A DNA stretch of 64,000 nucleotides from Natronosporangium hydrolyticum. GTDB taxonomy: Bacteria; Actinomycetota; Actinomycetes; Mycobacteriales; Micromonosporaceae. The translations under genes were made by a program, and so were the position numbers. A model generated the notes under the pieces. It did no database searches. It saw nothing but the letters and a program-made list of their open reading frames with translations, and had not been told where the DNA came from. The first letter of the stretch is position 1, and the number at the start of each line of letters is the position of its first letter. The DNA is taken from contig NZ_CP070499.1 of NCBI RefSeq assembly GCF_016925615.1, positions 2,046,001 to 2,110,000 of the forward strand, read 5' to 3'. Shown piece by piece: positions 1 through 64,000 of the stretch.

Positions 1-262
1 GCAGTACCTCGGAGAGGGCCAGCCAGTGATCCTGGTGGCGGTGAGTGGTCACGACCGTGTCGAGGCCGCCGTCGCCGACCAGGCTCAACAGCTGGTCGGC
101 GTCGTTGGCCGCGTCGACTAGTAGTTGCTGGCCGGTTTGTCGGCAGCGCAGCAGGTAGGCGTTGTTGTCCATCGGGCCGACCGAGAGCTTGCTGATGGTC
201 AGGTCGGGCAGCTCGCGCACGGCCGCCGGACCGCCGGGGGTTACCGCTCCGCTGTAGTCCAT
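1..262 (-). CDS. MBL-fold metallo-hydrolase, N-terminal part (cut by window edge)
   Basis: Only the first 87 codons lie in the window. The ATG is the reverse complement of the CAT at 260-262 and the frame stays open to base 1. The protein reads through a beta-rich start (DLTISKLSVGPMDNNAYLLR) to the metal-binding motif THRHQDHW, the HxHxDH signature of the metallo-beta-lactamase fold. Glyoxalase II-like or general MBL hydrolases have this opening layout, with two metal ions bound by this motif and by later His/Asp residues outside the window. The substrate cannot be told from this part. It is divergent from the GNAT gene at 353. Confidence 0.85.
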   Translation of the reverse strand, partial: MDYSGAVTPGGPAAVRELPDLTISKLSVGPMDNNAYLLRCRQTGQQLLVDAANDADQLLSLVGDGGLDTVVTTHRHQDHWLALSEVL

Positions 263-352
263 GCGGCCGACCCTAGCCGCCCCACCCCGGCCGGAGCGAG
301 CAGCCGATAGGCGTAGCAGCGACCAGCCAGGAGGGTCGGTGGGGTTGAATTT

Positions 353-943
353 GTGGCGGTACCGTTCTCCGACGACGATGGGTGGATGGACTACGAGGTG
401 CGGCGGGTGACACCCGCCGACTGGCTGGCGTTTCGAGAGCTGCGGCTGGAGGCGTTGCAGGACTCACCCCTCGCCTTCACCGAGCAGTACGCCGAGGCGA
501 GGATGCGCTCGGATGCGCAGTGGCGGCAGCGGGTCACGTCGGCGGCGAGTGGCGGCGAGGGGTGCCTGCTGGTGGCTGAGCGGGACGGTCGGCTGGTGGC
601 GACCGTCGGCGGATTCGTGGAGCAGGAGATCACCGAGCAGATTTCGGTGATGGTGGTCGGGGTGTATGCGAGCCCTGGGCACCGGGGCTCCGGGGTCGCC
701 GAACCGCTCTTGACGGGCGTGGTCGACTGGGCGACCGCCGAAGCGGGCGCGGAGCGGATTCGGCTGTTCGTGTTGGCGGAGAACGAACGGGCGCAAGCCT
801 TCTATCGACGGTGCGGGTTCGTCGCCACCGGTGGCACCATGCGTTACCCGCCCGACCCGCGCTATCTGGAGTTGGAGATGGCGTACCGCGCGAGCGGCTC
901 GCCGTCAGCGCCATCCCCACTGCTGCCGCCAGCGACCGGATGA
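353..943 (+). CDS. GNAT-family N-acetyltransferase
   Basis: Encodes 196 residues when read from the GTG at 353; an in-frame ATG (Met12, just before DYEVRRV) is a fair alternative start. The order is that of a GNAT fold: an N-terminal strand VRRVTPADW, a helix with FRELRLEAL, a central strand ISVMVVGVYASPGHRGSG that holds the acetyl-CoA pyrophosphate loop (here HRGSG in place of the usual R/QxxGxG/A), and the late motif NERAQAFYRRCGF typical of small-molecule or protein acetyltransferases. The segment SPLAFTEQYAEA resembles GNATs often annotated as acting on antibiotics or ribosomal proteins, but the acceptor is unknown. Monocistronic; the next gene starts 64 bases on. Confidence 0.88.
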   Translation: MAVPFSDDDGWMDYEVRRVTPADWLAFRELRLEALQDSPLAFTEQYAEARMRSDAQWRQRVTSAASGGEGCLLVAERDGRLVATVGGFVEQEITEQISVMVVGVYASPGHRGSGVAEPLLTGVVDWATAEAGAERIRLFVLAENERAQAFYRRCGFVATGGTMRYPPDPRYLELEMAYRASGSPSAPSPLLPPATG

Positions 944-1007
944 CCCTGGCTTCTATCGAAAGACATCGTAACCTAGCAGAGTTCGGCCTCGGCCTTATCC
1001 TGGTGCG

Positions 1008-1718
1008 ATGACGGAGATTAAGGACAGCGAAGCCCCGATGTACGACGCGTTCGCCGCGGGCTTTCTGGAGCATGCCCGGGATGGTGCCTGTAACGCCCAT
1101 TACGATCGGCCGGCGGTGCTTGCGGCGCTCGGTCCGGTGGCCGGCCTGACGGTGTTGGATTTGGGCTGCGGTCCCGGTCTCTACGCCGCGGAGCTACTGG
1201 CGCGCGGTGCCGCCCGGGTGGTGGGGGTGGACGTCAGCCCCGAGATGGTTCGGCTGGCTCGGGCGGAGGTGGCTACCGACGCCGCGACCTTCCACTGCCA
1301 GGACCTGCAGTCGCCGCTGTCCTGGGCGGCTGACGGCGAGTTCGACGCGGCGGTGATGCCGCTAGTGATCCACCATCTCGACGACCGGGTGGCGGCGCTG
1401 CGGGAGGCGGCCCGGGCGCTGCGGCCCGGCGGCCGGTTGGTGGTCTCCACGGCTCACCCGGTCCACGACTGGCTCCGGCAGGGTGGCAGCTACTTCGCGG
1501 TGCGCCGGATCGAGGAGGAGTGGAACAGCAGCTGGCAGGTCGCGTACTGGCAGCAGCCGCTCTCGGCGACCTGCGCCGAGTTCGCCGCCGCCGGGTTCCT
1601 GATCGAAGGGATCCAGGAGCCGGCGCCGGCGGCGGCGCTGCGGGGGCGCTACCCGGAGCTCGCCGAGGAGCTGGCCAACCGGCCCGTCTTCGTGGTCTTC
1701 GCGTTACGCAAGGCCTGA
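1008..1718 (+). CDS. class I SAM-dependent methyltransferase
   Basis: A 236-residue Rossmann-fold methyltransferase. The SAM-binding glycine motif VLDLGCGPG lies near residue 48, followed by the acidic end of strand 2 (VVGVDVSPEMV) and the later motif FDAAVMPLVIHHLDD, which fits the Methyltransf_11/25 group. The C-terminal part (SWQVAYWQQPLSATCAEF) is a substrate cap that resembles small-molecule methyltransferases of unknown target. A TATCCT hexamer ends 6 bases before the ATG at 1008, so the transcript is probably leaderless. No partner gene identifies the substrate. Confidence 0.9.
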   Translation: MTEIKDSEAPMYDAFAAGFLEHARDGACNAHYDRPAVLAALGPVAGLTVLDLGCGPGLYAAELLARGAARVVGVDVSPEMVRLARAEVATDAATFHCQDLQSPLSWAADGEFDAAVMPLVIHHLDDRVAALREAARALRPGGRLVVSTAHPVHDWLRQGGSYFAVRRIEEEWNSSWQVAYWQQPLSATCAEFAAAGFLIEGIQEPAPAAALRGRYPELAEELANRPVFVVFALRKA

Positions 1719-1792
1719 CCCGAGGTCCGCCGCCGCGTGGCCGCGGGGGAGGATCACCATGGCCCCGCCCACTACAAAGAGGAGCGACCACC

Positions 1793-2569
1793 ATGGCTGG
1801 CGAGAAGGTGACCCTGACCCACGGCGACCACCCGGGCGTTCGCATCCTGGCCCTCACCGACCCGGACCGGCGTAACGCCATCGGCCCGCAGCTGCGCGAC
1901 GAGCTAGCCGCCGCGGTCGCCGCGGTCGCCGCCGACGGTGAGGCGCGAGCGCTGGTGGTCACCGGGGCCGGTCGGGCCTTCTGCGCCGGGGCCGACCTGC
2001 CCGCCGTCTTCGGCCAGCCGGATCGGCCGGTCGCCGAGATCCGGCGCGACCTCCAGGCGATCTACCGGTCCTTTCTGGTGGTGGCCGAATTGACGATCCC
2101 GACCATCGCCGCGGTGCAAGGGCCCGCGGTCGGTGCCGGGCTGAACCTGGCGATGTGCTGCGATCTGCGGATCGCCGGGCCGCAGGCGACCTTCGCGGCG
2201 ACGTTCACGCGGTTGGGGCTGCACCCCGGCGGTGGCTGCACCCACTTCCTAGTCCGGGCGCTGGGCCCACAGCGGGCGCTGGCGATGCTGCTCGACGGCG
2301 GCACGTTGACCGCGGAGGAGGCGGTGCAGCGGGGGCTGGCTTTGTCGGTGGCGGCGGACCCGGTGGCGACGGCGACCGCGGCGGCGGCCCAGTATGCGGC
2401 GCTCGACCCGGAGCTGGTTCGAGACATCAAGCGCTCGGTGCAGCTGGCCGAGACGGCGGGGCTCGGCCCGACGCTGGAGTTCGAGTCGTGGGCGCAGGCC
2501 AGCACCGCCACCGGCGACCAGATCCGCGCCGCGGTCGCCAAACTCACCACCCCTCCCGGTCGATCATGA
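1793..2569 (+). CDS. enoyl-CoA hydratase/isomerase family protein
   Basis: Reads as a 258-residue crotonase-fold protein from the ATG at 1793, which has a strong ribosome site (AAAGAGGAG) 8 bases upstream. The frame is open further upstream, but that stretch overlaps the methyltransferase and looks random. Crotonase marks are DPDRRNAIGPQL (substrate-CoA loop), AFCAGADLP (first oxyanion-hole loop) and the second loop VQGPAVGAGLNLAMCCDLRIA. The hydratase Glu pair is not clearly complete: the position after GLHPGGGCTHFLVR has no Glu in the usual place, so isomerase or other crotonase chemistry on an acyl-CoA is possible. The stop codon TGA lies inside the outer end of a palindromic repeat (2562-2616). 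Confidence 0.88.
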   Translation: MAGEKVTLTHGDHPGVRILALTDPDRRNAIGPQLRDELAAAVAAVAADGEARALVVTGAGRAFCAGADLPAVFGQPDRPVAEIRRDLQAIYRSFLVVAELTIPTIAAVQGPAVGAGLNLAMCCDLRIAGPQATFAATFTRLGLHPGGGCTHFLVRALGPQRALAMLLDGGTLTAEEAVQRGLALSVAADPVATATAAAAQYAALDPELVRDIKRSVQLAETAGLGPTLEFESWAQASTATGDQIRAAVAKLTTPPGRS

Positions 2570-2616
2570 GCGTGTTGACAGACACGCTCGGTGTGTCTGT
2601 CAACACGCTCATGATC
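2562..2616. repeat. 55-bp palindrome, family 1 (copy a)
   Basis: Perfect 24-base inverted repeat around a 7-base loop (GCTCGGT). The arms start with GATCATGAGC and end with GCTCATGATC. The left arm contains AGACAC, matched by GTGTCT on the right. It begins inside the last codons of the enoyl-CoA hydratase and ends about 150 bases before rsgA. There is no T-run after the stem. Related palindromes lie at 7717, 27969/29145 (split), 45634 (half), 52594 and 58058. Confidence 0.9.
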
Positions 2617-2697
2617 GGCGGCGGTAGGCCGATATTCGGTTTCTTCTGAGCGGTCTCCAGGCTTACTGTCTATCCAGACGCGCGTCACCGGAGCTCG

Positions 2698-2752
2698 GAA
2701 AGGGGGTGGTCACGATGCCGGAACGATGGCTCCACACCACCCTCCACCTTTC
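2698..2752 (+). promoter_or_regulatory. leader hairpin upstream of rsgA
   Basis: GAAAGGGGGTGGT (2698-2710) pairs with ACCACCC (2736-2742) and then, after a 4-base bulge TCCA, with CCTTTC (2747-2752). That gives 13 base pairs around a 25-base loop. It ends 16 bases before the rsgA ATG, between the stem and a GAGG ribosome site. It could be a 5' leader structure affecting rsgA translation, or an attenuator. The role is an inference. Confidence 0.45.
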
Positions 2753-2768
2753 TTGATCGAGGTTTCCC

Positions 2769-3803
2769 ATGACGTACGATCTGACGTCCCTGGGCTGGGA
2801 CGCGACCTTTACTGACGAGTACGCCGCGCGGGTGTCGGCCGACTCGGACCACTACCCGGGGCGGGTGCTCCGAGCCGACCGCGGCGTCTGCACTGTCCTG
2901 ACCGCGTCCGGCATCGTCCGTGCCAGCGTGGCCGGGGCGGTACTGTCGGCCGCTGGCGGCGACCCGACCGTCCTACCTGGCGCCGGCGACTGGGTGGTGG
3001 TGCGGGAGTGGCCCGACGAGCGGATCACCGCCGAGGCGGTCCTGCCGCGCCGGACCTCGCTGATCCGGCGGACGGCCGGCAAGGACGCGAGCGGTCAGCT
3101 GCTCGCCGCGAACCTGGACACCGTCGCGGTGGTGGAGGCGATCGACCCCTCGCCCGACCTGGCCCGGGTGGAGCGGCTGCTGGCGCTGGCGTGGGAGTCG
3201 GGCGCTGAGCCGGTGGTGGTGTTGACCAAGGCCGACCTGGCGGCCGATGCTCCGACCGTCGCCGACCAGGTGGCCGACGCTACCGCCGGGGTGCCGGTCC
3301 TGCCGGTGAGCGCGGAGCGCGGCGACGGGTTGCCCGCGCTGCGCCCGTACCTCGGAGTGGGGCGCACATTAGGGCTGGTGGGACCCTCTGGCTGCGGCAA
3401 GTCGTCGTTGGTGAACGCGCTAGCGGGGGCGGCGGTGATGGGTACCCAATCGGTGCGCCGGGTGGACGGCAAAGGCCGGCACACCACCACGTACCGGGAG
3501 TTGGTGCCGCTGCCCGGCGGCGGCGCGGTGCTGGACACCCCTGGCGTACGGGCGGTCGGGCTGCTCGACGGTTCCGGCGGCCTAGACCGCGCGTTCGCGG
3601 AGGTGGTGGCCTTGACCGAGCAGTGCCGCTTCGGCGACTGCGGCCATGCCAGCGAGCCGGGCTGCGCGGTTCGGGCGGCGCTGGCGTCGGGGGAGTTGTC
3701 GCCGCGGCGGTGGGAGAGTTGGCTGCGGCTGCACCGGGAGGTGGCCTACGAGTCGGGCCGCCGCCGGGCCCGCAGCCGGGTCCGCTCATCCGGCCGCCGC
3801 TGA
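2769..3803 (+). CDS. rsgA: ribosome small-subunit-dependent GTPase A
   Basis: A 344-residue circularly permuted GTPase (RsgA/YjeQ) that helps late maturation of the 30S ribosomal subunit. An N-terminal OB-fold (about residues 30-105) is followed by the permuted G motifs: G4 as VVVLTKADL, G5-like VLPVSAERGDG, the P-loop GPSGCGKSSLVNAL (about residues 204-217), then G3 as DTPGVRAVG. The C-terminal zinc finger is present as CRFGDCGHASEPGCAV (Cys-Cys-His-Cys). The ATG at 2769 follows GAGG at a good distance. It is followed by a strong hairpin and then uvrA on the same strand. Confidence 0.96.
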   Translation: MTYDLTSLGWDATFTDEYAARVSADSDHYPGRVLRADRGVCTVLTASGIVRASVAGAVLSAAGGDPTVLPGAGDWVVVREWPDERITAEAVLPRRTSLIRRTAGKDASGQLLAANLDTVAVVEAIDPSPDLARVERLLALAWESGAEPVVVLTKADLAADAPTVADQVADATAGVPVLPVSAERGDGLPALRPYLGVGRTLGLVGPSGCGKSSLVNALAGAAVMGTQSVRRVDGKGRHTTTYRELVPLPGGGAVLDTPGVRAVGLLDGSGGLDRAFAEVVALTEQCRFGDCGHASEPGCAVRAALASGELSPRRWESWLRLHREVAYESGRRRARSRVRSSGRR

Positions 3804-3827
3804 TTCGGCCGCACTGATTCGGCCGCA
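3800..3827. repeat. 14-bp perfect tandem duplication at the end of rsgA
   Basis: The unit CTGATTCGGCCGCA occurs twice head to tail. The rsgA stop codon TGA lies in the first unit. A related CCGGCCGC precedes it, which suggests slippage. No function is implied. Confidence 0.8.
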
Positions 3828-3836
3828 CCGAGCATT

Positions 3837-3877
3837 GGGTGCCCCTGATCACAGAAAACTGTGTGACAGGGGCGCCC
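3837..3877 (+). terminator. hairpin between rsgA and uvrA
   Basis: GGGTGCCCCTG (3837-3847) pairs with CAGGGGCGCCC (3867-3877) with one G-T wobble. Inside it, CACAG and CTGTG close an AAAA loop. This 41-base structure lies after rsgA and just upstream of the uvrA promoter, and no T-run follows. It probably ends rsgA transcription and insulates the uvrA promoter. Confidence 0.65.
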
Positions 3878-3890
3878 TCCTCGGACCGAG

Positions 3891-3913
3891 TTGTCAGGGT
3901 GCGGGGCTAGAGT
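3891..3913 (+). promoter_or_regulatory. PafBC-type DNA-damage promoter of uvrA
   Basis: TTGTCAGGG, 8 bases, then TAGAGT. This fits the actinobacterial RecA-independent DNA-damage promoter (RecA-NDp), consensus TTGTCRGTG-N8-TANNNT, which is used by the PafB/PafC activator in mycobacteria. The TA of the -10 lies 16 bases after the T of TGTC. The GTG start codon of uvrA begins 7 bases after the -10, so the mRNA would be leaderless. The same layout occurs before uvrC (14224-14246). Confidence 0.75.
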
Positions 3914-3920
3914 GTGCGCC

Positions 3921-6900
3921 GTGGCCGACCGACTCATTGTGCGCGGGGCGCGGGAACACAACCTGCGCGATGTCGACCTTGACCTGCCGAGGAACGCGTT
4001 GATCGTGTTCACCGGGCTCTCCGGGTCGGGTAAGTCCAGCCTTGCGTTCGACACGATCTTCGCGGAGGGGCAGCGACGGTATGTCGAGTCCCTCTCCTCT
4101 TATGCGCGACAGTTCCTCGGTCAGATGGACAAGCCCGACGTCGACTTCATCGAGGGTCTCTCGCCAGCGGTCTCGATCGACCAGAAGTCCACCTCCCGCA
4201 ACCCGCGCTCGACGGTCGGCACGATCACCGAGGTCTACGACTACCTCCGGCTGCTCTACGCCCGGATCGGTGAGCCGCACTGCCCCAACTGCGGCCGGCC
4301 GATCAGCCGGCAGACGCCGCAGCAGATCGTCGACCGGGTGCTGGCGATGACCGAAGGCACCCGGTTCCAGGTGCTGGCGCCGGTGGTGCGGGGCCGCAAG
4401 GGCGAATATGCCGACCTCTTCGCCGAACTCCAGTCGAAGGGCTACGCCCGGGTCCGGGTCGACGGGGTGGTGCATCAGCTGACCGAGCCACCGAAGCTCA
4501 AGAAGCAAGAGAAGCACACCATCGAGGTGGTGGTGGACCGGCTCACGGTGAAGGCGAGCGCCAAGCGCCGGTTGACCGACTCGATCGAGACCGCGCTGCG
4601 CCTGGCGGGCGGTCTGGTGGTGCTCGACTTCGTCGATCTTGACGAGGACGACGAGCAGCGGGAGCGGACCTTCTCGGAGCACCTGGCGTGCGGTTACTGC
4701 GACCTGAGCTTCGAGGCGCTGGAGCCGCGTTCCTTCTCGTTCAACGCGCCGTATGGCGCCTGCCCGGAGTGCACCGGTCTGGGCACCAAGAAAGAGGTCG
4801 ATCCGGAGCTGGTGGTGCCGGACCCGGAGCGCACACTGCGCGAGGGTGCGCTGCAACCATGGGCTGGCGGTCACACCCTCGACTACTTCCTCCGGCTACT
4901 GGAGGCGCTCGGTAAGCAGGAGGGGTTCGACCTCGACACCCCGTGGCGGGCGATCAGCTCCCGGGCGCAGAAGACCATCCTGCATGGCGCCCAGGATCAG
5001 ATCCACGTCCGCTACCGAAACCGCTACGGCCGGACCCGCTCGTATTACACCGGGTTCGAAGGGGTGGTGCAGTGGCTGGAACGCCGGCACGCCGACACCG
5101 ACTCGGAGTGGTCGCGCGACCGGTATGAGGGCTACATGCGGGAGGTCCCGTGCAAGGTGTGCGCGGGGGCCCGGCTCAAGCCCGAGGTGCTGGCGGTCAC
5201 CGTGCACGGCCGTAACATCGCCGAGATGTGCGCGCTCTCGGTCGGGGAGTGCGCCGAGTTGGTCGCCGGCATGACGCTGACCGACCGGGAGCGGCTGATC
5301 GCCGAGCGGGTGCTGAAGGAGATCAACGCCCGGCTGCGGTTCCTGGTCGATGTCGGGCTGGATTACCTGTCGCTGGACCGGGCGGCCGCCACCCTCTCCG
5401 GCGGTGAGGCACAGCGGATCCGGCTCGCCACCCAGATCGGCTCCGGTCTGGTCGGCGTGCTGTATGTGCTGGACGAGCCGTCGATCGGGCTGCATCAGCG
5501 AGACAACCACCGGCTGATCGAGACCCTGGTGCGGCTACGTAACCTCGGCAACACGCTGATCGTGGTGGAGCATGACGAGGACACCATCCGCACCGCCGAC
5601 TGGATCGTCGACATCGGGCCCGGCGCCGGTGAGCACGGCGGTCGGATCGTGCACAGCGGCCCGTACGATCGGCTGCTGACGGCGGAGGAGTCGGTAACCG
5701 GCGCCTATCTGGCCGGTCAGAAGTCGATCCCGGTGCCGACGCAGCGCCGGCCGGTGACGGCGGGTCGGGAGCTGGTGGTGCACGGTGCCCGCGCCAACAA
5801 CCTGCGCAACCTGACCGTCAGCTTCCCCCTCGGGCAGTTGATCGCGATCACCGGGGTGAGCGGTTCCGGCAAGTCGACGCTGGTCAACGACATCCTGTAC
5901 GCGGTGTTGGCGAACCGGATCAACGGCGCCCGGCTGGTGCCGGGGCGGCATACCCGGGTCAGCGGCATCGACCAGGTCGACAAGGTGGTCGGGGTGGACC
6001 AGTCGCCGATCGGGCGGACGCCGCGATCCAACCCCGCCACCTACACCGGCGTCTTCGACCACATCCGGAAGCTGTTCGCCGGCACCACCGAGGCGAAGGT
6101 CCGTGGGTATGGTCCGGGCAGGTTCTCGTTCAACGTCAAGGGCGGGCGGTGCGAGAATTGCGCCGGCGACGGGACGATCAAGATCGAGATGAACTTCTTG
6201 CCCGACGTCTACGTCCCCTGCGAGGTGTGTCAGGGCGCGCGGTATAACCGCGAGACCCTGGAGGTCCACTACAAAGGCCGCACCATCGCCGAGGTGCTGG
6301 ACATGCCGATCGAGGAGGCCGAGCAGTTCTTCTCCGCGATCCCGGCGATCCATCGACACCTGAAGACGCTGGTCGATGTCGGGCTGGGCTATGTCCGGCT
6401 CGGGCAGAGCGCGCCAACGCTGTCGGGGGGCGAGGCGCAGCGGGTGAAGCTCGCCTCCGAGCTGCAGCGCCGCTCCACCGGCCGGACCGTCTATGTGCTC
6501 GACGAGCCCACCACCGGGCTGCACTTCGACGACATCCGCAAGCTGCTGCGGGTGCTGGAGGGGCTGGTCGAGAAGGGCAACACGGTGATCGTCATCGAGC
6601 ATAACCTCGATGTGATCAAGACGGCTGACTGGTTGATCGACCTGGGTCCGGACGGCGGCAGCAAGGGTGGCCGGGTGGTGGCGGTCGGCACCCCGGAGGA
6701 GGTGGCCGAGACGGCGGTGAGCTTCACCGGCCAGTTCCTGCGTCCGGTGCTCGGGCTGCCCGAGGCGGCGGTGATGGCGTCGACCGAGGCGGCGGCCCGG
6801 GCGGCGCAGGCTAACGGCGCGGACGCTGCGGGTGCGACTGGTCGGGCCGGCTCCGCTGCGAAGGCCGCACCGGCCAAGCGGGCTGGGCAGGCCACGAAAG

Positions 6901-7061
6901 TCACGAAGGCTACGAAGGCTACGAAGGTTGGCAAGTCTGCTAAGGCCGCTGCGAAGCCTGTGAACGGCAGCGACTCGGACCAGTCGGCTAAACCAGCTAA
7001 GGCACCCAAAGCGGCCAAATCGGCCAGATCCTCGAGGGCTGCGGCGTCCGGTCGTCAATGA
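3921..7061 (+). CDS. uvrA: excinuclease ABC subunit A
   Basis: UvrA finds bulky DNA lesions and loads UvrB in nucleotide excision repair. The protein is 1046 residues from the GTG at 3921, giving [14 protein letters not shown], the usual N-terminus. Two ABC ATPase modules are present: Walker [10 protein letters not shown] (about 32-40), zinc module CGYC...CPEC (about 257-285), signature [12 protein letters not shown] (about 493), second Walker [10 protein letters not shown] (about 645), second zinc module CENC...CEVC, and second signature [12 protein letters not shown]. The last hundred or so residues form an unusual Ala/Lys-rich tail with ATKATKATK repeats. The start choice is supported by the PafBC-type promoter, whose -10 ends 7 bases upstream. 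Confidence 0.98.
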
Positions 7062-7175
7062 CCGGCCCGGGTTGAGTCAAGATCGGTCGAGGTTGAACCA
7101 GCCTGCCGCCGGACCCGTATGTCCTGGCATGGCTAACCTAGCCAAAGCTCACAAACAGTACAGAGAGGTCTGCCC

Positions 7176-7700
7176 ATGAGTGACGAACGGTTGGCGAGCG
7201 AAGCATCGGGTACGAGCAGCCGGCGTGCGGTGCTGGCGGGAGCCGGCGCATTGGGCGCCACCGCGGTGCTCGCCGCCTGCGGCACTGAGCCCGACGACGA
7301 CCGCGATCCGTTCGAGCCAGCGCCGCCAGCGGACGACCCGGGCGCACCCGAGGGCAGCAACGGGGACACCGAGGAGGACACCGGCGGCAGCGGCGGCGAA
7401 GTGCTCGCGAGCGCCGAAGAGGTCGAGGTCGGCGGTGGGCTGATCGTCGCGGACCAGAACGTGGTGGTCACCCAGCCGAGCGAGGGCGAGTTCCGCTGCT
7501 TCAGCGCTGTCTGCACCCATCAGGGGTGCCTGGTCAGCGACGTTGAGGACGGCACGATCAACTGCAACTGCCACTTCAGCCGCTTCTCGATCGAGGACGG
7601 CTCGGTGGTCGAGGCGGCCGAGGGTGGTGACCCGGCGGGTCAGGACCCGCTACCCGAGGTCGAGATCGAGGTCGACGGGTCGGAGATCCGGCTCGTCTGA
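7176..7700 (+). CDS. Tat-exported Rieske [2Fe-2S] lipoprotein
   Basis: A 174-residue single-domain Rieske protein. The N-terminus SSRRAVLAGAGALGA, followed by VLAAC, combines a twin-arginine signal with a lipobox, so the folded protein is probably exported and anchored by Cys33 or so. An acidic, Ser/Gly-rich linker (PDDDRDPFEPAPPADDPG and on) precedes the Rieske fold. The cluster motifs are CTHQGC and CNCHFSRFS, giving the two Cys and two His ligands. These small Rieske proteins pass electrons to unknown partners; it is too short and isolated to be the QcrA subunit of the bc complex. A perfect palindrome follows 16 bases after the stop. Confidence 0.93.
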   Translation: MSDERLASEASGTSSRRAVLAGAGALGATAVLAACGTEPDDDRDPFEPAPPADDPGAPEGSNGDTEEDTGGSGGEVLASAEEVEVGGGLIVADQNVVVTQPSEGEFRCFSAVCTHQGCLVSDVEDGTINCNCHFSRFSIEDGSVVEAAEGGDPAGQDPLPEVEIEVDGSEIRLV

Positions 7701-7716
7701 CCCCGCCCTAACCGCC

Positions 7717-7772
7717 GATCATGAGCTGGTTGCCCCGACACGCTGGCGTGTCGGGGCAACCAGCTCATGATC
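7717..7772. repeat. 56-bp palindrome, family 1 (copy b, perfect 27-bp stem)
   Basis: Arms of 27 bases with a 2-base loop (TG) and no mismatch. The ends are GATCATGAGC and GCTCATGATC and the core is GACACGC/GCGTGTC. The middle (TGGTTGCCCC/GGGGCAACCA) differs from copy a, but both sides have changed together, so pairing is kept. It lies between two co-oriented genes and has no T-run. Confidence 0.92.
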
Positions 7773-7857
7773 GGTCCGTCTCAGAGTGCGGTGGGAGCGG
7801 TCCCACCGAGCGGGCAGAGGCTAGCGTAAGCGTCGCCGTCGATGCCAGGATCTGCCT

Positions 7858-8463
7858 ATGCAGACGGGTACGAATATCGACCAGCGTCGCCGGCGCGGAC
7901 TCCAGCTGGCGGCGCTGCTGGTCGTGGTGGCGGCCGTCGTGGTCGCGGTCGGGCTACGCCTGGTGGGGCCAGCGGAGGACCAACCGGCCGCGCCGGTCGC
8001 GGGCGGCGACGACCGACCCCTGCCTGAGCAGCTCGCGGACGAGGTGGTGACCCTGTTGGAGGGGGCCAGCCTCGCCGAGCATGCCGCTCATGGCCACCAC
8101 TTCGACGAAGATGCACACGGCATCGTGTGCGCCGCCGACACCCTCGGCTTCGAACCCACCACCGCCAGCACGGTCGACGAGGTGGAGACCATCTACGCCC
8201 ACCACATGTGCGCCGAGTACGGCCCGGGCCTGTACTGGCCCGATGCGTTGCGCGCTTCCGGGCCGTTGGTGGTGGAGCTGGACACCGCACCGGCCTCGAT
8301 CATGCTGCCGGAGCAGGCGTTGGTGGGGGAGGAAGGGGTCACCCACGCCGACCGGGTGCGTTCGATCCTCCCGGAGGAGTACCACGAGCAGGTGATCGCC
8401 GCCGACGGGTTCGACCCGGACGTCGCCGAGGTCCTCCGCGACCGCTTCGAGTCAATCAGCTGA
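7858..8463 (+). CDS. membrane-anchored extracytoplasmic protein of unknown function
   Basis: A 201-residue protein with a short basic N-terminus (DQRRRRG), one strong membrane segment (about residues 15-38, LAALLVVVAAVVVAVG), then an outside domain of about 160 residues. There is no lipobox, so it is probably N-terminally anchored. Notable stretches are AEHAAHGHHFDEDAHGIVCAAD and IYAHHMCAEYGPGLYW, rich in His and with two Cys that could form a disulfide or bind metal. I do not recognise a family. It is flanked upstream by a palindrome and downstream by 177 bases with no gene that I can support. Confidence 0.75.
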   Translation: MQTGTNIDQRRRRGLQLAALLVVVAAVVVAVGLRLVGPAEDQPAAPVAGGDDRPLPEQLADEVVTLLEGASLAEHAAHGHHFDEDAHGIVCAADTLGFEPTTASTVDEVETIYAHHMCAEYGPGLYWPDALRASGPLVVELDTAPASIMLPEQALVGEEGVTHADRVRSILPEEYHEQVIAADGFDPDVAEVLRDRFESIS

Positions 8464-8640
8464 GCGACGATTCAACCGCTTGAGCACATGGCCGGCGTGA
8501 TCTTGGGCGGCATCCACACAGTCGGAGTTGTGGATCCAGCTATGGTCGCGGTCATCGGCGTCCACTTCGGCTTGCGGGCGCTGCTACCCTAATTGGTCGG
8601 GTAGCGAGCTGCCGATGATCACGATTGCTGAGGGGGGAAC

Positions 8641-8994
8641 TTGCCACCGGAGCACCTTGAAGCCGACGTCGACGTCGTTCACTCGGCCGCCAAAGAGACT
8701 GACGCGATGTCGGGGAGCTGGCAGCAGTGGGGAACCCACGTCCAGCTCTGCTTCGCCGACACGTCGAGAGCGGTGCGCAATAGCCGCCTTGGTGTGGCGG
8801 TCACCAATTACACCGCCGAGGTCAATCCGATTGCCCAGCGGATGGCTGGCCGGGTAGCCACCCTTGGCGGTGCTACGGCCGACGCCGCGATCACGGTCAA
8901 CAGTGCGGACCAGGATGCCGAGGCGGTGCTGGTCGCTCAACATGGGGCCGCCGCCGGGCAGAGCACTGTGCTCAATCGCCCGGTGAACTTCTAG
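8641..8994 (+). CDS. WXG100/EspC-like small helical protein
   Basis: A 117-residue protein from a TTG at 8641, preceded by a strong ribosome site (GAGGGGGGAAC). It has the size and all-helical, Ala-rich character of ESAT-6/EspC-type type VII secretion partners: a helix from about residue 5 (EHLEADVDVVHSAAKETDAM), then a turn region GSWQQWG in the place of the WXG motif, then a second long helix ending VNSADQDAEAVLVAQHG. The exact WXG spacing is not canonical. It ends 8 bases before the large DUF6571-like gene, so the two are almost surely co-transcribed and probably act as secretion partner and cargo. No ESX machinery genes are in the window. Confidence 0.65.
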   Translation: MPPEHLEADVDVVHSAAKETDAMSGSWQQWGTHVQLCFADTSRAVRNSRLGVAVTNYTAEVNPIAQRMAGRVATLGGATADAAITVNSADQDAEAVLVAQHGAAAGQSTVLNRPVNF

Positions 8995-9002
8995 GACTTG
9001 TG

Positions 9003-11474
9003 ATGGTGAATACACCGACCGGCGCCGGTGGGGGCGGCACCGACGTCGCGATCGAGCCGTTCGATCGACACCCCTCCCTGCCCGGTGAGTTGGAGGCGAT
9101 CGCCCTGCGGCTCGAAGGCTTGGCGGGCCGGACAGTAGACCTACGGATCGTTACTGACCGGCGGTTTCATCCGGCTGAGGTGAGCTGGGACGGGCTGGCG
9201 GCGGAGGAGTTGGCGGCGGCCCCGGCGGGAGTGCGCCAGGACGCCCTGGTGGCTGGTGATGCCACAGTCTGGCTGGCCGGGGTGGTCTGGTATTGGCGGC
9301 GCCAGGTGGAGGATTTCAACACCCAGGTGCGGCTGATTGATGATGAACGAACCGAGGCACAGGGCAATCGATTCGGGGTTCCGCTTGGTGAGGAGTTCGA
9401 TCACGAGTTCGCCCTGGCCCGGACCGAACACGACCGGCGGGCGCGAGAACGGTGGTGGGACGCGCACCACATGTTCATCGATGAAGGTTCGCGGACCGCG
9501 GCGGCGATGCTGCGGGAAGGCCCGAGCGCGGCACATCTCGACCTGCTCACGGAGTCGGGCGTGTGGGGTTCACCCGCTGGAGCGGTCGAGGTGTTCTTGC
9601 CGCTGTGGCACGACCGGGCGATGAAGGAACTTGCTGGCGAGGTCGGCGAACTCACTCAACGGATCAATGATCCAGATCAGGAGGTCAGCCAGGCGGAGTT
9701 GGAGCGGTTGGAAGAGTTACTCTCCGCCCACGCCGAGGACGAGGCCTTCGCCTACTACCTAGCCACCGAGTTGGGACCCGCTGCGGCCCTGGAGCTCAAC
9801 GGGAACCTCGCATTCCTGACCGTCGATCCCCCGGAGGCGGGCGACGGCGAACTCGCCGATCTGATCGGGTCGATCCAGGCTGGTCTGGGGACGGCACTGG
9901 CGACGGCGACCACACGGCGCGGCAGCGGCGGCGGGCCCGGCGAACCTTACATCCCGGGGCCTTACGAGGTAGACGAGGCGTGGCGAGCGGACCTGCTAAT
10001 CGCGTTGGAGACCCAGTTCGACTTCGAAGGCGACAACCTGGCGGTTCCGGGGCCAGTCCCACTGTATGGGTACCAGTTGATCGGTCCGCTGTTGAATCAT
10101 GGCGACTACGACGACAGCTTTCTTCGGCAGGTCGGTGCCGGCATGATCGACTTCGAAGTTCTGCACGGTGGCAGCGAGGTCTGGACCCGAGATCTTCCGG
10201 TGGGCGGGCAATGGGATGGCATGCGGCTCGACTGGACCGGGGGCGGCGGACCCACTCAACCGGCCGGGTTCGACCCGATGATCGGGCTGATGACGGCGTT
10301 GGAGACCAGCCCCACCGCCGCTCTTGAGATCCTGACCAGTCAGCGGACCTGGGGTGATGTCCCCGACAATGTGGCTGACCCGATCAGCGGCCATCGGTTG
10401 TCGCGGGTCCAGTATTTGCTGACTGAGCGAGACTGGCCCGTAGATGTCGTCAGTTCGCCAGAGGTTCGTGACTACTTTGTTGACCATCCGGAAGAACTGG
10501 TGACCGGTCTGCCGGCCTTCGGTAACGTCCTTGAGAACGCGGCCCGGGTGGAGGATCAGCGGGCAATCTGGCTGGTCGAGTCGATCGTCTATGAACTCAA
10601 CGCCACCCCCGCCGCACGTTCTGGTCCTGACGAAGATCTGATGCACCCGGTGCTGCGTCAGTCGGTCGGCAACATCATGGCCGACTACATCTGGGACGTT
10701 AATCGCGCGGTCGACGTCGTGAACTCCAACATGTCTGGTGGGCTGGGGGCTCGGTTCGGCAGGGACGACATTTTTCGCCTGCTCGTCGACCTCGGCCGAG
10801 ACGAGGGAGCACACGAAACGATTCGCGAAGCCCAGGCGGTGCACTCCGCGGTGGCGTATCAGCACTTTCTCTCCAGCGAGGACTACCCAGAGAAAGACCT
10901 GTCTGAGCGGATCATCGCCGCCCAACAGGTCGCCCGCAGGTACGGGTCGGTGATGGGTGCGCTTGACTACGGCGCCGGCCGCGAGGCTTGGTTCGAACAG
11001 GTCGAATCGGGTCAGGGGGACGGCTGGGGACGCGGGGCGGCGTTCGGGACCGCCGGAATTGTGGTGGAGCAGCTCGTGGACACCTCAGTGAAGGTGCCGG
11101 GCGTGGGCAGCGTCGCCGGTCAGTTCGCGAGTCTGATCCTGGAAGAAGCGAGCGAAGCGGTGGCGGCGGATCGTTCAGCCCTCGCCACCTACGAGCTCGC
11201 CGAATTTCTCAGCGACGGGCGTCAGTCCGCGGGAAACCTGGCCATGTCCGCGCTTTACCACAGCGGCGAGCTTCCCGACCTGCCGTCAGTCCTCGAAGAA
11301 GGTGGCGAACCCAAGCCGATGGATAGCTGGGGGGAAGACGAGGTTGAGGCCTGGCAATGGTATCTGGACAGGGAGGGGCAGAGTTCGGTGGTGCATCTGG
11401 CCGCGAGTGCCGCTACCAGTTATGACGAGGGTATAAGTCACGCCAATGTCGTCGTCAACGGGCTTTGGAGTTGA
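9003..11474 (+). CDS. large DUF6571-like protein, candidate type VII-associated effector
   Basis: An 823-residue, mostly helical protein without signal peptide or membrane segment. The ATG at 9003 follows AGGAC; a GTG directly before it is the alternative. Residues 1-200 contain helices with Trp-rich motifs (VWLAGVVWYWRRQVEDFN, RERWWDAHHMF). The middle (about 350-560) contains YGYQLIGPLLNHGDYDDSFL, as in actinobacterial DUF6571 proteins, which usually follow WXG genes. A glycine-rich patch GAAFGTAGIVVEQLVD occurs near residue 690. The C-terminal 120 residues recur in broken form in the downstream repeats. The stop is 1 base before the first lipoprotein start. The family match is from memory of its layout; the activity is unknown. 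Secretion and toxicity are inferences from context. Confidence 0.65.
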   Translation: MVNTPTGAGGGGTDVAIEPFDRHPSLPGELEAIALRLEGLAGRTVDLRIVTDRRFHPAEVSWDGLAAEELAAAPAGVRQDALVAGDATVWLAGVVWYWRRQVEDFNTQVRLIDDERTEAQGNRFGVPLGEEFDHEFALARTEHDRRARERWWDAHHMFIDEGSRTAAAMLREGPSAAHLDLLTESGVWGSPAGAVEVFLPLWHDRAMKELAGEVGELTQRINDPDQEVSQAELERLEELLSAHAEDEAFAYYLATELGPAAALELNGNLAFLTVDPPEAGDGELADLIGSIQAGLGTALATATTRRGSGGGPGEPYIPGPYEVDEAWRADLLIALETQFDFEGDNLAVPGPVPLYGYQLIGPLLNHGDYDDSFLRQVGAGMIDFEVLHGGSEVWTRDLPVGGQWDGMRLDWTGGGGPTQPAGFDPMIGLMTALETSPTAALEILTSQRTWGDVPDNVADPISGHRLSRVQYLLTERDWPVDVVSSPEVRDYFVDHPEELVTGLPAFGNVLENAARVEDQRAIWLVESIVYELNATPAARSGPDEDLMHPVLRQSVGNIMADYIWDVNRAVDVVNSNMSGGLGARFGRDDIFRLLVDLGRDEGAHETIREAQAVHSAVAYQHFLSSEDYPEKDLSERIIAAQQVARRYGSVMGALDYGAGREAWFEQVESGQGDGWGRGAAFGTAGIVVEQLVDTSVKVPGVGSVAGQFASLILEEASEAVAADRSALATYELAEFLSDGRQSAGNLAMSALYHSGELPDLPSVLEEGGEPKPMDSWGEDEVEAWQWYLDREGQSSVVHLAASAATSYDEGISHANVVVNGLWS

Positions 11475-11475
11475 T

Positions 11476-12183
11476 GTGGTGGCCGAGCGGTGGCGCCGGC
11501 ATCGTTGGCTCGGCGTGGGTTTGATTGCGGGGCTGGTGGCGGGGTTGCTCTCGGCCTGTTCGGGTGATGGCCCTTCGTCGGATGCTGCGGCGTCGGCGTC
11601 GCCGTCGGCATCGCCGTGGGGTCCTGAGTTGAGTTATGAGCAGGCTGTCGAGCAGATCCCTACCGCTGGGGCGGTCGAGCTGCCGTTGGTGTGGCGGCTG
11701 CCTGAGGTCGACGATGCGAATCTCGCTGATGCGCTGCGGGTGTCGCGGTTGACGATGGCGTTGGGGCATTATCGCGCCTCGATGTTTGATCCGACCGAGT
11801 ATTCCCACCTCTATCGTTACGTGATGACCGAGCGGATGGTGGATGTCCAGTTTCCGGATGGTCCTCACACCGGCCTTCGGAACGATCCCCCGCGCAGCGG
11901 GCCGGTGTGGATTTGGGTGCTGGAGGTGGTCGGGGTGTCGCAGTTGCAGGCGCGGGTGTCGTACTGTGTCGATTACGGGTGGAGTGGCCGGCCGGGTGTG
12001 GACACTCTGCCGCGGGTTTCTCGGGCCGGGTTGGAATCGCACGATTTGGTTTGGGAAGCGGGGGCGGACGGGGAGTTTCGGTGGGTGGTGGACGGGATTT
12101 GGAATCAGGATTCGGCGCTGGGTCCTGAGTACCGTGATGAGTGCGACGCTTGGGCGAGCCACACTCCGGATGACCTTGACTAG
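11476..12183 (+). CDS. lipoprotein, tandem paralogue 1 (candidate immunity protein)
   Basis: A 235-residue protein from the GTG at 11476, five bases after GGAG. It has a signal peptide WRRHRWLGVGLIAGLVAG, lipobox LLSAC, a Ser/Ala linker (SDAAASASPSASP) and an outside domain of about 180 residues. The domain has alternating strands and helices ([40 protein letters not shown]) reminiscent of NTF2-like folds, and two Cys (YCVDYG, DECDAW) that could be disulfide-bonded. An ATG 30 bases upstream is in frame but inside the preceding gene. Two close paralogues follow. The position after a candidate effector suggests surface-anchored immunity, which is an inference. Confidence 0.82.
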   Translation: MVAERWRRHRWLGVGLIAGLVAGLLSACSGDGPSSDAAASASPSASPWGPELSYEQAVEQIPTAGAVELPLVWRLPEVDDANLADALRVSRLTMALGHYRASMFDPTEYSHLYRYVMTERMVDVQFPDGPHTGLRNDPPRSGPVWIWVLEVVGVSQLQARVSYCVDYGWSGRPGVDTLPRVSRAGLESHDLVWEAGADGEFRWVVDGIWNQDSALGPEYRDECDAWASHTPDDLD

Positions 12184-12194
12184 ACGCGCATCAT

Positions 12195-12393
12195 TGGCCT
12201 GCTGTCGACCTCGGCCGAGCGAGGCAGCGTGAAGGTGCCGGTGTTGGTAGCTTGCTGGTCAGGTGTCGAGTCTGATCTTGGATGCGGCGAGCGGAGTAGG
12301 GTTCGGTGGTGCATCTGGCCGCGGGTGCCGCTACCAGTTATGAGAAGGGTAGGAATTGGGCCAATGTCGTCGTCAAAGGGCTTGGGGGTTGTT
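12195..12393 (+). pseudogene. mosaic remnant of the DUF6571 gene 3' region
   Basis: Between lipoproteins 1 and 2, short patches match separate places in the large gene in the same order: CTGTCGACCTCGGCCGAG (like 10783 on), GTGAAGGTGCCGG (like 11089 on), CGAGTCTGATC (like 11129 on), and from GTTCGGTGGTGCATCTGGCC to the end (like 11385-11470). The last part carries the start region of lipoprotein 2, including its ATGTCGTCGTCAA. Internal deletions and substitutions destroy the reading frame. It is a relic of a duplicated effector end. Confidence 0.8.
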
Positions 12394-13095
12394 GTGGTGG
12401 CCGAGCGGTGGCGCCGGCGTCGTTGGCTCGGCGTGAGCTTGATTGCGGGGCTGGTGGCGGGGTTGCTCTCGGCCTGTTCGGGTGATGGTCCTGCGTCGGA
12501 TGCTGCGGCGTCGCCGTCGGCATCGTCGTGGGGTCCTGAGCTGAGTTATGAGGAGGCTTTCGAGCAGATCCCTACCGAAGGGGCGGTCGAGCTGCCGTTG
12601 GTGTGGCGGCTGCCTGAGGTCGACGATGCGAATCTCGCTGATGCGCTGCGGGTGTCGCGGTTGACGATGGCGTTGGACCATTATCGCGCCTCGATGTTTG
12701 ATCCGACCGAGTATTCCCACCTCTATCGTTACGTGATGACCGAGCGGATGGTGGATGTCCGGTTTCCGGATGGTCCTCACACCGGCCTTCGGAACGATCC
12801 CCCGCGCAGCGGGCCGGTGTGGATTTGGGTGCTGGAGGTGGTCGGGGTGTCGCAGTTGCAGGCGCAGGTGTCGTACTGTGTCGATTACGGGTGGAGTGGC
12901 CGGCCGGGTGTGGACACTCTGCCGCGGGTTTCTCGGGCCGGGTTGGAATCACACGAGTTGGTTAGGGAAGAGGCAGCGGACGGAGAGTTTCGGTGGCTGG
13001 TGGGGTGGATCCGGCATCAGGATGCGGCGCTGGGTCCTGAGTACCGTGATGAGTGCGACGCTTGGGCGAACCACACTCCGGATGACCTTGACTAA
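12394..13095 (+). CDS. lipoprotein, tandem paralogue 2
   Basis: A 233-residue paralogue of the gene at 11476, close to identical over the outside domain. The GTG at 12394 is equivalent to the start of copy 1, although the ribosome site is weaker here (GGGGGTT). Signal WRRRRWLGVSLIAGLVAG, lipobox LLSAC, then a shortened linker [11 protein letters not shown]. Differences cluster in the linker and the last 50 residues (ELVREEAADGEFRWLVGWIRHQDAAL against [18 protein letters not shown] in copy 1). The two domain Cys are kept. It may be expressed from readthrough or a local promoter, since no intact gene directly precedes it. Confidence 0.8.
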   Translation: MVAERWRRRRWLGVSLIAGLVAGLLSACSGDGPASDAAASPSASSWGPELSYEEAFEQIPTEGAVELPLVWRLPEVDDANLADALRVSRLTMALDHYRASMFDPTEYSHLYRYVMTERMVDVRFPDGPHTGLRNDPPRSGPVWIWVLEVVGVSQLQAQVSYCVDYGWSGRPGVDTLPRVSRAGLESHELVREEAADGEFRWLVGWIRHQDAALGPEYRDECDAWANHTPDDLD

Positions 13096-13159
13096 AGGAT
13101 TCAATTGGGTATGCGCCCGCAGATTTGGGCCTGCAACCCTGTCCGAGGTCGCGGGTAAT
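13096..13159 (+). repeat. duplicated copy of the uvrC upstream region
   Basis: These 64 bases match 14181-14244, the segment between lipoprotein 3 and uvrC, with only a few substitutions. Both contain GGGTATGCGCCCGCAG, GGCCTGCAACCCTGTCCGAG and GTCGCGGGTAAT. The match stops exactly after GGGTAAT, where sequence from the DUF6571 gene begins. This marks a tandem-duplication junction. It carries most of the uvrC promoter but ends its -10 as TAATCG instead of TAATGT. Confidence 0.9.
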
Positions 13160-13468
13160 CGCCGGTCAGTTCGCGAGTCTGATCCTGGAAGAGGCGAATT
13201 CTTCAGCGACGGGCGTCAGTCCGTGGGAAACCTGGCCATGTCCGCGCTTTACCACAGCGGCGAGCTTCCCGACCTGCCGTCAGTCCTCGAAGAAGGTGGC
13301 GAACCCAAGCCGATGGATAGCTGGGAAGAGCGCGAGATCTCGGCCTGGCAACGGTATCTGGACGAGGAGGGGCAGAGTTCGGTGGTGCATCTGGCCGCGA
13401 GTGCCGCTACCAGTTATGACGAGGGTATAAGTCAGGCCAATGTCGTCGTCAACGGGCTTTGGAGTTGA
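13160..13468 (+). pseudogene. truncated, frameshifted 3' copy of the DUF6571 gene
   Basis: Starts at CGCCGGTCAG, equal to position 11114 in the intact gene. It encodes GQFASLILEEA, then loses about 52 bases relative to the parent, which shifts the frame. After the deletion the frame again encodes the parental tail (SDGRQSVGNLAMSALYHSGE, MDSW, ANVVVNGLWS) with few changes and ends at the parental stop. No start or ribosome site is evident. It directly precedes lipoprotein 3. Confidence 0.88.
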
Positions 13469-13469
13469 T

Positions 13470-14180
13470 GTGGTAGCCGAGTGTCGTCGTCGTTGTTGGC
13501 TCGGTGTGGGTTTGGTAGCGGGGCTGGTGGCGGGGTTGCTCTCGGCCTGTTCGGGTGATGGCCCTTCGTCTGATGCTGCGGCGTCGCCGTCGCCGTCGCC
13601 GTCGGCATCGCCGTGGGGTCCTGAATTGAGTCATGAGCAGGCTTTCGAGCAGATCCCTACCGAAGGGGCGGCCGAGAAGCCGTTGGTGTGGCGGCTGCCT
13701 GAGGTCGACGATGCGAATCTCGCTGATGCGCTGCGGGTGTCGCGGTTGACGATGGCGTTGGACCATTATCGCGCCTCGATGTTTGATCCGACCGAGTATT
13801 CCCACCTCTATCGTTACGTGATGACCGAGCGGATGGTGGATGTCCAGTTTCCGGATGGTCCTCACACCGGCCTTCGGAACGATCCCCCGAACAGCGGACC
13901 GGTGTGGATTTGGGTGCTGGAGGTGGTCGGGGTGTCGCAGTTGCAGGCGCGGGTGTCGTACTGTGTCGATTACGGGTGGAGTGGCCGGCCGGGTGTGGAC
14001 ACTCTGCCGCGGGTTTCTCGGGCCGGGTTGGAATCGCACGATTTGGTTTGGGAAGCGGGGGCGGACGGGGAGTTTCGGTGGGTGGTGGACGGGATTTGGA
14101 ATCAGGATTCGGCGCTGGGTCCTGAGTACCGTGATGAGTGCGACGCTTGGGCGAGCCACACTCCGGATGATCTTGACTAG
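13470..14180 (+). CDS. lipoprotein, tandem paralogue 3
   Basis: A 236-residue third paralogue. The GTG at 13470 follows GGAG, exactly as in copy 1, and overlaps the stop codon region of the truncated effector fragment. Signal [18 protein letters not shown], lipobox LLSAC, linker [15 protein letters not shown]. From residue 150 on the sequence is the same as in copy 1, so copies 1 and 3 are closer to each other there than to copy 2, suggesting gene conversion or successive duplications. It ends 74 bases before uvrC; the uvrC promoter lies in the gap. Confidence 0.82.
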
Positions 14181-14223
14181 AAGATTCAGCTGGGTATGCG
14201 CCCGCAGGTTTGGGCCTGCAACC

Positions 14224-14246
14224 CTGTCCGAGGTCGCGGGTAATGT
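14224..14246 (+). promoter_or_regulatory. PafBC-type DNA-damage promoter of uvrC
   Basis: CTGTCCGAG, 8 bases, then TAATGT. The TGTC-to-TA distance is 16 bases, identical to the promoter before uvrA. The upstream half is less perfect (C where the consensus has A or G after TGTC). The -10 ends 8 bases before the GTG at 14255, consistent with a leaderless mRNA. Confidence 0.62.
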
Positions 14247-14254
14247 TGAGGCTC

Positions 14255-16231
14255 GTGGCAGACCCGACGACGTACCGGCCGGCGCCGGGGAGCATCCCCG
14301 ACGCCCCGGGGGTGTATCGGTTCCGGGATGAGTCCGGCCGGGTGATCTATGTCGGCAAGGCGAAGAGCCTGCGCAGCCGGGTCAACTCCTACTTCGCCGA
14401 TCTGTGGTCGCTGCATCCGCGGACCCAGCAGCTGGTGACCACCGCCGCCGCGGTGGACTGGGTGACGGTGCGCACCGAGGTGGAGGCGCTGCAGCTGGAG
14501 TACGCCTGGATCAAGGAGTACGACCCGCGGTTCAATGTGAAGTACCGCGACGACAAGTCGTACCCGTACCTGGCGGTAACTCTCAACGAGGAGTATCCGC
14601 GGCTGCAGGTGATGCGCGGCGCGAAGCGCAAAGGGGTCCGCTATTTCGGGCCATATTCGCACGCCTGGGCGATTCGGGAGACGCTGGACCTGCTGCTGCG
14701 GGTCTTCCCGGCCCGCACCTGCTCGGCCGGGGTGTTCAAACGTGCCGCCCAGATCGGCCGGCCGTGCCTGCTGGGCGATATCGGCAAGTGTGCCGCGCCG
14801 TGTGTGGGCCGGGTGGACGCGGCCGAGCACCGGCAGATCGTCGACGATTTCTGCGACTTCATGGCCGGCCGGGCCGATCCGTTGGTCCGGCGGCTGGAGC
14901 GGGAGATGCAGGCGGCGTCCGAGGCGCTGGAGTTCGAACGGGCCGCCCGGCTGCGCGACGACCTGGCGGCGGTCCGGCGGGCGCTGGAGAAACAGGCCGT
15001 GGTGCTGCCCGACGGCACCGACGCGGACGTGTTGGCCTTCGCCGATGACGAGCTGGAGGCGGCGGTTCAGCTGTTCCATGTGCGCGGGGGTCGGGTGCGT
15101 GGGCAGCGGGGCTGGGTGGTCGAGAAGACCGAACCGCTCTCCACAGGGGATCTGGTGCACCATTTCTGTCGGCAGATCTACGGCGAGGCCACCGAGGTGC
15201 CGCGGGAGTTGCTGGTGCCGGAGTTGCCCGCCGACGCCGACGCGCTCACCGACTGGCTGGCCGAGCGGCGCGGCGCCCGGGTGCGGCTGCGGACGCCGCA
15301 GCGCGGCGACAAGCGGGCGTTGCTGGAGACGGTCGCCCGCAACGCCGCTGAGTCGTTGACCCATCACAAGCTGCGCCGGGCCGGTGACCTGACCGCTCGC
15401 AGCCGGGCGTTGGACGAGATCGCCGAGGCGTTGGGGTTGGCCACCGGTCCGTTGCGGATCGAGTGTTACGACGTTTCCCAGATCCAGGGCACCGATGTGG
15501 TCGCCAGCATGGTGGTTTTCGAGGACGGGTTGCCGCGGAAGTCCGAGTACCGCCGGTTCATGGTCCGGGGTGAGGACAAAGATGATGTGGCGGCGCTCTC
15601 GGAGGTGCTGCGACGGCGGTTCAGCCGATATCTGGCCGCTGCCGTGGGCGCTGGCAATGCGGATGGGGACGACGCCGGCCGGGTGCAGTTGGAGATTCTC
15701 ACCGGCAACGGCGACCCGGCGGAGGAGACCGCGGAGGCGGGTGGCGAGCGGCCCGGGTTGGACCCGGAGACCGGCCGACCCCGCAAGTTCGCGTACCCGC
15801 CGCAGCTGGTGGTGGTCGACGGCGGCGAGCCGCAGGCGAATGCGGCGGCGGCGGTGCTGGCGGAGTTGGGGATCACCGAGGTGGCGGTGTGCGGGCTGGC
15901 GAAGCGGCTGGAGGAGGTGTGGCTGCCGGGTCAGGAGTGGCCGGTGATCCTGCCGCGCCAGTCGGAGGGTCTCTACCTGCTGCAGCGGATCCGGGACGAG
16001 GCGCACCGGTTCGCTATCGCGTTCCACCGGCAGCGCCGGTCCAAGCGGATGACCAGTTCGGCGCTGGATTCGGTGCCCGGCCTGGGGGAGGTGCGGCGCA
16101 AGGCGCTGCTGCGGGAGTTCGGTTCGGTGAAGAAGCTCGCCGCCGCGAGCGCGGAAGAGATCGCCCAGGTGCCAGGGGTCGGCCCGCGGACGGCGGCGGC
16201 GATCGTGGCCGCGCTGAACCCACCTGGATAG
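14255..16231 (+). CDS. uvrC: excinuclease ABC subunit C
   Basis: UvrC makes the two incisions on either side of a lesion held by UvrB. The GTG at 14255 gives [20 protein letters not shown], the usual actinobacterial N-terminus, and fits a leaderless mRNA; an ATG at 14243 lies inside the -10 and is less likely. The protein is 658 residues: a GIY-YIG nuclease domain ([20 protein letters not shown], about 16-100), a Cys-rich region ([11 protein letters not shown]), the UVR motif for UvrB binding ([19 protein letters not shown], about 225-245), the RNase H-like nuclease domain ([29 protein letters not shown]) and C-terminal helix-hairpin-helix motifs ([25 protein letters not shown]). Confidence 0.97.
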
Positions 16232-16240
16232 GCTTCGCTC

Positions 16241-16726
16241 ATGATCAAAGTACGGCGGGCGGTGCCGGCGGACGCCCCGGAGCTGGTCCGGCTGCGCACC
16301 ATCATGCTTTCGGAGATGGCCGGCGAGCCGGTGCCGCCGGGGGAGTGGGCGGCACCCGCCGAGCAGATGTTGCGGGAGCGGTTGGCGGAGCCGGCCGGGA
16401 CGGCCCGGCTCGCCGCGTTCGTGGTCGATCCGCCCGACGGGGCCCCGGGGCTGGCCTCCTGCGCGATCGGGACGATCGAGCGGCGGCTGGGCGGTCCGGA
16501 GAATCCGACCGGCGAGTTCGGCTATCTGTTCAACGTCGCCACCGACCCGGCGTACCGGCGGCGTGGCTTCTCCCGCGCCGGTACGGAGGCGGTGCTGGCC
16601 TGGTTCCGGGAGCGCGGGGTGGTCCGGGCGGATCTGAAGGCGACCCCGATCGGGGAGCCGCTCTACCGGTCGCTCGGCTTCGTCGACTCGTCGGCGCCAT
16701 CCCTGAAGCTGGTGCTGCCCGACTGA
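16241..16726 (+). CDS. GNAT-family N-acetyltransferase
   Basis: A 161-residue GNAT protein starting 9 bases after uvrC, so it may share its transcript and damage control. It opens with IKVRRAVPADAPELVRLR, has the acetyl-CoA loop in FNVATDPAYRRRGFSRAGTE (RRRGFS, a normal Q/RxxGxG/A variant) and the closing LYRSLGFVDSS typical of the family. It resembles uncharacterised actinobacterial GNATs. The acceptor is unknown. A strong palindrome begins 14 bases after its stop. Confidence 0.9.
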   Translation: MIKVRRAVPADAPELVRLRTIMLSEMAGEPVPPGEWAAPAEQMLRERLAEPAGTARLAAFVVDPPDGAPGLASCAIGTIERRLGGPENPTGEFGYLFNVATDPAYRRRGFSRAGTEAVLAWFRERGVVRADLKATPIGEPLYRSLGFVDSSAPSLKLVLPD

Positions 16727-16740
16727 CCGGCTCCTGCCAG

Positions 16741-16791
16741 ATCTTGTGCGGTTCTTGTCGTAGTCGCGACGCGACAAGAACCGCACAAGAT
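16741..16791. repeat. 51-bp palindrome, family 2 (intact copy)
   Basis: ATCTTGTGCGGTTCTTGTCG and its exact complement CGACAAGAACCGCACAAGAT flank an 11-base centre (TAGTCGCGACG), which itself contains TCGCGA. It lies between the convergent GNAT and DUF559 genes, 8 bases from the DUF559 stop. A second copy upstream of the DUF559 start is split by the IS481 element. Confidence 0.9.
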
Positions 16792-16799
16792 TCGAACGG

Positions 16800-17753
16800 T
16801 CAGGGGCGCCAGCCGGCGGCGACCAGTGCCTGACGGATCACATCGGCCACCTCTGCTGGCCGATGGCGCAGCTGGTAGCTGGTGAAGCGCAGAATCCGCT
16901 CGCCCTGGACCCAGATCGCGTTTTGTCGGCGAAGGTCGGCTTCCCACTGGGCAACATCGGTGTGGTGGGCGCCGTCGACCTCCACCACTAACCGAAACTG
17001 TGGCCAGTAGGCGTCGAGGTAGCGAAGTCGGCCAGCGCTGTCGTGGCGCTGGTGTTGCCGCTCTGGCCGAGGTAATCCGAACCGGCGGCATAGCCGATCC
17101 AGGTCGATCTCAGCCAGGCTGTGGGCGCCCCCGGCGGCGTCCTCCGCGGTCCGCCGGACCAACGCGCGCCGCCGGACGGTGGGCATCCGCTCCAGCACTG
17201 AGTTGATCTCGCTCGGGAGTAGCAGGCGTTGCTGGCAGGCCGCGGCCACAGTCATCCGGGCCTCGTCCTCGGTGAGTGCCCACTGCGCCGCGTCGACCAC
17301 CGATCGTGGTAACGCGGTGCGTTCTGGCCGGCCGCGTTGCCGGTCCTGCTCAGGCAATGCGGTGGTGCGGTGCACCTTGACTGCGGGTAGCTCGGCGGGG
17401 AGCCGCCGCAACAGGTCTGGGGCTCGCCGGCCAGCCGGTATCAGCACGTCGATCACTTCCCGCCGGCGGCGCCAGCGAGCGCGCAGCCCGCCAGCTTCCG
17501 CAGCGGCGAGGCCGGCCAGCAGCGCGCCGGAACCGGCGGCGAGGACCGCTGCCGAGTGATGTTGGGGTGGCCCGAGCGGCCCGGTGAAGGTGATCAGCAG
17601 GCCACGGCTGAGCCGCCGCCATCGGCGGCTGGCCAGCAGGTGCCGGACCTTGCTCGGGCTGAGGTGGCTGGTCGCCTGGTGCCAGGTCACCACTCCGGCT
17701 TGCTCGAAGGTGAGCCACTCGAAGGGATCGGCGTTGTACGCGGGTAGCTGCAC
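16800..17753 (-). CDS. DUF559 (endonuclease-like) domain protein with N-terminal AbiEi-like region
   Basis: A 317-residue protein if started at the GTG at 17753 (VQLPAYNADPFEWL); the frame is open further upstream, but that part lies in the split palindrome and the IS. Residues 1-80 resemble the winged-helix N-terminal segment seen in AbiEi-type proteins (TWHQATSHLSPSKVRHLLAS, WRRLSRGLL). The C-terminal 110 residues form a DUF559 domain, related to very-short-patch-repair endonucleases: YWPQFRLVVEVDGAHH (core acidic residues), then RRQNAIWVQGERILRFTSYQ. Such proteins are common and variable in actinomycetes; their role is unproven. It is bracketed by two palindromes of the same type. Confidence 0.8.
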   Translation of the reverse strand: MQLPAYNADPFEWLTFEQAGVVTWHQATSHLSPSKVRHLLASRRWRRLSRGLLITFTGPLGPPQHHSAAVLAAGSGALLAGLAAAEAGGLRARWRRRREVIDVLIPAGRRAPDLLRRLPAELPAVKVHRTTALPEQDRQRGRPERTALPRSVVDAAQWALTEDEARMTVAAACQQRLLLPSEINSVLERMPTVRRRALVRRTAEDAAGGAHSLAEIDLDRLCRRFGLPRPERQHQRHDSAGRLRYLDAYWPQFRLVVEVDGAHHTDVAQWEADLRRQNAIWVQGERILRFTSYQLRHRPAEVADVIRQALVAAGWRP

Positions 17754-17777
17754 GGTCGCATGGTGTCGTACTCCCGC

Positions 17778-17808
17778 AAGGTTGTGCGGTTGTTGTCGTA
17801 GCTGCGAC
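17778..17808. repeat. left half of a split family-2 palindrome, ending in the IS481 target duplication
   Basis: TTGTGCGGTTGTTGTCG (17782-17798) is the left arm seen in the intact copy at 16741, with one change. The last 14 bases, GTCGTAGCTGCGAC (17795-17808), are repeated exactly at 19127-19140 on the far side of the insertion. Confidence 0.88.
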
Positions 17809-19126
17809 TCTTCAGTCCCATGACATCTGTCGCAGTTTGTGTCCCGATACATGTGTCACCCTGTTCCTGCCGGGCAGCCGGGATGTGCTGCTGGGCATGG
17901 CTACTCGGCAGCACATCATGAAGCTGTTGGATGCACAACTCGCCGCGGGCGTGAGGGTCAGCGCGGCCCAGTTCGCACGAGAGCATGGAGTGTCGGCCCG
18001 TACGGTCTACCGGCATCGCGCGCGTATCCAGGCCGAGGGAGTCTGGCAGGAGCGGTCACGGCGGCCGCATCACAGTCCCACCACCACCCCCGAAGACCTG
18101 GACGCGTGGATCGTCAAGCTCCGAGCCGATCTTGGGGTGGACAACGGAGCGGACTTCATCCGCGACGCGCTGATAAGCATCCACGCCCGAACCAGCCCCA
18201 CCTGGCAGGTGCCGTCCCGATCAACCATCAACCGGGTGCTCTCCCGGCACGACCTGCTGGTACGCAACCCGGCCAAACGACCGCGTAGCTCCTACCGGCG
18301 CTTCAGCTACGCCCGGCCCCGTGACTGCTACCAGATCGATGCCACCGAGACGAAGTTGGCCACCGGCGCCACAGCGGTGATATTCGATGTCCTCGACGAC
18401 TGCACCCGCACCCTGGTGGCCTGCCACGCCGCGCCAGCCGAGACCAGCAAAGCCGCGGTCGCCGCGATCACCAAAGCCGTGGACGCCTACGGCGCCCCCG
18501 CAGTGGTGCTCTCCGACAACGGCGCCGCCTTCACCAGCCGCCTGACCCGCCCAGGCTCCCTGTCCGGCTTCGTCCGCACCCTGCTCAACTGGCGCATCAG
18601 GCCGATCAACTCCAGCCCCTACCATCCACAGACCTGCGGCAAAGTCGAGCGCCACCACCAGAGCCTCAAGAAGTGGCTACGCGCCCAGCCCGCACCGGCC
18701 ACCATCACCGACCTCCAGCAACTGCTGGATCGCTACCGCACCCACTACAACCACCAGCGTCGCCACAGCGCCCTTCCCGGCCGGGCCACCCCCCAGCAGG
18801 CCTGGACCAGCGCAGCCAGCCTGGGCGGGCCCGACAGCCCACCCATCCAGACCGACGCCACCCTGCACCGCTGCACCGTCGCCGCCAACGGCAACATCCG
18901 AATCGGCCGCCACACCACCAGCGTCGGCATCGCCCGCGCCGGAGGCACCGTCACCGCCGTCCGCAACGGCGACCACGCCACCGTCTACAGCACCGACGGT
19001 CAACCCATCGGCTATGTCCACATCGACCCTGCCAAGAGATACGCCGCACTCACCAGAACCGAATGATCAGCTAACCATGACACATGTCCCGGGACATTAA
19101 CTTGACACATGTCCCGGGACATGACA
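17809..19126. mobile_element. IS481-family insertion sequence, 1318 bp
   Basis: It is bounded by an exact 14-base duplication of the target, GTCGTAGCTGCGAC, within the 4-15 base range of this family. The ends are imperfect inverted repeats of about 50 bases (17809-17858 and 19077-19126). Each end holds two direct copies of a TGTCCCGGGACATGTGTCA-like motif, probably transposase-binding sites; the right end matches the motif better. One intact transposase gene fills the element. It sits in the centre of a family-2 palindrome between the DUF559 gene and dnaK. Confidence 0.92.
17897..19066 (+). CDS. IS481-family transposase
   Basis: A 389-residue DDE transposase from the ATG at 17897 (MATRQHIMKLLDAQ); a GTG 60 bases upstream lies in the terminal repeat. 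The N-terminal helix-turn-helix is AAQFAREHGVSARTVYRHRA. The catalytic rve core has YQIDATE (first Asp), VVLSDNGAAF (second Asp) and CGKVERHHQSLK (Glu), followed by the HYNHQRRHSALPGRATP tail typical of the family. A C-terminal extension of about 75 residues (RCTVAANGNIRIGRHTTSVG and on) resembles the beta-rich tail of IS481 transposases. No frameshift or stop is seen, so the element may be active. Confidence 0.95.
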   Translation: MATRQHIMKLLDAQLAAGVRVSAAQFAREHGVSARTVYRHRARIQAEGVWQERSRRPHHSPTTTPEDLDAWIVKLRADLGVDNGADFIRDALISIHARTSPTWQVPSRSTINRVLSRHDLLVRNPAKRPRSSYRRFSYARPRDCYQIDATETKLATGATAVIFDVLDDCTRTLVACHAAPAETSKAAVAAITKAVDAYGAPAVVLSDNGAAFTSRLTRPGSLSGFVRTLLNWRIRPINSSPYHPQTCGKVERHHQSLKKWLRAQPAPATITDLQQLLDRYRTHYNHQRRHSALPGRATPQQAWTSAASLGGPDSPPIQTDATLHRCTVAANGNIRIGRHTTSVGIARAGGTVTAVRNGDHATVYSTDGQPIGYVHIDPAKRYAALTRTE

Positions 19127-19157
19127 GTCGTAGCTGCGACAAGAACCGCACAAGATT
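19127..19157. repeat. right half of the split family-2 palindrome, starting with the target duplication
   Basis: Begins with GTCGTAGCTGCGAC (the 14-base target duplication) and continues as CGACAAGAACCGCACAAGATT, the same right arm as in the intact copy at 16741. Removing the IS and one duplicate would restore a palindrome of about 50 bases. Confidence 0.88.
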
Positions 19158-19190
19158 GCGCCGGAGGTACGGCGGCGAGGGCGATCGTCG

Positions 19191-19207
19191 CGACTCCGAG
19201 TGAGTCG
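19191..19207. promoter_or_regulatory. 17-bp inverted repeat upstream of dnaK (possible operator)
   Basis: CGACTC, CGAGT, GAGTCG: a perfect 6-base inverted repeat with a 5-base spacer, 71 bases before the dnaK ATG. It is not the HAIR site (CTTGAGT-N7-ACTCAAG) or CIRCE, though ACTC...GAGT recalls the HAIR core. I see neither standard heat-shock operator between the IS and dnaK. Confidence 0.3.
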
Positions 19208-19277
19208 ATCATAACCGATGGTAGTCTGGCGCATTGGGGGCAAATGCCAACTGGTCAGCGTGTGCGGGGAGGCGACC

Positions 19278-21161
19278 ATGGCGAAGGCAGTCGGCATCGA
19301 TCTCGGCACCACCAACTCGGTCATCGCCGCCGTGGAGGGCGGCCAGCCCGAGGTGGTGCCCAACGCGGAAGGCGCTCGGACCACCCCATCGGTGGTGGCC
19401 TTCACCGACCAGGGGGAACGGCTGGTGGGGCAGCTGGCCCGGCGGCAGGCGATCCTCAACCCCAAGGGCACGATCTACTCGGCCAAGCGCTTCATCGGCC
19501 GGCGCTTCGACGAGGTGGGCAGCGAACTGGAGGCGGTCTCGTTCGACGTGGTCGCCGGCCCTGACGGGGCGGTGCGGTTCGACGTCCGCGGCAAGCAGTA
19601 CGCGCCGGAGGAGATCTCCGCCCAGGTGCTGCGGAAACTCGCCGACGACGCCGGGAAGTACCTAGGGGAGCGGGTCACCGAGGCGGTGATCACGGTGCCG
19701 GCGTACTTCAACGATGCCCAGCGGCAGGCGACCAAGGACGCTGGCCGAATCGCCGGCCTGGAGGTCCTGCGGATCATCAACGAGCCGACCGCCGCCGCCC
19801 TCGCCTACGGGCTGGACAAGAAGGGCCACGAGACGGTGCTCGTATTCGACCTGGGCGGCGGCACCTTCGACGTCAGTCTGCTGGACGTTGGTGACGGGGT
19901 GGTGGAGGTCCGTGCCACTGCGGGCGACACCCACCTCGGCGGCGACGACTTCGACCGGCGGCTGGTGGATTATCTGGCCGACGAGTTCCAGCGGGAGCAG
20001 GGTATCGACCTTCGGCGCGACCCGCAGGCGTTGCAGCGGCTCTTCGAGGCCGCCGAGAAGGCCAAGGTCGAGCTCTCCTCGGTCACCCAGACGACGGTCA
20101 ACTTGCCCTTCATCACCGCCGACGCCAGCGGCCCGAAGCATCTCAATACCACCGTGATGCGCTCCACATTCGACCAGATCACCGGTGACCTGGTCGAGCG
20201 GACGCAGGGCCCGGTGCAGCGGGCGATGGCCGACGCGAAGGTCAGTGTGGACGACATCGACGAGGTGATCCTGGTCGGCGGGTCGACCCGGATTCCGGCG
20301 GTGCAGGCGCTGGTGCGCAGGCTGACCGGCGGCAAGGACCCGAACATGACCGTCAACCCGGATGAGGTGGTGGCGCTCGGCGCGGCGCTGCAGGCGGCGG
20401 TCATGAAGGGCGAGGTCCGCGATGTGCTGCTGCTCGACGTGACCCCGCTGTCGCTGGGGGTGGAGACGCTCGGTGGTGTGATGACCAAGGTGATCGAGCG
20501 CAACACCACCATCCCGGCGCGGCGGACCGAGACCTTCAGCACCGCCGAGGACAACCAACCGGCGGTGGATGTCGTGGTGTTGCAGGGGGAGCGGGAACGC
20601 GCCGCCGACAACCGGGTGTTGGGCCGGTTCCGGCTGGAGAGTATCCGTCCCGCACCGCGTGGCGAGCCGCAGATCGAGGTCACTTACGACATCGACGCCA
20701 ATGGCATCCTCAACGTCTCGGCCCGGGATCAGCAGACCGGAGCCGAGCAGCGGATCACCATCAGCGAAAGCTCCAACCTGGACTCTACCGAGGTGGAGCG
20801 GATGGTGAGCGACGCCGAGACCCACCGCAGCGAGGACGCCCGGTTGCGGGAGCAGATCGATGCCCGCAACGAGCTTGACGCCGTCGCCTACCAGGTGGAT
20901 CGCCGGCTGGGGGAGGTCGGTGAGGCCGCACCCAGCCACGAGCGGGCGCGGGCCGAGATGCTGGTGACCGATGCCCGGCAGGCGATCAAGGATGAGGCGC
21001 CGCTGGACCGGCTGCGGTCGCTGACCGGCGAGCTACAACAGGTCTACCACGGGCTCAGCGCAGCCGGCAGCGGGGCCGCGGCGGGCGGGGAGCCGGGTGC
21101 CCAGGCGGAGCCGGGTGCGGGCGACGACGATGTCATCGACGCCGACTTCACCCCCAGGTGA
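19278..21161 (+). CDS. dnaK: molecular chaperone DnaK (Hsp70)
   Basis: A 627-residue Hsp70 that binds exposed hydrophobic peptides with ATP-driven cycling. The ATG at 19278 follows GGGGAGG at 6 bases; upstream in-frame sequence is poor. ATPase domain motifs are [61 protein letters not shown] and [15 protein letters not shown]. The substrate-binding domain begins near [20 protein letters not shown]. The tail ends [13 protein letters not shown], the acidic EEVD-like end of bacterial DnaK. It heads an operon with overlapping or touching genes for grpE, dnaJ, cbpM and clpB. The IS481 end lies 151 bases upstream, so the promoter must lie in that gap or in the IS. Confidence 0.97.
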
Positions 21162-21166
21162 TTCCG

Positions 21167-21709
21167 ATGCCCGATACTTCGCCGGAGCCACGGGGTGATA
21201 CGCCAGGGCCGGAGCCCGAACCGCCGCCGGAGCAGATGCCGGCAGTGGTCGAGCCGGAGCCCGACTCGGCGGCGCTCCGCCAGCGCATCACCGAACTGGA
21301 GGACCAGTCCCTGCGTACGATGGCCGACCTCGACAATCTCCGGAAGCGGCACGCCCGGGAGTTGACGTTGGCGCGGGAGGAAGAACGCGTCCAGGTGGCG
21401 AGTTCCTGGTTGCCGGTGCTGGACACGTTGGATCTGGCGTTGGCGCACGCCGAGGCCGACCCGGCCTCGATCGTCGCCGGGGTGGCGGCGGTGCGGGAGC
21501 AGGCGCTGCAGGTGCTCAACCAGCTGGGCTACCCCCGCCGCGACGATGAGGGGACGCAGTTCGACCCGGCCTGGCACGAAGCCGTCGCGGCGGTCCCCGA
21601 CGACGACCGTCCCGCCGGCACGGTGGTGCAGGTGGTGCGCCCGGGCTACGGCGGCGCGGCCCGGCAGCTCCGGCCGGCCGCGGTGGTGGTGGCCCGGGAG
21701 GATGAGTAA
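21167..21709 (+). CDS. grpE: nucleotide exchange factor GrpE
   Basis: A 180-residue GrpE, which releases ADP from DnaK. The ATG at 21167 has AGGTGA as its ribosome site; a GTG at 21158, overlapping the dnaK stop as GTGA, is an alternative. An acidic, Pro-rich N-terminus ([19 protein letters not shown]) precedes the long dimerisation coiled coil ([20 protein letters not shown] through [20 protein letters not shown]) and the C-terminal beta domain with [13 protein letters not shown], matching the conserved NP..HEAV region, and [10 protein letters not shown]. The stop overlaps the dnaJ start as TAATG. Confidence 0.94.
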
Positions 21710-22686
21710 TGGCGGCCCGGGACTTCTACGAAGTGCTGGGGGTCCCGCGGGGCGCTGGGCAGGAGGAGATTCAGCGGGCCTACCGTCAGCTGGCGCGGAC
21801 CCACCATCCGGATGTCAACGCCGACCCGGCGGCCGAGGACAGGTTCAAGGAGATCTCCGAGGCGTACGACGTGCTCTCCGATCCGGAGACCCGGCGCCGG
21901 TACGACGCGTTCGGCCCGCAGTTCCGGCAGGTGCCTGAGGGGGCCGACCCGGCGGACTTCGCCCGCGCCGGTTCCCGTACGAGGGCGGGCGCGGGCGCTG
22001 CCGGCTGGCCGAGTTCCGGCGGCGGGGCCGGCCCCGGAGCCGGTGTCGACGAAACCGAGCTCGCGGATCTGCTCAGTGAGCTGTTCGGCGGCCGGGCGCC
22101 GCGTGGGGGTGCCCGGGGGACCGGGCCGATCCCGGGGATGGGGCCGTTGCGCGGTGCGGACCAGGAGGCAGAGCTGCCGCTCTCAGTCGCGGACGCGTAT
22201 CGGGGCGGCCGTCGGAGCGTGACCCTGCAGGGGCCGGGTGGGCCGCGAAGCTACGAGGTGACGGTGCCGGCCGGGGTGACCGACGGGCAACGGATCCGGC
22301 TGGCCGGCCAAGGCGGGCAGGGCAGCGACGGCGGTCCGCCGGGTGACCTGTTGCTGGTGGTCCGGTTGCGGCCCGATCCGCGGTACCGGGTCGACGGCCG
22401 GGATCTGCTGGTGGAGTTGCCGTTGGCGCCGTGGGAGGCGGCGTTGGGTGCCTCCGTGTCGCTGGAGACCCCCGGCGGGGAGGCGAAGGTGAAGGTGCCG
22501 CCGGGCACCTCCAGCGGCCGGCGGCTGCGGCTGCGTGGTCGGGGGCTGCCCAACCCGCGGGGGCCGGACGGCGATCTCTACGCCGAGGTCCGCATCGTGG
22601 TGCCGGAGCAGCTGACGGATCGGGAGCGGGAGCTGCTCCAACAGCTCGCCGCCAGCTCCACATTCGATCCTAGGGGGGAAACGTGA
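21709..22686 (+). CDS. DnaJ/CbpA-type Hsp40 co-chaperone
   Basis: A 325-residue type II J protein. Residues 1-65 are a J domain with the required HPD tripeptide ([10 protein letters not shown]) and [23 protein letters not shown] Gly/Arg-rich linker follows ([19 protein letters not shown]). The Cys-rich zinc finger of DnaJ is absent. The C-terminal beta-sandwich domains have [48 protein letters not shown] and [20 protein letters not shown]. This layout is that of CbpA, which delivers clients to DnaK. The GTGA overlap with the next gene, a CbpM-like regulator, supports the CbpA assignment. Confidence 0.93.
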
Positions 22687-23042
22687 GCGACGACCAGACG
22701 GCTCACCGGCGGACCAGCGCCGACTCGCCGGGGCCGCAGTTCGCGCTGGTCCGCGTACCCCAGTCGTACCTCAGCGTGGAGGGCTTCGCGCGCCGCAGCG
22801 GCGTGCACCCTGAGCTGGTCTACCGGTTGGTGCGGTTGGGGTTGCTGGAAGCGCGGGCCGAGCCGACCGGCGACCTTTCGTTCGCCCCGGAGCAGCTGCG
22901 GACCCTGGCCCGGATCCAGCGGCTGCGCTGTGGGCTTGCTCTCAACTACGCCGCGGTCGGGCTGGTGATGGACTTGCTCGACCGGGTAGCCGAGTTGGAG
23001 GCGGCGGCGCGTCACCGACGTCGTGCCGCGCTCCACCGCTAG
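22683..23042 (+). CDS. CbpM-like / MerR-type chaperone modulator
   Basis: A 119-residue protein whose GTG overlaps the dnaJ stop. It contains a MerR-like winged helix ([29 protein letters not shown], about residues 25-55) and a C-terminal helix with an Arg-rich end ([17 protein letters not shown]). CbpM proteins bind the J domain of CbpA and restrain it; HspR, also MerR-like, represses dnaK operons in streptomycetes. The motif order and the place after a CbpA-type J protein favour CbpM, but HspR-like repression is not excluded. It is 15 bases upstream of clpB. Confidence 0.78.
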
Positions 23043-23057
23043 CTCCGGGAGGTTACT

Positions 23058-25706
23058 GTGGACCCGAACCGACTGACCCAGCGGTCACAGGAGGCATTGC
23101 AGCAGGCCCAAGCGAGCGCGGCCCGCTACGGGCACTCGGAAGTGGATGGCGAACATCTGTTGCTGGCGCTGTTGGCACAGGACGATGGGCTGGTGCCGCG
23201 GCTGCTGGAGCGGGCCGGGACCGACCCGGCGCAGCTGCGCGGCGAGGTGGAGTCGGAGTTGTCGCGGCGACCGCGGGTCAGCGGCCCGGGCGCTGCTCCC
23301 GGCCAGGTCTATCTGACCCAGCGGGTGGCCAGGTTGCTGGACGCGGCCGGGCAGGAGGCGAGCCGGCTGACCGATGAGTACGTCTCGGTTGAGCATCTGA
23401 TGGCGGCGCTGCTGGACGAGGGGGACCGGAGCGGCGCCGGGCGCCTGTTGCAGGGCCACGGTGTGACCCGGGACGGGTTTCTGCAGGCGCTCACCGAGGT
23501 GCGGGGTAATCAGCGGGTCACGTCGGCCACGCCCGAGGGCGCCTACGAGGCGCTCCGGAAGTACGGCCGGGACCTGGTCGCGGATGCCCGCGACGACCGG
23601 CTCGACCCGGTGATCGGTCGGGATTCGCAGATCCGGCGGGTGGTGCAGATCCTGTCCCGGAAGACCAAGAACAACCCGGTGCTGGTGGGGGACCCCGGGG
23701 TGGGTAAGACCGCGATCGTCGAGGGGTTGGCGCAGCGGATCCACCGTGGTGACGTGCCGGAGGGGTTGCGGGACAAGACCATCTTTGCGTTGGATCTCAG
23801 CGCGCTGGTGGCCGGCGCGAAGTACCGGGGGGAGTTCGAGGAGCGGCTGAAGGCGGTGCTCGCCGAGGTCGCCGCGGCGGAGGGGCGGATTCTGCTCTTC
23901 GTCGACGAGCTGCACACGGTGGTCGGTGCCGGTGCGGCCGAGGGTGCGATGGACGCCGGCAACATGCTCAAACCGATGTTGGCCCGGGGTGAGCTGCACC
24001 TGATCGGCGCCACCACTATGGACGAGTATCGCAAGCGGATCGAGGCCGATGCGGCGTTGGAGCGCCGGTTCCAGCCGGTGCTGATCGACGAACCGAGCGA
24101 GGAGGACGCTATCTCGATCCTGCGTGGGCTGCGGGAACGGCTGGAGGTCTACCACGGTGTGAAGATCCAGGATTCGGCGCTGGTCGCGGCGGTGGTGTTG
24201 AGCCACCGGTACATCACCGACCGGTTCCTGCCGGACAAGGCCATCGACCTGGTCGATGAGGCGTGCGCCATGCTCCGTACCGAGATCGATTCAATGCCTG
24301 CCGAGTTGGATGAGCTGAGCCGGCGGGTGATGCGGCTGGAGATCGAAGAGGCGGCGCTGGCGAAGGAGTCCGACGAGGCGAGCATGGCCCGGCTCGCGGA
24401 GCTGCGGCGGGAGCTGGCGGATCTGCGCGGGCAGGCCGACGCGTTGCGGGCCCAGTGGGAGGCGGAGCGGCGGGCGTTGCGCCGGGTGCAGGAGCTGCGG
24501 CAGGAGCTGGAGCAGGTACGTCACCAGGCGGAGGAGGCGGAGCGGCGGTATGAGCTGACCCGGGCGGCGGAGCTGCGCCACGGCAAGCTGCCCGAGTTGG
24601 AGCGCCGGCTGCGACGGGAAGAGGAGCAGCTCGCTGCCAAGCAGGGCGGGCACCGGCTGCTGCGGGAGGTGGTGACCGAGGAGGAGATCGCCTCGATCGT
24701 CGCCAGGTGGACCGGGATTCCGGTCAGTCGGTTGACCGAGGGGGAGCGGGAGAAGCTGCTGCGCCTGGATCGGGTGCTGCATGAGCGGGTGGTCGGGCAG
24801 GACGAGGCGGTGCGGCTGGTCGCGGACGCGATCATCCGGGCCCGGGCCGGGGTCAAGGATCCGCGGCGGCCGATCGGCTCGTTCATCTTCCTCGGGCCCA
24901 CCGGTGTGGGTAAGACCGAGCTGGCGCGGGCGTTGGCCGAGGCGCTGTTCGACACTGAGGAGAATCTGGTCCGGCTGGACATGAGCGAATACCAGGAACG
25001 GCACACGGTGAGCCGGCTGGTCGGTGCGCCCCCCGGCTACGTGGGGTACGAGGAGGGTGGGCAGCTGACCGAGGCGGTGCGGCGCAAGCCGTACTCGGTG
25101 GTGCTGCTGGACGAGATCGAGAAGGCCCACTCGGACGTCTTCCACACCCTGTTGCAGGTGCTCGACGATGGCCGGCTCACCGACGCCCAGGGCCGGACGG
25201 TGGACTTCCGCAACACCGTGATCATCATGACCTCCAACATCGGATCGCAGTATCTGCTGGAGGCGGTGACGGAGACCGGTGAGGTGACGGCGGCGGGCCG
25301 CGACGCGGTCATGGGGGAGCTGCGGCGGCACTTCCTGCCCGAGTTCCTCAACCGGGTCGACGACATCGTGCTCTTCACGCCGCTGACCCAGGCGGAGATC
25401 GAGCAGATCGTGTCGCTGATGTTCGACGATCTGCGGCGCCGGTTGGCCGACCGCCGGCTGCGGCTGGTGGTCACCGAGCCGGCTCGTCGGTACATCGCCG
25501 AGCAGGGCTTCGACCCGGTGTACGGCGCTCGGCCGCTGCGCCGGTTCATCTCCCGGGAGGTGGAGACCCGGATCGGGCGGGCACTGCTCTCCGGCGAGGT
25601 GCCGGACGGCTCCACGATCCTGGTGGACGTGGTCGACGGCGAGCTGCTCGCGACCTACGAGGCGCCTACCCCGGCGACCCAGCCGACGCCGGAGCCGGTG
25701 CCCTGA
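23058..25706 (+). CDS. clpB: ATP-dependent disaggregase ClpB
   Basis: An 882-residue Hsp104/ClpB that pulls aggregated proteins apart together with DnaK. The GTG at 23058 is preceded by GGGAGG. It has an N-terminal Clp repeat domain ([20 protein letters not shown]), a first AAA module (Walker [10 protein letters not shown] about residue 212, Walker [15 protein letters not shown]), a long coiled-coil middle domain rich in Arg/Glu/Ala (about 405-540, including QEWE-like heptads), and a second AAA module (Walker [10 protein letters not shown] about 613, Walker [12 protein letters not shown], sensor [10 protein letters not shown]). The C-terminus is slightly longer than usual ([15 protein letters not shown]). 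Last gene of the dnaK operon. Confidence 0.97.
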
Positions 25707-25800
25707 CCAGAAGCCGTGGTTTGCGTCCGGGGCGTACGCGTATCCGTGGTGCTGGGCGGGTAAGAGCAGTCGGAATTGTTGCCGGTACGAGGAGGTGAGC

Positions 25801-26046
25801 ATGATGGGCATCGGGGTGAGTATTTTTCTCATCGCCGTCGGTGCCCTGCTCGCGTTCGCCGTCGATTACCAGCTGGGGTGGTTGGACATCACCGTCGCCG
25901 GCTGGGTACTGATGGCGGTCGGGGCGCTGGGGTTGCTGTTGACGCTGCTGTTGTGGAGTCGTCGGCGGTCTCGCGTTCTGGTCGAGCCGGAGCCCCCGCC
26001 GCGGGTCCGGGGCTACCGTGACGAGCCTGGTCCCCCGGTCCCGTAG
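25801..26046 (+). CDS. DUF6458 small two-helix membrane protein
   Basis: An 81-residue protein from the ATG at 25801, five bases after GAGGAGG. Two membrane helices (GIGVSIFLIAVGALLAFAVD and WVLMAVGALGLLLTLLLW) are joined by a short loop (YQLGWLDITVA), followed by a basic, Pro-rich tail (SRRRSRVLVEPEPPPRVRG). The opening MGIGVSIFLIAVGALLAFAV and GWVLMAVGALGL are the signature of actinobacterial DUF6458 proteins, function unknown. It is closed by a perfect hairpin shared with the convergent csbD-like gene. Confidence 0.88.
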   Translation: MMGIGVSIFLIAVGALLAFAVDYQLGWLDITVAGWVLMAVGALGLLLTLLLWSRRRSRVLVEPEPPPRVRGYRDEPGPPVP

Positions 26047-26071
26047 ACGGGGCCCGGAGCCGCGGCACGGC

Positions 26072-26116
26072 ACATGCGGGCGGGCCGGCGCGAATCGCGC
26101 CGGCCCGCCCGCATGT
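26072..26116. terminator. bidirectional terminator-like hairpin, perfect 21-bp stem
   Basis: ACATGCGGGCGGGCCGGCGC plus G pairs without mismatch around the loop AAT. It lies 25 bases after the DUF6458 stop and 7 bases before the stop of the convergent csbD-like gene. No T-run follows on either side, as is common for actinobacterial terminators. Confidence 0.85.
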
Positions 26117-26123
26117 CGCGAAG

Positions 26124-26345
26124 TTACTTGTCGTCGCGGTTGAAGGCCTGGCGGGCCTTCTCCCGGACCGAGTCCGCGGCGTCGCGCGCGGAGTCCGCGG
26201 CCTTGTCGGCCGCTTGCTTCGCCTTGGACTTGCCCTCCTGCATGCCGCCTTCGGCCTGCAGCTCCGGGTCGTCAGTAACCTCGCCCGTCTTCCGCTTGAT
26301 CTTGCCCGCTACCTCTTCTGACTTGTTCTCGAACTTGTCATCCAT
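26124..26345 (-). CDS. CsbD-family stress protein
   Basis: A 73-residue, highly charged helical protein. The core DDKFENKSEEVAGKIKRKTG is the CsbD signature, followed by EVTDDPELQAEGGMQEGKSK and a repeated Ala/Asp/Lys region (AADKAADSARDAADSV). CsbD-like proteins are small cytoplasmic proteins of the general stress response. The ATG at 26345 is preceded by GGAGGAAT on the minus strand. A small membrane protein gene lies 91 bases upstream on the same strand, a frequent pairing in actinomycetes. Confidence 0.93.
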   Translation of the reverse strand: MDDKFENKSEEVAGKIKRKTGEVTDDPELQAEGGMQEGKSKAKQAADKAADSARDAADSVREKARQAFNRDDK

Positions 26346-26436
26346 GGTCGATTCCTCCGTCTCGGGGTGCGCCTCGGCGGATCATCGGCCGGGCCACGGT
26401 AACTGGGTTCCCGATGCGCTTCGGGCCTAAACAGCT

Positions 26437-26592
26437 CTAGAAGTAGTGCCGGCGCCCCCCGAGCGGGCGACCCAGGGCGCCCAACAGGAACAGCAAGGCG
26501 CCCACGACGATCAGGATGATGCCGATCGTCCAGAGGATATTGACTCCGAAGATGGCGCCGAGAATAAGTAGGATTACACCTAGTACGAACAT
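26437..26592 (-). CDS. DUF6131-like 51-residue membrane protein
   Basis: A short gene not easily picked up by length filters. Read on the minus strand from the CAT at 26590-26592, it gives MFVLGVILLILGAIFGVNIL, a loop WTIG, then IILIVVGALLFLLGALG and the tail GRPLGGRRHYF. Two membrane helices and the ending GRPxGGRRHxx are typical of actinobacterial DUF6131 proteins. The ATG follows AAAGGA at 9 bases. The function is unknown; it is commonly found near csbD-type and DUF6458 genes, as here. Confidence 0.85.
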   Translation of the reverse strand: MFVLGVILLILGAIFGVNILWTIGIILIVVGALLFLLGALGRPLGGRRHYF

Positions 26593-26727
26593 CGGTTGCT
26601 CCGATCCTTTCTGATACTGCTGTTTCCACTACCCACATTCGAGGCAGGATAACGCCGGTGAGTCGGCGAGTATCTGGCGCGGCGGCCGGGAGTTTGGGGC
26701 CGGGTGGTGATCTGCCAGGATGATGGC

Positions 26728-27420
26728 ATGGCGTTCGACGCGAACAACCTGCCAGATGTGACCGGAGTCACAATCGCGATCCTCGGTGGCACCGGGGATC
26801 AGGGCCGCGGCCTGGGCTACCGGTTCGCGGTCGCCGGGCATCCGGTGACCATCGGCTCGCGGACCGTTGCCCGGGCCGAGGCGACCGCCGCCGAGCTCGC
26901 CGATCTACCCGGCGTCGCCGCGCCGATCCGGGGGATGCTGAACGCTCCGGCGGCCCAGCAGGCCGACATTGTGATCATCGCCCTGCCGTGGGATGGTCAC
27001 GCCGACACGCTGGCGGAGCTCGCCGACGACCTGGCCGGCAAGATCGTCGTCGACTGCGTCAACCCGCTCGGCTTCGACTCCCGCGGCCCCTACGCCCTGC
27101 CGGTACCCGAGGGCAGCGCCACCCAACAAGCCGCTGCGCTGCTGCCCAACTCCCGCGTCTGCGGCGCCTTCCACCACGTCAGCTCCGTCCTGCTGACCGA
27201 CCCGGCGGTCGCCGAGATCGAGCTGGACATCATGGTGCTCGGCGAGGACCGGGAGGCGGTCCGGGTGGTCCAGGCGCTGGCCGGGCAGATCCCCGGCTGC
27301 CGCGGCGTCCACGCCGGTCGGCTCCGCAACGCTCCTCAGGTGGAGGCGTTCACCGCCAACCTGCTGGTGTTGAACCGTCGCTACAAGGTGCACGCCGGGG
27401 TACGCATCACCCAGCTATGA
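26728..27420 (+). CDS. NADPH-dependent F420 reductase
   Basis: A 230-residue Rossmann protein that moves hydride between NADPH and the deazaflavin F420. The start at ATG 26728 follows AGGATG; another ATG 24 bases upstream is less likely. The dinucleotide-binding motif is IAILGGTGDQGRGLGYRFA, with HPVTIGSRTVARAEA (the Ser-Arg pair after strand 2 favours NADP). Later motifs are ADIVIIALPWDGHADTL, KIVVDCVNPLGFD and VCGAFHHVSSVLL, all typical of the family, which fixes this organism as an F420 user. Monocistronic. Confidence 0.93.
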   Translation: MAFDANNLPDVTGVTIAILGGTGDQGRGLGYRFAVAGHPVTIGSRTVARAEATAAELADLPGVAAPIRGMLNAPAAQQADIVIIALPWDGHADTLAELADDLAGKIVVDCVNPLGFDSRGPYALPVPEGSATQQAAALLPNSRVCGAFHHVSSVLLTDPAVAEIELDIMVLGEDREAVRVVQALAGQIPGCRGVHAGRLRNAPQVEAFTANLLVLNRRYKVHAGVRITQL

Positions 27421-27496
27421 GCCGCGGAACGTTTTCCGGTCGCGGGGCTGGGAACGAACCAGGGTGGCACTGCAACCGCGTCCGAAAGGAGCCACC

Positions 27497-27925
27497 ATGG
27501 CTACCGCGCGCGAGATCATGCACCCGGGTGCCGAGTGCGTCGACATGGACGACACGCTCGCCTACACCGCCCGCCGTATGCGGGACCTAGGTGTCGGGGC
27601 GCTCCCAATCTGTGGTGAGGACGACCGGCTCCACGGCATCATCACCGACCGCGACATCGTCACCAAGTGCATCGCCAACGGCGGTGACCCGAACACGGTC
27701 ACCGCGGCCGAGTTCGCCAACGGCACCCCGGTGTGGGTGTCCGCCGACGCCGCCGACCGGGAGGTGCTCCAGCTGCTCAGTGAGCACAAGATTCGGCGGC
27801 TGCCGGTGATTGAGCAACACCGGTTGGTCGGGATGATCAGCGAAGCTGACGTCGCGACCCGGTTGCCCGAGCATGAGGTGGCCGAGTTCGCCCGGAGCAT
27901 CTACTCGGCGCCGTCCAACGGCTGA
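27497..27925 (+). CDS. CBS-domain pair protein
   Basis: A 142-residue protein made only of two CBS domains (about residues 5-62 and 70-130). The ATG at 27497 follows AAAGGAG. Motifs are MHPGAECVDMDDTLAYTARR, LPICGEDDRLHGIITDRDIV, VWVSADAADREVLQLLSEHK and LPVIEQHRLVGMISEADVA, the usual alternation of ligand-binding strands and helices. Such Bateman modules bind adenosine nucleotides and act as energy or redox sensors. In mycobacteria similar proteins (hypoxic response protein type) are induced under hypoxia, but the partner here is unknown. Confidence 0.93.
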   Translation: MATAREIMHPGAECVDMDDTLAYTARRMRDLGVGALPICGEDDRLHGIITDRDIVTKCIANGGDPNTVTAAEFANGTPVWVSADAADREVLQLLSEHKIRRLPVIEQHRLVGMISEADVATRLPEHEVAEFARSIYSAPSNG

Positions 27926-27968
27926 CGCCGCCCACCATCGCGCCGACCATCGCGCCCACCTCGCGGCC

Positions 27969-27995
27969 GATCATGAGCGGGTAAGCAGACACGCC
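27969..27995. repeat. left arm of a family-1 palindrome split by an IS30 element
   Basis: GATCATGAGCGGGTAAGCAG followed by ACACGCC matches the left arms of the other family-1 copies, closest to the one at 52594 (GATCATGAGCCTGTAAGCAG). Its partner arm lies beyond the insertion at 29145-29171. Confidence 0.88.
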
Positions 27996-28000
27996 CCGCT

Positions 28001-29140
28001 TCGGTTCAACCGGTCCGTGCAAGTGGTTCGTTGACCACGGCATGGACCGGTTGAACGGAGTGGGTGCATGGCTCGGGCGCATGTGTTGACGTTGGGGCAC
28101 CGGCAGGTGATCGAGAACCTATGGCGGCAGGGAGCGACCTTCGAGCAGATCGCGGCAGCGCTCGGGGTGGGATTCTCGTCGGTATGGCGGGAAATCGCAC
28201 GGTCGCATTCCTCGCGGCATGGAACGAAAAACCCGCTCGGGCCGGTGCGGGGCGGGCTGTACCGGTGGGGCTACACCGCCCAGTGGGCGCAGCGACACGC
28301 CGAGAAGCGGCGTGCGCGGCCTAAACCCCGCCGACTGGACCACAAACCGTTGCGTGAGCAAGTCGCTACCTGGCTGCGGCAACGTTGGTCGCCTCAGCAG
28401 ATCACCCACTCCTTGCGGCGTACCTTCACAGGTATGCCCCAGATGCAGGTCAGCCACGAGACGATCTACAAGTCCATCTATCTGCAGGCGCGGGGAAGTC
28501 TGCGGGAGCTGGTCAACGACGCGCTACGTACCGGCCGTAAGCAGCGGCGTTCGCAGTCCCGCGCCGCGCAGGCCGCCCGGGGGGCGATCTGTGGTAAGCC
28601 GTGGGTGACCGAGCAGGTGCATATCTCGGCGCGTCCGGCCGAGGCCAACGACCGGGCAGTGCCCGGGCATTGGGAAGGTGACCTGGTCCTGGGCCGTAAC
28701 AACGCCTCGGCGATGGTGACTCTAGTGGAGCGCACCACCCGGTTTGTGATGCTCGGCGCATTGCCTGTTGACCGCTCCAGCCCGGAGGTATTGACGGTAG
28801 TGCGCGGATTGATGGCCCGCCTGCCGCAGCATCTAGTGCGTTCGCTGACCTGGGACCAGGGAAGCGAACTGGCTGGTCATGCCTCCTTCACCCTGGCCAC
28901 AGGCTGCCCGGTGTTCCTGTGTGATCCGCACTCGCCCTGGCAGCGGGGCACCAACGAAAACACCAACAGGCTGCTGCGTCAGTACTACCCGAGAGGCAAA
29001 ACCAACTTCTCTGTCGTCAGCCAGGCCGAGATGGACACGGTCGCGGTGTCGCTGAACGGCCGTCCGCGGGAGACCCTGGGATGGGATACTCCCGCGGAGG
29101 CCTTGAATCAACTACTCCTTGCACCGACCGCTTGAAACCA
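28001..29140. mobile_element. IS30-family insertion sequence, about 1140 bp
   Basis: Imperfect terminal inverted repeats of 23 bases: TCGGTTCAACCGGTCCGTGC then AAG at 28001-28023, and the complement of TGGTTTCAAGCGGTCGGTGC then AAG at 29118-29140, 19 of 23 identical. One intact transposase gene fills the element. It lies in the loop of a family-1 palindrome; CCCCG occurs on both sides (27993-27997 and 29141-29145) and may be the target duplication, although two extra bases separate it from the left repeat. Confidence 0.88.
28068..29135 (+). CDS. IS30-family transposase
   Basis: A 355-residue DDE transposase with an N-terminal helix-turn-helix typical of IS30 (LTLGHRQVIENLWRQGATFE, IAAALGVGFSSVWREIAR). 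The catalytic triad is in PGHWEGDLVLGR (first Asp), SLTWDQGSELAGH (second Asp) and RGTNENTNRLLRQYYPRG (Glu), the last being a hallmark of the family. The ATG at 28068 follows GGAG at 9 bases. The frame is complete, so the enzyme may be functional. The stop overlaps the right terminal repeat. Confidence 0.96.
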   Translation: MARAHVLTLGHRQVIENLWRQGATFEQIAAALGVGFSSVWREIARSHSSRHGTKNPLGPVRGGLYRWGYTAQWAQRHAEKRRARPKPRRLDHKPLREQVATWLRQRWSPQQITHSLRRTFTGMPQMQVSHETIYKSIYLQARGSLRELVNDALRTGRKQRRSQSRAAQAARGAICGKPWVTEQVHISARPAEANDRAVPGHWEGDLVLGRNNASAMVTLVERTTRFVMLGALPVDRSSPEVLTVVRGLMARLPQHLVRSLTWDQGSELAGHASFTLATGCPVFLCDPHSPWQRGTNENTNRLLRQYYPRGKTNFSVVSQAEMDTVAVSLNGRPRETLGWDTPAEALNQLLLAPTA

Positions 29141-29144
29141 CCCC

Positions 29145-29171
29145 GGCGAGTCGGTCAACACGCTCATGATC
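29145..29171. repeat. right arm of the split family-1 palindrome
   Basis: GGCGAGTCGGTCAACACGCT followed by CATGATC. It complements the left arm at 27969-27995 at the ends and core, with mismatches in the middle. Removing the IS would restore a palindrome between the convergent CBS and panB genes. Confidence 0.88.
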
Positions 29172-29203
29172 GGCGCGATGGTGGGGCGGGTGGAGCGGGC
29201 AGG

Positions 29204-30001
29204 TCAGTAGGAGTGTTCCGGGGCCGGGAAGGTGCCGGCGCGGACCTCGTCGGCGTACCGGGTGGTCGCCTCGGTGAGCACTCCGGCCAGGTCGGCGTAC
29301 CGCTTCACGAACCGCGGCGCGGCGCCGGTGTTGAGCCCGGCCATGTCTTGCCAGACCAGCACCTGGGCGTCGGTCTCGACTCCGGCGCCGATCCCGATGG
29401 TGGGGATCGGCAACTCGTGGGTGACCTGCTTGGCGACGTCACCGGCGACCATCTCCAGCACCACCGCGAAGGCTCCCGCTTCGGCGACCGCGTGGGCGTC
29501 CGCCAGCACCTGCTCGGCGGCGTCCCCCCGCCCCTGCACCCGGAAGCCGCCGAGCTGGTGTTCGCTCTGCGGGGTGAAGCCGATGTGCGCCATCAGCGGG
29601 ATCCCGGCCTTGGTGATCGTCTCGATCTGCGGTGCGCACCGCGCACCACCCTCCAGCTTCACCGCGTGGCAGCCGGTCTCCTTCATGAACCGGACCGCCG
29701 TCCGCAGCGCCTGAGTCGGGCCCTCCTCGTAGGAGCCGAACGGCAGGTCACCGACGACCATCGCCTGCTCGGTCGCTCCGACCACCGCCCGGACCAGCGG
29801 CAGCAGCTGGTCCACGGTCACCGGCAGGGTGCTGCCGTAGCCGTAGACGTTGTTGGCTGCGGAGTCGCCGACCAGCAGCACCGGTATCCCCGCCCGGTCG
29901 AAGATCGCGGCGGTGTACTGGTCGTAGGAGGTGAGCATCGGCCACCGCTCGCCGCGCTCCTTGAGCGCTCGCAGCTGGTGGGTGCGTACCCGACCGGGCA
30001 T
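29204..30001 (-). CDS. panB: 3-methyl-2-oxobutanoate hydroxymethyltransferase
   Basis: PanB adds a hydroxymethyl group from methylene-tetrahydrofolate to alpha-ketoisovalerate, the first committed step of pantothenate (and so CoA) synthesis. It is 265 residues from the ATG at 30001, which follows GAGGAGA; upstream in-frame sequence is poor. TIM-barrel motifs are [80 protein letters not shown] and [19 protein letters not shown]. It lies 114 bases downstream of nadE on the same strand, in a block that also joins panB to glnA2 in mycobacteria. The IS30 right end is 63 bases past its stop. Confidence 0.96.
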
Positions 30002-30115
30002 TTGGGTCTCCTCTCGCCTCGAGGCCGCCCGCGGCGGTCCCCGGGTGTCCAACTCCGTTGATCGTCCCACTCATCGGGAGGTGGGGGGAGGAGCCGGTGG
30101 AAGATCTCACACCGG

Positions 30116-31888
30116 TCAGGCGTCGCGGAAGCGGTTGGTGACCGGTAGTCGGCGGTCCCGGCCGAACGCCTTGATCGAGATCTTGGTGCCGGGTGCGGCC
30201 TGGCGGCGTTTGTACTCGGCCTGGTCGACCAGGCGGAGAATCCGGTCGACGACCGCCGGGTCGTGCCCGGCCGCGACCAGCCCGTCGCGGCCCAGGTCAC
30301 CGTCGATGTAGCCGGCGAGAATCGCGTCCAGCTGCTCGTACGGCGGCAGCGAGTCGGTGTCGCGCTGCCCCGGCCGCAGCTCCGCGCTCGGCGGCTTGGT
30401 GATCGAGCTCTCCGGGATCGGCGGCAGCTCGTCGGCGTCGACGGCGGCCTGGTTGCGCCAGCGAGCCAGCTGCCAGACCAGCGTCTTCGGCACATCCTTG
30501 AGCGGGTTGAAGCCGCCGACCGAGTCGCCGTAGAGGGTTGTATAACCCACCGCCAGCTCGCTCTTGTTGCCGGTGGTCAGCACCAGGTGCCCCTCCTGGT
30601 TCGACAGCGACATCAGGATCACCCCGCGGACCCGGGCCTGCAGGTTCTCCACCGCCACGCCCGACAGCGACAGGTTCGCCAGGAAGGCGTCGACCATCGG
30701 TTGGATCGGCTCGATCCGGTAGTCCAGGCCGGTACGTTTCGCCAGCTCGGCGGCGTCGTCCCGGGAGTGGCTGGAGCTGTGCTGGCTGGGTAGCGAGACC
30801 CCCACTACCCGTTCCGGGCCGAGTGCGTCGACCGCGAGCGCCGCGGCCACGCTGGAGTCGATGCCGCCGGAGAGGCCGAGCACCACCGAGGTGAACCCGT
30901 TTTTGCGGGTGTAGTCGGCCAGGCCGAGGGCCAGCGCGCGCCACACCTCCGCCTCGGTGGCCAACCGGGGCGCCACCCCGCCTTCGCGCGGTGGGCCGGT
31001 CGGGGCCGGCAACGGGATCGGCAGTTCAGTGCGGGCCAGCCGGAGCCCGGCTAGCGCCGCGGGTGCCGGCGCGTCGCCACCGCCCGCGGCGGGCGGCAGC
31101 GGCAGGTCATGGACGAGCAGGTGTGACTCGAACTGCGGGGCGCGTGCCAGCAGTTGCCCGGTCGCGTCGACGATCATCGAGTCGCCGTCGAAGAGCAGCT
31201 CATCCTGGCCGCCGACCAGGTTGACGTACGCCACCGCGGCGCCCGCCTCCCGGGCCCGCCGGGCGACCAGTGGCGCGCGTACGTCGTCTTTGTCCAACTC
31301 GTACGGGGAGCCGTTGATATTGACCACCAGCCCGACCCCGGCGGCCCGGGCGGCGGCGAACGGGCCCCCGGCCTGCCAGATGTCTTCGCAGATGGTGAGC
31401 GCCACGTCCACCGGCTCGGCGGGCGGCCCTACCCGCACCACGGTCAGCGTGTCGCCGGGGACGAAGTATCGGTCCTCGTCGAAGACGCCGTAGTTGGGGA
31501 GGTGGTGTTTGAAGTACCGGGCGGCGACGGCGCCCTCGTGCAGCAGCGCCAGCGCGTTGCGGGGTCCGGCGGTGCGGACCGCTTCGGCGCCGAGCCGGGC
31601 CGGGCCGTCGGCGTCGAGGTAGCCGACGATCACCGGCAGGCCGCCCAGCCCGTCGGCGGCGAGGTCGGCGGCGAGCTGGCTGAGCTGGGCGCGGGACGCG
31701 GCGACGAAGGCCTCCCGGAACACCAGGTCCTCTACCGGATAACCGGTCAGCGCCAGCTCCGGGAAGGCCACCAGCTGGGCGTCGGCGTCGGCGGCGCGCC
31801 GGCACCACTGCCGGATCAGCGCGGCGTTGCCGGTGATGTCGCCGACGGTCGGGTTCAGCTGGGCGAGCGCGAGTCGAAGCTGGGGCAT
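30116..31888 (-). CDS. nadE: glutamine-dependent NAD+ synthetase
   Basis: NadE converts deamido-NAD+ to NAD+ with ATP and ammonia taken from glutamine. The protein is 590 residues from the ATG at 31888 (MPQLRLALAQLNPTVGDI). It has an N-terminal nitrilase-type glutaminase (residues 1-270) with Glu in FPELALTGYPVED, Lys in RYFKHHLPNYGVFDE and Cys in ALTICEDIWQ (about 165), and a C-terminal N-type ATP pyrophosphatase with LGLSGGIDSSVAAALAVDAL (about 335) and TTGNKSELAVGYTTLYGD. It is divergent from glnA2, sharing a 133-base promoter region, and both use glutamine or glutamate. Confidence 0.96.
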   Translation of the reverse strand: MPQLRLALAQLNPTVGDITGNAALIRQWCRRAADADAQLVAFPELALTGYPVEDLVFREAFVAASRAQLSQLAADLAADGLGGLPVIVGYLDADGPARLGAEAVRTAGPRNALALLHEGAVAARYFKHHLPNYGVFDEDRYFVPGDTLTVVRVGPPAEPVDVALTICEDIWQAGGPFAAARAAGVGLVVNINGSPYELDKDDVRAPLVARRAREAGAAVAYVNLVGGQDELLFDGDSMIVDATGQLLARAPQFESHLLVHDLPLPPAAGGGDAPAPAALAGLRLARTELPIPLPAPTGPPREGGVAPRLATEAEVWRALALGLADYTRKNGFTSVVLGLSGGIDSSVAAALAVDALGPERVVGVSLPSQHSSSHSRDDAAELAKRTGLDYRIEPIQPMVDAFLANLSLSGVAVENLQARVRGVILMSLSNQEGHLVLTTGNKSELAVGYTTLYGDSVGGFNPLKDVPKTLVWQLARWRNQAAVDADELPPIPESSITKPPSAELRPGQRDTDSLPPYEQLDAILAGYIDGDLGRDGLVAAGHDPAVVDRILRLVDQAEYKRRQAAPGTKISIKAFGRDRRLPVTNRFRDA

Positions 31889-32021
31889 GGTTCCATCATC
31901 GCGCACCCGGATGGGGGCCCGTAATGTGGCGGTAACCGGGGAAGAGGAGACTGGGGGATGGTGTCGACGCGCTGGCGGGGGCGAAGGCGCCGGTGACGCG
32001 CAGCCGGCTGGAGAGGAAGAC

Positions 32022-33371
32022 ATGGAGCGGCAGCAAGAGTTCGTCCTTCGTACGCTGGAGGAGCGGGACATCCGGTTCGTCCGGTTGTGGTTCACCGATG
32101 TGCTCGGCACCCTCAAGAGCGTGTCGGTGGCGCCGGCGGAGCTGGAGGCGGCCTTCTCGGAGGGGATCGGGTTCGACGGTTCGGCGATCGAGGGTTTCGC
32201 CCGGGTCCACGAGTCCGACATGATCGCGATGCCGGATCCGACGACCTTCCAGATCTTCCCGCTGGAGGGTGGTTCGGACGGCGAGAGCGCGCGGATGTTC
32301 TGCGACATCCTGATGCCTGACGGCTCGCCGAGCTGGGCCGATCCGCGGCATGTGCTGCGTCGGGCGCTGTCGAAGGCGGCCGAGCAGGGCTTTACCTTCT
32401 ACACCCACCCCGAGATCGAGTTCTTCCTGCTGCAGGAGAATCCGGCCGACGGCGCCGAGCCGATGCCGGTAGACACCGGTGGCTACTTCGACCACACCAC
32501 CCACGCGGTGGCCCGGGACTTCCGGCGGCAGGCGGTGCTGGCGCTGGAGCGGATCGGCATCTCGGTCGAGTTCAGCCATCATGAGGTGGCGCCCGGCCAG
32601 CAGGAGATCGACCTGCGGTACGCGGACGCGCTCACCACCGCCGACAACATCATGACCTTCCGGCATGTGGTGAAGGAGGTGGCGCTCAGCCACGGGGTGC
32701 ACGCCACCTTCATGCCGAAGCCGGTGACCGATCAGCCCGGCAACGGTATGCACACCCATCTGTCGTTGTTCGAGGGCGAGCGGAACGCCTTCCACGATCC
32801 GGACGACGAGATGAAGCTCTCCAAGGTGGCGCGGGCGTTCATCGCCGGGCTGTTGATGCACGCCCGGGAGTTCACCGCGATCACCAATCAGTGGGTCAAC
32901 TCGTACAAGCGGCTGTTCCCGAAGCCGTTGGCGCAGGGCATCACCGAGTCCCCGGCGTATGTCTGCTGGGGTCACCAGAACCGATCCGCGCTGGTGCGGG
33001 TGCCGGCGTACGGCAAGCCGAACTCGGCCCGGGTGGAGATCCGCTCGTTGGATTCGGCGTGTAACCCGTACCTCACCTTCGCGGTGATGTTGGGTGCCGG
33101 GCTGGCCGGTATCGAGCGGGGCTATGAGCTGCCGCCGGGGGCGGAGGACGACGTCTGGGCGCTGTCGCCGAAGGAGCGGAAGGCTGCCGGGTACGAGCCG
33201 CTGCCGGAGAACCTCGCCGAGGCGATCGCGGTGATGGCCGACTCGGAGCTGGTGGCTGAGGTGCTCGGGGAGCATGTCTTCGACTATGTGCTCCGCAACA
33301 AGCGGGACGAGTGGGAGCAGTACCGCCGGGAGGTCACCCCGTACGAGCGACGCCGGTATCTCAACCTGTAG
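32022..33371 (+). CDS. glnA2: glutamine synthetase-like ligase, GlnA2 type
   Basis: A 449-residue type I glutamine synthetase fold from the ATG at 32022 (RBS GGAGAGGAAG). Motifs are VRLWFTDVLGTLKSVSV, GFDGSAIEGFARVHESDM, FYTHPEIEFFLL (metal ligands), HHEVAPGQQEIDLRYADA, GNGMHTHLSLF and NRSALVRVPAYG. The adenylylation site is absent: where GlnA has NLYDLP or KDLYDLP this protein has DDVWALSPKE, with no Tyr. It is therefore not a GlnE target. In streptomycetes GlnA2/GlnA3-type enzymes have been linked to polyamine glutamylation; whether this one makes glutamine or a gamma-glutamylated amine is open. Confidence 0.92.
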   Translation: MERQQEFVLRTLEERDIRFVRLWFTDVLGTLKSVSVAPAELEAAFSEGIGFDGSAIEGFARVHESDMIAMPDPTTFQIFPLEGGSDGESARMFCDILMPDGSPSWADPRHVLRRALSKAAEQGFTFYTHPEIEFFLLQENPADGAEPMPVDTGGYFDHTTHAVARDFRRQAVLALERIGISVEFSHHEVAPGQQEIDLRYADALTTADNIMTFRHVVKEVALSHGVHATFMPKPVTDQPGNGMHTHLSLFEGERNAFHDPDDEMKLSKVARAFIAGLLMHAREFTAITNQWVNSYKRLFPKPLAQGITESPAYVCWGHQNRSALVRVPAYGKPNSARVEIRSLDSACNPYLTFAVMLGAGLAGIERGYELPPGAEDDVWALSPKERKAAGYEPLPENLAEAIAVMADSELVAEVLGEHVFDYVLRNKRDEWEQYRREVTPYERRRYLNL

Positions 33372-33421
33372 TGGACGAGTGGCGCGGTGACTCTTAGTAG
33401 TCAGGCAAATACCATGAGGTT

Positions 33422-33769
33422 ATGCCTGATGCTCAGTCGCGCTCCGAGGTAACCGATCCCCACCTGCTGGTGCCCCCGATGCGGCGGGAGCCTGATCCGG
33501 CGCCGGAGGGGGCGCTGAGTAACCGGATCCTCGCCGCCATCGACGAGAGCCGGCGGTTCCTGGCCCAGTGCCGGGCCGCCGGCCCCCACCCGGCGGCCGA
33601 ATCCGACGAGGTCCAGGCCCGGATCATGCGCCGCGGCGGGTGCCCGACCGTGGAGCATTACCAGCGGGTCTTCCAGATCGAGGGGATGCCCGCCGAGCAG
33701 GCGAGGGCCGAAGCCTGCCGGATGGTCGAAGCGGACCGTGAGTTGCTGGCCCGGTACCCGGCGGCATGA
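33422..33769 (+). CDS. small protein preceding a PIN-like gene (possible antitoxin)
   Basis: A 115-residue protein, ATG at 33422 after ATGAGGTT. The N-terminus is Pro-rich (LLVPPMRREPDPAPEG), followed by helices LSNRILAAIDESRRFLAQCR and PTVEHYQRVFQIEGMPAEQA. There is no recognisable AbrB, RHH or Phd DNA-binding motif. Its stop overlaps the start of the next gene (ATGA), so they are translationally coupled. The pairing resembles a VapBC-type module, but the family of this protein is unknown to me; it could equally be a housekeeping partner. Confidence 0.75.
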   Translation: MPDAQSRSEVTDPHLLVPPMRREPDPAPEGALSNRILAAIDESRRFLAQCRAAGPHPAAESDEVQARIMRRGGCPTVEHYQRVFQIEGMPAEQARAEACRMVEADRELLARYPAA

Positions 33770-34152
33770 TCGCTGACGCCGGCGGGTGGGTGCTGGACAC
33801 CGGCGCGCTGCTCGCCTACGCCAACGACGACCTCTATCTTCAGTCGGTGGTCCGGTCGTGCCGCCGCCGCGGTCGCACCCTGCTGGTCTCGACGCTGTCG
33901 CTGCGGGAAGCGCTCGCCAGCCGGCCCGGCAGCGAGCAGTTGACCGAGCTGCTCCACGACGCTGGGACGGTGTTGGCAGAGCCGGGGGCGCACGACGTCG
34001 CGGTGCTCTGCGCCCAGGTGAAGCTCGCCGGCGGCGAGGTGACCGCGGCGCATGTGGCGCAGTTGGCGGCGGCTCGCCGGTGGCCGGTGCTCTCCGATCG
34101 GCCGCATCAGCTCGCCGCCGCGGCCCGCGATCTCCTCATCGAACCCGTCTAA
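33766..34152 (+). CDS. PIN-like domain protein
   Basis: A 128-residue protein with the layout of a PIN-domain RNase: first acidic residue in GWVLDTGALLAYANDD, then TLLVSTLSLREALASRP (second acidic residue, Glu), LAEPGAHDVAVLCAQVKLAG (third, Asp) and RRWPVLSDRPHQLAAAA (fourth, Asp). Length and order match VapC-type toxins and related PIN proteins. It is coupled to the preceding gene by an ATGA overlap. Located between glnA2 and an LD-carboxypeptidase in a metabolic block, it may be a stable chromosomal PIN protein rather than an addictive toxin. Confidence 0.72.
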   Translation: MIADAGGWVLDTGALLAYANDDLYLQSVVRSCRRRGRTLLVSTLSLREALASRPGSEQLTELLHDAGTVLAEPGAHDVAVLCAQVKLAGGEVTAAHVAQLAAARRWPVLSDRPHQLAAAARDLLIEPV

Positions 34153-34257
34153 CCCCCCACCCGCGCCCGCTTCCCCCGCGCGATCATGGACCTAGGTACA
34201 TGGTGGGGGCCAAAACGGGTGCCAAACTCCATGGTCAACACTCATGGGTCAGGGAGG

Positions 34258-35184
34258 TCAGCAGACCGCGGCGCTGGCGGTCAGGGTGCCGGCCTCGGCG
34301 TCCAGTGTGGCCGGCACCCCGACCGGCACCGTCAACTGGCCGTCGCCGTGCCCGATCGGCAACCCACCCAGCACCGGCACGCCGAGCTGCCCCAACGCAT
34401 CGGTCAGCACCTCGGTCGTGGTCGCCGGGTCCGCGTCCGCACCGACGAACTGACCCACCGCCACCGCCGCCACCTCGGCCAGCGCCCCGGCCCGGCGTAG
34501 CTGGGTCAGCATCCGATCCACCTTGTACGGCGGTTCGGCCACATCCTCGATCAGCAGCACCGCCCCGGCCAGATCCGGAAAGTCCGGCGTGCCCAGCGAA
34601 GTGGTGAGCAGACACAGGTTCCCGCCGAGCAGGGTGCCGGCGGCGCTACCCCCGCAGGTGACCGGCGCGGTCGGCGCCGCCGGGTCCTGCTTCACCACCA
34701 CCGGCCGGGTGGTCAACAGCGCGTCGCGCAGCGACTCCGCCGACAGGTCGCCGGTACGCGACGGTCGCCAAGCCAGGCCGGGGCCGTGTACGCAGGCCAG
34801 CCGGGCGCCGCGCCACAGCGCCAGCTGGAGCGCGGTGATGTCGGAGAAGCCCACCACCGGTTTCGGATCCCGGCGGGCCGCGGCCAGGTCGATCTCGTCC
34901 ACGATGCGCTGGGCGCCGTACCCACCCCGGGTCGCTACCACCGCCCGCACCTGCGGGTCCCGCAGAGCGGCGTTGAGGTCGGCGGCCCGGTCCTCGTCGC
35001 GGCCGGCCAGAAAGCCGTCCCGGTCCAGCGCATGCGCCCCCAGCACCGGGTTGAGCCCCCAGGACCGGAACAGGTCGAGACCGACCTCGACCAGCTCCGG
35101 CTCGGCCGGCCCGGCCGGGGACACCACCGCCACGGTGTCGCCTGGCCGCAGGACCGGACCACGAACTGTCGCTATCGAATCCAC
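34258..35184 (-). CDS. LD-carboxypeptidase family (S66) protein
   Basis: A 308-residue protein from the GTG at 35184 (MDSIATVRGPVLRPGDTVAV); upstream in-frame starts would overlap the divergent neighbour. S66 enzymes remove the terminal D-Ala from cytoplasmic murein tetrapeptides during peptidoglycan recycling; relatives (MccF) cleave peptide-nucleotides. Motifs seen are VVATRGGYGAQRIVDEID, VVGFSDITALQLALW, VLLIEDVAEPPYKVDRML (Glu of the triad) and LPIGHGDGQL (His). Around the nucleophile elbow the sequence is GGYGAQR; I cannot place the Ser with certainty, so activity is uncertain. Confidence 0.88.
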   Translation of the reverse strand: MDSIATVRGPVLRPGDTVAVVSPAGPAEPELVEVGLDLFRSWGLNPVLGAHALDRDGFLAGRDEDRAADLNAALRDPQVRAVVATRGGYGAQRIVDEIDLAAARRDPKPVVGFSDITALQLALWRGARLACVHGPGLAWRPSRTGDLSAESLRDALLTTRPVVVKQDPAAPTAPVTCGGSAAGTLLGGNLCLLTTSLGTPDFPDLAGAVLLIEDVAEPPYKVDRMLTQLRRAGALAEVAAVAVGQFVGADADPATTTEVLTDALGQLGVPVLGGLPIGHGDGQLTVPVGVPATLDAEAGTLTASAAVC

Positions 35185-35228
35185 GGGCAGGAAGCGTAGC
35201 CGGCGGACCGAGTCGATAGCCTCGGAGC

Positions 35229-35987
35229 GTGGCAGAAAACCCGCAACCACCCGCCGAGGTGCTGGTGGTTGAACTTGACGTGGCTACCGACCTGCGCCGG
35301 CTCGGCGACTGGCTGACCGGAGCCGGCCTCCGGTTGCAGCGGGTCAAGCCGGCGGCCGGTGAGCCGCTGCCCGCCGACCCCACCGAGTACGCCGGAATGG
35401 TGGTGTTCGGGCGACAGCACCCGGACGCCCCACCCTGGCCGGCGGGGGCCGAGTCGCTGCTGCGTAAGGCGGTCCGATACCGGGTGCCGACGCTGGCGAT
35501 CGGCCGGGGGGCGCAGCTGCTCGCGCTCGCCCACGGCGGTGCGGTGGCCCCGGCCAGCAGCGCGCAGGCCGGGGCGGCGCTGGCTGCCCGCCGGGACGCA
35601 GCCGACTCCGACGTGCTCTTCGAACGGGTTCCGTTCACCCCGGATGTGGTGCAGTGGCTGCGGGACGAGATCTCCGAGTTGCCGGCCGGCGCCGTGCTGC
35701 TCGCCGCGTCGGTGCACCATCCGCATCAGGCGTTCCGGATCGGTTCGGCCGCCTGGGGGCTGCAGTTCCACATCGAGCCCGATCCGGGGCAGCTCGCCGA
35801 GTGGGCGGTCGCCGACCCGGAGCTGCTGCTGGCCGCCGGGGTGGACCCGGATGTGCTGGTCGCCGGGGTGGCCGCGGTCGGCGACGACCTGGCCGAGGTG
35901 TGGCAACCGGTGGCTGCCCGGTTCGCCGCCGTGGTTCGCGGGGAGCTCGTCACCGCCCCGCCCGATCTGCCGTTGCTCGGGCAGTGA
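35229..35987 (+). CDS. class I glutamine amidotransferase-like protein lacking the catalytic Cys
   Basis: A 252-residue protein with the class I GATase fold: VLVVELDVATDLRRLGDWL, GMVVFGRQHPDAPPW, then the nucleophile elbow region TLAIGRGAQLLALAHGG, and the late His-Glu motif WGLQFHIEPD. In active enzymes the elbow reads GxCxG (for example VCRGAQ); here the Cys position is Gly. His and Glu are kept. It is therefore probably a binding or regulatory relic, or the fold is used otherwise. The GTG at 35229 is weakly placed; the stop overlaps the glnE start (GTGA), suggesting a link to GlnE or nitrogen sensing. Confidence 0.82.
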   Translation: MAENPQPPAEVLVVELDVATDLRRLGDWLTGAGLRLQRVKPAAGEPLPADPTEYAGMVVFGRQHPDAPPWPAGAESLLRKAVRYRVPTLAIGRGAQLLALAHGGAVAPASSAQAGAALAARRDAADSDVLFERVPFTPDVVQWLRDEISELPAGAVLLAASVHHPHQAFRIGSAAWGLQFHIEPDPGQLAEWAVADPELLLAAGVDPDVLVAGVAAVGDDLAEVWQPVAARFAAVVRGELVTAPPDLPLLGQ

Positions 35988-38791
35988 ACGACTCGCGGGG
36001 GCCGGCCCGGAATCGGCAGGAGCGGGCCGGGCGGTTGGCCGGGGCGGCCGATCCGGAGCTGGCGCAGCGGCAGCTTGACCGGCTCACCGAGGCGCTTGGC
36101 ATCGATCCGCTCGCCGAGCATCCGGAGGTGCGTTCCCGGCTGCTGGCGGTGCTCGGCGCCTCCTCCGCGCTCGGTGACTACCTGGTCGCCCAGCCGGAGC
36201 AGTGGCGGTGCCTGCTGCCCGACGCACCGCCGGAACCGCCGGTCTCCGGCGCCGACGTCGCCGAGCTACGGGTGGCGTATCAGCGCAGCCTGTTGCGCAT
36301 CGCGGCCGACGACCTGACCGGCATGGTCGACCTGGAGGAGGTGATGGCGCGGCTGACCGGCCTGGCCGAGGCCACCCTGGCGGCGGCGTACCGGCTCGCC
36401 GACGGCCCCGCCGTCGCGCCGTCGCTGGCGGTGGTGGCGATGGGCAAGTGTGGTGGCGGAGAACTCAACTACGTCTCCGACGTGGACGTCATCTTCGTAG
36501 CCGACGACGGGGCGGATCTGCCGGCGGCCACCACGGTCGCGGCGACCATGATTCAGATCTGTGGTCAGGTGGCCTGGCAGGTGGATGCCGCGCTGCGGCC
36601 GGAGGGCGCCCGGGGGCCGCTGGTGCGGACCCTCGCCAGCCATCTGGCCTATTACCACAAGTGGGCGCGGACCTGGGAGTTTCAGGCGCTGCTCAAGGCC
36701 CGGGCGGCCGCTGGCGACGCCGCCCTCACCGAGCGCTGGCGCTCGGAGCTGCAGCCGTTGATCTGGGCGGCGGCGACTCGGCCGGACGCGGTCGCCGACA
36801 TCCGGGCGATGCGGCAGCGGATCATCGACAACGTACCCGCGGGGGAGCTCGACCGGGAGATCAAGCGGGGCCCCGGCGGCCTGCGCGACATCGAGTTCGC
36901 GGTGCAGCTACTGCAGCTGGTCCACGGCCGGGCCGATGAGAGCCTACGGGTGCCGGGTACGCTGCCGGCGCTGCGGGCGCTGGTCTCCGGTGGGTATGTG
37001 GGCCGGGACGACGGCGAGGCGCTGGTCGCGTCGTACCGGTTCCTGCGCCGGGTCGAGCATCGGCTGCAGCTGCAACGGCTGCGCCGCACCCACCTGGTGC
37101 CGGATGATCCGGCAGGGCTCGCGTGGCTGGCGACCGCTCTGGGCTACCGGGGCGACGCCCGCGGCGACGCGGTCGGCGCCTTCCGGGCGGAGTGGGTCGG
37201 GCACGCGGCCCAGGTGCGACGGTTGCACGCCAAACTGCTGTACCGACCGCTGCTCACCGCGGTGGCGCGGGTGTCGACCGACTCGCTGCGGTTGACTCCG
37301 GCGGCGGCGTCGGCCCGGCTGGAGCTGCTCGGCTTCGCCGACCCACCCGGCGCCCTGCGCCATCTGGAGGCGCTCACCGGCGGGGTGTCCCGCTCGGCGG
37401 CGATTCAACGCACCTTGTTGCCGGTGCTGCTGGAGGAGTTCGCGACCGCGCCGCAGCCCGACCGCGGGTTGTTGGCCTACCGGCAGGTCTCGGAGGCGCT
37501 GCGGGCGGTGCCGTGGTATTTGCGGCTGTTGCGCGACACCGGCCCGGTGGCGCAGCGGCTGGCCCGGGTGCTGGGGTTGTCCCGCTACGTCACGGAGCTG
37601 CTGGCGCGGGACCCGGAGGCGGTGCGGCTGCTAGCCGACGACGAGGAGCTCGTCCCCCGGTCCGGTTCGGTGCTGCGGGAAGGTTTCGCGGCCGCGGCCT
37701 CCCGGCATCTCAGCGGCGGTGCCGTGGGGGCCGCCACCGGGGCGGTGACCGCGGTACGGGCGCTGCGGCGCCGGGAGCTGCTCCGGATCGCCTGCGCCGA
37801 TGTGCTGGCCGCTGGCGAGCTGGCGCCGGGCAGCCCGGTCGAGATCGACACGGTCGGTGCGGCGCTCGCCGATCTGACCGACGCCACCATCGGAGCGACG
37901 CTCGCGGCGGCACGGGCGGCGGCGGGGGCGCCGGAGACCCTGCGGTTCGCGATCATCGGCATGGGCCGGCTCGGTGGCCGGGAGCTGAGCTACCCATCCG
38001 ACGCCGATGTGCTCTTTGTCTACGAAACCTCCGGTGGGCTGACCGACGAGCTGGCCGCCACCAGCGCCCGCCGGGTCGCCGAGCAGCTCCGCGGTCTGCT
38101 CTCCGCGCCGGCGCCAGACCCGCCGCTAGGGATCGACGCCGACCTGCGACCCGAAGGGCGGCAGGGGCCGCTGGTCCGCAGCCTCGCCGCGTACACCCAG
38201 TATTATGCCCGCTGGTCGGGAGTTTGGGAGGCGCAGGCGTTGCTGCGCGCCCGGTTCGTCGCTGGCGACGCCGACCTGGGCACCCGATTCCTGGCGATGG
38301 CCGACCGGGTGCGGTTCCCAGCTGGTGGGCTGACCCGAGAGCAGGTGGTGGAGATCCGGCGGATCAAGGCCAGGGTGGAGGCGGAGCGGCTGCCCCGCGG
38401 CGCGGACCCGCGTACCCACACCAAGTTGGGCCGCGGTGGGTTGGCCGATGTGGAGTGGACGATCCAGCTGTTGCAGCTGCGGCACGGGGCGGAGGTGGCC
38501 GAGCTGCGGACGCCGCAGACGCTGCCGGCCTTCGCCGCCGCCCGCACCGCGGGCCTGATCGGCGCGACCGACGCCACCGCGCTGGTCACCGGCTGGCGGC
38601 TGGCAGCGCAGGTGCGTAACGCCCTGACCTTGGTACGTGGCCGACCCGCCGACGAACTGCCGGCGCACGGTCCGGAGCTGGCCGGGGTGGCCCAGTTGCT
38701 GGCCGAGCCGGACCCGCACGAGTTCTACGACCACTACCTGCGGGTGGCGCGCCACAGCCGGGCGGCGATGGAGCGGGTCTTCGATGGCTAG
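35984..38791 (+). CDS. glnE: bifunctional glutamine synthetase adenylyltransferase / deadenylase
   Basis: GlnE adds or removes AMP on a Tyr of glutamine synthetase, turning it off or on with nitrogen state. The protein is 935 residues from the GTG at 35984, coupled to the preceding gene by GTGA. It has two nucleotidyltransferase halves: the N-terminal adenylyl-removing domain with VVAMGKCGGGELNYVSDVDV (about residue 150) and the C-terminal adenylylating domain with IIGMGRLGGRELSYPSDADV (about 660). Both have the GG-x9-DxD layout intact, and each is followed by a helical GlnD-UR_UTase-like segment (REIKRGPGGLRDIEF, HTKLGRGGLADVEW). Its likely target GlnA lies 4.5 kb downstream. Confidence 0.96.
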   Translation: MNDSRGPARNRQERAGRLAGAADPELAQRQLDRLTEALGIDPLAEHPEVRSRLLAVLGASSALGDYLVAQPEQWRCLLPDAPPEPPVSGADVAELRVAYQRSLLRIAADDLTGMVDLEEVMARLTGLAEATLAAAYRLADGPAVAPSLAVVAMGKCGGGELNYVSDVDVIFVADDGADLPAATTVAATMIQICGQVAWQVDAALRPEGARGPLVRTLASHLAYYHKWARTWEFQALLKARAAAGDAALTERWRSELQPLIWAAATRPDAVADIRAMRQRIIDNVPAGELDREIKRGPGGLRDIEFAVQLLQLVHGRADESLRVPGTLPALRALVSGGYVGRDDGEALVASYRFLRRVEHRLQLQRLRRTHLVPDDPAGLAWLATALGYRGDARGDAVGAFRAEWVGHAAQVRRLHAKLLYRPLLTAVARVSTDSLRLTPAAASARLELLGFADPPGALRHLEALTGGVSRSAAIQRTLLPVLLEEFATAPQPDRGLLAYRQVSEALRAVPWYLRLLRDTGPVAQRLARVLGLSRYVTELLARDPEAVRLLADDEELVPRSGSVLREGFAAAASRHLSGGAVGAATGAVTAVRALRRRELLRIACADVLAAGELAPGSPVEIDTVGAALADLTDATIGATLAAARAAAGAPETLRFAIIGMGRLGGRELSYPSDADVLFVYETSGGLTDELAATSARRVAEQLRGLLSAPAPDPPLGIDADLRPEGRQGPLVRSLAAYTQYYARWSGVWEAQALLRARFVAGDADLGTRFLAMADRVRFPAGGLTREQVVEIRRIKARVEAERLPRGADPRTHTKLGRGGLADVEWTIQLLQLRHGAEVAELRTPQTLPAFAAARTAGLIGATDATALVTGWRLAAQVRNALTLVRGRPADELPAHGPELAGVAQLLAEPDPHEFYDHYLRVARHSRAAMERVFDG

Positions 38792-40538
38792 TCCGGTGGG
38801 CACCGGGCGCGGCCTGGTGCCGGGTGGTGCGGTCGCCGCACTGACCCGACCCGATCGGCGGCCGCTGCTGGTCACCGGAGCGCTGGCGGTGGCCCTGGTG
38901 GTCGCCTGGCTGCTGGCGCCGCCGATGGGCACCGACCTGTCCGCGCAGGTGGCCCGGGCCGACTTCTTCGCCGAGCACGGCTGGGCGCCGGTCGATTTCC
39001 GCTGGTACGGCGGGGTGGTGCCGTACGGCTACAGCATGGTGTCGCCGCCGTTGATGGCGTGGCTGGGTCCTCGGCCGGTGGGTGCGATCGCGGCTGTTGT
39101 CTCCGCGCTCGCCCTGGTGGTGCTGCTGCGGCGGACCGGCGCGCCGCGCCCGCTGCTCGGCGGCGTGTTGGGTGCGGTGGGTTTCGCCGGCAACCTGGTC
39201 TCGGGTCGGGTCACATTCGCGCTGGGGGTGGCGTTCGGCCTGCTCGCGCTGGTCGCCCTGACCGGCCACGGGCCGCAGCTGCGGCGATGGACCGGGGCGT
39301 TGGTGCTGGCCGCGGTGGCGGCGGCGGCGAGTCCGGTGGCGGGCCTGTTCGTCGGCCTCGCCGGGGTAGCGCTGCTCTGCCACGGCTGGCGGCGGCGCGA
39401 CCCCACCCCGGGCGGCGGGACCCGGCCGGTGGTGTGGCGTGGTTCGTTTCGCCCGACCGACCCGGCGCTCGGTGGGCTGATGCTGATCGCCGGGTCGGGC
39501 GTACCGGTGCTGGTGATGGGTGGCTGGTTCGGCACCGGTGGGTGGATGAACATGAGCGCCGCCGATCTGTGGCAGGCGGTGGTGGCCAGCCTGGTGGTGG
39601 CGCTGCTGGTGCCGCACCGGGTGGTCCGGGCCGGGGCGCTGTTGTCGGCGGCCGGGGTAGCGGCGGCTTACCTGGTGCCGACGCCGGTGGGGCTGAACGC
39701 TACCCGGTTGGCGGCGCTGTTCGCGCTGCCGCTGGTGGGCGCGTACGCGATGGTGCCGCAGTGGGTGTGGATCGGTTGGCGGCTGACCAGGTCGGCGCTG
39801 GGCAGGTTCATCCATCGGGCGCACGGGTGGCAGCTGCGGCGGCCGGTGGGCTGGTTGACCGCGGTGCTGGCGGGCTTGGCGGTGTGGCAGCCGCCGGTGG
39901 TCTTCCAGGATCTGGCCCGTGCTGGCGATCCGACGGCGGCGCCGGAGCACTATGCGGCGCTGCGGGAGGAGCTCGCCGGCCGGCAGTTGGAGGGGCGGGT
40001 CGAGGTGGTGCCGACCGTCAACTATTGGGAGGCGGCGCACCTGGACACCGCCCCGCTCGCCCGGGGTTGGTTGCGCCAGGCCGACCTCGACCGGCATCCA
40101 CTCTTTTTCGACGGGACCCTCGACGCCGACTCATATCAGCAGTGGCTCACCGATAACGGGGTCGCGTACGTGGTGCTCCCGCAAGGGCCGGTGTCGTGGG
40201 TGGGCCGCCCGGAGGCGGAGCTGATCGATGAGGGGTTGCCTTACCTCGATCCGGTGTGGGAGGACGACGACTGGGTGCTGTATAAGGTCATCGACGCCCC
40301 GGCGATCCTGGAGGGGCCGGCGACCCTGCTGGAGATGACGCCGCAGTCGGTGGTGTTCGAGGTCACCGAGGCCGATGCGGAGGTGTTGCTGCGGGTGTGG
40401 TGGTCGCGCCGGTTGGCGATCGTGGGCGACGGTGAGGCCTGCTTGACCGCGGCGGGGGAGTGGACCGAGGTGCAGGTCGCCGAGCCGGGTGAGTATGAGG
40501 TGCTGGGGGTGGTCACCCGGCCGGGCCCGCGCTGCTGA
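38784..40538 (+). CDS. polytopic membrane protein, GT-C glycosyltransferase-like
   Basis: A 584-residue protein whose ATG overlaps the end of glnE by 8 bases. About 8-10 membrane helices occupy the first 400 residues (LLVTGALAVALVVAWLL, VGAIAAVVSALALVVLL, LVLAAVAAAASPVAGLFVGL and others), followed by an outside domain of about 170 residues with VPTVNYWEAAHLDTAPLARG. The first outside loop, PPMGTDLSAQVARADFFAEH with VDFRWYGGVVPYGYS, has the acidic residue and aromatic pattern of GT-C enzymes that use lipid-linked sugars. No defined family is recognised. It could build a cell-wall glycan. The 3' end overlaps the convergent acylase gene by 26 bases. Confidence 0.72.
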   Translation: MASPVGTGRGLVPGGAVAALTRPDRRPLLVTGALAVALVVAWLLAPPMGTDLSAQVARADFFAEHGWAPVDFRWYGGVVPYGYSMVSPPLMAWLGPRPVGAIAAVVSALALVVLLRRTGAPRPLLGGVLGAVGFAGNLVSGRVTFALGVAFGLLALVALTGHGPQLRRWTGALVLAAVAAAASPVAGLFVGLAGVALLCHGWRRRDPTPGGGTRPVVWRGSFRPTDPALGGLMLIAGSGVPVLVMGGWFGTGGWMNMSAADLWQAVVASLVVALLVPHRVVRAGALLSAAGVAAAYLVPTPVGLNATRLAALFALPLVGAYAMVPQWVWIGWRLTRSALGRFIHRAHGWQLRRPVGWLTAVLAGLAVWQPPVVFQDLARAGDPTAAPEHYAALREELAGRQLEGRVEVVPTVNYWEAAHLDTAPLARGWLRQADLDRHPLFFDGTLDADSYQQWLTDNGVAYVVLPQGPVSWVGRPEAELIDEGLPYLDPVWEDDDWVLYKVIDAPAILEGPATLLEMTPQSVVFEVTEADAEVLLRVWWSRRLAIVGDGEACLTAAGEWTEVQVAEPGEYEVLGVVTRPGPRC

Positions 40539-43155
40539 GCCGTAGTTCGGCCACCGCCTCCGCCTCGATGGTGGCGCGTTCCCACCGCCACGGCAGCATC
40601 TCGCCCCGTTGCCAGGGCTCCAGCTGGTCGACGTAGTTGGCGTGGTAGGGGTGCCCGGAGTTGCCGGTGGCCTGGATCCAGCGGGCACTGTCCAGGTCAG
40701 ACATGTCGATGACCATCCGCATCGACGGCAGGACGGTCACCTCGTAGCCGTCGGTGCGGGCGTCCCACGACGTCGCGTTGACGATGTCCGACCCGCCGGC
40801 GACCGGGAACGGACCCCGGTTGAACAGCGACTCCACCGGACCGATCCCGGAGCTGCCGAAGGTGGCGTCGCGTAGGTGCAGCGTGTGCAGGTCCCCCCAG
40901 CGCCATTGGGCGGGGTCCTCGCCGAACTCAGCCGCGAGATCCTGGTACGCGTCGGTGAGCGCCTGCGCGAGGATGTCGTCGCGGGTTTCGGTGGTTCCGG
41001 TGTCGAGCCGGTTCCACCACGGCGAGTCGGGTTCGTCGAGCAGCGCCGCCACCACGTCCAACCAGCGGCCCCGGCCGGTCGGTTGCCGGTCTTCGGGCAG
41101 CTCGTCGAAGGTCAACTGGAGCAGGTGTCGCCACACCGCGTTGTAGTAGGCCGCGGCGGCCGCGCTGTGCGCCTCGGTCGACCCCGGGTCGCCGTCGGCG
41201 GGTTGCTGATGGTCCCACTCCCGCAGCAGCTCCACCGCGGCCTGCTCCGGGCCGTCGCGGTCGGGGGCGGGTGCGGCGGCTAGCAGCGCCGGCACCAGCG
41301 TCGGTGCGAACTGTTGGTAGTTGTCGAAGACCATCCGTTCCATGTCGGCCACGGTGATCGGTCCGGCGGCGATCGCCTCGTCGAGCAGGTCGTAGATCCG
41401 GTTGCTGCGGTAGCCGACCCCCCAATCTTCGGTGAGGGCGGGCTGGTACTGCGGCCCGACGACGGCCTGGTTGGCGGCGACGATCAGTGCCTCGGGCGGG
41501 TTGTAGGTGTGTGGCAGCGCTTCGAACGGCACATCGTCGCCCCAGTCGAACTCCGAGCTCCAGCCGGGCGCCGGCCACTGCCCGTCGTGGGCGGCCCGCA
41601 CCGGCACCCGGCCCGGCGCCTGGTAACCGATGGCGCCGTCGACGTCGGCGTAGACCAGGTTCTGCGACGGCACCTCGAAGCGCGCCGCCGCTTCCCGGAA
41701 GTCTTCCCAGCCGGTGGCCTGGTTCAGCACGAACAGCGCCTCGATGGTGGTGCCCGGGGTCAGCGCGGTCCAGGCCAGCGAGAAGCCGAACTCCTCACCA
41801 CCGGGGGCGCTCGGGGCCGCACCCGCGGTGTCGATCACCTCATCCTGCACCGGGCCGGCGTCGGCGAGCCGTGCCAGCTCATCATCGGCGTCGGAGAGCA
41901 GCGGCCCGCGGTGGGTCTGCCGCACCTCGACGGTGACATCGTCACCGCCGGCGACCCGGATCGTCTCGGTGCGTACCGACAGCTCCTGCCACTGCCCGTC
42001 GAGTTCGTACCGGTCGTCGGCGAGCCGTTCCAGGTACAGGTCGGTCACGTCCGGGTTGAGGTTGGTGAAGCCCCACGCGATCCGGTCGTTGTGGCCGATC
42101 ACCACCCCGGGGACGCCGGTGAAGCTGAACCCGCTGACCCGGTAACCGCAGTCGCAGTGCAGCCCGACCTGGTACCACGTCCCGGGCATGGTCACCCCCA
42201 GGTGCGGGTCGTTGACCAGGATCGGGGCGCCGGATTCGGTGTGCGCACCGCTGACCACCCAGGAGTTCGACCCCACTCCGGCGTCGCTGCCGGCGGGGCC
42301 GAACCCTCCGGCCGGGGCGGCGCTGCCGGCTCCGCCCTGACTGTCGGCCTCGCCGCCGCGGCCGGCGGCCGCACCCGACTCGGCCGGCTCGTCGTCGCCG
42401 GGGACGAACTCACCGTCGACCAGATCGCCGTCACCGACGATCGGCGGCTGCTCCTGGTACTGGTAGCCGGGGAAGAGCTCATCGATCTGGTCCCGGCGCA
42501 GGCCGGCGGCGAGCAGCGCCGCGCGTTCCACCTCCGCGTCGAGGTTGCCGCGCAGCTCCCAGGCCATCGCCTTCAACCAGGCGAGACTGTCGATCGGGTC
42601 CCAGGGCGCCACCTCGTAGCCGGAGTTCTGCAGGCCCAGCACCCGGTAGTGCAGTGACTTGCGGCCGGTGGCGGCCGGTCCGCCGGTCTCCGCCACCCAG
42701 GCGTCCACCCCTTCGGCGTACGCGGTGAGGTAGCGCTGGGTTTCGGCGCTGAGCAGCTCCCACTCGGCCTCGGCCACCCGGCGCCAGCCCATGGTCCGCA
42801 GATACGTGTCCATCTCCACCTGATCGGGGCCGAACAGCTCCGAGAGCCGGCCACTGGTGAGGTGCCGGCGGAAGTCCATCTCCCAGAACCGGTCCTGGGC
42901 GTGGGTGAACCCTTGGGCGCGGAACAGGTCCTCCACGGTTTCGGCGTAGATCTGGGGGACGCCGTGCTGGTCACGGTAGACGGTGACCGGGGAGTCCAGC
43001 GCGGGCAGAGCGAGCTCCCCGTCGTGGCTGGGGAAGGCGCGGCGGACGGTCCAGACCCCGAGGAGGCTGGCGACGAGCGCGACGACCAGCAGGGTTGCGA
43101 GCGTCCAGATGCCGATCTTCAACGTTCGGCGGGGCCAGCGCGCAGCGGAGTTCAT
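40513..43155 (-). CDS. penicillin acylase-family (S45) N-terminal nucleophile hydrolase
   Basis: An 880-residue protein with a membrane anchor at residues 13-36 (IGIWTLATLLVVALVASLLG). Ntn-hydrolase marks are VTVYRDQHGVPQIYAETVED and FTHAQDRFWEMDFRRHL in the alpha part, then an acidic, Gly/Ala-rich spacer (about 250-290, EFVPGDDEPAESGAAAGRGG) and the self-cleavage site GSNSWVVSG near residue 295, where the Ser becomes the N-terminal nucleophile. Later motifs are LVNDPHLGVTMPGTWYQVGL and IAWGFTNLNPDVTDLYLE. Such enzymes cleave penicillins, cyclic lipopeptides or acyl-homoserine lactones; the substrate is unknown. The enzyme is expected to act outside the membrane. Confidence 0.93.
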   Translation of the reverse strand: MNSAARWPRRTLKIGIWTLATLLVVALVASLLGVWTVRRAFPSHDGELALPALDSPVTVYRDQHGVPQIYAETVEDLFRAQGFTHAQDRFWEMDFRRHLTSGRLSELFGPDQVEMDTYLRTMGWRRVAEAEWELLSAETQRYLTAYAEGVDAWVAETGGPAATGRKSLHYRVLGLQNSGYEVAPWDPIDSLAWLKAMAWELRGNLDAEVERAALLAAGLRRDQIDELFPGYQYQEQPPIVGDGDLVDGEFVPGDDEPAESGAAAGRGGEADSQGGAGSAAPAGGFGPAGSDAGVGSNSWVVSGAHTESGAPILVNDPHLGVTMPGTWYQVGLHCDCGYRVSGFSFTGVPGVVIGHNDRIAWGFTNLNPDVTDLYLERLADDRYELDGQWQELSVRTETIRVAGGDDVTVEVRQTHRGPLLSDADDELARLADAGPVQDEVIDTAGAAPSAPGGEEFGFSLAWTALTPGTTIEALFVLNQATGWEDFREAAARFEVPSQNLVYADVDGAIGYQAPGRVPVRAAHDGQWPAPGWSSEFDWGDDVPFEALPHTYNPPEALIVAANQAVVGPQYQPALTEDWGVGYRSNRIYDLLDEAIAAGPITVADMERMVFDNYQQFAPTLVPALLAAAPAPDRDGPEQAAVELLREWDHQQPADGDPGSTEAHSAAAAAYYNAVWRHLLQLTFDELPEDRQPTGRGRWLDVVAALLDEPDSPWWNRLDTGTTETRDDILAQALTDAYQDLAAEFGEDPAQWRWGDLHTLHLRDATFGSSGIGPVESLFNRGPFPVAGGSDIVNATSWDARTDGYEVTVLPSMRMVIDMSDLDSARWIQATGNSGHPYHANYVDQLEPWQRGEMLPWRWERATIEAEAVAELRLSSAGPAG

Positions 43156-43216
43156 CCCGGCAGCGTACTTGCGGGTAGGCCGCCGTGTCGGCCCGGCGCT
43201 GATCAGAGGCGGCAGA

Positions 43217-43257
43217 CGGCGAGGGCCGCCCGGAGAATCTCCGGGCGGCCCTCGCCG
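43217..43257 (-). terminator. glnA terminator hairpin, perfect 20-bp stem
   Basis: CGGCGAGGGCCGCCCGGAGA and its exact complement are separated by a single A (the tip will open by a few pairs). It lies 16 bases past the glnA stop on the minus strand and before the acylase gene. There is no T-run. Confidence 0.85.
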
Positions 43258-43272
43258 TGGTGGTCTTCTGGG

Positions 43273-44697
43273 TCAGACCCCGAAGTACATCTCGAACTCG
43301 TGCGGCGTCGGACGCAGCCGAACTGGGTCGATCTCGTTCTCGTTCTTCCAGTCGATCCAGGTCTCGATCAGGTCCGGCGTGAACACCCCGCCCTCGAGCA
43401 GGTAGTTGTGGTCGGCCTTGAGCGCCTCCAGCACCTCAGGCAGCGAGCCCGGGGTCTGGGTGACGTTGGCGTAGTCCTCCGGCGGCAGGTCGTACAGGTC
43501 CTTGTCGATCGGCGCCGGCGGTTCGATCTTGTTTTTGACCCCGTCGAGGCCGGCCATCAACATCGCCGAGAAGGCGAGGTACGGGTTGGCGGACGCGTCC
43601 GGCACCCGGAACTCGACCCGCTTCGCCTTCGGGCTGGCGCCCGTGACCGGAATCCGGATGCAGGCGGAGCGGTTACGCTGCGAGTAGACCAGGTTCACCG
43701 GGGCCTCGAAGCCGGGGACCAGCCGCCGGTACGAGTTGACCGTCGGGTTGGTGAACGCCAGCAGGCTCGGCGCGTGGGTGAGCAGCCCCCCGATATACCA
43801 GCGGGCCATGTCCGACAGGCCGGCGTAGCCGGTCTCGTCGTAGAAGAGCGCGTCACCGTTGAGCGAGAGGCTCTGGTGGGTGTGCATCCCCGACCCGTTG
43901 TCGCCGAAGAGCGGCTTCGGCATGAAGGTGGCGGTCTTGCCGTTGGCCCAGGCGGTGTTCTTGATGACGTACTTGAACAGCTGGGTCTGGTCGGCGCAGT
44001 GCAGCAGGGTGGAGAACCGGTAGTTGATCTCCGCCTGGCCGGCGGTGCCGACCTCGTGGTGGGCCCGCTCGACCGTGATGCCCACCTTGCCGAGGTTGGT
44101 AACCATGGCGTTGCGCAGGTCGGCGTAGTGGTCGGTCGGCGGGACCGGGAAGTAGCCGCCCTTGTAAGCGGTCTTGTATCCCCGGTTGCCGCCCGGCTCT
44201 TCCCGCCCGGTGGCCCAGGCGCCCTCGACCGAGTCGATGTAGTAGTAGCTCTGGTGCGGGCTGGTCTCGTGCCGGATCGAGTCGAAGACGTAGAACTCGG
44301 CCTCGGGCCCGAAGTACGCGGTGTCGGCGATCCCGCTGGAGATCAGGTAGGCCTCGGCCTTCTTCGCGACGTTCCGCGGGTCCCGGCTGTACGGCTCACG
44401 GGTGAACGGGTCGTGGATGAAGAAGTTCATCGCGAGCGTCTTCTCAGCCCGGAACGGGTCGACGAAGGCGGTCGCCACGTCCGGCAGCAGCAGCATGTCC
44501 GACTCGTGGATCTGCTGGAACCCGCGGATCGACGAACCGTCGAAGGCGAGCCCGTCGGTGGCGACCGAGTCGTCGAACGACTCGATCGGGACGACGAAGT
44601 GCTGCATGACCCCGAGCAGGTCGCAGAACCGGACGTCGATGAACTTGACACCCTCGCTGCTGATGTAACGGAGCAGCTCATCAGGGTTGGCGAACAA
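43273..44697 (-). CDS. glnA: glutamine synthetase type I
   Basis: The main GS, forming glutamine from glutamate, ammonia and ATP; 474 residues. The TTG at 44697 gives [20 protein letters not shown], matching the usual MFxNxDE start, with AGGAGG five bases upstream; the GTG one codon earlier is the alternative. Motifs are [57 protein letters not shown] and [10 protein letters not shown]. The adenylylation loop [10 protein letters not shown] is present, so this is the probable substrate of GlnE (35984). A strong hairpin follows. Confidence 0.97.
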
Positions 44698-44859
44698 CAC
44701 TTCCTCCTGGCGCTGGCGTGCGGATCGGGTACATCCGGCCGGACGCAACGTCGCGCACAGGTGGCCGGCTCTGCACCTAGCCTATGGCCGAGGGGTTGCC
44801 CTAGCGTGTCTCGACTGTTTCTGGTCTGTTACAGCATCCCGGCGGGGGATCCGGGCCGG

Positions 44860-45561
44860 TCAGCGGCCGCGGGTGGCGCCCTTCGGCGGCCGAATGTTGC
44901 GGGGGACCATCTCCTTCGGGATGGCGCCCTTCGGCATCCGAGGTCGCGCCGACAGCGCCTTCAAGCGCTTGTCCAGCGAGTTGACGTCCCGCCCGGACAT
45001 GCTCTTCGGCAGCTGCATCAGCTTGATCCGCAGCTTGCCCAGCGGGATCTCATTCTCCCCGTGGCCGAGGATGAAGTCGTGTAGCGGCGCCGAGCCGATC
45101 ACCTTCGACAGTCGCCGCTTCTCCTGACCGAGCATCGGCTTCAACCGCTGCCGGTCACCCTCGGCGAGCAGGATAACGCCGCGCCGGCTCAACACCAGGT
45201 GGATCATGTCCATCTGGGTGGTGGAGGAGATCGCCGGGGTCACCCGCCAGTCGCCCCGCATCCGTTCCACGATCGAGGCGGCGGCGCCCGGTTGCTGCTC
45301 GGCGGCCTTCATGAACACCTTGCTGGACCGCACGTTGAGCACGATCAGCAGCGCCAACAGGCTCGTCATCAGCCCCACCGGCAGCCACAACCACCCCAGC
45401 CCCGCCAGCAGGGCGAGGACCACCAGCGACATGGGTAGCAGGACCGCGGCAGCCGCCCACGGAACGAACCATTTGTCCTGCTTGGCGGTGAACTTGAAGA
45501 CCATCCCGATCTGCTTGAGACGGCCGAAGAACCCCACCTTCTCCTGCTCAGCCTTGGCCAT
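44860..45561 (-). CDS. DUF4191 membrane protein
   Basis: A 233-residue protein with two close membrane helices (PWAAAAVLLPMSLVVLALLA and WLPVGLMTSLLALLIVL, about 34-80), then a cytoplasmic domain of about 150 residues (SSKVFMKAAEQQPGAAASIV, TQMDMIHLVLSRRGVILLAE) and a basic tail (LSARPRMPKGAIPKEMVPRN). This is the DUF4191 family, which lies between lipA and glnA in mycobacteria and streptomycetes. Function unknown. The ATG is at 45561. In this genome lipA lies 7 kb away rather than next to it. Confidence 0.92.
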   Translation of the reverse strand: MAKAEQEKVGFFGRLKQIGMVFKFTAKQDKWFVPWAAAAVLLPMSLVVLALLAGLGWLWLPVGLMTSLLALLIVLNVRSSKVFMKAAEQQPGAAASIVERMRGDWRVTPAISSTTQMDMIHLVLSRRGVILLAEGDRQRLKPMLGQEKRRLSKVIGSAPLHDFILGHGENEIPLGKLRIKLMQLPKSMSGRDVNSLDKRLKALSARPRMPKGAIPKEMVPRNIRPPKGATRGR

Positions 45562-45633
45562 CCCGCCAGTCTAGCCGTGACCGCCCCACCAGCCGCCCAC
45601 CGCCCGCCGCTCTCTCCGGCCGACTTCCCGGCC

Positions 45634-45658
45634 GATCATGAGCCTGTCAGCCGACCCG
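45634..45658. repeat. half of a family-1 palindrome
   Basis: GATCATGAGCCTGTCAGCCG followed by ACCCG is a left arm like those at 52594 and 7717. No matching right arm follows; the sequence continues into GTTCGTGCCG and the end of the glycosyltransferase gene. It marks the junction between DUF4191 and the polysaccharide island. Confidence 0.7.
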
Positions 45659-45681
45659 TTCGTGCCGTGGCCGCGATGGCG

Positions 45682-47076
45682 TTACCTTCGAGTGTGCCCG
45701 CGCCGCGTGGGTTGGGTGTAGTAGCGGCGCCCGCGCACGAAGTCGATCAGGCCGGCCAGACAGGCGACGGACACCAGTTGGCGGTAGCCGAAGGTCTCGG
45801 ACAGCGCATAGGTCACCAGCCGGCTGGTCTCCGGCCCTGGTGCGTGCCGTCGATAGTCCGCCTCGGCCAGCGTCAGCGCGGCTAGCGAACCGCTGATGCT
45901 CAGCGAGATCGACACCGCCAGAAACAGCAGGAAGACCGGTAGCGACAGCACCCCGAGCAACGCTCCGACGATCACCGTCACCCAGGCCAACACCTCCACC
46001 GGCGGGCCTAGCAGCTCCAGCAGTAGGTACGGCATCGCGTAGCAGCCCAGCCGGCCGTAGCTGGGGCGGAACACCACTCGGCGGTGGCGCCAGATCGCCT
46101 CGGCCAGGCCGCGGTGCCAGCGCCGGCGCTGCCGCAGTAGCCCGCTGAGGGTGTCGGGGACCTCGGTCCAGCACACCGGGTCGGGCAGGAAGACGATGCG
46201 GCTCCGGCGGCCGGTTTCGCGGGCGAAGCGGTACAGGTGGATCACGATCTCGACGTCGTCGGCCGCGGTTTCGGTGTAGTAGCCGCCTACCTGCTCCACC
46301 AGGTCGCGGCGGAACAGCCCGAACGCGCCGGAGATGATCAGCACCGAGTCGGCCCCGCTCAGCGGTGTGCGCATCAGCAGGAACGACCGGAAATACTCGG
46401 CAATCTGGAGGCCGCTCACGTAGGTGTCGGGGAAGCCGACCGTGACCACCCGGCCGTGCTCCACCACCGAGCCGTTGACCGCCCGGACCATGCCGCCCGA
46501 GCCGATCACCGACGGGTCGGCAAGGACCGGCTGCATCGCTCTGAGTAGCGCCTCCGGCTCCAGGATCGCGTCACCGTCCACGGTAGCGAAGTAGGGGTAG
46601 CGGGCAGCGTTCACACCGGCGTTGAGCGCGTCCGCCTTTCCGGCCTCGGGCTTGCACATCAGCCACAGGTCCGGGTAGCGGCTGGAGAGGAAGCACGGCC
46701 CTACCGGACCGGTGGGAATAGCGTCCCGGCTGGCCCGCTGCGCGGGCACCAGCTCGAACTCGTCGATCAGCCGCTGCCTGGTCGAGTCGGTGGAGCCGCC
46801 TTCCACCACGATCACTTCGAACCTCGGATAGCGCAGGGCGAGCAACGACTGCACGGTATCCACGATGGCCGCTTCCTCATTGCGGGTCGGCACCAGGATC
46901 GACACACCGGGCGTCAGCTGCGAAGCGAACGCCTCCGGGGCGGTCGAGCGCCGCAGCTCCCGGCTGATGTCACGCAGTTTGCGTGCGGCCAGGATCGAGT
47001 TGAGCAGGTAGATGCCGTTGGTGACCAGGAAGGTGCTGAGCACGATGATGACGATGACCAGCAGTGCGGTAGTCAT
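45682..47076 (-). CDS. membrane glycosyltransferase, GT2 family
   Basis: A 464-residue processive-type glycosyltransferase. One N-terminal helix (LLVIVIIVLSTFLVTNGIYL) is followed by a cytoplasmic GT2 domain with VSILVPTRNEEAAIVDTVQS, VIVVEGGSTDSTR, KADALNAGVNAARYPYFATV, the DxD as VDGDAILEPE, the acceptor Asp in TAADDVEIVIHLYR, and RQRRRWHRGL (Q/RxxRW). Several C-terminal helices follow (VEVLAWVTVIVGALLGVLSL). This is the layout of NodC, IcaA and BcsA relatives that polymerise and export beta-linked sugars. It is 2 bases downstream of the HEAT gene in an operon led by a response regulator. Confidence 0.92.
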   Translation of the reverse strand: MTTALLVIVIIVLSTFLVTNGIYLLNSILAARKLRDISRELRRSTAPEAFASQLTPGVSILVPTRNEEAAIVDTVQSLLALRYPRFEVIVVEGGSTDSTRQRLIDEFELVPAQRASRDAIPTGPVGPCFLSSRYPDLWLMCKPEAGKADALNAGVNAARYPYFATVDGDAILEPEALLRAMQPVLADPSVIGSGGMVRAVNGSVVEHGRVVTVGFPDTYVSGLQIAEYFRSFLLMRTPLSGADSVLIISGAFGLFRRDLVEQVGGYYTETAADDVEIVIHLYRFARETGRRSRIVFLPDPVCWTEVPDTLSGLLRQRRRWHRGLAEAIWRHRRVVFRPSYGRLGCYAMPYLLLELLGPPVEVLAWVTVIVGALLGVLSLPVFLLFLAVSISLSISGSLAALTLAEADYRRHAPGPETSRLVTYALSETFGYRQLVSVACLAGLIDFVRGRRYYTQPTRRGHTRR

Positions 47077-47078
47077 CT

Positions 47079-48137
47079 CTACCCCTCGCTGCGCGTGCTG
47101 GCGGCGCCTACCCGACTGGCGGCCTCGGCGAGGTGCGGGCCGGAGTCTGGATCGGCCGCGGCCTCGAGCAGCCGCGCGCCGTCGGTACGCGCCACCGCGT
47201 TCGCCGCCGCCTGGGCGGGTTCGAACACATCCTGCCTGGCCTGCGCGAGCAGCTCGGGGAGAGCCCGCGGATCCCCGACCTCGCCGAGCGCGTCGGCGGC
47301 GGCCGCCCGTACCTCTGGTTCGGGATCCGACAGCCTCGCCAGCAGGGGTGGAAGCGCCTCGGCGTCTCCCAGCCGCCCCAGCGCCCGGCACGCCTGGGAG
47401 CGCACCTGCGGGGCCGGGTCGGTGAGCAACGGATAGACCCAGCCCGTGTCGTCGGCCGACCCGAGGACCCCGAATAGCTCTACCCCGCCGGCTCGGGCGC
47501 GCGGCTCCGGGTGGTGCAGCAACCACGAGAGCGTGGGCACGACCCCGGTTCGGATGTCGATCAGGATGGTGCCACCGAGCGGGTAGGGCAACCGGCCGGC
47601 CGCCATCGTCGACGCCAACGGTTCGACGGCCTGGCTGGCCCGCAGCCGACCCAGGCTGCGGGCGGCCGCGGCGACCACCTGCGGGTCGGCGTCGTCCAGC
47701 CGCTCGATCAAGGCCGGCACGGCCCGATTGGAGCAGGCGTCCCCGAGCACGTAGGCGGCCTCTGCCCGGCGCCAACCCCGGCGGGACGAGAGTAGTCGCA
47801 GCTCCCGGTCGACCAGCCCGACCGACTCGAAGTATGCGGCGATCTCCTCCCGGCTGGTGCCGGTGATCTGCCGGGAGAACTCCCACAGGACGCTGGCGAG
47901 AAGCGCGCTGTCCCTCGGCGGGAGCGGCGGCGGGAACTCCCCGTCCGTGATCAGCGCGGCGGCGAGCAGCCGCAGCTCGGGCAGGACGCGGTCGCGGTGA
48001 CGTTCCGCCGACAGTCGTGCCAGCCGCCGCACCGCCAAGGTGACCAGCAGCGCGGCCAGCGTCAGCAGGAGCACTATCAGGGCAACTGACAAGATGCGGG
48101 TCGGCATGCCCAGGAACCCCTGGCCTCCGGCGTCCAT
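47079..48137 (-). CDS. membrane-anchored HEAT-repeat protein
   Basis: A 352-residue protein with one N-terminal membrane helix (ILSVALIVLLLTLAALLVTL, about 14-35), a helical region, then about six HEAT repeats (about 115-320), for example AVPALIERLDDADPQVVAAA, WVYPLLTDPAPQVRSQACRA, LPPLLARLSDPEPEVRAAAA and ALPELLAQARQDVFEPAQAA. HEAT repeats are protein-binding scaffolds. Its ATG overlaps the stop of the response regulator gene, and it ends 2 bases before the glycosyltransferase start. It probably couples signal input to assembly or activity of the glycan synthase at the membrane. Confidence 0.85.
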   Translation of the reverse strand: MDAGGQGFLGMPTRILSVALIVLLLTLAALLVTLAVRRLARLSAERHRDRVLPELRLLAAALITDGEFPPPLPPRDSALLASVLWEFSRQITGTSREEIAAYFESVGLVDRELRLLSSRRGWRRAEAAYVLGDACSNRAVPALIERLDDADPQVVAAAARSLGRLRASQAVEPLASTMAAGRLPYPLGGTILIDIRTGVVPTLSWLLHHPEPRARAGGVELFGVLGSADDTGWVYPLLTDPAPQVRSQACRALGRLGDAEALPPLLARLSDPEPEVRAAAADALGEVGDPRALPELLAQARQDVFEPAQAAANAVARTDGARLLEAAADPDSGPHLAEAASRVGAASTRSEG

Positions 48138-48511
48138 CAGCCTCCGGTCCGGGCTATCGCTGCGTTGACTCTGCTCACCAGCTCTCGTGGGCTGAAGGGT
48201 TTCACGATGTAGTCGGTGGCGCCACGCTCGAAGCCCAGTTCGATATCGCCCTCGAGGGTCTTGGCGGTGAGCATGATGACCGGCAGCTGGGCGGTCTGCT
48301 CGGAGGCGCGGATCTCGGCCAGCACATCAAGACCGGACAGACCCGGCATCAGGATATCGAGCAACACCAGGTCGGGCGGTGTGTCGCGGATCCGGCCAAG
48401 GGCGGACTCGCCGTCGGCGGCGGTATCGACCTCGAAGCCCGAGCGAGTCAGCCGAAAGGAGATCAACTGCACAATTCCAGGGTCATCATCCACCACAAGG
48501 ATTCGTGACAT
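48137..48511 (-). CDS. single-domain response regulator
   Basis: A 124-residue receiver domain with no output domain. The phospho-acceptor is Asp52 in VLLDILMPG. The acidic pocket is DDD at 8-10, the switch Thr is in VIMLTAKTLEGD, and the Lys is in IVKPFSPREL. It likely works by protein contact with a partner, for example the HEAT protein or a kinase, rather than by binding DNA. It is first in a three-gene minus-strand operon and is divergent from the sugar epimerase gene at 48653, sharing a 141-base promoter region. Confidence 0.94.
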   Translation of the reverse strand: MSRILVVDDDPGIVQLISFRLTRSGFEVDTAADGESALGRIRDTPPDLVLLDILMPGLSGLDVLAEIRASEQTAQLPVIMLTAKTLEGDIELGFERGATDYIVKPFSPRELVSRVNAAIARTGG

Positions 48512-48652
48512 TCCCCTACCACCTCCAGCTGGTGGTGGCCCCTCGGCTTCAGGCGCGATAGTCCTTCATTATCCAGCTTTCTCGTCCTATAGCACGACAA
48601 GTTCTAGCGTAGCCGCAGTAGGGTGGAGGAAACCGCCGGTTCGGGGGTTGCG

Positions 48653-49660
48653 ATGTCGAAAGTCATGGTGACGGGCGGCGCGGGTTTCATCGGGCGCTAC
48701 TTGACTGCGGCGCTGTTGGCTCGCGGTGACTCGGTAGTGGTGGTGGACGATTTCACCACCTCGGACGCGGCTCGCCTGGCGGAGTTCCGCCACCAACCCG
48801 GGCTCACGCTCCAGGAAGGCAGCGTCCTGGACCAGTCGCTGGTCGAGCAGGTCAGCGCCGAGTGCGACTGGACCGCCCACCTCGCCGCTGCGGTCGGGGT
48901 CCGCCGGATCCTCGACCGGCCCCTGGCGTCACTGCGTGGCAACGTGCTCGGCACCGAGCATGTGCTCGCCGCCGCACAGCGGCACCACCATCAGCGGGTG
49001 CTGCTCACCTCCACCTCAGAGGTGTACGGGCGCAACACCGGCACCCTCTACGAGGACGCGGACCGGCTGCTGGGGCCGACCACGGTCAGCCGCTGGAGCT
49101 ACAGCGCCGGCAAGACGGTGGACGAGTTCCTCGCCTTCGGCTACTGGCGCGAACTGGGCCTGCCGGTGATCGTGGCGCGACTGTTCAACACCGTCGGGCC
49201 CGGGCAGTCGTCGGCGTACGGGGCCGTGCTGCCCCGGTTCGCGGCGCAGGCGTTGGCGGGGGAGGACCTGACGGTCTACGGCGATGGTCGACAGACCCGG
49301 TCGTTCTGCTACGTCACCGACGTCGTAGCGGCGCTGCTCGCGCTGACCGACCAACCGGCAGCGGTGGGGGTGCCGGTCAACGTGGGCTCCGAGGAGGAGG
49401 TCACCATCCTGGACCTGGCGCACCGGGTTCTCCGTGCCGCCGGATCCGCCAGCTCGGTGCGGTTCGTGGATTTCCAGGCCGCCCACCCGGATGGCTTCGA
49501 GGAGGTGCCGCGCCGTCGGCCGGAGACCAGCCGGGTGCGGGAGCTGACGGGCTGGCGCCCCCGTTATGACCTGGACGCGATCATCGAGGCGGTGCTGGAG
49601 CACGAACGTCACCGCACCGGCCAACTGGCGCAGGGGGGAGTGTCGGGACATGGAGAATGA
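48653..49660 (+). CDS. NAD-dependent sugar epimerase/dehydratase (extended SDR)
   Basis: A 335-residue enzyme from the ATG at 48653. NAD-binding MVTGGAGFIGRYLTAALLAR, acidic residue after strand 2 (VVVVDDFTTSD), catalytic STSEVYG with Ser and SYSAGKTVDEFLAFGYW with the YxxxK pair, substrate region RLFNTVGPGQ and RSFCYVTDVV. It is close to UDP-glucose 4-epimerases and UDP-glucuronate decarboxylases. Its 3' end overlaps the UDP-sugar dehydrogenase gene by 11 bases, so a UDP-glucuronate or UDP-N-acetyl-sugar derivative is the likely product for the adjacent glycosyltransferase. Confidence 0.92.
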   Translation: MSKVMVTGGAGFIGRYLTAALLARGDSVVVVDDFTTSDAARLAEFRHQPGLTLQEGSVLDQSLVEQVSAECDWTAHLAAAVGVRRILDRPLASLRGNVLGTEHVLAAAQRHHHQRVLLTSTSEVYGRNTGTLYEDADRLLGPTTVSRWSYSAGKTVDEFLAFGYWRELGLPVIVARLFNTVGPGQSSAYGAVLPRFAAQALAGEDLTVYGDGRQTRSFCYVTDVVAALLALTDQPAAVGVPVNVGSEEEVTILDLAHRVLRAAGSASSVRFVDFQAAHPDGFEEVPRRRPETSRVRELTGWRPRYDLDAIIEAVLEHERHRTGQLAQGGVSGHGE

Positions 49661-50918
49661 GCCGACCCGGGTGGTCGTGGTCGGTCAGGGGTACGTGGGG
49701 CTCCCGCTGGCCGTCCGTGCGGTGGAGTGCGGCTACGACGTAGTCGGGCTCGAGTTGGACCACGATCGGGTCAAGCAGATTACCGCCAGCGAGTCGTTCA
49801 CCGACGACATCTCCGATGCTGAGCTGGCGGAGGTCAACGCCACTGGCCGGTACCGGGTGACCACCGATCCGAACGACTGCGGTGTGTTCCAGGTCGCGCT
49901 GATCACCGTGCCGACACCATTGAGCGAGGGGATCCCCGACCTCTCGTTCATCCGGGAGGCTGCCACCGTCCTCGCCGGCTGTCTGCGCCCGGGCGCCCTC
50001 GTGGTGCTGGAGTCCACTACCTACCCCGGCACCACCGAGGAGATTGTGCGCCCGATCCTGGAAGCGGGTTCCGGCCTGCGGGCGGATCTCGACTTCTCGC
50101 TGGGGTTCAGCCCGGAGCGGATCGACCCTGGCCGGGATCGGGGCCCGTTCTGGCAGACCCCGAAGGTGATCTCCGGAGTGGGCGCCGCATCGCTGCGCGC
50201 AGTCGAGGCGTTCTACCGGACGATTGTCGAGGAAGTGGTTTCGGTCAGCAGCACCCAGGTCGCGGAGATGACGAAGCTGCTGGAGAACACCTTCCGGCAC
50301 ACGAACATCGCGTTGATGAACGAGATCGCGATGCTCGCCAGCGACCTCGATGTCGATGTCTGGGAAGCGATCGACGCCGCCGCCACCAAGCCGTACGGGT
50401 TCATGAAATTCGTGCCGGGGCCGGGGGTCGGGGGCCACTGCCTCCCGATTGACCCCTCTTACCTGGACTGGTGGGTGATGCGTCGCTTGAACGTGCACCT
50501 GCGGTTCGTCAACCTGGCCAACGAGATCAACACCGGGATGCCCGGCTATGTGGTGGGTCGGGTCTTCGGTGCCCTCAACGCCGCCGGACGGGCGGTGCGT
50601 GGCGCCCGGATTCTGTTGGTCGGGCTCGCCTACAAGGCGAATACCAGCGATGTCCGGGAGTCGGCCTCATTTGCGGTCGCCGAGCGGCTGCTGAGGTTCG
50701 GGGCCGACGTGCACGCCTGCGACCCGCGGGTCGGCGAGGTTGACCTGGACGAGCGGGTCGCTCGGGTCCAGCTGACCCGGGAGGAGCTGCTCTCCGCCGA
50801 TCTGGTGGTGATCCTGACCGACCACGACGACTTCGACTACGACCTGATCGCCGACAGCGCCCGGCGGGTCCTGGATACTCGGCACCGGGTCCACGGCCGG
50901 CAAGTGGAGTACCTCTAG
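49650..50918 (+). CDS. UDP-glucose/UDP-N-acetyl-sugar 6-dehydrogenase
   Basis: A 422-residue enzyme that oxidises the C6 alcohol of a nucleotide sugar to an acid, using two NAD+. The ATG at 49650 follows GGGGGGAG. Motifs are VVVVGQGYVGLPLAV (NAD), ITVPTPLSEG, LESTTYPGTTEEIV, FSPERIDPGR, MTKLLENTFRHTNIALMNEI, the catalytic Cys in GPGVGGHCLPIDPSYL and LLVGLAYKANTSDVRES. These fit the WbpA/UDP-GlcNAc dehydrogenase branch better than UDP-glucose dehydrogenase, because of FSPERIDPGR and IDPSYL. It ends at bases shared with the stop of the convergent kinase gene. Confidence 0.94.
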   Translation: MENEPTRVVVVGQGYVGLPLAVRAVECGYDVVGLELDHDRVKQITASESFTDDISDAELAEVNATGRYRVTTDPNDCGVFQVALITVPTPLSEGIPDLSFIREAATVLAGCLRPGALVVLESTTYPGTTEEIVRPILEAGSGLRADLDFSLGFSPERIDPGRDRGPFWQTPKVISGVGAASLRAVEAFYRTIVEEVVSVSSTQVAEMTKLLENTFRHTNIALMNEIAMLASDLDVDVWEAIDAAATKPYGFMKFVPGPGVGGHCLPIDPSYLDWWVMRRLNVHLRFVNLANEINTGMPGYVVGRVFGALNAAGRAVRGARILLVGLAYKANTSDVRESASFAVAERLLRFGADVHACDPRVGEVDLDERVARVQLTREELLSADLVVILTDHDDFDYDLIADSARRVLDTRHRVHGRQVEYL

Positions 50919-52495
50919 CCGCGCTCGGACTCGTCGCGGTCGGGGCTGCCGTACCGGGGGAGGCCGAAGGAGACGGTGGTGCCGCGACCCTCCTCGGAGT
51001 CGAGGTCGATCCAGCCGTGGTGCTGGTCGATGATCTCCTTGCAGATGGCCAGCCCGAGCCCGACCCCCTGACTCGCCCGCTGTCGGGCGGCCGCGCCGCG
51101 GCGGAACCGCAGGAACGCCTTCGCTTGCTCGCTGTTCGGGATCCCGATCCCGGTGTCGCGTACCTTGACTACTACTTCGCCGTCCGTCGCTTCCGTGGAG
51201 ACCGTGATTGAACCGCCGGACGGAGTAAATTTGATAGCGTTCAATACTAGGTCGGTCAGAGCCCGGCCGAGCTGGTCGCGGTCCGCGGTTACCAGTGGCA
51301 GATCATCGGGGACAATGATAGTCAGCTGGTGCCCCAGCGGCTCGTACACCCGTTGAAGTGTGTGGAGCGCTCGATAGACCACCTCCGCGAGCCGGACCGG
51401 ACGGAGGGTCACGTTGAACCCGCCGCGGTCGATCTGGAACACAGTCAGCAGGTCCATGATGGTCGCCTGGAGCCGGCTGCCGGCCCGGCTCATCGTCGCC
51501 AGCAGCTGCTGCTCCTCCGGGCCGAGGCTACCCTCGGAGTCCTCCACCAATGTCTCGATGGTGCCGTTGATCAGGGACAGCGGGGAGCGCAGTTCATGGC
51601 TGACTGCTTCGATGAACTTCGCCTTCATCTCGTTGAGCTCGCGGAAATCGAGGATGTCCCGTTCGAGGTCAGCGGCTTGGTCCCGCAGCTTGGCGCGAGC
51701 GGTGCGGAGCTCAGCCTCGACCCGCTTCTTCTGCTCGGTGATGTCGGTGAGGATCCCGCCGACCGCCTCGCCGGGATCCCCGTCGTCGTTCTCCAACCGG
51801 ATCGGGTACCGCACCGACAGGTAGATTCGCCGGTCAGCACCGTGGCCGAACTCCTCCGGCCGGCCCTCGGCCGGCCGATCGGGGCGGACTTGGTTCAGCG
51901 CGGTGAGCCGGTCCGCCAGCGGCGCGGCGACTAGCTCCCGGTCGGTCCGCCCGAGCGCGGTGCCCTCTGCGACCCCCAGGAGTTGTTCCATCCGCCCGTT
52001 CGCGATGACGTACCGACCAGCGCCATCCTTGGCATAGATAGCCGATGGTGCATTGTCCACCACCCCATTGAGTAGGAGCGTGGCGCGCCGCTCAGCGCGA
52101 CCAGCGCGCCGCCGGCTGGCCCGCAACTGCTGTTCGGCGAGCGCGTGCTCGACCGCCGGCCCCAGCCGGGAGAGCCGGTCCTTGAGTAGGTAGTCGATCG
52201 CGCCGCGGCGCAGGCACTCGACACACGCCTCCTCGTTCATCACCTCGCTCACCACGATCAACGGGATGTCGAGATCGCTGTCGTCGAGCATGGTGAGCGC
52301 ATCGAGCGCATCCAATCCAGGCAGCGCAAAGTCGGACAGTATGATGTCAGGTCGATGCGCCAGCCCGGCCTGGAACGCGTCGAAGGTGTCGACCCGGGTC
52401 CAGTTGCATTCGATCCCCGCCCGGCGCAGCTCCAACACCAGTGCTTGGGCGTCGTCGGGATTGTCCTCCAGAATCAGGACCTGAAGTCTCGACAT
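50915..52495 (-). CDS. receiver-PAS-histidine kinase hybrid sensor
   Basis: A 526-residue soluble kinase with no membrane segment. The N-terminal receiver domain (phospho-Asp55 in IILSDFALPG) precedes a PAS domain (about 145-260; IYAKDGAGRYVIANGRMEQL and GGILTDITEQKK), a short coiled coil, the HisKA H-box FIEAVSHELRSPLSLINGTI (His about 300) and an HATPase with LVLNAIKFTPSGG, VKVRDTGIGIP and GVGLGLAICKEII. A receiver placed before the sensor domain suggests it also takes phosphate from another kinase. It lies beside the island with the stand-alone response regulator at 48137, its likely partner. The ATG at 52495 was chosen over upstream frame. Confidence 0.93.
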   Translation of the reverse strand: MSRLQVLILEDNPDDAQALVLELRRAGIECNWTRVDTFDAFQAGLAHRPDIILSDFALPGLDALDALTMLDDSDLDIPLIVVSEVMNEEACVECLRRGAIDYLLKDRLSRLGPAVEHALAEQQLRASRRRAGRAERRATLLLNGVVDNAPSAIYAKDGAGRYVIANGRMEQLLGVAEGTALGRTDRELVAAPLADRLTALNQVRPDRPAEGRPEEFGHGADRRIYLSVRYPIRLENDDGDPGEAVGGILTDITEQKKRVEAELRTARAKLRDQAADLERDILDFRELNEMKAKFIEAVSHELRSPLSLINGTIETLVEDSEGSLGPEEQQLLATMSRAGSRLQATIMDLLTVFQIDRGGFNVTLRPVRLAEVVYRALHTLQRVYEPLGHQLTIIVPDDLPLVTADRDQLGRALTDLVLNAIKFTPSGGSITVSTEATDGEVVVKVRDTGIGIPNSEQAKAFLRFRRGAAARQRASQGVGLGLAICKEIIDQHHGWIDLDSEEGRGTTVSFGLPRYGSPDRDESERG

Positions 52496-52593
52496 CGCGT
52501 GCTCCGGCCGATTAGTGGGCGGCCTGCTCCATCTCCCCACGCTACTCCGGCGCTGGTTCTGCGCACCAGAAATGAGCTCGTTTGACCAGCGCC

Positions 52594-52648
52594 GATCATG
52601 AGCCTGTAAGCAGACACGCCGAGCGTGTCCGCTCAAAGGCTCATGATC
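52594..52648. repeat. 55-bp palindrome, family 1 (downstream of lipA)
   Basis: Arms of 26 bases around CGA. The ends are GATCATGAGC and GCTCATGATC and the core is GACACGC/GCGTGTC, with three mismatches in the middle (TGTAAGCA against CGCTCAAA). It lies 6 bases past the lipA stop and upstream of the kinase gene on the same strand. Confidence 0.9.
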
Positions 52649-52654
52649 GGCTGC

Positions 52655-53596
52655 TCAACAAAGCTCGGGGAGCTGCTCGCGGGCCTGTTTCGCCTGCTGG
52701 TAGAGCCGGCCGGCCCGGTACGACGAGCGCACCAGCGGGCCGCTCATCACCCCGGCGAACCCGATCTCCTCTGCTTCGGCGGCGAAGGCCACGAACTCCT
52801 CCGGCTTCACCCACCGGGCCACCGGGTGGTGGCGCGGGCTCGGCCGCAGATACTGTGTGATGGTGATCAGCTCGCAGCCGGCCGCGTGCAGATCCCGCAG
52901 CGCCGCCGACACCTCCGCCGGCTCCTCACCCAGGCCGAGGATCAGGTTCGACTTGGTGACCAGCCCGGCCTCTCGGGCCTTGGTGATCACCTCAAGCGAG
53001 CGTTCGTAGGTGAAGGCTGGGCGGATCCGGCGGAAGATCCGCGGCACCGTCTCGACGTTGTGGGCGAGCACCTCCGGCCGCGCCCCGAAGACCTCCGCCA
53101 GCTGATCCGGCTTGGCGTCGAAGTCGGGGATCAGCAGCTCCACCCCGCAGCCCGGGACCGAGTCGTGGATCTGCCGCACCGTCTCGGCGTAGAGCCAGGC
53201 CCCGCCGTCGGGCAGGTCGTCCCTGGCCACCCCGGTGATGGTGGCGTAGCGCAGCTGCATGGTCGCCACCGACTCGGCCACCCGGCGCGGCTCGTCGGCG
53301 TCGAACTCGGCCGGCTTGCCGGTGTCGATCTGGCAGAAGTCGCAGCGCCGGGTGCACTGGTCGCCGCCGATCAGGAAGGTCGCCTCCCGGTCCTCCCAAC
53401 ACTCGAAGATGTTGGGGCAGCCGGCCTCCTGGCAGACCGTGTGCAGGCCCTCCTTGGCGACCAGCGAACGCAGCTGTGCGTACTCCGGGCCCATGGTGGC
53501 CTTGACCTTGATCCACGGCGGTTTGCGCTCGATTGGGGTGGCCGCGTTGCGCGCCTCGACTCGTAGCAGGCGCCGGCCTTCAGGTGCGACGGTCAC
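52655..53596 (-). CDS. lipA: lipoyl synthase
   Basis: A 313-residue radical SAM enzyme that inserts two sulfurs into octanoyl groups on lipoate-dependent enzymes. The GTG is at 53596 ([20 protein letters not shown]). The auxiliary cluster Cys are in [20 protein letters not shown] and the radical SAM CX3CX2C is [11 protein letters not shown]. Further motifs are [20 protein letters not shown] and GLGEEPAEV. The conserved C-terminal RSSYRAGR supplies the last cluster ligand Ser. It works with LipB (54386); in this genome a DHFR-like gene lies between them. Confidence 0.97.
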
Positions 53597-53687
53597 CCCC
53601 CTACCGTACGCGGCAGGAAAATCGGGTGCCCGTGCGCTCGGTCACGCCATACCCCGCAACGGCGACGAGCCCCGGCGGGGACCAGGG

Positions 53688-54284
53688 TCACCTGCGTACG
53701 CGGTAGCGCAGGTGGGTGACCCGGTCTCCCTCGATCACCGGGGAGGGCCCGTCGAGCACCACCGGCGCCGTGCGCAGGTGGTCGAAGAACGGGGTGCCGC
53801 CGCCGAGCAGGACCGGCACCAGGTCGATCCGGATCTCGTCGAGCAGCTCGGCGTCGAGGCACTGGCGGGCGATGCTGCCGCCGCTCACTCCGACCAGCCG
53901 GTCACCGGCGAGTTGTCGGGCGGTCGCCACCGCGGGCTCGATCCCATCGGTGACGAAGGTGAACGGCGCGTCGGGGCGTGGCCACCCCTCGGGCACCTGG
54001 TGGGTGAGCACCACCACCGGGCATCCGATGGGGTGGCGTCCGCCCCAGCCGTCGGTGAGGTCGAAGGTCTTCCGGCCGACCACCAGTGCTCCGGTCTCCT
54101 GGAGCAGTTGCCGAAATACTTGTGCGCTCGGTTCGCGCAAGCGCATCGTGAGCGCCGGGTCGGCGGTCGTCACCTCGACGTCGCCGTTGCCGTACCAGTC
54201 GAAGAGTTGGTCGAAGCCGGCTTCTGCCGGTCCGGAGACGTAGCCGTCCAGCGACATGCTCGCTGCGGCGTAGACCGTGGTCAT
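53688..54284 (-). CDS. dihydrofolate reductase / RibD C-terminal family protein
   Basis: A 198-residue protein from the ATG at 54284, after GGGAGTGA. The DHFR-like reductase fold has the start VYAAASMSLDGYVSGPAEAG, ALVVGRKTFDLTDGWGGRHP, VVVLTHQVPEGWP, VSGGSIARQCLDAELLDEIR and LVPVLLGGGTPFF. This is the RibD_C/DfrA-like group that is widespread in actinomycetes; it binds NADPH but its substrates are mostly unknown, and it is rarely the housekeeping folate enzyme. It sits between lipA and lipB on the same strand. Confidence 0.92.
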   Translation of the reverse strand: MTTVYAAASMSLDGYVSGPAEAGFDQLFDWYGNGDVEVTTADPALTMRLREPSAQVFRQLLQETGALVVGRKTFDLTDGWGGRHPIGCPVVVLTHQVPEGWPRPDAPFTFVTDGIEPAVATARQLAGDRLVGVSGGSIARQCLDAELLDEIRIDLVPVLLGGGTPFFDHLRTAPVVLDGPSPVIEGDRVTHLRYRVRR

Positions 54285-54385
54285 AGGTTCACTCCCGTCG
54301 CCATGCTTGGTGCGTCCCTGGAACGTCGGTGCCGGCGGTGGCGGCAGGACAGGCGGGCGGAGAATCGGCGGCGGGCGGCGTGGGG

Positions 54386-55036
54386 TCAGCTGAGCAGGGT
54401 GGGCAGGTGGCCTTCGACCACCGGGGTCACCTCGGTGACGGGCACCGGCCGGCCCAGCTCCGCGGTGAGGGAGGTCATGCCGGCGTCGCTGATGCCGCAA
54501 GGGACGATCCGGCCAAAGTATGACAGATCACAGTCGCAGTTGAGCGCAAAACCGTGCATCGAGACCCCCCGGGAGACCCGGACCCCGATCGAGGCGATCT
54601 TCCGCTCCGGGCCGCGGCCGTCCGCCGGCACCCACACCCCGCTGCGGCCCTTGACCCGGGTGGTGGTCACGCCCAAGTCGGCGCAGGCATCGATCAGGAC
54701 CTGCTCCACCCGCCGCACGTACGCCACCACGTCGCGGGGCCGGCCGCCTTCGGCGGGCAGGTGGACGATCGGGTAGCCGATCAGCTGCCCCGGGCCGTGC
54801 CAGGTGATCTGACCGCCCCGGTCGGTCTCCACCACCGGCGTGCCGTCGGTCGGCCGGTCCCACGGTTGGGTCCGTTTGCCGGCGGTGTAGACGCTCGGAT
54901 GTTCCAGTAGCAGCACCGTGTCGGGGGCCTCGCCGGCCACCACCGCGGCGTGCAGTCGCCGTTGCTCGTCCCAGGCCACCTCATAATCGAGAACGCTCAG
55001 ATGGCGGGTCGCAAGCGCGGGCAGGGTGCTGGTCAC
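54386..55036 (-). CDS. lipB: octanoyl-[acyl-carrier-protein]:protein octanoyltransferase
   Basis: A 216-residue LipB that moves octanoate from ACP to lipoyl domains, the step before LipA. The GTG is at 55036. Motifs are [40 protein letters not shown], the catalytic Lys in [20 protein letters not shown] and the Cys in [14 protein letters not shown]. Complete and of usual length. It is 101 bases upstream of the DHFR-like gene and may be co-transcribed with it and lipA. Confidence 0.96.
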
Positions 55037-55059
55037 CGGACCAGCCTACTGCGGGGCGG

Positions 55060-55437
55060 TCAGGTCACCACCGAGCCGCCGTCGACCGGCCGGGAGAGCA
55101 GGCTCTGCTGACCGGCCACGGCGGCGCCGACCGGCTGCTGCTGGCACGACGCGTCCACGTCGGCCCCCTCGACCGTGGCCGTGGCGGCGCAGGTGCCGTC
55201 ACCGAGCCGCCGGACCTGCCGCGCGGCCTCGTTGGCGTGGGCCACCCAGACCTCTCGATACTCGTCGATCGCGGTCACCATCACGTGATGCCGGACCACA
55301 TTCTCGGCGGTCAGCAGCTCTTCCCGGAACCAGTTGGCCAGCCGGCCCGCCGGGGTGGCTTCGTTCCCGACCCGTTGCCCGGCCTGGTAGGCCTCGACCA
55401 GGTTGATCCCGAGGAAGGGCCAGCTGCGGTCACTCAT
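55060..55437 (-). CDS. hypothetical protein, divergent from a WXG-like gene
   Basis: A 125-residue soluble protein starting MSDRSWPFLGINLVEAYQAG at the ATG at 55437. It is helical in the first half (AGRLANWFREELLTAENVVR, YREVWVAHANEAARQVRR) and ends in a Gln/Ser/Gly-rich tail with one Cys pair (GTCAATATVEGADVDASCQQ). No family is recognised. It lies divergent from the large WXG-like gene at 55523 with only 85 bases between starts, so the two probably share control. It could be a partner protein of that gene's product; this is a guess from position. Confidence 0.65.
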   Translation of the reverse strand: MSDRSWPFLGINLVEAYQAGQRVGNEATPAGRLANWFREELLTAENVVRHHVMVTAIDEYREVWVAHANEAARQVRRLGDGTCAATATVEGADVDASCQQQPVGAAVAGQQSLLSRPVDGGSVVT

Positions 55438-55522
55438 CTCGCATCGCCTCGCACGCTGGGTGGCGGTTGTCTGATAGACACGGTACGGCAACCGAGCAAC
55501 TACTGAGGACTGGGGAGACGGC

Positions 55523-57385
55523 ATGCCCGGCAGTGCGGGGAGTGGCTCCGGCCCATTTGATCACTATGGAGCCAGTCCGGTGGCGGTCCGGACGGCGGCA
55601 GAACAGGTGGGTCGGGTGGGAATCCGGGTCGACCAGCTGGATGAGGAGGTCTCCGGCGGACATCAGGGCGCGGTGTCGAACGTGGCTGGTCTGCTGCATG
55701 ATCCGATGGTCGCCGCCGCCGAACCGGTCCACCGCAGTCTGCTGCTGTGGCTGCAGGCGGCGGTGGTCGGCGGCGCCGCCATTCGACTGTGGGCCGAAGG
55801 GATCGAAGAGTACAACCGGGGCATCGACCGGCTCAACGAGCGGTATCTTGAGGCGAAAGCGCGGGATTTCGATGTGTTACTACCAGAGCCGGAGTTCGGC
55901 TACTTCCCACGGTCCGGCCCTGGACCCGGTCCGCCGCCCGCGATCCTCGATCACCGGGCGGAGATCGCCGAGGCCGAGCGGCAGCTGATCCGAGCGCTGG
56001 GGCATGAGCGTGACTACGGCCTGTCGCCCGCGTTGGAGCGGGTTGCCCGGCAGGCGGCCCGGTTGTTGCGGCAGGGCCCGGACGATCCGGCGGCGGTGCG
56101 GGAGTTGTACGAGGCGGGCCTGCTGCCGCCGGACGCCAGCCTGATCTTTCCGGTGCTGGAGCCCGCCGGACCACCGCCGGGCGCGCCCCCGCCAGCGTCA
56201 CCGCCGCCAGCGTCGCCGCCGCCCGCCGAGGTTGGTTCACCGCCCGGGCCGCCTACTGGTGGCGTCGCCCCGGCGGGCCCCGATGCCGATGGTGGCGAAA
56301 TGGGCGGTCGCCGGCTGGTCACCGGCGCGATCTCCGGAACTCAGCCGATGACCGAAGACGCGCAGTTCGAGTACTTCACCAACCACCCGGCGGAGGCGGC
56401 GCAGGCGACGGCCGCGCTGCTGCCAGGCGCCGGGGCGCTCGCGGACGGGCAGGAGACAACCCTGACGGCGCTCGGTCGCTACCACGCCTGGGAGCTGCAA
56501 CGGGCGCTGGAGATGTACCCGTCCCCGGCCGGTCTGGAGCGGATCGAGGCCGCCACCGAGCACCTCGCGGAGATCGGCGAGCGACTGTCCCCCGGTGAAG
56601 CGCTGACCGAAGCCGAACGGGTGTACCTGGCCGCCTGGCTGGAGCACGTCGGCAGCCACGGGCTGGCGGCGCTTCCCGACTATGTGCAGGCGGCCGTGGC
56701 GGTGCCGGCAGGCACCCCGCCCGCGGACGCCGCTGTGATCCGCACCGCCCAGATCACCCAGCAGCTGGCTCCGATCGCCGACGTGATCATGCACTTGTCG
56801 CACCCTGACCGGGGTGGGCTGGTCGATCCAGCCGACCTGCCGACCTCGGTGCGGGAGTTGCTGACCGCCCCGGTCGGCCAGATCGACCCGGTGACCGGGC
56901 AGCGGTGGCCGGCGCTAGACCCGGCCGGCGGAGGGCCGATCTTCGCCGCCACCGACCCGCCGGACTTCACGGTGGCAGGGCTGGCCCGATACGACGGCCT
57001 GGCTCGGCTGCTGGAGCACGCGAGCGTCGAGGGCGGCACGCTCTTCACCCGGTCGCTGGCGGAGTCGGCGCAGCGGGTGCAGGACGAGTTGGCGGAGGTC
57101 ACCGAAAACGTCCGGGCGGTGTTGCCGGCGGCCGAGGTGGCACCGGCGCTGCATCACCGGCTCGGGGTGGCGACCGCGGACGACGCGGTTGTGCGGATGT
57201 TGGCGGTGGCGGCGCGGGAGTTCCCGGATCCGGCCGACCCGGACTCGGCCGGCTCGGACTCGGCCGACCCGGACTCGGCCGGCCCGGATCCGGCTGACCC
57301 GGACTCGACCGGCCCGGACTCGGCCGGGTCACCAACCGGGGGCAACGGCGAGCCGATGATCGGCCGCCGGATTACCTGGTCGTGA
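55523..57385 (+). CDS. large WXG/LXG-like protein with Pro-rich linker and acidic repeats
   Basis: A 620-residue protein without signal peptide or membrane helices. Residues 1-110 are helical and resemble WXG/LXG-type N-terminal domains (VAVRTAAEQVGRVGIRVDQL, LWLQAAVVGGAAIRLWAEGI, EEYNRGIDRLNERYLEAKAR). A linker rich in Pro follows (about 215-255, PPPASPPPASPPPAEVG). A helical second half has TEDAQFEYFTNHPAEAAQAT and later parts reminiscent of DUF6571-type proteins. The tail has degenerate DPDSAG repeats, ending GGNGEPMIGRRITWS. Type VII secretion is an inference. It may be a second effector-like locus, alongside the gene at 9003. Confidence 0.65.
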   Translation: MPGSAGSGSGPFDHYGASPVAVRTAAEQVGRVGIRVDQLDEEVSGGHQGAVSNVAGLLHDPMVAAAEPVHRSLLLWLQAAVVGGAAIRLWAEGIEEYNRGIDRLNERYLEAKARDFDVLLPEPEFGYFPRSGPGPGPPPAILDHRAEIAEAERQLIRALGHERDYGLSPALERVARQAARLLRQGPDDPAAVRELYEAGLLPPDASLIFPVLEPAGPPPGAPPPASPPPASPPPAEVGSPPGPPTGGVAPAGPDADGGEMGGRRLVTGAISGTQPMTEDAQFEYFTNHPAEAAQATAALLPGAGALADGQETTLTALGRYHAWELQRALEMYPSPAGLERIEAATEHLAEIGERLSPGEALTEAERVYLAAWLEHVGSHGLAALPDYVQAAVAVPAGTPPADAAVIRTAQITQQLAPIADVIMHLSHPDRGGLVDPADLPTSVRELLTAPVGQIDPVTGQRWPALDPAGGGPIFAATDPPDFTVAGLARYDGLARLLEHASVEGGTLFTRSLAESAQRVQDELAEVTENVRAVLPAAEVAPALHHRLGVATADDAVVRMLAVAAREFPDPADPDSAGSDSADPDSAGPDPADPDSTGPDSAGSPTGGNGEPMIGRRITWS

Positions 57386-58166
57386 CCGGCGAGGCCGGCT
57401 GTTGGCGGCGCCGCGCATAGCGGCCGGCGACCAACCCTCCGGCGGCGAGCGTGCCGGCCGCGGCGAGCGATACGAAGAATCCGGGGGAGCCCGGTGAGAG
57501 GGCGGCGGCGCCGACGTTCGCATACACCACGGTGCTGGGCACGGTCCCGATCAAGGTGCCCAGGCCGAACACCCGGGCGGGTACGCCGGTGAGGCCGTAC
57601 CCGTAGCTGATCAGCCCGAACGGCGCCAGCGGAAGCACCCGGGCGACCACCACTCCGAGCAGCCCTTGGCGGACGATCCACTGGTCCGCCCGGGTGGTGC
57701 GGGAGTAGGTGAGGATCAGGTCCCGGCCGAGCCAGCGGCCGACGGCGTAGGCGGCCATCGCGCCGGTCCACGCGCCGGTCAGCACCACGACCGCGCCCAG
57801 CCAGGGGCCGAACAGCACCCCGGCGATCGCCGCCATCACCGGACGGGGGACCACCGCGAGGGCCAGCACCGCGGTCGTCAACACCGCCAGGATCGGCGCC
57901 CAGCCGCCGGCCTGGTTCACCAGCGTCGACCAGGTCTCCGGCGACGGGATCCCGGCCCACAGGACGGCCGCCCCGAGCGCCGCGACGCCGACGGCGAGCA
58001 CGCCGAACCGGACCAGCGGCCCGCCCCCGCGCCGAATCCCGCGCCAGACCCCGCGCCGATCATGAGCTAACTGGCCGACACGCCCGGCGTGTCCGTCAAC
58101 AAGCTCATGATCGGCCGATCGGGCGGTCGCGGGGCGGTCATGATCGGCCGCTTGGTCGGGGTTCAT
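57372..58166 (-). CDS. TVP38/TMEM64-family membrane protein
   Basis: A protein of about 264 residues if started at the ATG at 58166, which overlaps the stop of the upstream epimerase (ATGA). In that case the palindrome at 58058-58112 is inside the coding region (as DHELVDGHAGRVGQLAHD). The next in-frame start is a GTG at 58001, at the edge of the first helix and without ribosome site. Membrane helices are FGVLAVGVAALGAAVLWAG, ILAVLTTAVLALAVVPRPVM and LGAVVVLTGAWTGAMAAYAV; the family motif is PRPVMAAIAGVLFGPWLGAV with ARVLPLAPFGLISYGYGLTG (the SNARE-assoc/DedA-like core). Role in membrane homeostasis unknown. Its 3' end overlaps the convergent gene by 14 bases. Confidence 0.82.
   Translation of the reverse strand: MNPDQAADHDRPATARSADHELVDGHAGRVGQLAHDRRGVWRGIRRGGGPLVRFGVLAVGVAALGAAVLWAGIPSPETWSTLVNQAGGWAPILAVLTTAVLALAVVPRPVMAAIAGVLFGPWLGAVVVLTGAWTGAMAAYAVGRWLGRDLILTYSRTTRADQWIVRQGLLGVVVARVLPLAPFGLISYGYGLTGVPARVFGLGTLIGTVPSTVVYANVGAAALSPGSPGFFVSLAAAGTLAAGGLVAGRYARRRQQPASPVTTR
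58058..58112. repeat. 55-bp palindrome, family 1 (at the 5' end of the TVP38 gene)
   Basis: GATCATGAGC...GACACGC, centre CCG, GCGTGTC...GCTCATGATC. The middle of the arms (TAACTGGCC against CGTCAACAA) has several mismatches, so only the ends and core pair well. The other copies lie between genes; here the reading frame may run through it. Confidence 0.85.
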
Positions 58167-59101
58167 GGTCGGCCGGTGGGGAGAGGGGCGAGGGCGGCCT
58201 GGAGGATCGCCTCGAGCTCCGGATGCTCGAAGGTGAACCCGGCGCCGGTCAGGACATTGGGCACCACCCGGTGGTTGCCGAGCGCGTCGCGGCCGAACTC
58301 GCCCAACGCCGCCACCAGCAACGGCGCCGGTGCCGGCAGCACGGTTGGCCGCCGCAGCAGCCGGCCCATCGCCGCGGTGAACTCCCGGTTCGTCACCGGC
58401 TGCGGGCCGACCAGGTTGACCGGGCCGGCGACCGTGTCGGTGTGCAGCACGAAGTCCACCGCCGCCAGCCAGTCGGCGAGCGAGAGCAGCGGCTGCCACT
58501 GCCGGCCGTCGCCGATCCGGCCGCCCAACCCGAGCCGGAACAGTTGCCGCAGCGGGGCGAACATGCCGCCGCTACGGTGCAACGGCATCCCGGTGCGCAG
58601 GTACGCCACCCGGACCCCGGCGGCCTCGGCCGGTGCCGCGGCCTGCTCCCAGTCCCGGCTGGTGGCGGCGAAGTAGCTGTCGCCGGGCGGAGACGACTCG
58701 TCGGTGACGGTGTCGCCGGTGTCGCCGTACCAACCGACCGCGGAGCCGGCGAGAAAGGCCCGCGGTTTCGGATCGGCGGTGGCGATCGCCTCCGCCAGGG
58801 TGGCGGTGGCGTCGACCCGGCTGGCCCGGAACTCCCGGCGGTAGCTGGGCGTCCACAGCCGCACCGGCACCCGTACCGGGCCGACCCGGGTGCCGAGCGA
58901 GCTGCCGGCGAGATTCACCACCGCGTCCACGTCGGCGACGGTCGCGGGGTCGAGCGGAGCGGCCCCGGGCTGCCAGCGCCGCTCGTCCGGGGCCGCCGGC
59001 TGGCGTCGAACCAGCCGCAGCACCTGGTGGCCGTGGCCGGTTAGCCACCCGACCAGGGCGGCCCCGAGGAAGCCGGAGCCGCCCGCGACCAGGACCCGCA
59101 T
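58163..59101 (-). CDS. TIGR01777-family epimerase (atypical SDR)
   Basis: A 312-residue SDR-fold protein. NAD(P)-binding MRVLVAGGSGFLGAALVGWL, VDAVVNLAGSSLGTRVG, AFLAGSAVGWYGDTGDTVTD (the YG motif that replaces YxxxK in this group), RDWEQAAAPAEAAGVRVAYL, GRQWQPLLSLADWLAAVDFV and GPVNLVGPQPVTNREFTAAM. Members (E. coli YfcH, plant GC1/SulA) lack a proven substrate. In streptomycetes this gene is often near lipB, as here. Its stop overlaps the start of the TVP38 gene. Confidence 0.92.
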   Translation of the reverse strand: MRVLVAGGSGFLGAALVGWLTGHGHQVLRLVRRQPAAPDERRWQPGAAPLDPATVADVDAVVNLAGSSLGTRVGPVRVPVRLWTPSYRREFRASRVDATATLAEAIATADPKPRAFLAGSAVGWYGDTGDTVTDESSPPGDSYFAATSRDWEQAAAPAEAAGVRVAYLRTGMPLHRSGGMFAPLRQLFRLGLGGRIGDGRQWQPLLSLADWLAAVDFVLHTDTVAGPVNLVGPQPVTNREFTAAMGRLLRRPTVLPAPAPLLVAALGEFGRDALGNHRVVPNVLTGAGFTFEHPELEAILQAALAPLPTGRP

Positions 59102-59105
59102 CAGG

Positions 59106-61106
59106 TCACCAGCCGTAGACGTGGAGGTGGTAGGTGGCGCTCTCGACCTCGGTGCCGATGCCGACCAACGTGGACAGCGCCAACGCGGCCGGCCCGGACG
59201 ACAACGTCACCTGGCGGAACTGCCCGTCGCCGGGGCTGCCGGTGACCACCGCCTCGGAGCTGATCTCGGCCTCGGCCAGGTCGACCGTCAGCAACACGAC
59301 CTCGGCGGTCTCCGGCCGGTAGTGGGCGACCGCCGCGGTGCCCGGCGCCGCCGCAGCCACCTCGATCGGCTGCCCTTCCGGCAGCTCCACCCGCTCCCGG
59401 ACCTCGCCGTCCTGGGCACTCCGGATGATCAGCTCGCCAGCACCGCCGCCAGCGCCGTCGTCCTGCCACTCGGTGCCGATCAGCTCCTCGCCGATCTGCA
59501 CATGGTTGCGGATCCCGTCGAGCTCCGCCTCGTCTTCGATCTGCCACCGGACCTCCCCGGTGATCGGATCGAGCGCCACCCCTTCCCGGCCGTCGTCGGC
59601 CTGGTAGGTGACGACGACGACCTCCTCGGCGGCGGCGACCTGGCAGTCGGCGACCACCGTCTCCGCGTCCGGCCAGGACCAGCGGGCCTCAGCGGTCTCC
59701 GGGTCTGTGCCGGTCACCAGGCAGCTGCCCGCCGGCTCCACCGCCTCACCGTTGTCACCCGGCAGCGGCGCGCACTGTTGGGTGCTGACCAGCAGCCCGG
59801 CGGTGCCGCCGGTGGCGGCGATGAAGCCGCAGCCTTCGTCTTCCTCTACCCGCCAGCTCTCCTCGCCGCTCTCGGCATCGATCGCCACCAGCGACAGCGA
59901 GGACTCCTCCTCGACCGCTGGCGACGACGGCTGGTCGGGGACCACGAACCAGTCGCCGGTCTCATGGGCGACGACGATGTTGCTCATCGCCGCCACCAGC
60001 TCGTCATCGAACCGGTCCCACTGCAGCTCCCCGGTGCCGGTGTCGAGCGCGATCACCCGGTCCCGGCCGGTGCCGCCGCCGTCGTACTCCAGCGCCAGCA
60101 CCACCGTGTCGCCGCCGCCGGTGACCACCCCGGCCACCCGCTGGTAGGTGTCGTCCCGCCAGTGCCAGCGATCCTCACCGGTCCGCGGGTCGACCGCCCG
60201 GACCCCGGACTCCTCTTCGATGATCAGCCCACCGGGGGTGCCCCACACCTGGGTCGGCCGCCCTTCCTGGGCAGCCGCCAGCTCGACCGTCCATGCCGGC
60301 TCGCCCGCGGTCTCCGCCGACGGGTGCTCGCCCAGCGCCAGCCGATCGGCGGTGCTGGAGTCTACGGTGGTCACCCAGCCGGGAGTGACCAGCAACGCCC
60401 CGGCGACCAGCGCAGCCCCGCCGACCGCGCCGGCCGGCCCGCCCACGAACTGTGCCCGCCGGACCGTGGGGAGGTTGCCGAAGCCCCGGCTGCGGGCATC
60501 GCCCAGTCCGAAGGGGAACAGCGCCTGTAGTTGGCGAAGCCCGATCAGCCAGGTGGTCGCGCCGGCCAGGACCAGCACGGCGCCGACCGTCGCCACCAGC
60601 GGGCCGGGGCCCCGGCCGGCCGGTTCGGTCTGCCACAGCAACGCCAGCGAGACCACCGCCACCGCGCCGGCGGGCACCAGCAGCGGCACCCGCAGCCGGG
60701 CCCGCAGCTGCTCCGAGCGCACCAGCCACGCCGCGACCAGCGCCAGCAGGACCAGCGCCAGCGCCGCCTGCAGCACCACCCACACCATCTCCGACTGGCC
60801 CCACAACGCTTCGCCCCACTGCCAGCTCAGCAGACTCGCCGCGACCAGGCCGGCGGCGCCGGCGATCTCGACCCCGACCGCGGCGGTCATGGCCAGCGCG
60901 ATCCGTACGTGCCGGCGCTGCATCACCGTCCGGTGCCGGGCGGCGGCGGTCGCCGTACCGGACGTGCCGCGGCCGGCCGCAGCCCCGCCGTCAGGTTTGT
61001 CTTTGGCCGGCGCAGTCTGCTTCGCCTTGGCGGGTGTGCCGGCCGCCTCCGTCGGCTCGGAATCGGCGGCGGGGTGGTCGGTGTCTTCTACCTTGTCGCG
61101 TGCCAC
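59106..61106 (-). CDS. membrane-anchored PQQ-type beta-propeller protein
   Basis: A 666-residue protein from a GTG at 61106. The first 60 residues are Ala/Lys/Asp-rich and cytoplasmic (AKAKQTAPAKDKPDGGAAAG). Four or five membrane helices follow (ALAMTAAVGVEIAGAAGLVA, VLQAALALVLLALVAAWLV, LVATVGAVLVLAGATTWLIG, and one near VGGAALVAGALLVTPG). The rest, about 400 residues, is an outside PQQ/WD-like beta-propeller with repeats such as AVDPRTGEDRWHWRD, ALDTGTGELQWDRFD, AIDAESGEESWRVEED and ALDPITGEVRWQIEDE. These proteins sense or scaffold at the cell surface; function unknown. It ends 5 bases before the TIGR01777 gene. Confidence 0.86.
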   Translation of the reverse strand: MARDKVEDTDHPAADSEPTEAAGTPAKAKQTAPAKDKPDGGAAAGRGTSGTATAAARHRTVMQRRHVRIALAMTAAVGVEIAGAAGLVAASLLSWQWGEALWGQSEMVWVVLQAALALVLLALVAAWLVRSEQLRARLRVPLLVPAGAVAVVSLALLWQTEPAGRGPGPLVATVGAVLVLAGATTWLIGLRQLQALFPFGLGDARSRGFGNLPTVRRAQFVGGPAGAVGGAALVAGALLVTPGWVTTVDSSTADRLALGEHPSAETAGEPAWTVELAAAQEGRPTQVWGTPGGLIIEEESGVRAVDPRTGEDRWHWRDDTYQRVAGVVTGGGDTVVLALEYDGGGTGRDRVIALDTGTGELQWDRFDDELVAAMSNIVVAHETGDWFVVPDQPSSPAVEEESSLSLVAIDAESGEESWRVEEDEGCGFIAATGGTAGLLVSTQQCAPLPGDNGEAVEPAGSCLVTGTDPETAEARWSWPDAETVVADCQVAAAEEVVVVTYQADDGREGVALDPITGEVRWQIEDEAELDGIRNHVQIGEELIGTEWQDDGAGGGAGELIIRSAQDGEVRERVELPEGQPIEVAAAAPGTAAVAHYRPETAEVVLLTVDLAEAEISSEAVVTGSPGDGQFRQVTLSSGPAALALSTLVGIGTEVESATYHLHVYGW

Positions 61107-61186
61107 CGCCCCACTATCCGCAGTTCGGACCTTTTATGCAATCCCAGCGGCGTTCTTCCCGGCGGGTGGCGCGTCCGGCGTCGAGA

Positions 61187-62164
61187 TTACCGGCCGGCGG
61201 CGCCGCCGCGGGCCAGTGCCGCGGCCCGGGTCAGCCCGCGACGGAGCAACGCCCGATCGCCCAGCCGCGCCCGCAGCCGCTGCTCCAGCCCGGCGATCGG
61301 CACCAGATTCTGCGGCGCCCGGGAGTCCTTGTACGCGCTGGCGGCGAACCGGGGCAGGGTCACCGCCGACAGGTCCGCCAGCGCGACCGCCGCCGACGGG
61401 GACAGCTGCGGCGAACACTCCACCCGGGCGAGCCCGGACCAGGGGGCGCCGGAGGCGCCGGGCAGCCGCAGATACCACGTGTAGAGCCGCCAATTGGTGC
61501 CCCGGAACACCGGCGAGCGTTGTCCAGGCGCCAGCCCGGTCACCACCTGGTTCTGATCGGCGGGCAGATACTGGCTGCGGTGGCTCTTGACGTAGCCGAC
61601 GGCGCGGGGCAGATGGCCGCGCTGCCGCAGCGGGCCGTCCAGCACCAGCAGGTCACCCGGGTCCGCCACCTGGTCGCGGGCCCGTTCAGCCACCCGGATC
61701 TCCAGCTCGGTCAGCGACTGCTGGGCGACGCCGTCCAGCTGCGGAAGCTCGCCGGAGTCGACCCGGTGGACCGGATAGTGGATCTGCCCCCAGGTGATCG
61801 GCGGCGCGGTGGGGCTGGTGGTGAAGATGCCCCGCTCCACTGTGGCGGTGAGCAGCGTAGCCGCCCCCCGCCCCAGGTCACAGTGCACCACCCCGGCGGC
61901 GTACGAGGCGGCGAGGCCGGGGTGCGGCCCGTCCGCGTCGGCCGTCCACACCACCGCGTCCCGGCGGCGGACCCCATCGACCAGCAGCACATGCTCCGGG
62001 GCGAGCAGATCCGGCGGCGGCGGCAGCGCCCGCCACTGGTCCGGGGGGAGCTCCACATCGAGCTCCAGGTCGGCGTTGCTGGGGGTGGCCGGACCCGCGT
62101 CGGCTCCGTCGAGGTAGGCCGGATCCCAGGCGTCCACCCACAGTCCGGCCGGCGGCGCGTTCAC
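61187..62164 (-). CDS. nurA: NurA-family DNA repair nuclease
   Basis: A 325-residue protein from the GTG at 62164, coupled to the upstream ATPase gene by GTGA. NurA marks are VLLVDGVRRRDAVVWTADAD (first catalytic Asp), HPGLAASYAAGVVHCDLGRG, ELEIRVAERARDQVADPGDL with LLVLDGPLRQRGHLP (second Asp) and YVKSHRSQYLP. NurA is a 5'-3' nuclease that in archaea works with HerA, Mre11 and Rad50 to resect double-strand breaks. Here it follows an SbcC/Rad50-like ATPase, so a similar partnership is likely. Identified from motif order; moderate divergence from archaeal forms. Confidence 0.85.
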   Translation of the reverse strand: MNAPPAGLWVDAWDPAYLDGADAGPATPSNADLELDVELPPDQWRALPPPPDLLAPEHVLLVDGVRRRDAVVWTADADGPHPGLAASYAAGVVHCDLGRGAATLLTATVERGIFTTSPTAPPITWGQIHYPVHRVDSGELPQLDGVAQQSLTELEIRVAERARDQVADPGDLLVLDGPLRQRGHLPRAVGYVKSHRSQYLPADQNQVVTGLAPGQRSPVFRGTNWRLYTWYLRLPGASGAPWSGLARVECSPQLSPSAAVALADLSAVTLPRFAASAYKDSRAPQNLVPIAGLEQRLRARLGDRALLRRGLTRAAALARGGAAGR

Positions 62165-64000
62165 AACCCCACCCGGGTCACCCGCGCCGACCGGACATCC
62201 TTCGACACCTCGTACCGGACCGGGATGCGTTCGGCCAGCGCCGGCACGTGGGTGACCACCCCCACCACCCGGTCGCCGCGGGCGGCGAGATTTTCCAGCG
62301 TCGCGGCGACCGCGTCGAGCGTGGCAGCGTCCAGGGTGCCGAAGCCCTCGTCGAGGACGATCGACTCCAGGCTCGCCGACGCGGTCGACACCCCGGCGAG
62401 CTGCTCCGACAGCGCCAGCGCCAACGCCAACGAAGCCTGGAAGGTCTCGCCGCCGGACAAGGTACGCACCGGTCGGCGCAGGCCGGCGTCGTGGTGGTCG
62501 ATGACGAAGAAGTCGCGGCCCTGATGTACCAGGTCGTACTGGCCGCCGGAGAGCTCCCGGAGGATCGCCGACGCGCCGGCCACCAGCCGGTCCAGCGCCT
62601 CCGCGAGCAGCCATGCCTCAAAGTTGTTGGCCCGCAGATGCTGCGCCAACGCCCGGGCCACCTGCGCGGCGCGAACATGATCGGCCCGCTGCTCCAGCAG
62701 CCGTTGCGCCTGGTCCCGCCGCTGCTGCAGCCGGTCCAGCTCGGCCCGGGCGCGTTCGGCGGCGACCGACGCGGCCCCGCTCGCCGCCGCTGCGTCCGCC
62801 CCCAGGGCGGGGGTGGGCAGCCCCGCCCCGGTGAACGCCTCGGTCAGCTCGGCCCGCAGCTTCGCCACCGCCGCCTCAGCGTCGGCCACCGCCGCAGTCG
62901 CCGCCGGTTCGCCCGCCGCCAGCTCATCCGACCGGCCGCTCGCCCATGCTGCCAGCGTCCGCCACGCCGTCTGCAGATCCTCCCGGTCGGCCGGCGGCGG
63001 CCCGAGCGGCGCGAGCGAGTCCCGGGTCGACTCGAAGCTGCGCCACGCCGTGCTCAGCTGCGCATCGGCCTGCTCGGCCTCGGTCACCGCCCGGCGGTAC
63101 GCCTCCCGGGCCTGGCGGACAGCGGTGGCGGCCTCCTGCACCCGCTGTTCGGTGGCGGCGATCGCCGCCAGGTCGGCCCGCAGCGTCGCCACCGGCGGCG
63201 CGTCGGCCAGCGTCGCCGCCAGCTCCGCCACCTGGGCGTCGAGCGACTCCGCCCGGGTACGCGCGGCGGTCGACGCCCGGTCGAGGTCGCGTACCGCGAC
63301 GTCCCGCTCCGCCAGCCGCCGCTCGGCCCGGTCGGCCGCGGCCCGCGCCTGCTTGCCCGCCGCCTCCGCCCGGGCCACCGCCGAATCCTCAGCCAGCGGC
63401 GGCACCTCGGCCACCGGTTGAGTACACACCGGACAGGGGTCGCCCGCGTGTAGTTGGGCGCGCAGCGCCGTCGCCTGGTCGGCGGTCTGCGCCCGGGTGT
63501 ACTCCGCCCGGGCCGCCTCCAACTCGGCGTCGGCCTGCCGAGCCTCGGCCTGCGCGGTCGTCAGCGCCTCGGTCGCCGCCTCGAACTCCCGCTCCGCCTG
63601 CGTCGCCTGCCCCCGCAGCTCATCCCGTTGCCCGGTCAGCTGCTCGTGCTCCTGATGCTGGCCGAGCAACGCCCGCAGGGTAGCCGGGTCACCGGCGGCG
63701 GCCAGCTCGCTGCGCAGCTTCTCCTCCTGCTCCTCGGCGGCGGTCACCACCTCGCTGGCCTGCGACCGGGCCTGCCTGGCGGTGGTCGCCGCCGCGGCCA
63801 GCACGGTCGCCTCGGCCGGTGGCCGCACCTGCCCAAGCTGCCGGATCTGCCGCTGCCGAAGCTGCAGCTCATCCTCGGCGCGCGCCTGCTCGTCCCGGGC
63901 GGCGGCGAGCCGCGGCAACACCTCCGCCACCCGCGCCGTCAACTGCTCGGCGTCGGCCACCCGCTGCTGCGCCGCGGTCAGCTCCGACTCCTCGACCACA
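62161..64000 (-). CDS. sbcC: SbcC/Rad50-like SMC ATPase, C-terminal part (cut by window edge)
   Basis: At least 612 residues; the N-terminus lies beyond the window. The visible part begins in an Ala/Glu/Arg-rich coiled coil, contains the zinc hook GDPCPVCTQPVAEVPP (about 190 residues in) that joins two molecules, a second coiled coil, and the ATP-binding cassette end: FVIDHHDAGLRRPVRTLSGG with GGETFQASLALALALSEQL (signature) and SIVLDEGFGTLDAATLDAVA (Walker B and D-loop). SbcC with the nuclease SbcD opens hairpins and trims breaks. sbcD is expected just upstream, outside the window. Confidence 0.94.
   Translation of the reverse strand, partial: VVEESELTAAQQRVADAEQLTARVAEVLPRLAAARDEQARAEDELQLRQRQIRQLGQVRPPAEATVLAAAATTARQARSQASEVVTAAEEQEEKLRSELAAAGDPATLRALLGQHQEHEQLTGQRDELRGQATQAEREFEAATEALTTAQAEARQADAELEAARAEYTRAQTADQATALRAQLHAGDPCPVCTQPVAEVPPLAEDSAVARAEAAGKQARAAADRAERRLAERDVAVRDLDRASTAARTRAESLDAQVAELAATLADAPPVATLRADLAAIAATEQRVQEAATAVRQAREAYRRAVTEAEQADAQLSTAWRSFESTRDSLAPLGPPPADREDLQTAWRTLAAWASGRSDELAAGEPAATAAVADAEAAVAKLRAELTEAFTGAGLPTPALGADAAAASGAASVAAERARAELDRLQQRRDQAQRLLEQRADHVRAAQVARALAQHLRANNFEAWLLAEALDRLVAGASAILRELSGGQYDLVHQGRDFFVIDHHDAGLRRPVRTLSGGETFQASLALALALSEQLAGVSTASASLESIVLDEGFGTLDAATLDAVAATLENLAARGDRVVGVVTHVPALAERIPVRYEVSKDVRSARVTRVGL

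Follow-up and report, generated by a model that had tools for sequence, protein, structure and literature searches.

A dispersed family of DNA palindromes with conserved ends, co-varying arms, and genome-private stems in Natronosporangium hydrolyticum and related actinomycetes

Palindrome copies and an insertion sequence in the window

The window analyzed here, that is, the whole 64-kb stretch of DNA (C1:2046001-2110000), belongs to the one-contig genome of Natronosporangium hydrolyticum, a 5.7-Mb Micromonosporaceae chromosome of 5,699,854 bases. The sequence GATCATGAGC occurs in it 12 times, where shuffles predict 0.18 matches, and these 12 matches comprise four complete copies of a long palindrome, a further copy that an insertion has split, a lone arm, and one match unrelated to the family. 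The unrelated match (16237-16246) overlaps an ORF start, lacks a partner, and was rejected as a copy. The features are as follows (R1 is a covariance model described in the next section):

2559..2619, no strand, complete copy; GATC ends 2562-2616; R1 81.9 bits
7714..7775, no strand, complete copy; 29-bp perfect arms; R1 69.0 bits
27969..27996, no strand, left arm of the core-interrupted copy; inner border approximate
27997..29144, + strand, IS30-family insertion; borders approximate
29145..29171, no strand, right arm of the interrupted copy
45634..45660, no strand, left arm alone; right arm absent downstream
52591..52651, no strand, complete copy; arms 90% complementary; 77.3 bits
58055..58115, no strand, complete copy; arms 83% complementary

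From GATC to GATC, the complete copies span 2562-2616, 7717-7772, 52594-52648, and 58058-58112. The TGA stop codon of the upstream + strand gene falls inside the left end of the copy at 2559..2619, the copy at 7714..7775 begins 16 bp past a + strand stop codon, and to the right of 58055..58115 lies an extra arm with one mismatch, GGTCATGATC. The first-pass annotation had claimed perfect pairing over 24 and 27 bases at 2562 and 7717; the pairing is indeed perfect, but it extends over 25 and 29 bp. The split copy at 27969/29145 and the half copy at 45634, both noticed in the first pass, are real, the former being split by the insertion in its core and the latter consisting of a left arm alone. 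The window also contains three further perfect inverted repeats, 20-22 bp in length (16741-16791, 26072-26116, and 43216-43258), which lack GATCATG ends.

The insertion that splits the copy at 27969 is approximately 1.15 kb long. Its transposase ORF (28068-29135) matches rve above the cut-off and HTH_38 slightly below it, a combination that we take to be the make-up of IS30-family transposases. The genome contains three full copies of this insertion sequence (IS) and one partial relative with 49% identity, and none was found at E<=1e-30 in the congeners G001 or G002. All three full copies lie at the same point in a palindrome core (window 27997-29144; L243 and L244); therefore, the palindrome is a specific target of the IS, whose own ends differ from those of the palindrome. 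As an observation in its own right, this IS30-family element is a candidate site-specific IS.

Anatomy and genomic placement of the family

The family is not confined to the few copies first noticed. The pattern GATCATGAGC-N24..44-GCTCATGATC occurs at 47 places genome-wide (reversed control, 0), and the R1 covariance model, built from these 47 exact-end copies, gave 129 strand matches, which we counted as at least 65 places, 61 of them at E < 1e-8 (150 first-look candidates were scored in the genome search, so that the counts are lower bounds). Three IS-split copies are additional to these places. The R1 subfamily thus has a genome-wide density of about one copy per 89 kb; the figure of one per 11 kb given in the first pass holds locally. 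Our working set consisted of 64 of the 65 places (the 47 exact-end copies, 15 fetched, and 2 in loci already in hand), the weakest (E 0.24) being excluded. Three of these 64 copies are weak (26-30 bits), and at least two of the three are similar to the second subfamily described below. Further, weaker relatives turned up in a search of 0.68 Mb of loci from the same genome. Four half-elements fetched outside the window sit within coding-looking sequence.

The full unit, GCC-GATCATGAGC ... GCTCATGATC-GGC, is 61 bases long and thus larger than the unit first proposed. Its ends (GCCGATCATGAGC) and its core (GACACGC/GCGTGTC) are constrained, and the middle of the stem is variable. Among the 47 copies of length 55, the ends, the middle, and the core deviate from the consensus by 1.4%, 34.9%, and 7.8%, respectively; the corresponding values are 5.4%, 39.8%, and 10.1% in 12 copies not chosen by exact ends. 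Because these end-unselected copies also deviate little there, the constraint on the ends is not merely an artifact of selection. Flank positions 1 and 3 are near-constant in palindrome copies, and, at the second base outward, C is found in 101 of 122 arms and T in 15. The length between GATC ends is 55 in 48 of 62 copies, 56 in 10, and 54 in 4.

A second subfamily has similar outer ends and another stem, by eye near GGGGTTNGGGACACGAAACCC / TACCTAGGTCCATGATC (L052:8474-8534, L057:5773-5833, L071:6624-6685, and L074:8482-8542), with relatives at L044:45-105 and L157:8262-8322. In the relative at L044:45, both arms form small palindromes of their own that have the same ends.

With genes called by our own codon-usage gene caller (not Prodigal), 27 of the 64 copies lie between convergent genes, 28 between tandem genes, and 5 between divergent genes, and 4 were called intragenic. 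The claim that the copies are always found at gene ends therefore nearly holds. The same loci, which were selected for containing copies, have 14,297 convergent, 45,502 tandem, and 22,088 divergent intergenic bases, and against this background the 27 convergent copies among 60 intergenic ones compare with 9.8-10.5 expected by bases (chi-square p <= 3e-8). Gene 3' ends lie at a median of 20 bp from the copies (82 ends, 74 of them within 60 bp), and gene starts at a median of 84 bp (38 starts). In 18 cases, the gene 3' end overlaps the element, 13 times on the TGA of GATCATGA and 3 times on a TAG just past it. Two of the four intragenic calls are firm: one copy is read in frame within the linker of a phosphonopyruvate-decarboxylase-like gene, and the other makes up the C-terminal tail of nuoL, the best alignment with a solved NuoL stopping at residue 632 of 663. 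Two groEL-like paralogues, named by eye (L043, upstream of 5001; L048, 8567-10207), each have a copy 19-27 bp after the stop codon.

The flanks of the copies are skewed irrespective of gene orientation, being C-rich on the left (about 49% C and 23-28% G) and G-rich on the right, compared with 34-39% C and 31-34% G downstream of other stop codons, which served as the control. The flanks in G055, a genome from another family of the order, are similarly skewed in a comparison made without such a control (56% C left and 53% G right). Additional exact 10-base ends occur within 150 bp of 8 of 47 copies versus 5 of 338 intergenic control points, and, with one mismatch, near 10 of 47 copies versus 19 of 338 control points. 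Each of the ten exact extra ends is oriented like the end closest to it, 10-36 bp outward, and most extra ends, by eye, repeat the adjacent flank as well (e.g., L044 and L067), which would suggest slippage of the copying process at the hairpin base. Palindromic extension into the flanking sequence is weak (61 copies; block 4-10, p=0.014; 6-bp extensions, 21% vs 8%), and the idea that copy-specific flank extension marks insertion into existing hairpins was dropped on account of this weak signal.

Co-variation of the arms, gain of copies, and distribution

In the 47-copy alignment, 89.8% of cells pair, compared with 84.9 ± 0.6 after shuffling, and 72 cells are changed on both sides, compared with 38.7 ± 4.7 (0 of 500 shuffles as high), which bears out the first-pass picture of a scattered family whose ends and core are constrained and whose middle co-varies. 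Double changes affected 10 pairs, which is not above the shuffled value of 9.6, and pairing falls to 22-39% when the partner is shifted by 1-3 columns. Because kinship among copies can inflate shuffle tests, we also compared the arms directly. In 48 copies, the two arms within an element match at 5.54 of 8 middle positions versus 4.27 ± 0.18 between elements. Full agreement was reached in just 10 of the 48 copies, and the first three bases are common to both arms in 22 of 48; many copies are therefore imperfect.

If the fold were selected in a transcript, G-U pairs would be tolerated and A-C pairs would not. Among 22 gene-oriented tandem copies of length 55, G-U combinations number 29 and A-C combinations 22 (p=0.20), and among 20 convergent copies the numbers are 20 and 23. 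On these small numbers, RNA-level selection is not favored by the pairing data, and neither is the RNA-level terminator or stabilizer suggested in the first pass. A fixed A/C asymmetry between the arms was also considered in the N. hydrolyticum genome and rejected (AC 20 vs 22 expected).

R1 matches were obtained in 14 of 61 genomes, including that of N. hydrolyticum, at E<=0.001. The copies shown from other genomes mostly retain G-[TC]-[TC]-GATCATG as the outer end and either CGACACGC or GCGTGTCG as the core, while the stem sequence differs genome by genome and is private to each. G055 is probably the public MAG BP_184, in which the palindrome recurs at an identical contig position. In G055, the stem is mostly G[GA]..TTGCAACA; all 21 copies are 61 long and, by eye, approximately 18 of the 21 have one arm one base longer than the other. 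The core is directly repeated (e.g., CGACACGC..GGCGACACGC), not inverted, in the four copies seen in the congeners G001 and G002, and it is clear in just one arm in the seven copies seen in G047, G018, and G021, so that it acts as a sequence motif beyond its role in the stem. Across genomes, the length between GATC ends ranges from 47 to 66 bp; it is mostly 55 in N. hydrolyticum and in the listed copies of G055 and G018, even where the arms are unequal by one base.

Copies in related genomes retain arm complementarity. In alignment A2, which comprises 33 copies that we picked ourselves from ten genomes, pairing reaches 92.7% versus 73.3 ± 1.0 after shuffling, with 150 double-change cells versus 55.9 ± 6.6; for the 21 copies of G055 alone, there are 27 double-change cells versus 9.3 ± 2.1. 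A second model, R2, built from this alignment and applied to 18 scored candidates per genome, matched 43 of 296 genomes of the class and 27 of 106 genera at E<=1e-4. The 19 R2 loci returned include 12 with GATCATG ends and 7 with GATCTTG, GATCAAG, or GATCACG variants or less, so that some matches are related chiefly by fold. Exact GATCATG-N-CATGATC occurrences were counted in ten genomes of our choosing, and long forms (51-74 bases), some of whose listed matches appear to be coding, number 126 in N. hydrolyticum, 32 and 38 in its congeners, 171 in G028, 79 in G055, 33 in G012, 29 in G018, 12 in G005, and 0 in G003 and G006, with no more than 1 in the reversed control. Short forms number 29 in N. 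hydrolyticum, 210 in G028, and at most 6 in the other eight genomes; among those listed for G028, nearly all are the 24-mer GATCATGACCTGGAGGTCATGATC or its complement (on many contigs; L106 and L111).

No matches to one consensus 61-mer were found in plasmid and phage records, and no Rfam family scored above its gathering threshold in 10 loci (87,701 bases) with copies from several genomes. The exact ends occur in 35 stretches of GTDB contigs, a search from which records close to the N. hydrolyticum genome may be missing, and none has a GACACGC core by eye; these were rejected as copies, some being chance matches in coding sequence and others different palindromes that share the 10-bp ends. 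Such palindromes with identical ends and other cores were seen as three copies in each of two organisms, 50 bp long in Phytoactinopolyspora limicola (L021, L031, and L035) and 56 bp long in Skermania sp. ID1734 (L006, L023, and L039), respectively.

Gain of copies was traced at one gene and at intergenic sites. In the decarboxylase orthologues of G001, G002, G006, and G016, the element is absent and the linker is 12-15 residues shorter. Since the copy covers about 18 codons, a portion of the linker has been lost or replaced, with exact borders that cannot be set, and the copy is no clean insertion into the orthologues' sequence. The comparison of orthologous intergenic regions proposed in the first pass used 0.68 Mb of the sister species G002, in which 11 elements had a good flank match and 8 could be judged. 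Seven of these eight sites are empty in the sister species, with both flanking genes found for L046, L059, and L074 and one flanking gene found for L044_5001 (the gene being only 63% identical), L045, L062, and L072; L043, L048_10227, and L063 were left out of the count. At L040, an element is also present at that site in G001 with the stem of G001, which fits in-place turnover as well as two insertions. By eye, some element-free sites in the sister species carry another hairpin-like sequence.

Origin of the palindromes and relation to known repeats

Stems that are common within a genome and changed between genomes under conserved ends call for a copying process, with which the in-gene copy and the empty sites agree; the copying mechanism raised in the first pass is supported on these three grounds. 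The palindromes are probably a family of small non-autonomous mobile DNA elements, REP-like in behavior, that would be moved by an enzyme acting in trans. The unit combines near-invariant ends and a conserved core with a stem of unrestricted sequence, provided that the arms pair. A non-RAYT enzyme could recognize the ends and the core on a folded single strand and copy or move the unit, so that solely lineages with pairing arms would continue to spread. Location on the stop-codon side may result from a target preference (C-rich left and G-rich right flanks) together with the loss of harmful insertions. Settled copies provide the stop codon in some cases and may serve as bidirectional terminators. 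The strong constraint on the ends could instead point to a role for the host.

Alternatively, the palindromes may be bidirectional 3' hairpins, either U-less intrinsic terminators or mRNA 3' stabilizers, kept by selection on the RNA fold, which we regard as unlikely. U-run terminators are rare in actinobacteria, and the U-less (I-shaped) intrinsic terminators of this group are GC-rich hairpins after genes that lack the U tract. The short distance to stop codons, the convergent enrichment, the long stable stem, and the hairpin-like sequences at some element-free sister sites would all suit such hairpins. However, G-U combinations show no clear excess over A-C, one copy sits in frame within a gene, and terminators require no common stem sequence, yet the stems are common within and private between genomes; I-shaped terminators are defined by fold and place, whereas the present family is defined by a common sequence copied around the genome. 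A scan of window positions 1-9000 for a hairpin followed by a U run found no terminator centered on the copies at 2562 or 7717, the two scanned, and one terminator site (2614-2633) overlaps an element end. It is quite unlikely that the palindromes are DNA-binding sites at which a chromosomal or regulatory protein recognizes inverted pairs of GATCATG, although the ends are the most constrained part, the length stays mostly at 55 despite one-base differences between arms, G028 has 210 short forms, nearly all of those listed being one 24-bp palindrome, and the IS30-family element uses the core as its site in three of three cases. Such a site alone does not account for the compensatory middles, the in-gene copy, or the length range of 47 to 66 bp between genomes.

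Classical REPs moved by a RAYT (Y1 tyrosine) transposase are largely refuted as an explanation. The family has in common with REPs a large number of palindromes scattered between genes, stems that vary in complementary fashion, the presence of two or more subfamilies in a genome, and the one-base bulge in G055, and the congener G002 has one Y1 gene. However, PF01797 (Y1) gave no matches in the N. hydrolyticum genome (G000), G055, G028, G018, G012, or G001, and it was found in 10 of 61 genomes, comprising 3 of the 14 with the element versus 7 of the 47 without. Among the close element pairs inspected by eye, the intervening genes were ordinary and no REPtron-like transposase was recognized. Nor is there a constant tag: a GTAG tag is not constant where GATCATG...CATGATC is invariant in 33 of 33 A2 rows (outer tips mostly G[TC][TC]), and a CGTC end is not constant among 122 arms. 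The first-pass label REP/BIME-like thus fits the placement of the copies and not REP/BIME proper. It is very improbable that the palindromes are MITEs left over from an insertion sequence whose terminal inverted repeats match theirs; the small size and the terminal inverted repeats suit it, but there is no clear target duplication (a weak 2-bp identity outside GCC..GGC in 23 of 62 copies vs 13.4 shuffled, with nothing longer prominent), and the sole IS observed at these sites carries different ends and has the palindromes as its target.

Among the nearest known counterparts of the palindromes are the REP repeats. Like GTAG REP, BIME, and REPIN elements, they are dispersed short palindromes located mainly downstream of genes and sometimes within them (PMC3733652, PMC2817692, PMC3116915), and they share complementary stem changes, subfamilies, bulges, and patchy copy number. 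PMC3733652 gives stems mostly of 6-9 for GTAG REPs and names such repeats in Proteobacteria, Cyanobacteria, Chloroflexi, and PVC; unlike these, the present family lacks the GTAG tag, has a stem of about 27 bp and Actinomycetes as hosts, and occurs in an N. hydrolyticum genome without a Y1 transposase. The same paper describes CGTC-tagged REPs as palindromic and without a dedicated transposase, which is similar to the family studied here, and names five phyla, Actinomycetota not among them; our palindromes differ in having no constant CGTC end, a much longer stem, and a host phylum of Actinomycetota (PMC3733652). ISs with high selectivity for REPs are described for Pseudomonas, Sinorhizobium, and Neisseria in PMC1525189, and the IS reported here is likewise highly selective for a dispersed palindrome, in this case being IS30-family and actinobacterial. 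No earlier description of the family was found among the papers listed in the open-access literature searched, a scope outside which most subscription journals lie.

More tentatively, the family might represent a widespread actinobacterial mobile hairpin DNA, in which a non-RAYT trans enzyme would read GATCATG-type ends and the CGGCGTGTC core on a folded strand, the stem serving as each genome's own "address." The spread of REPs is attributed to RAYTs, and an abundant, end-conserved family in genomes where no Y1 transposase was detected points to another route of spreading. The family is also a genome-private repeat marker and a testable case for how actinobacterial gene 3' ends are built.
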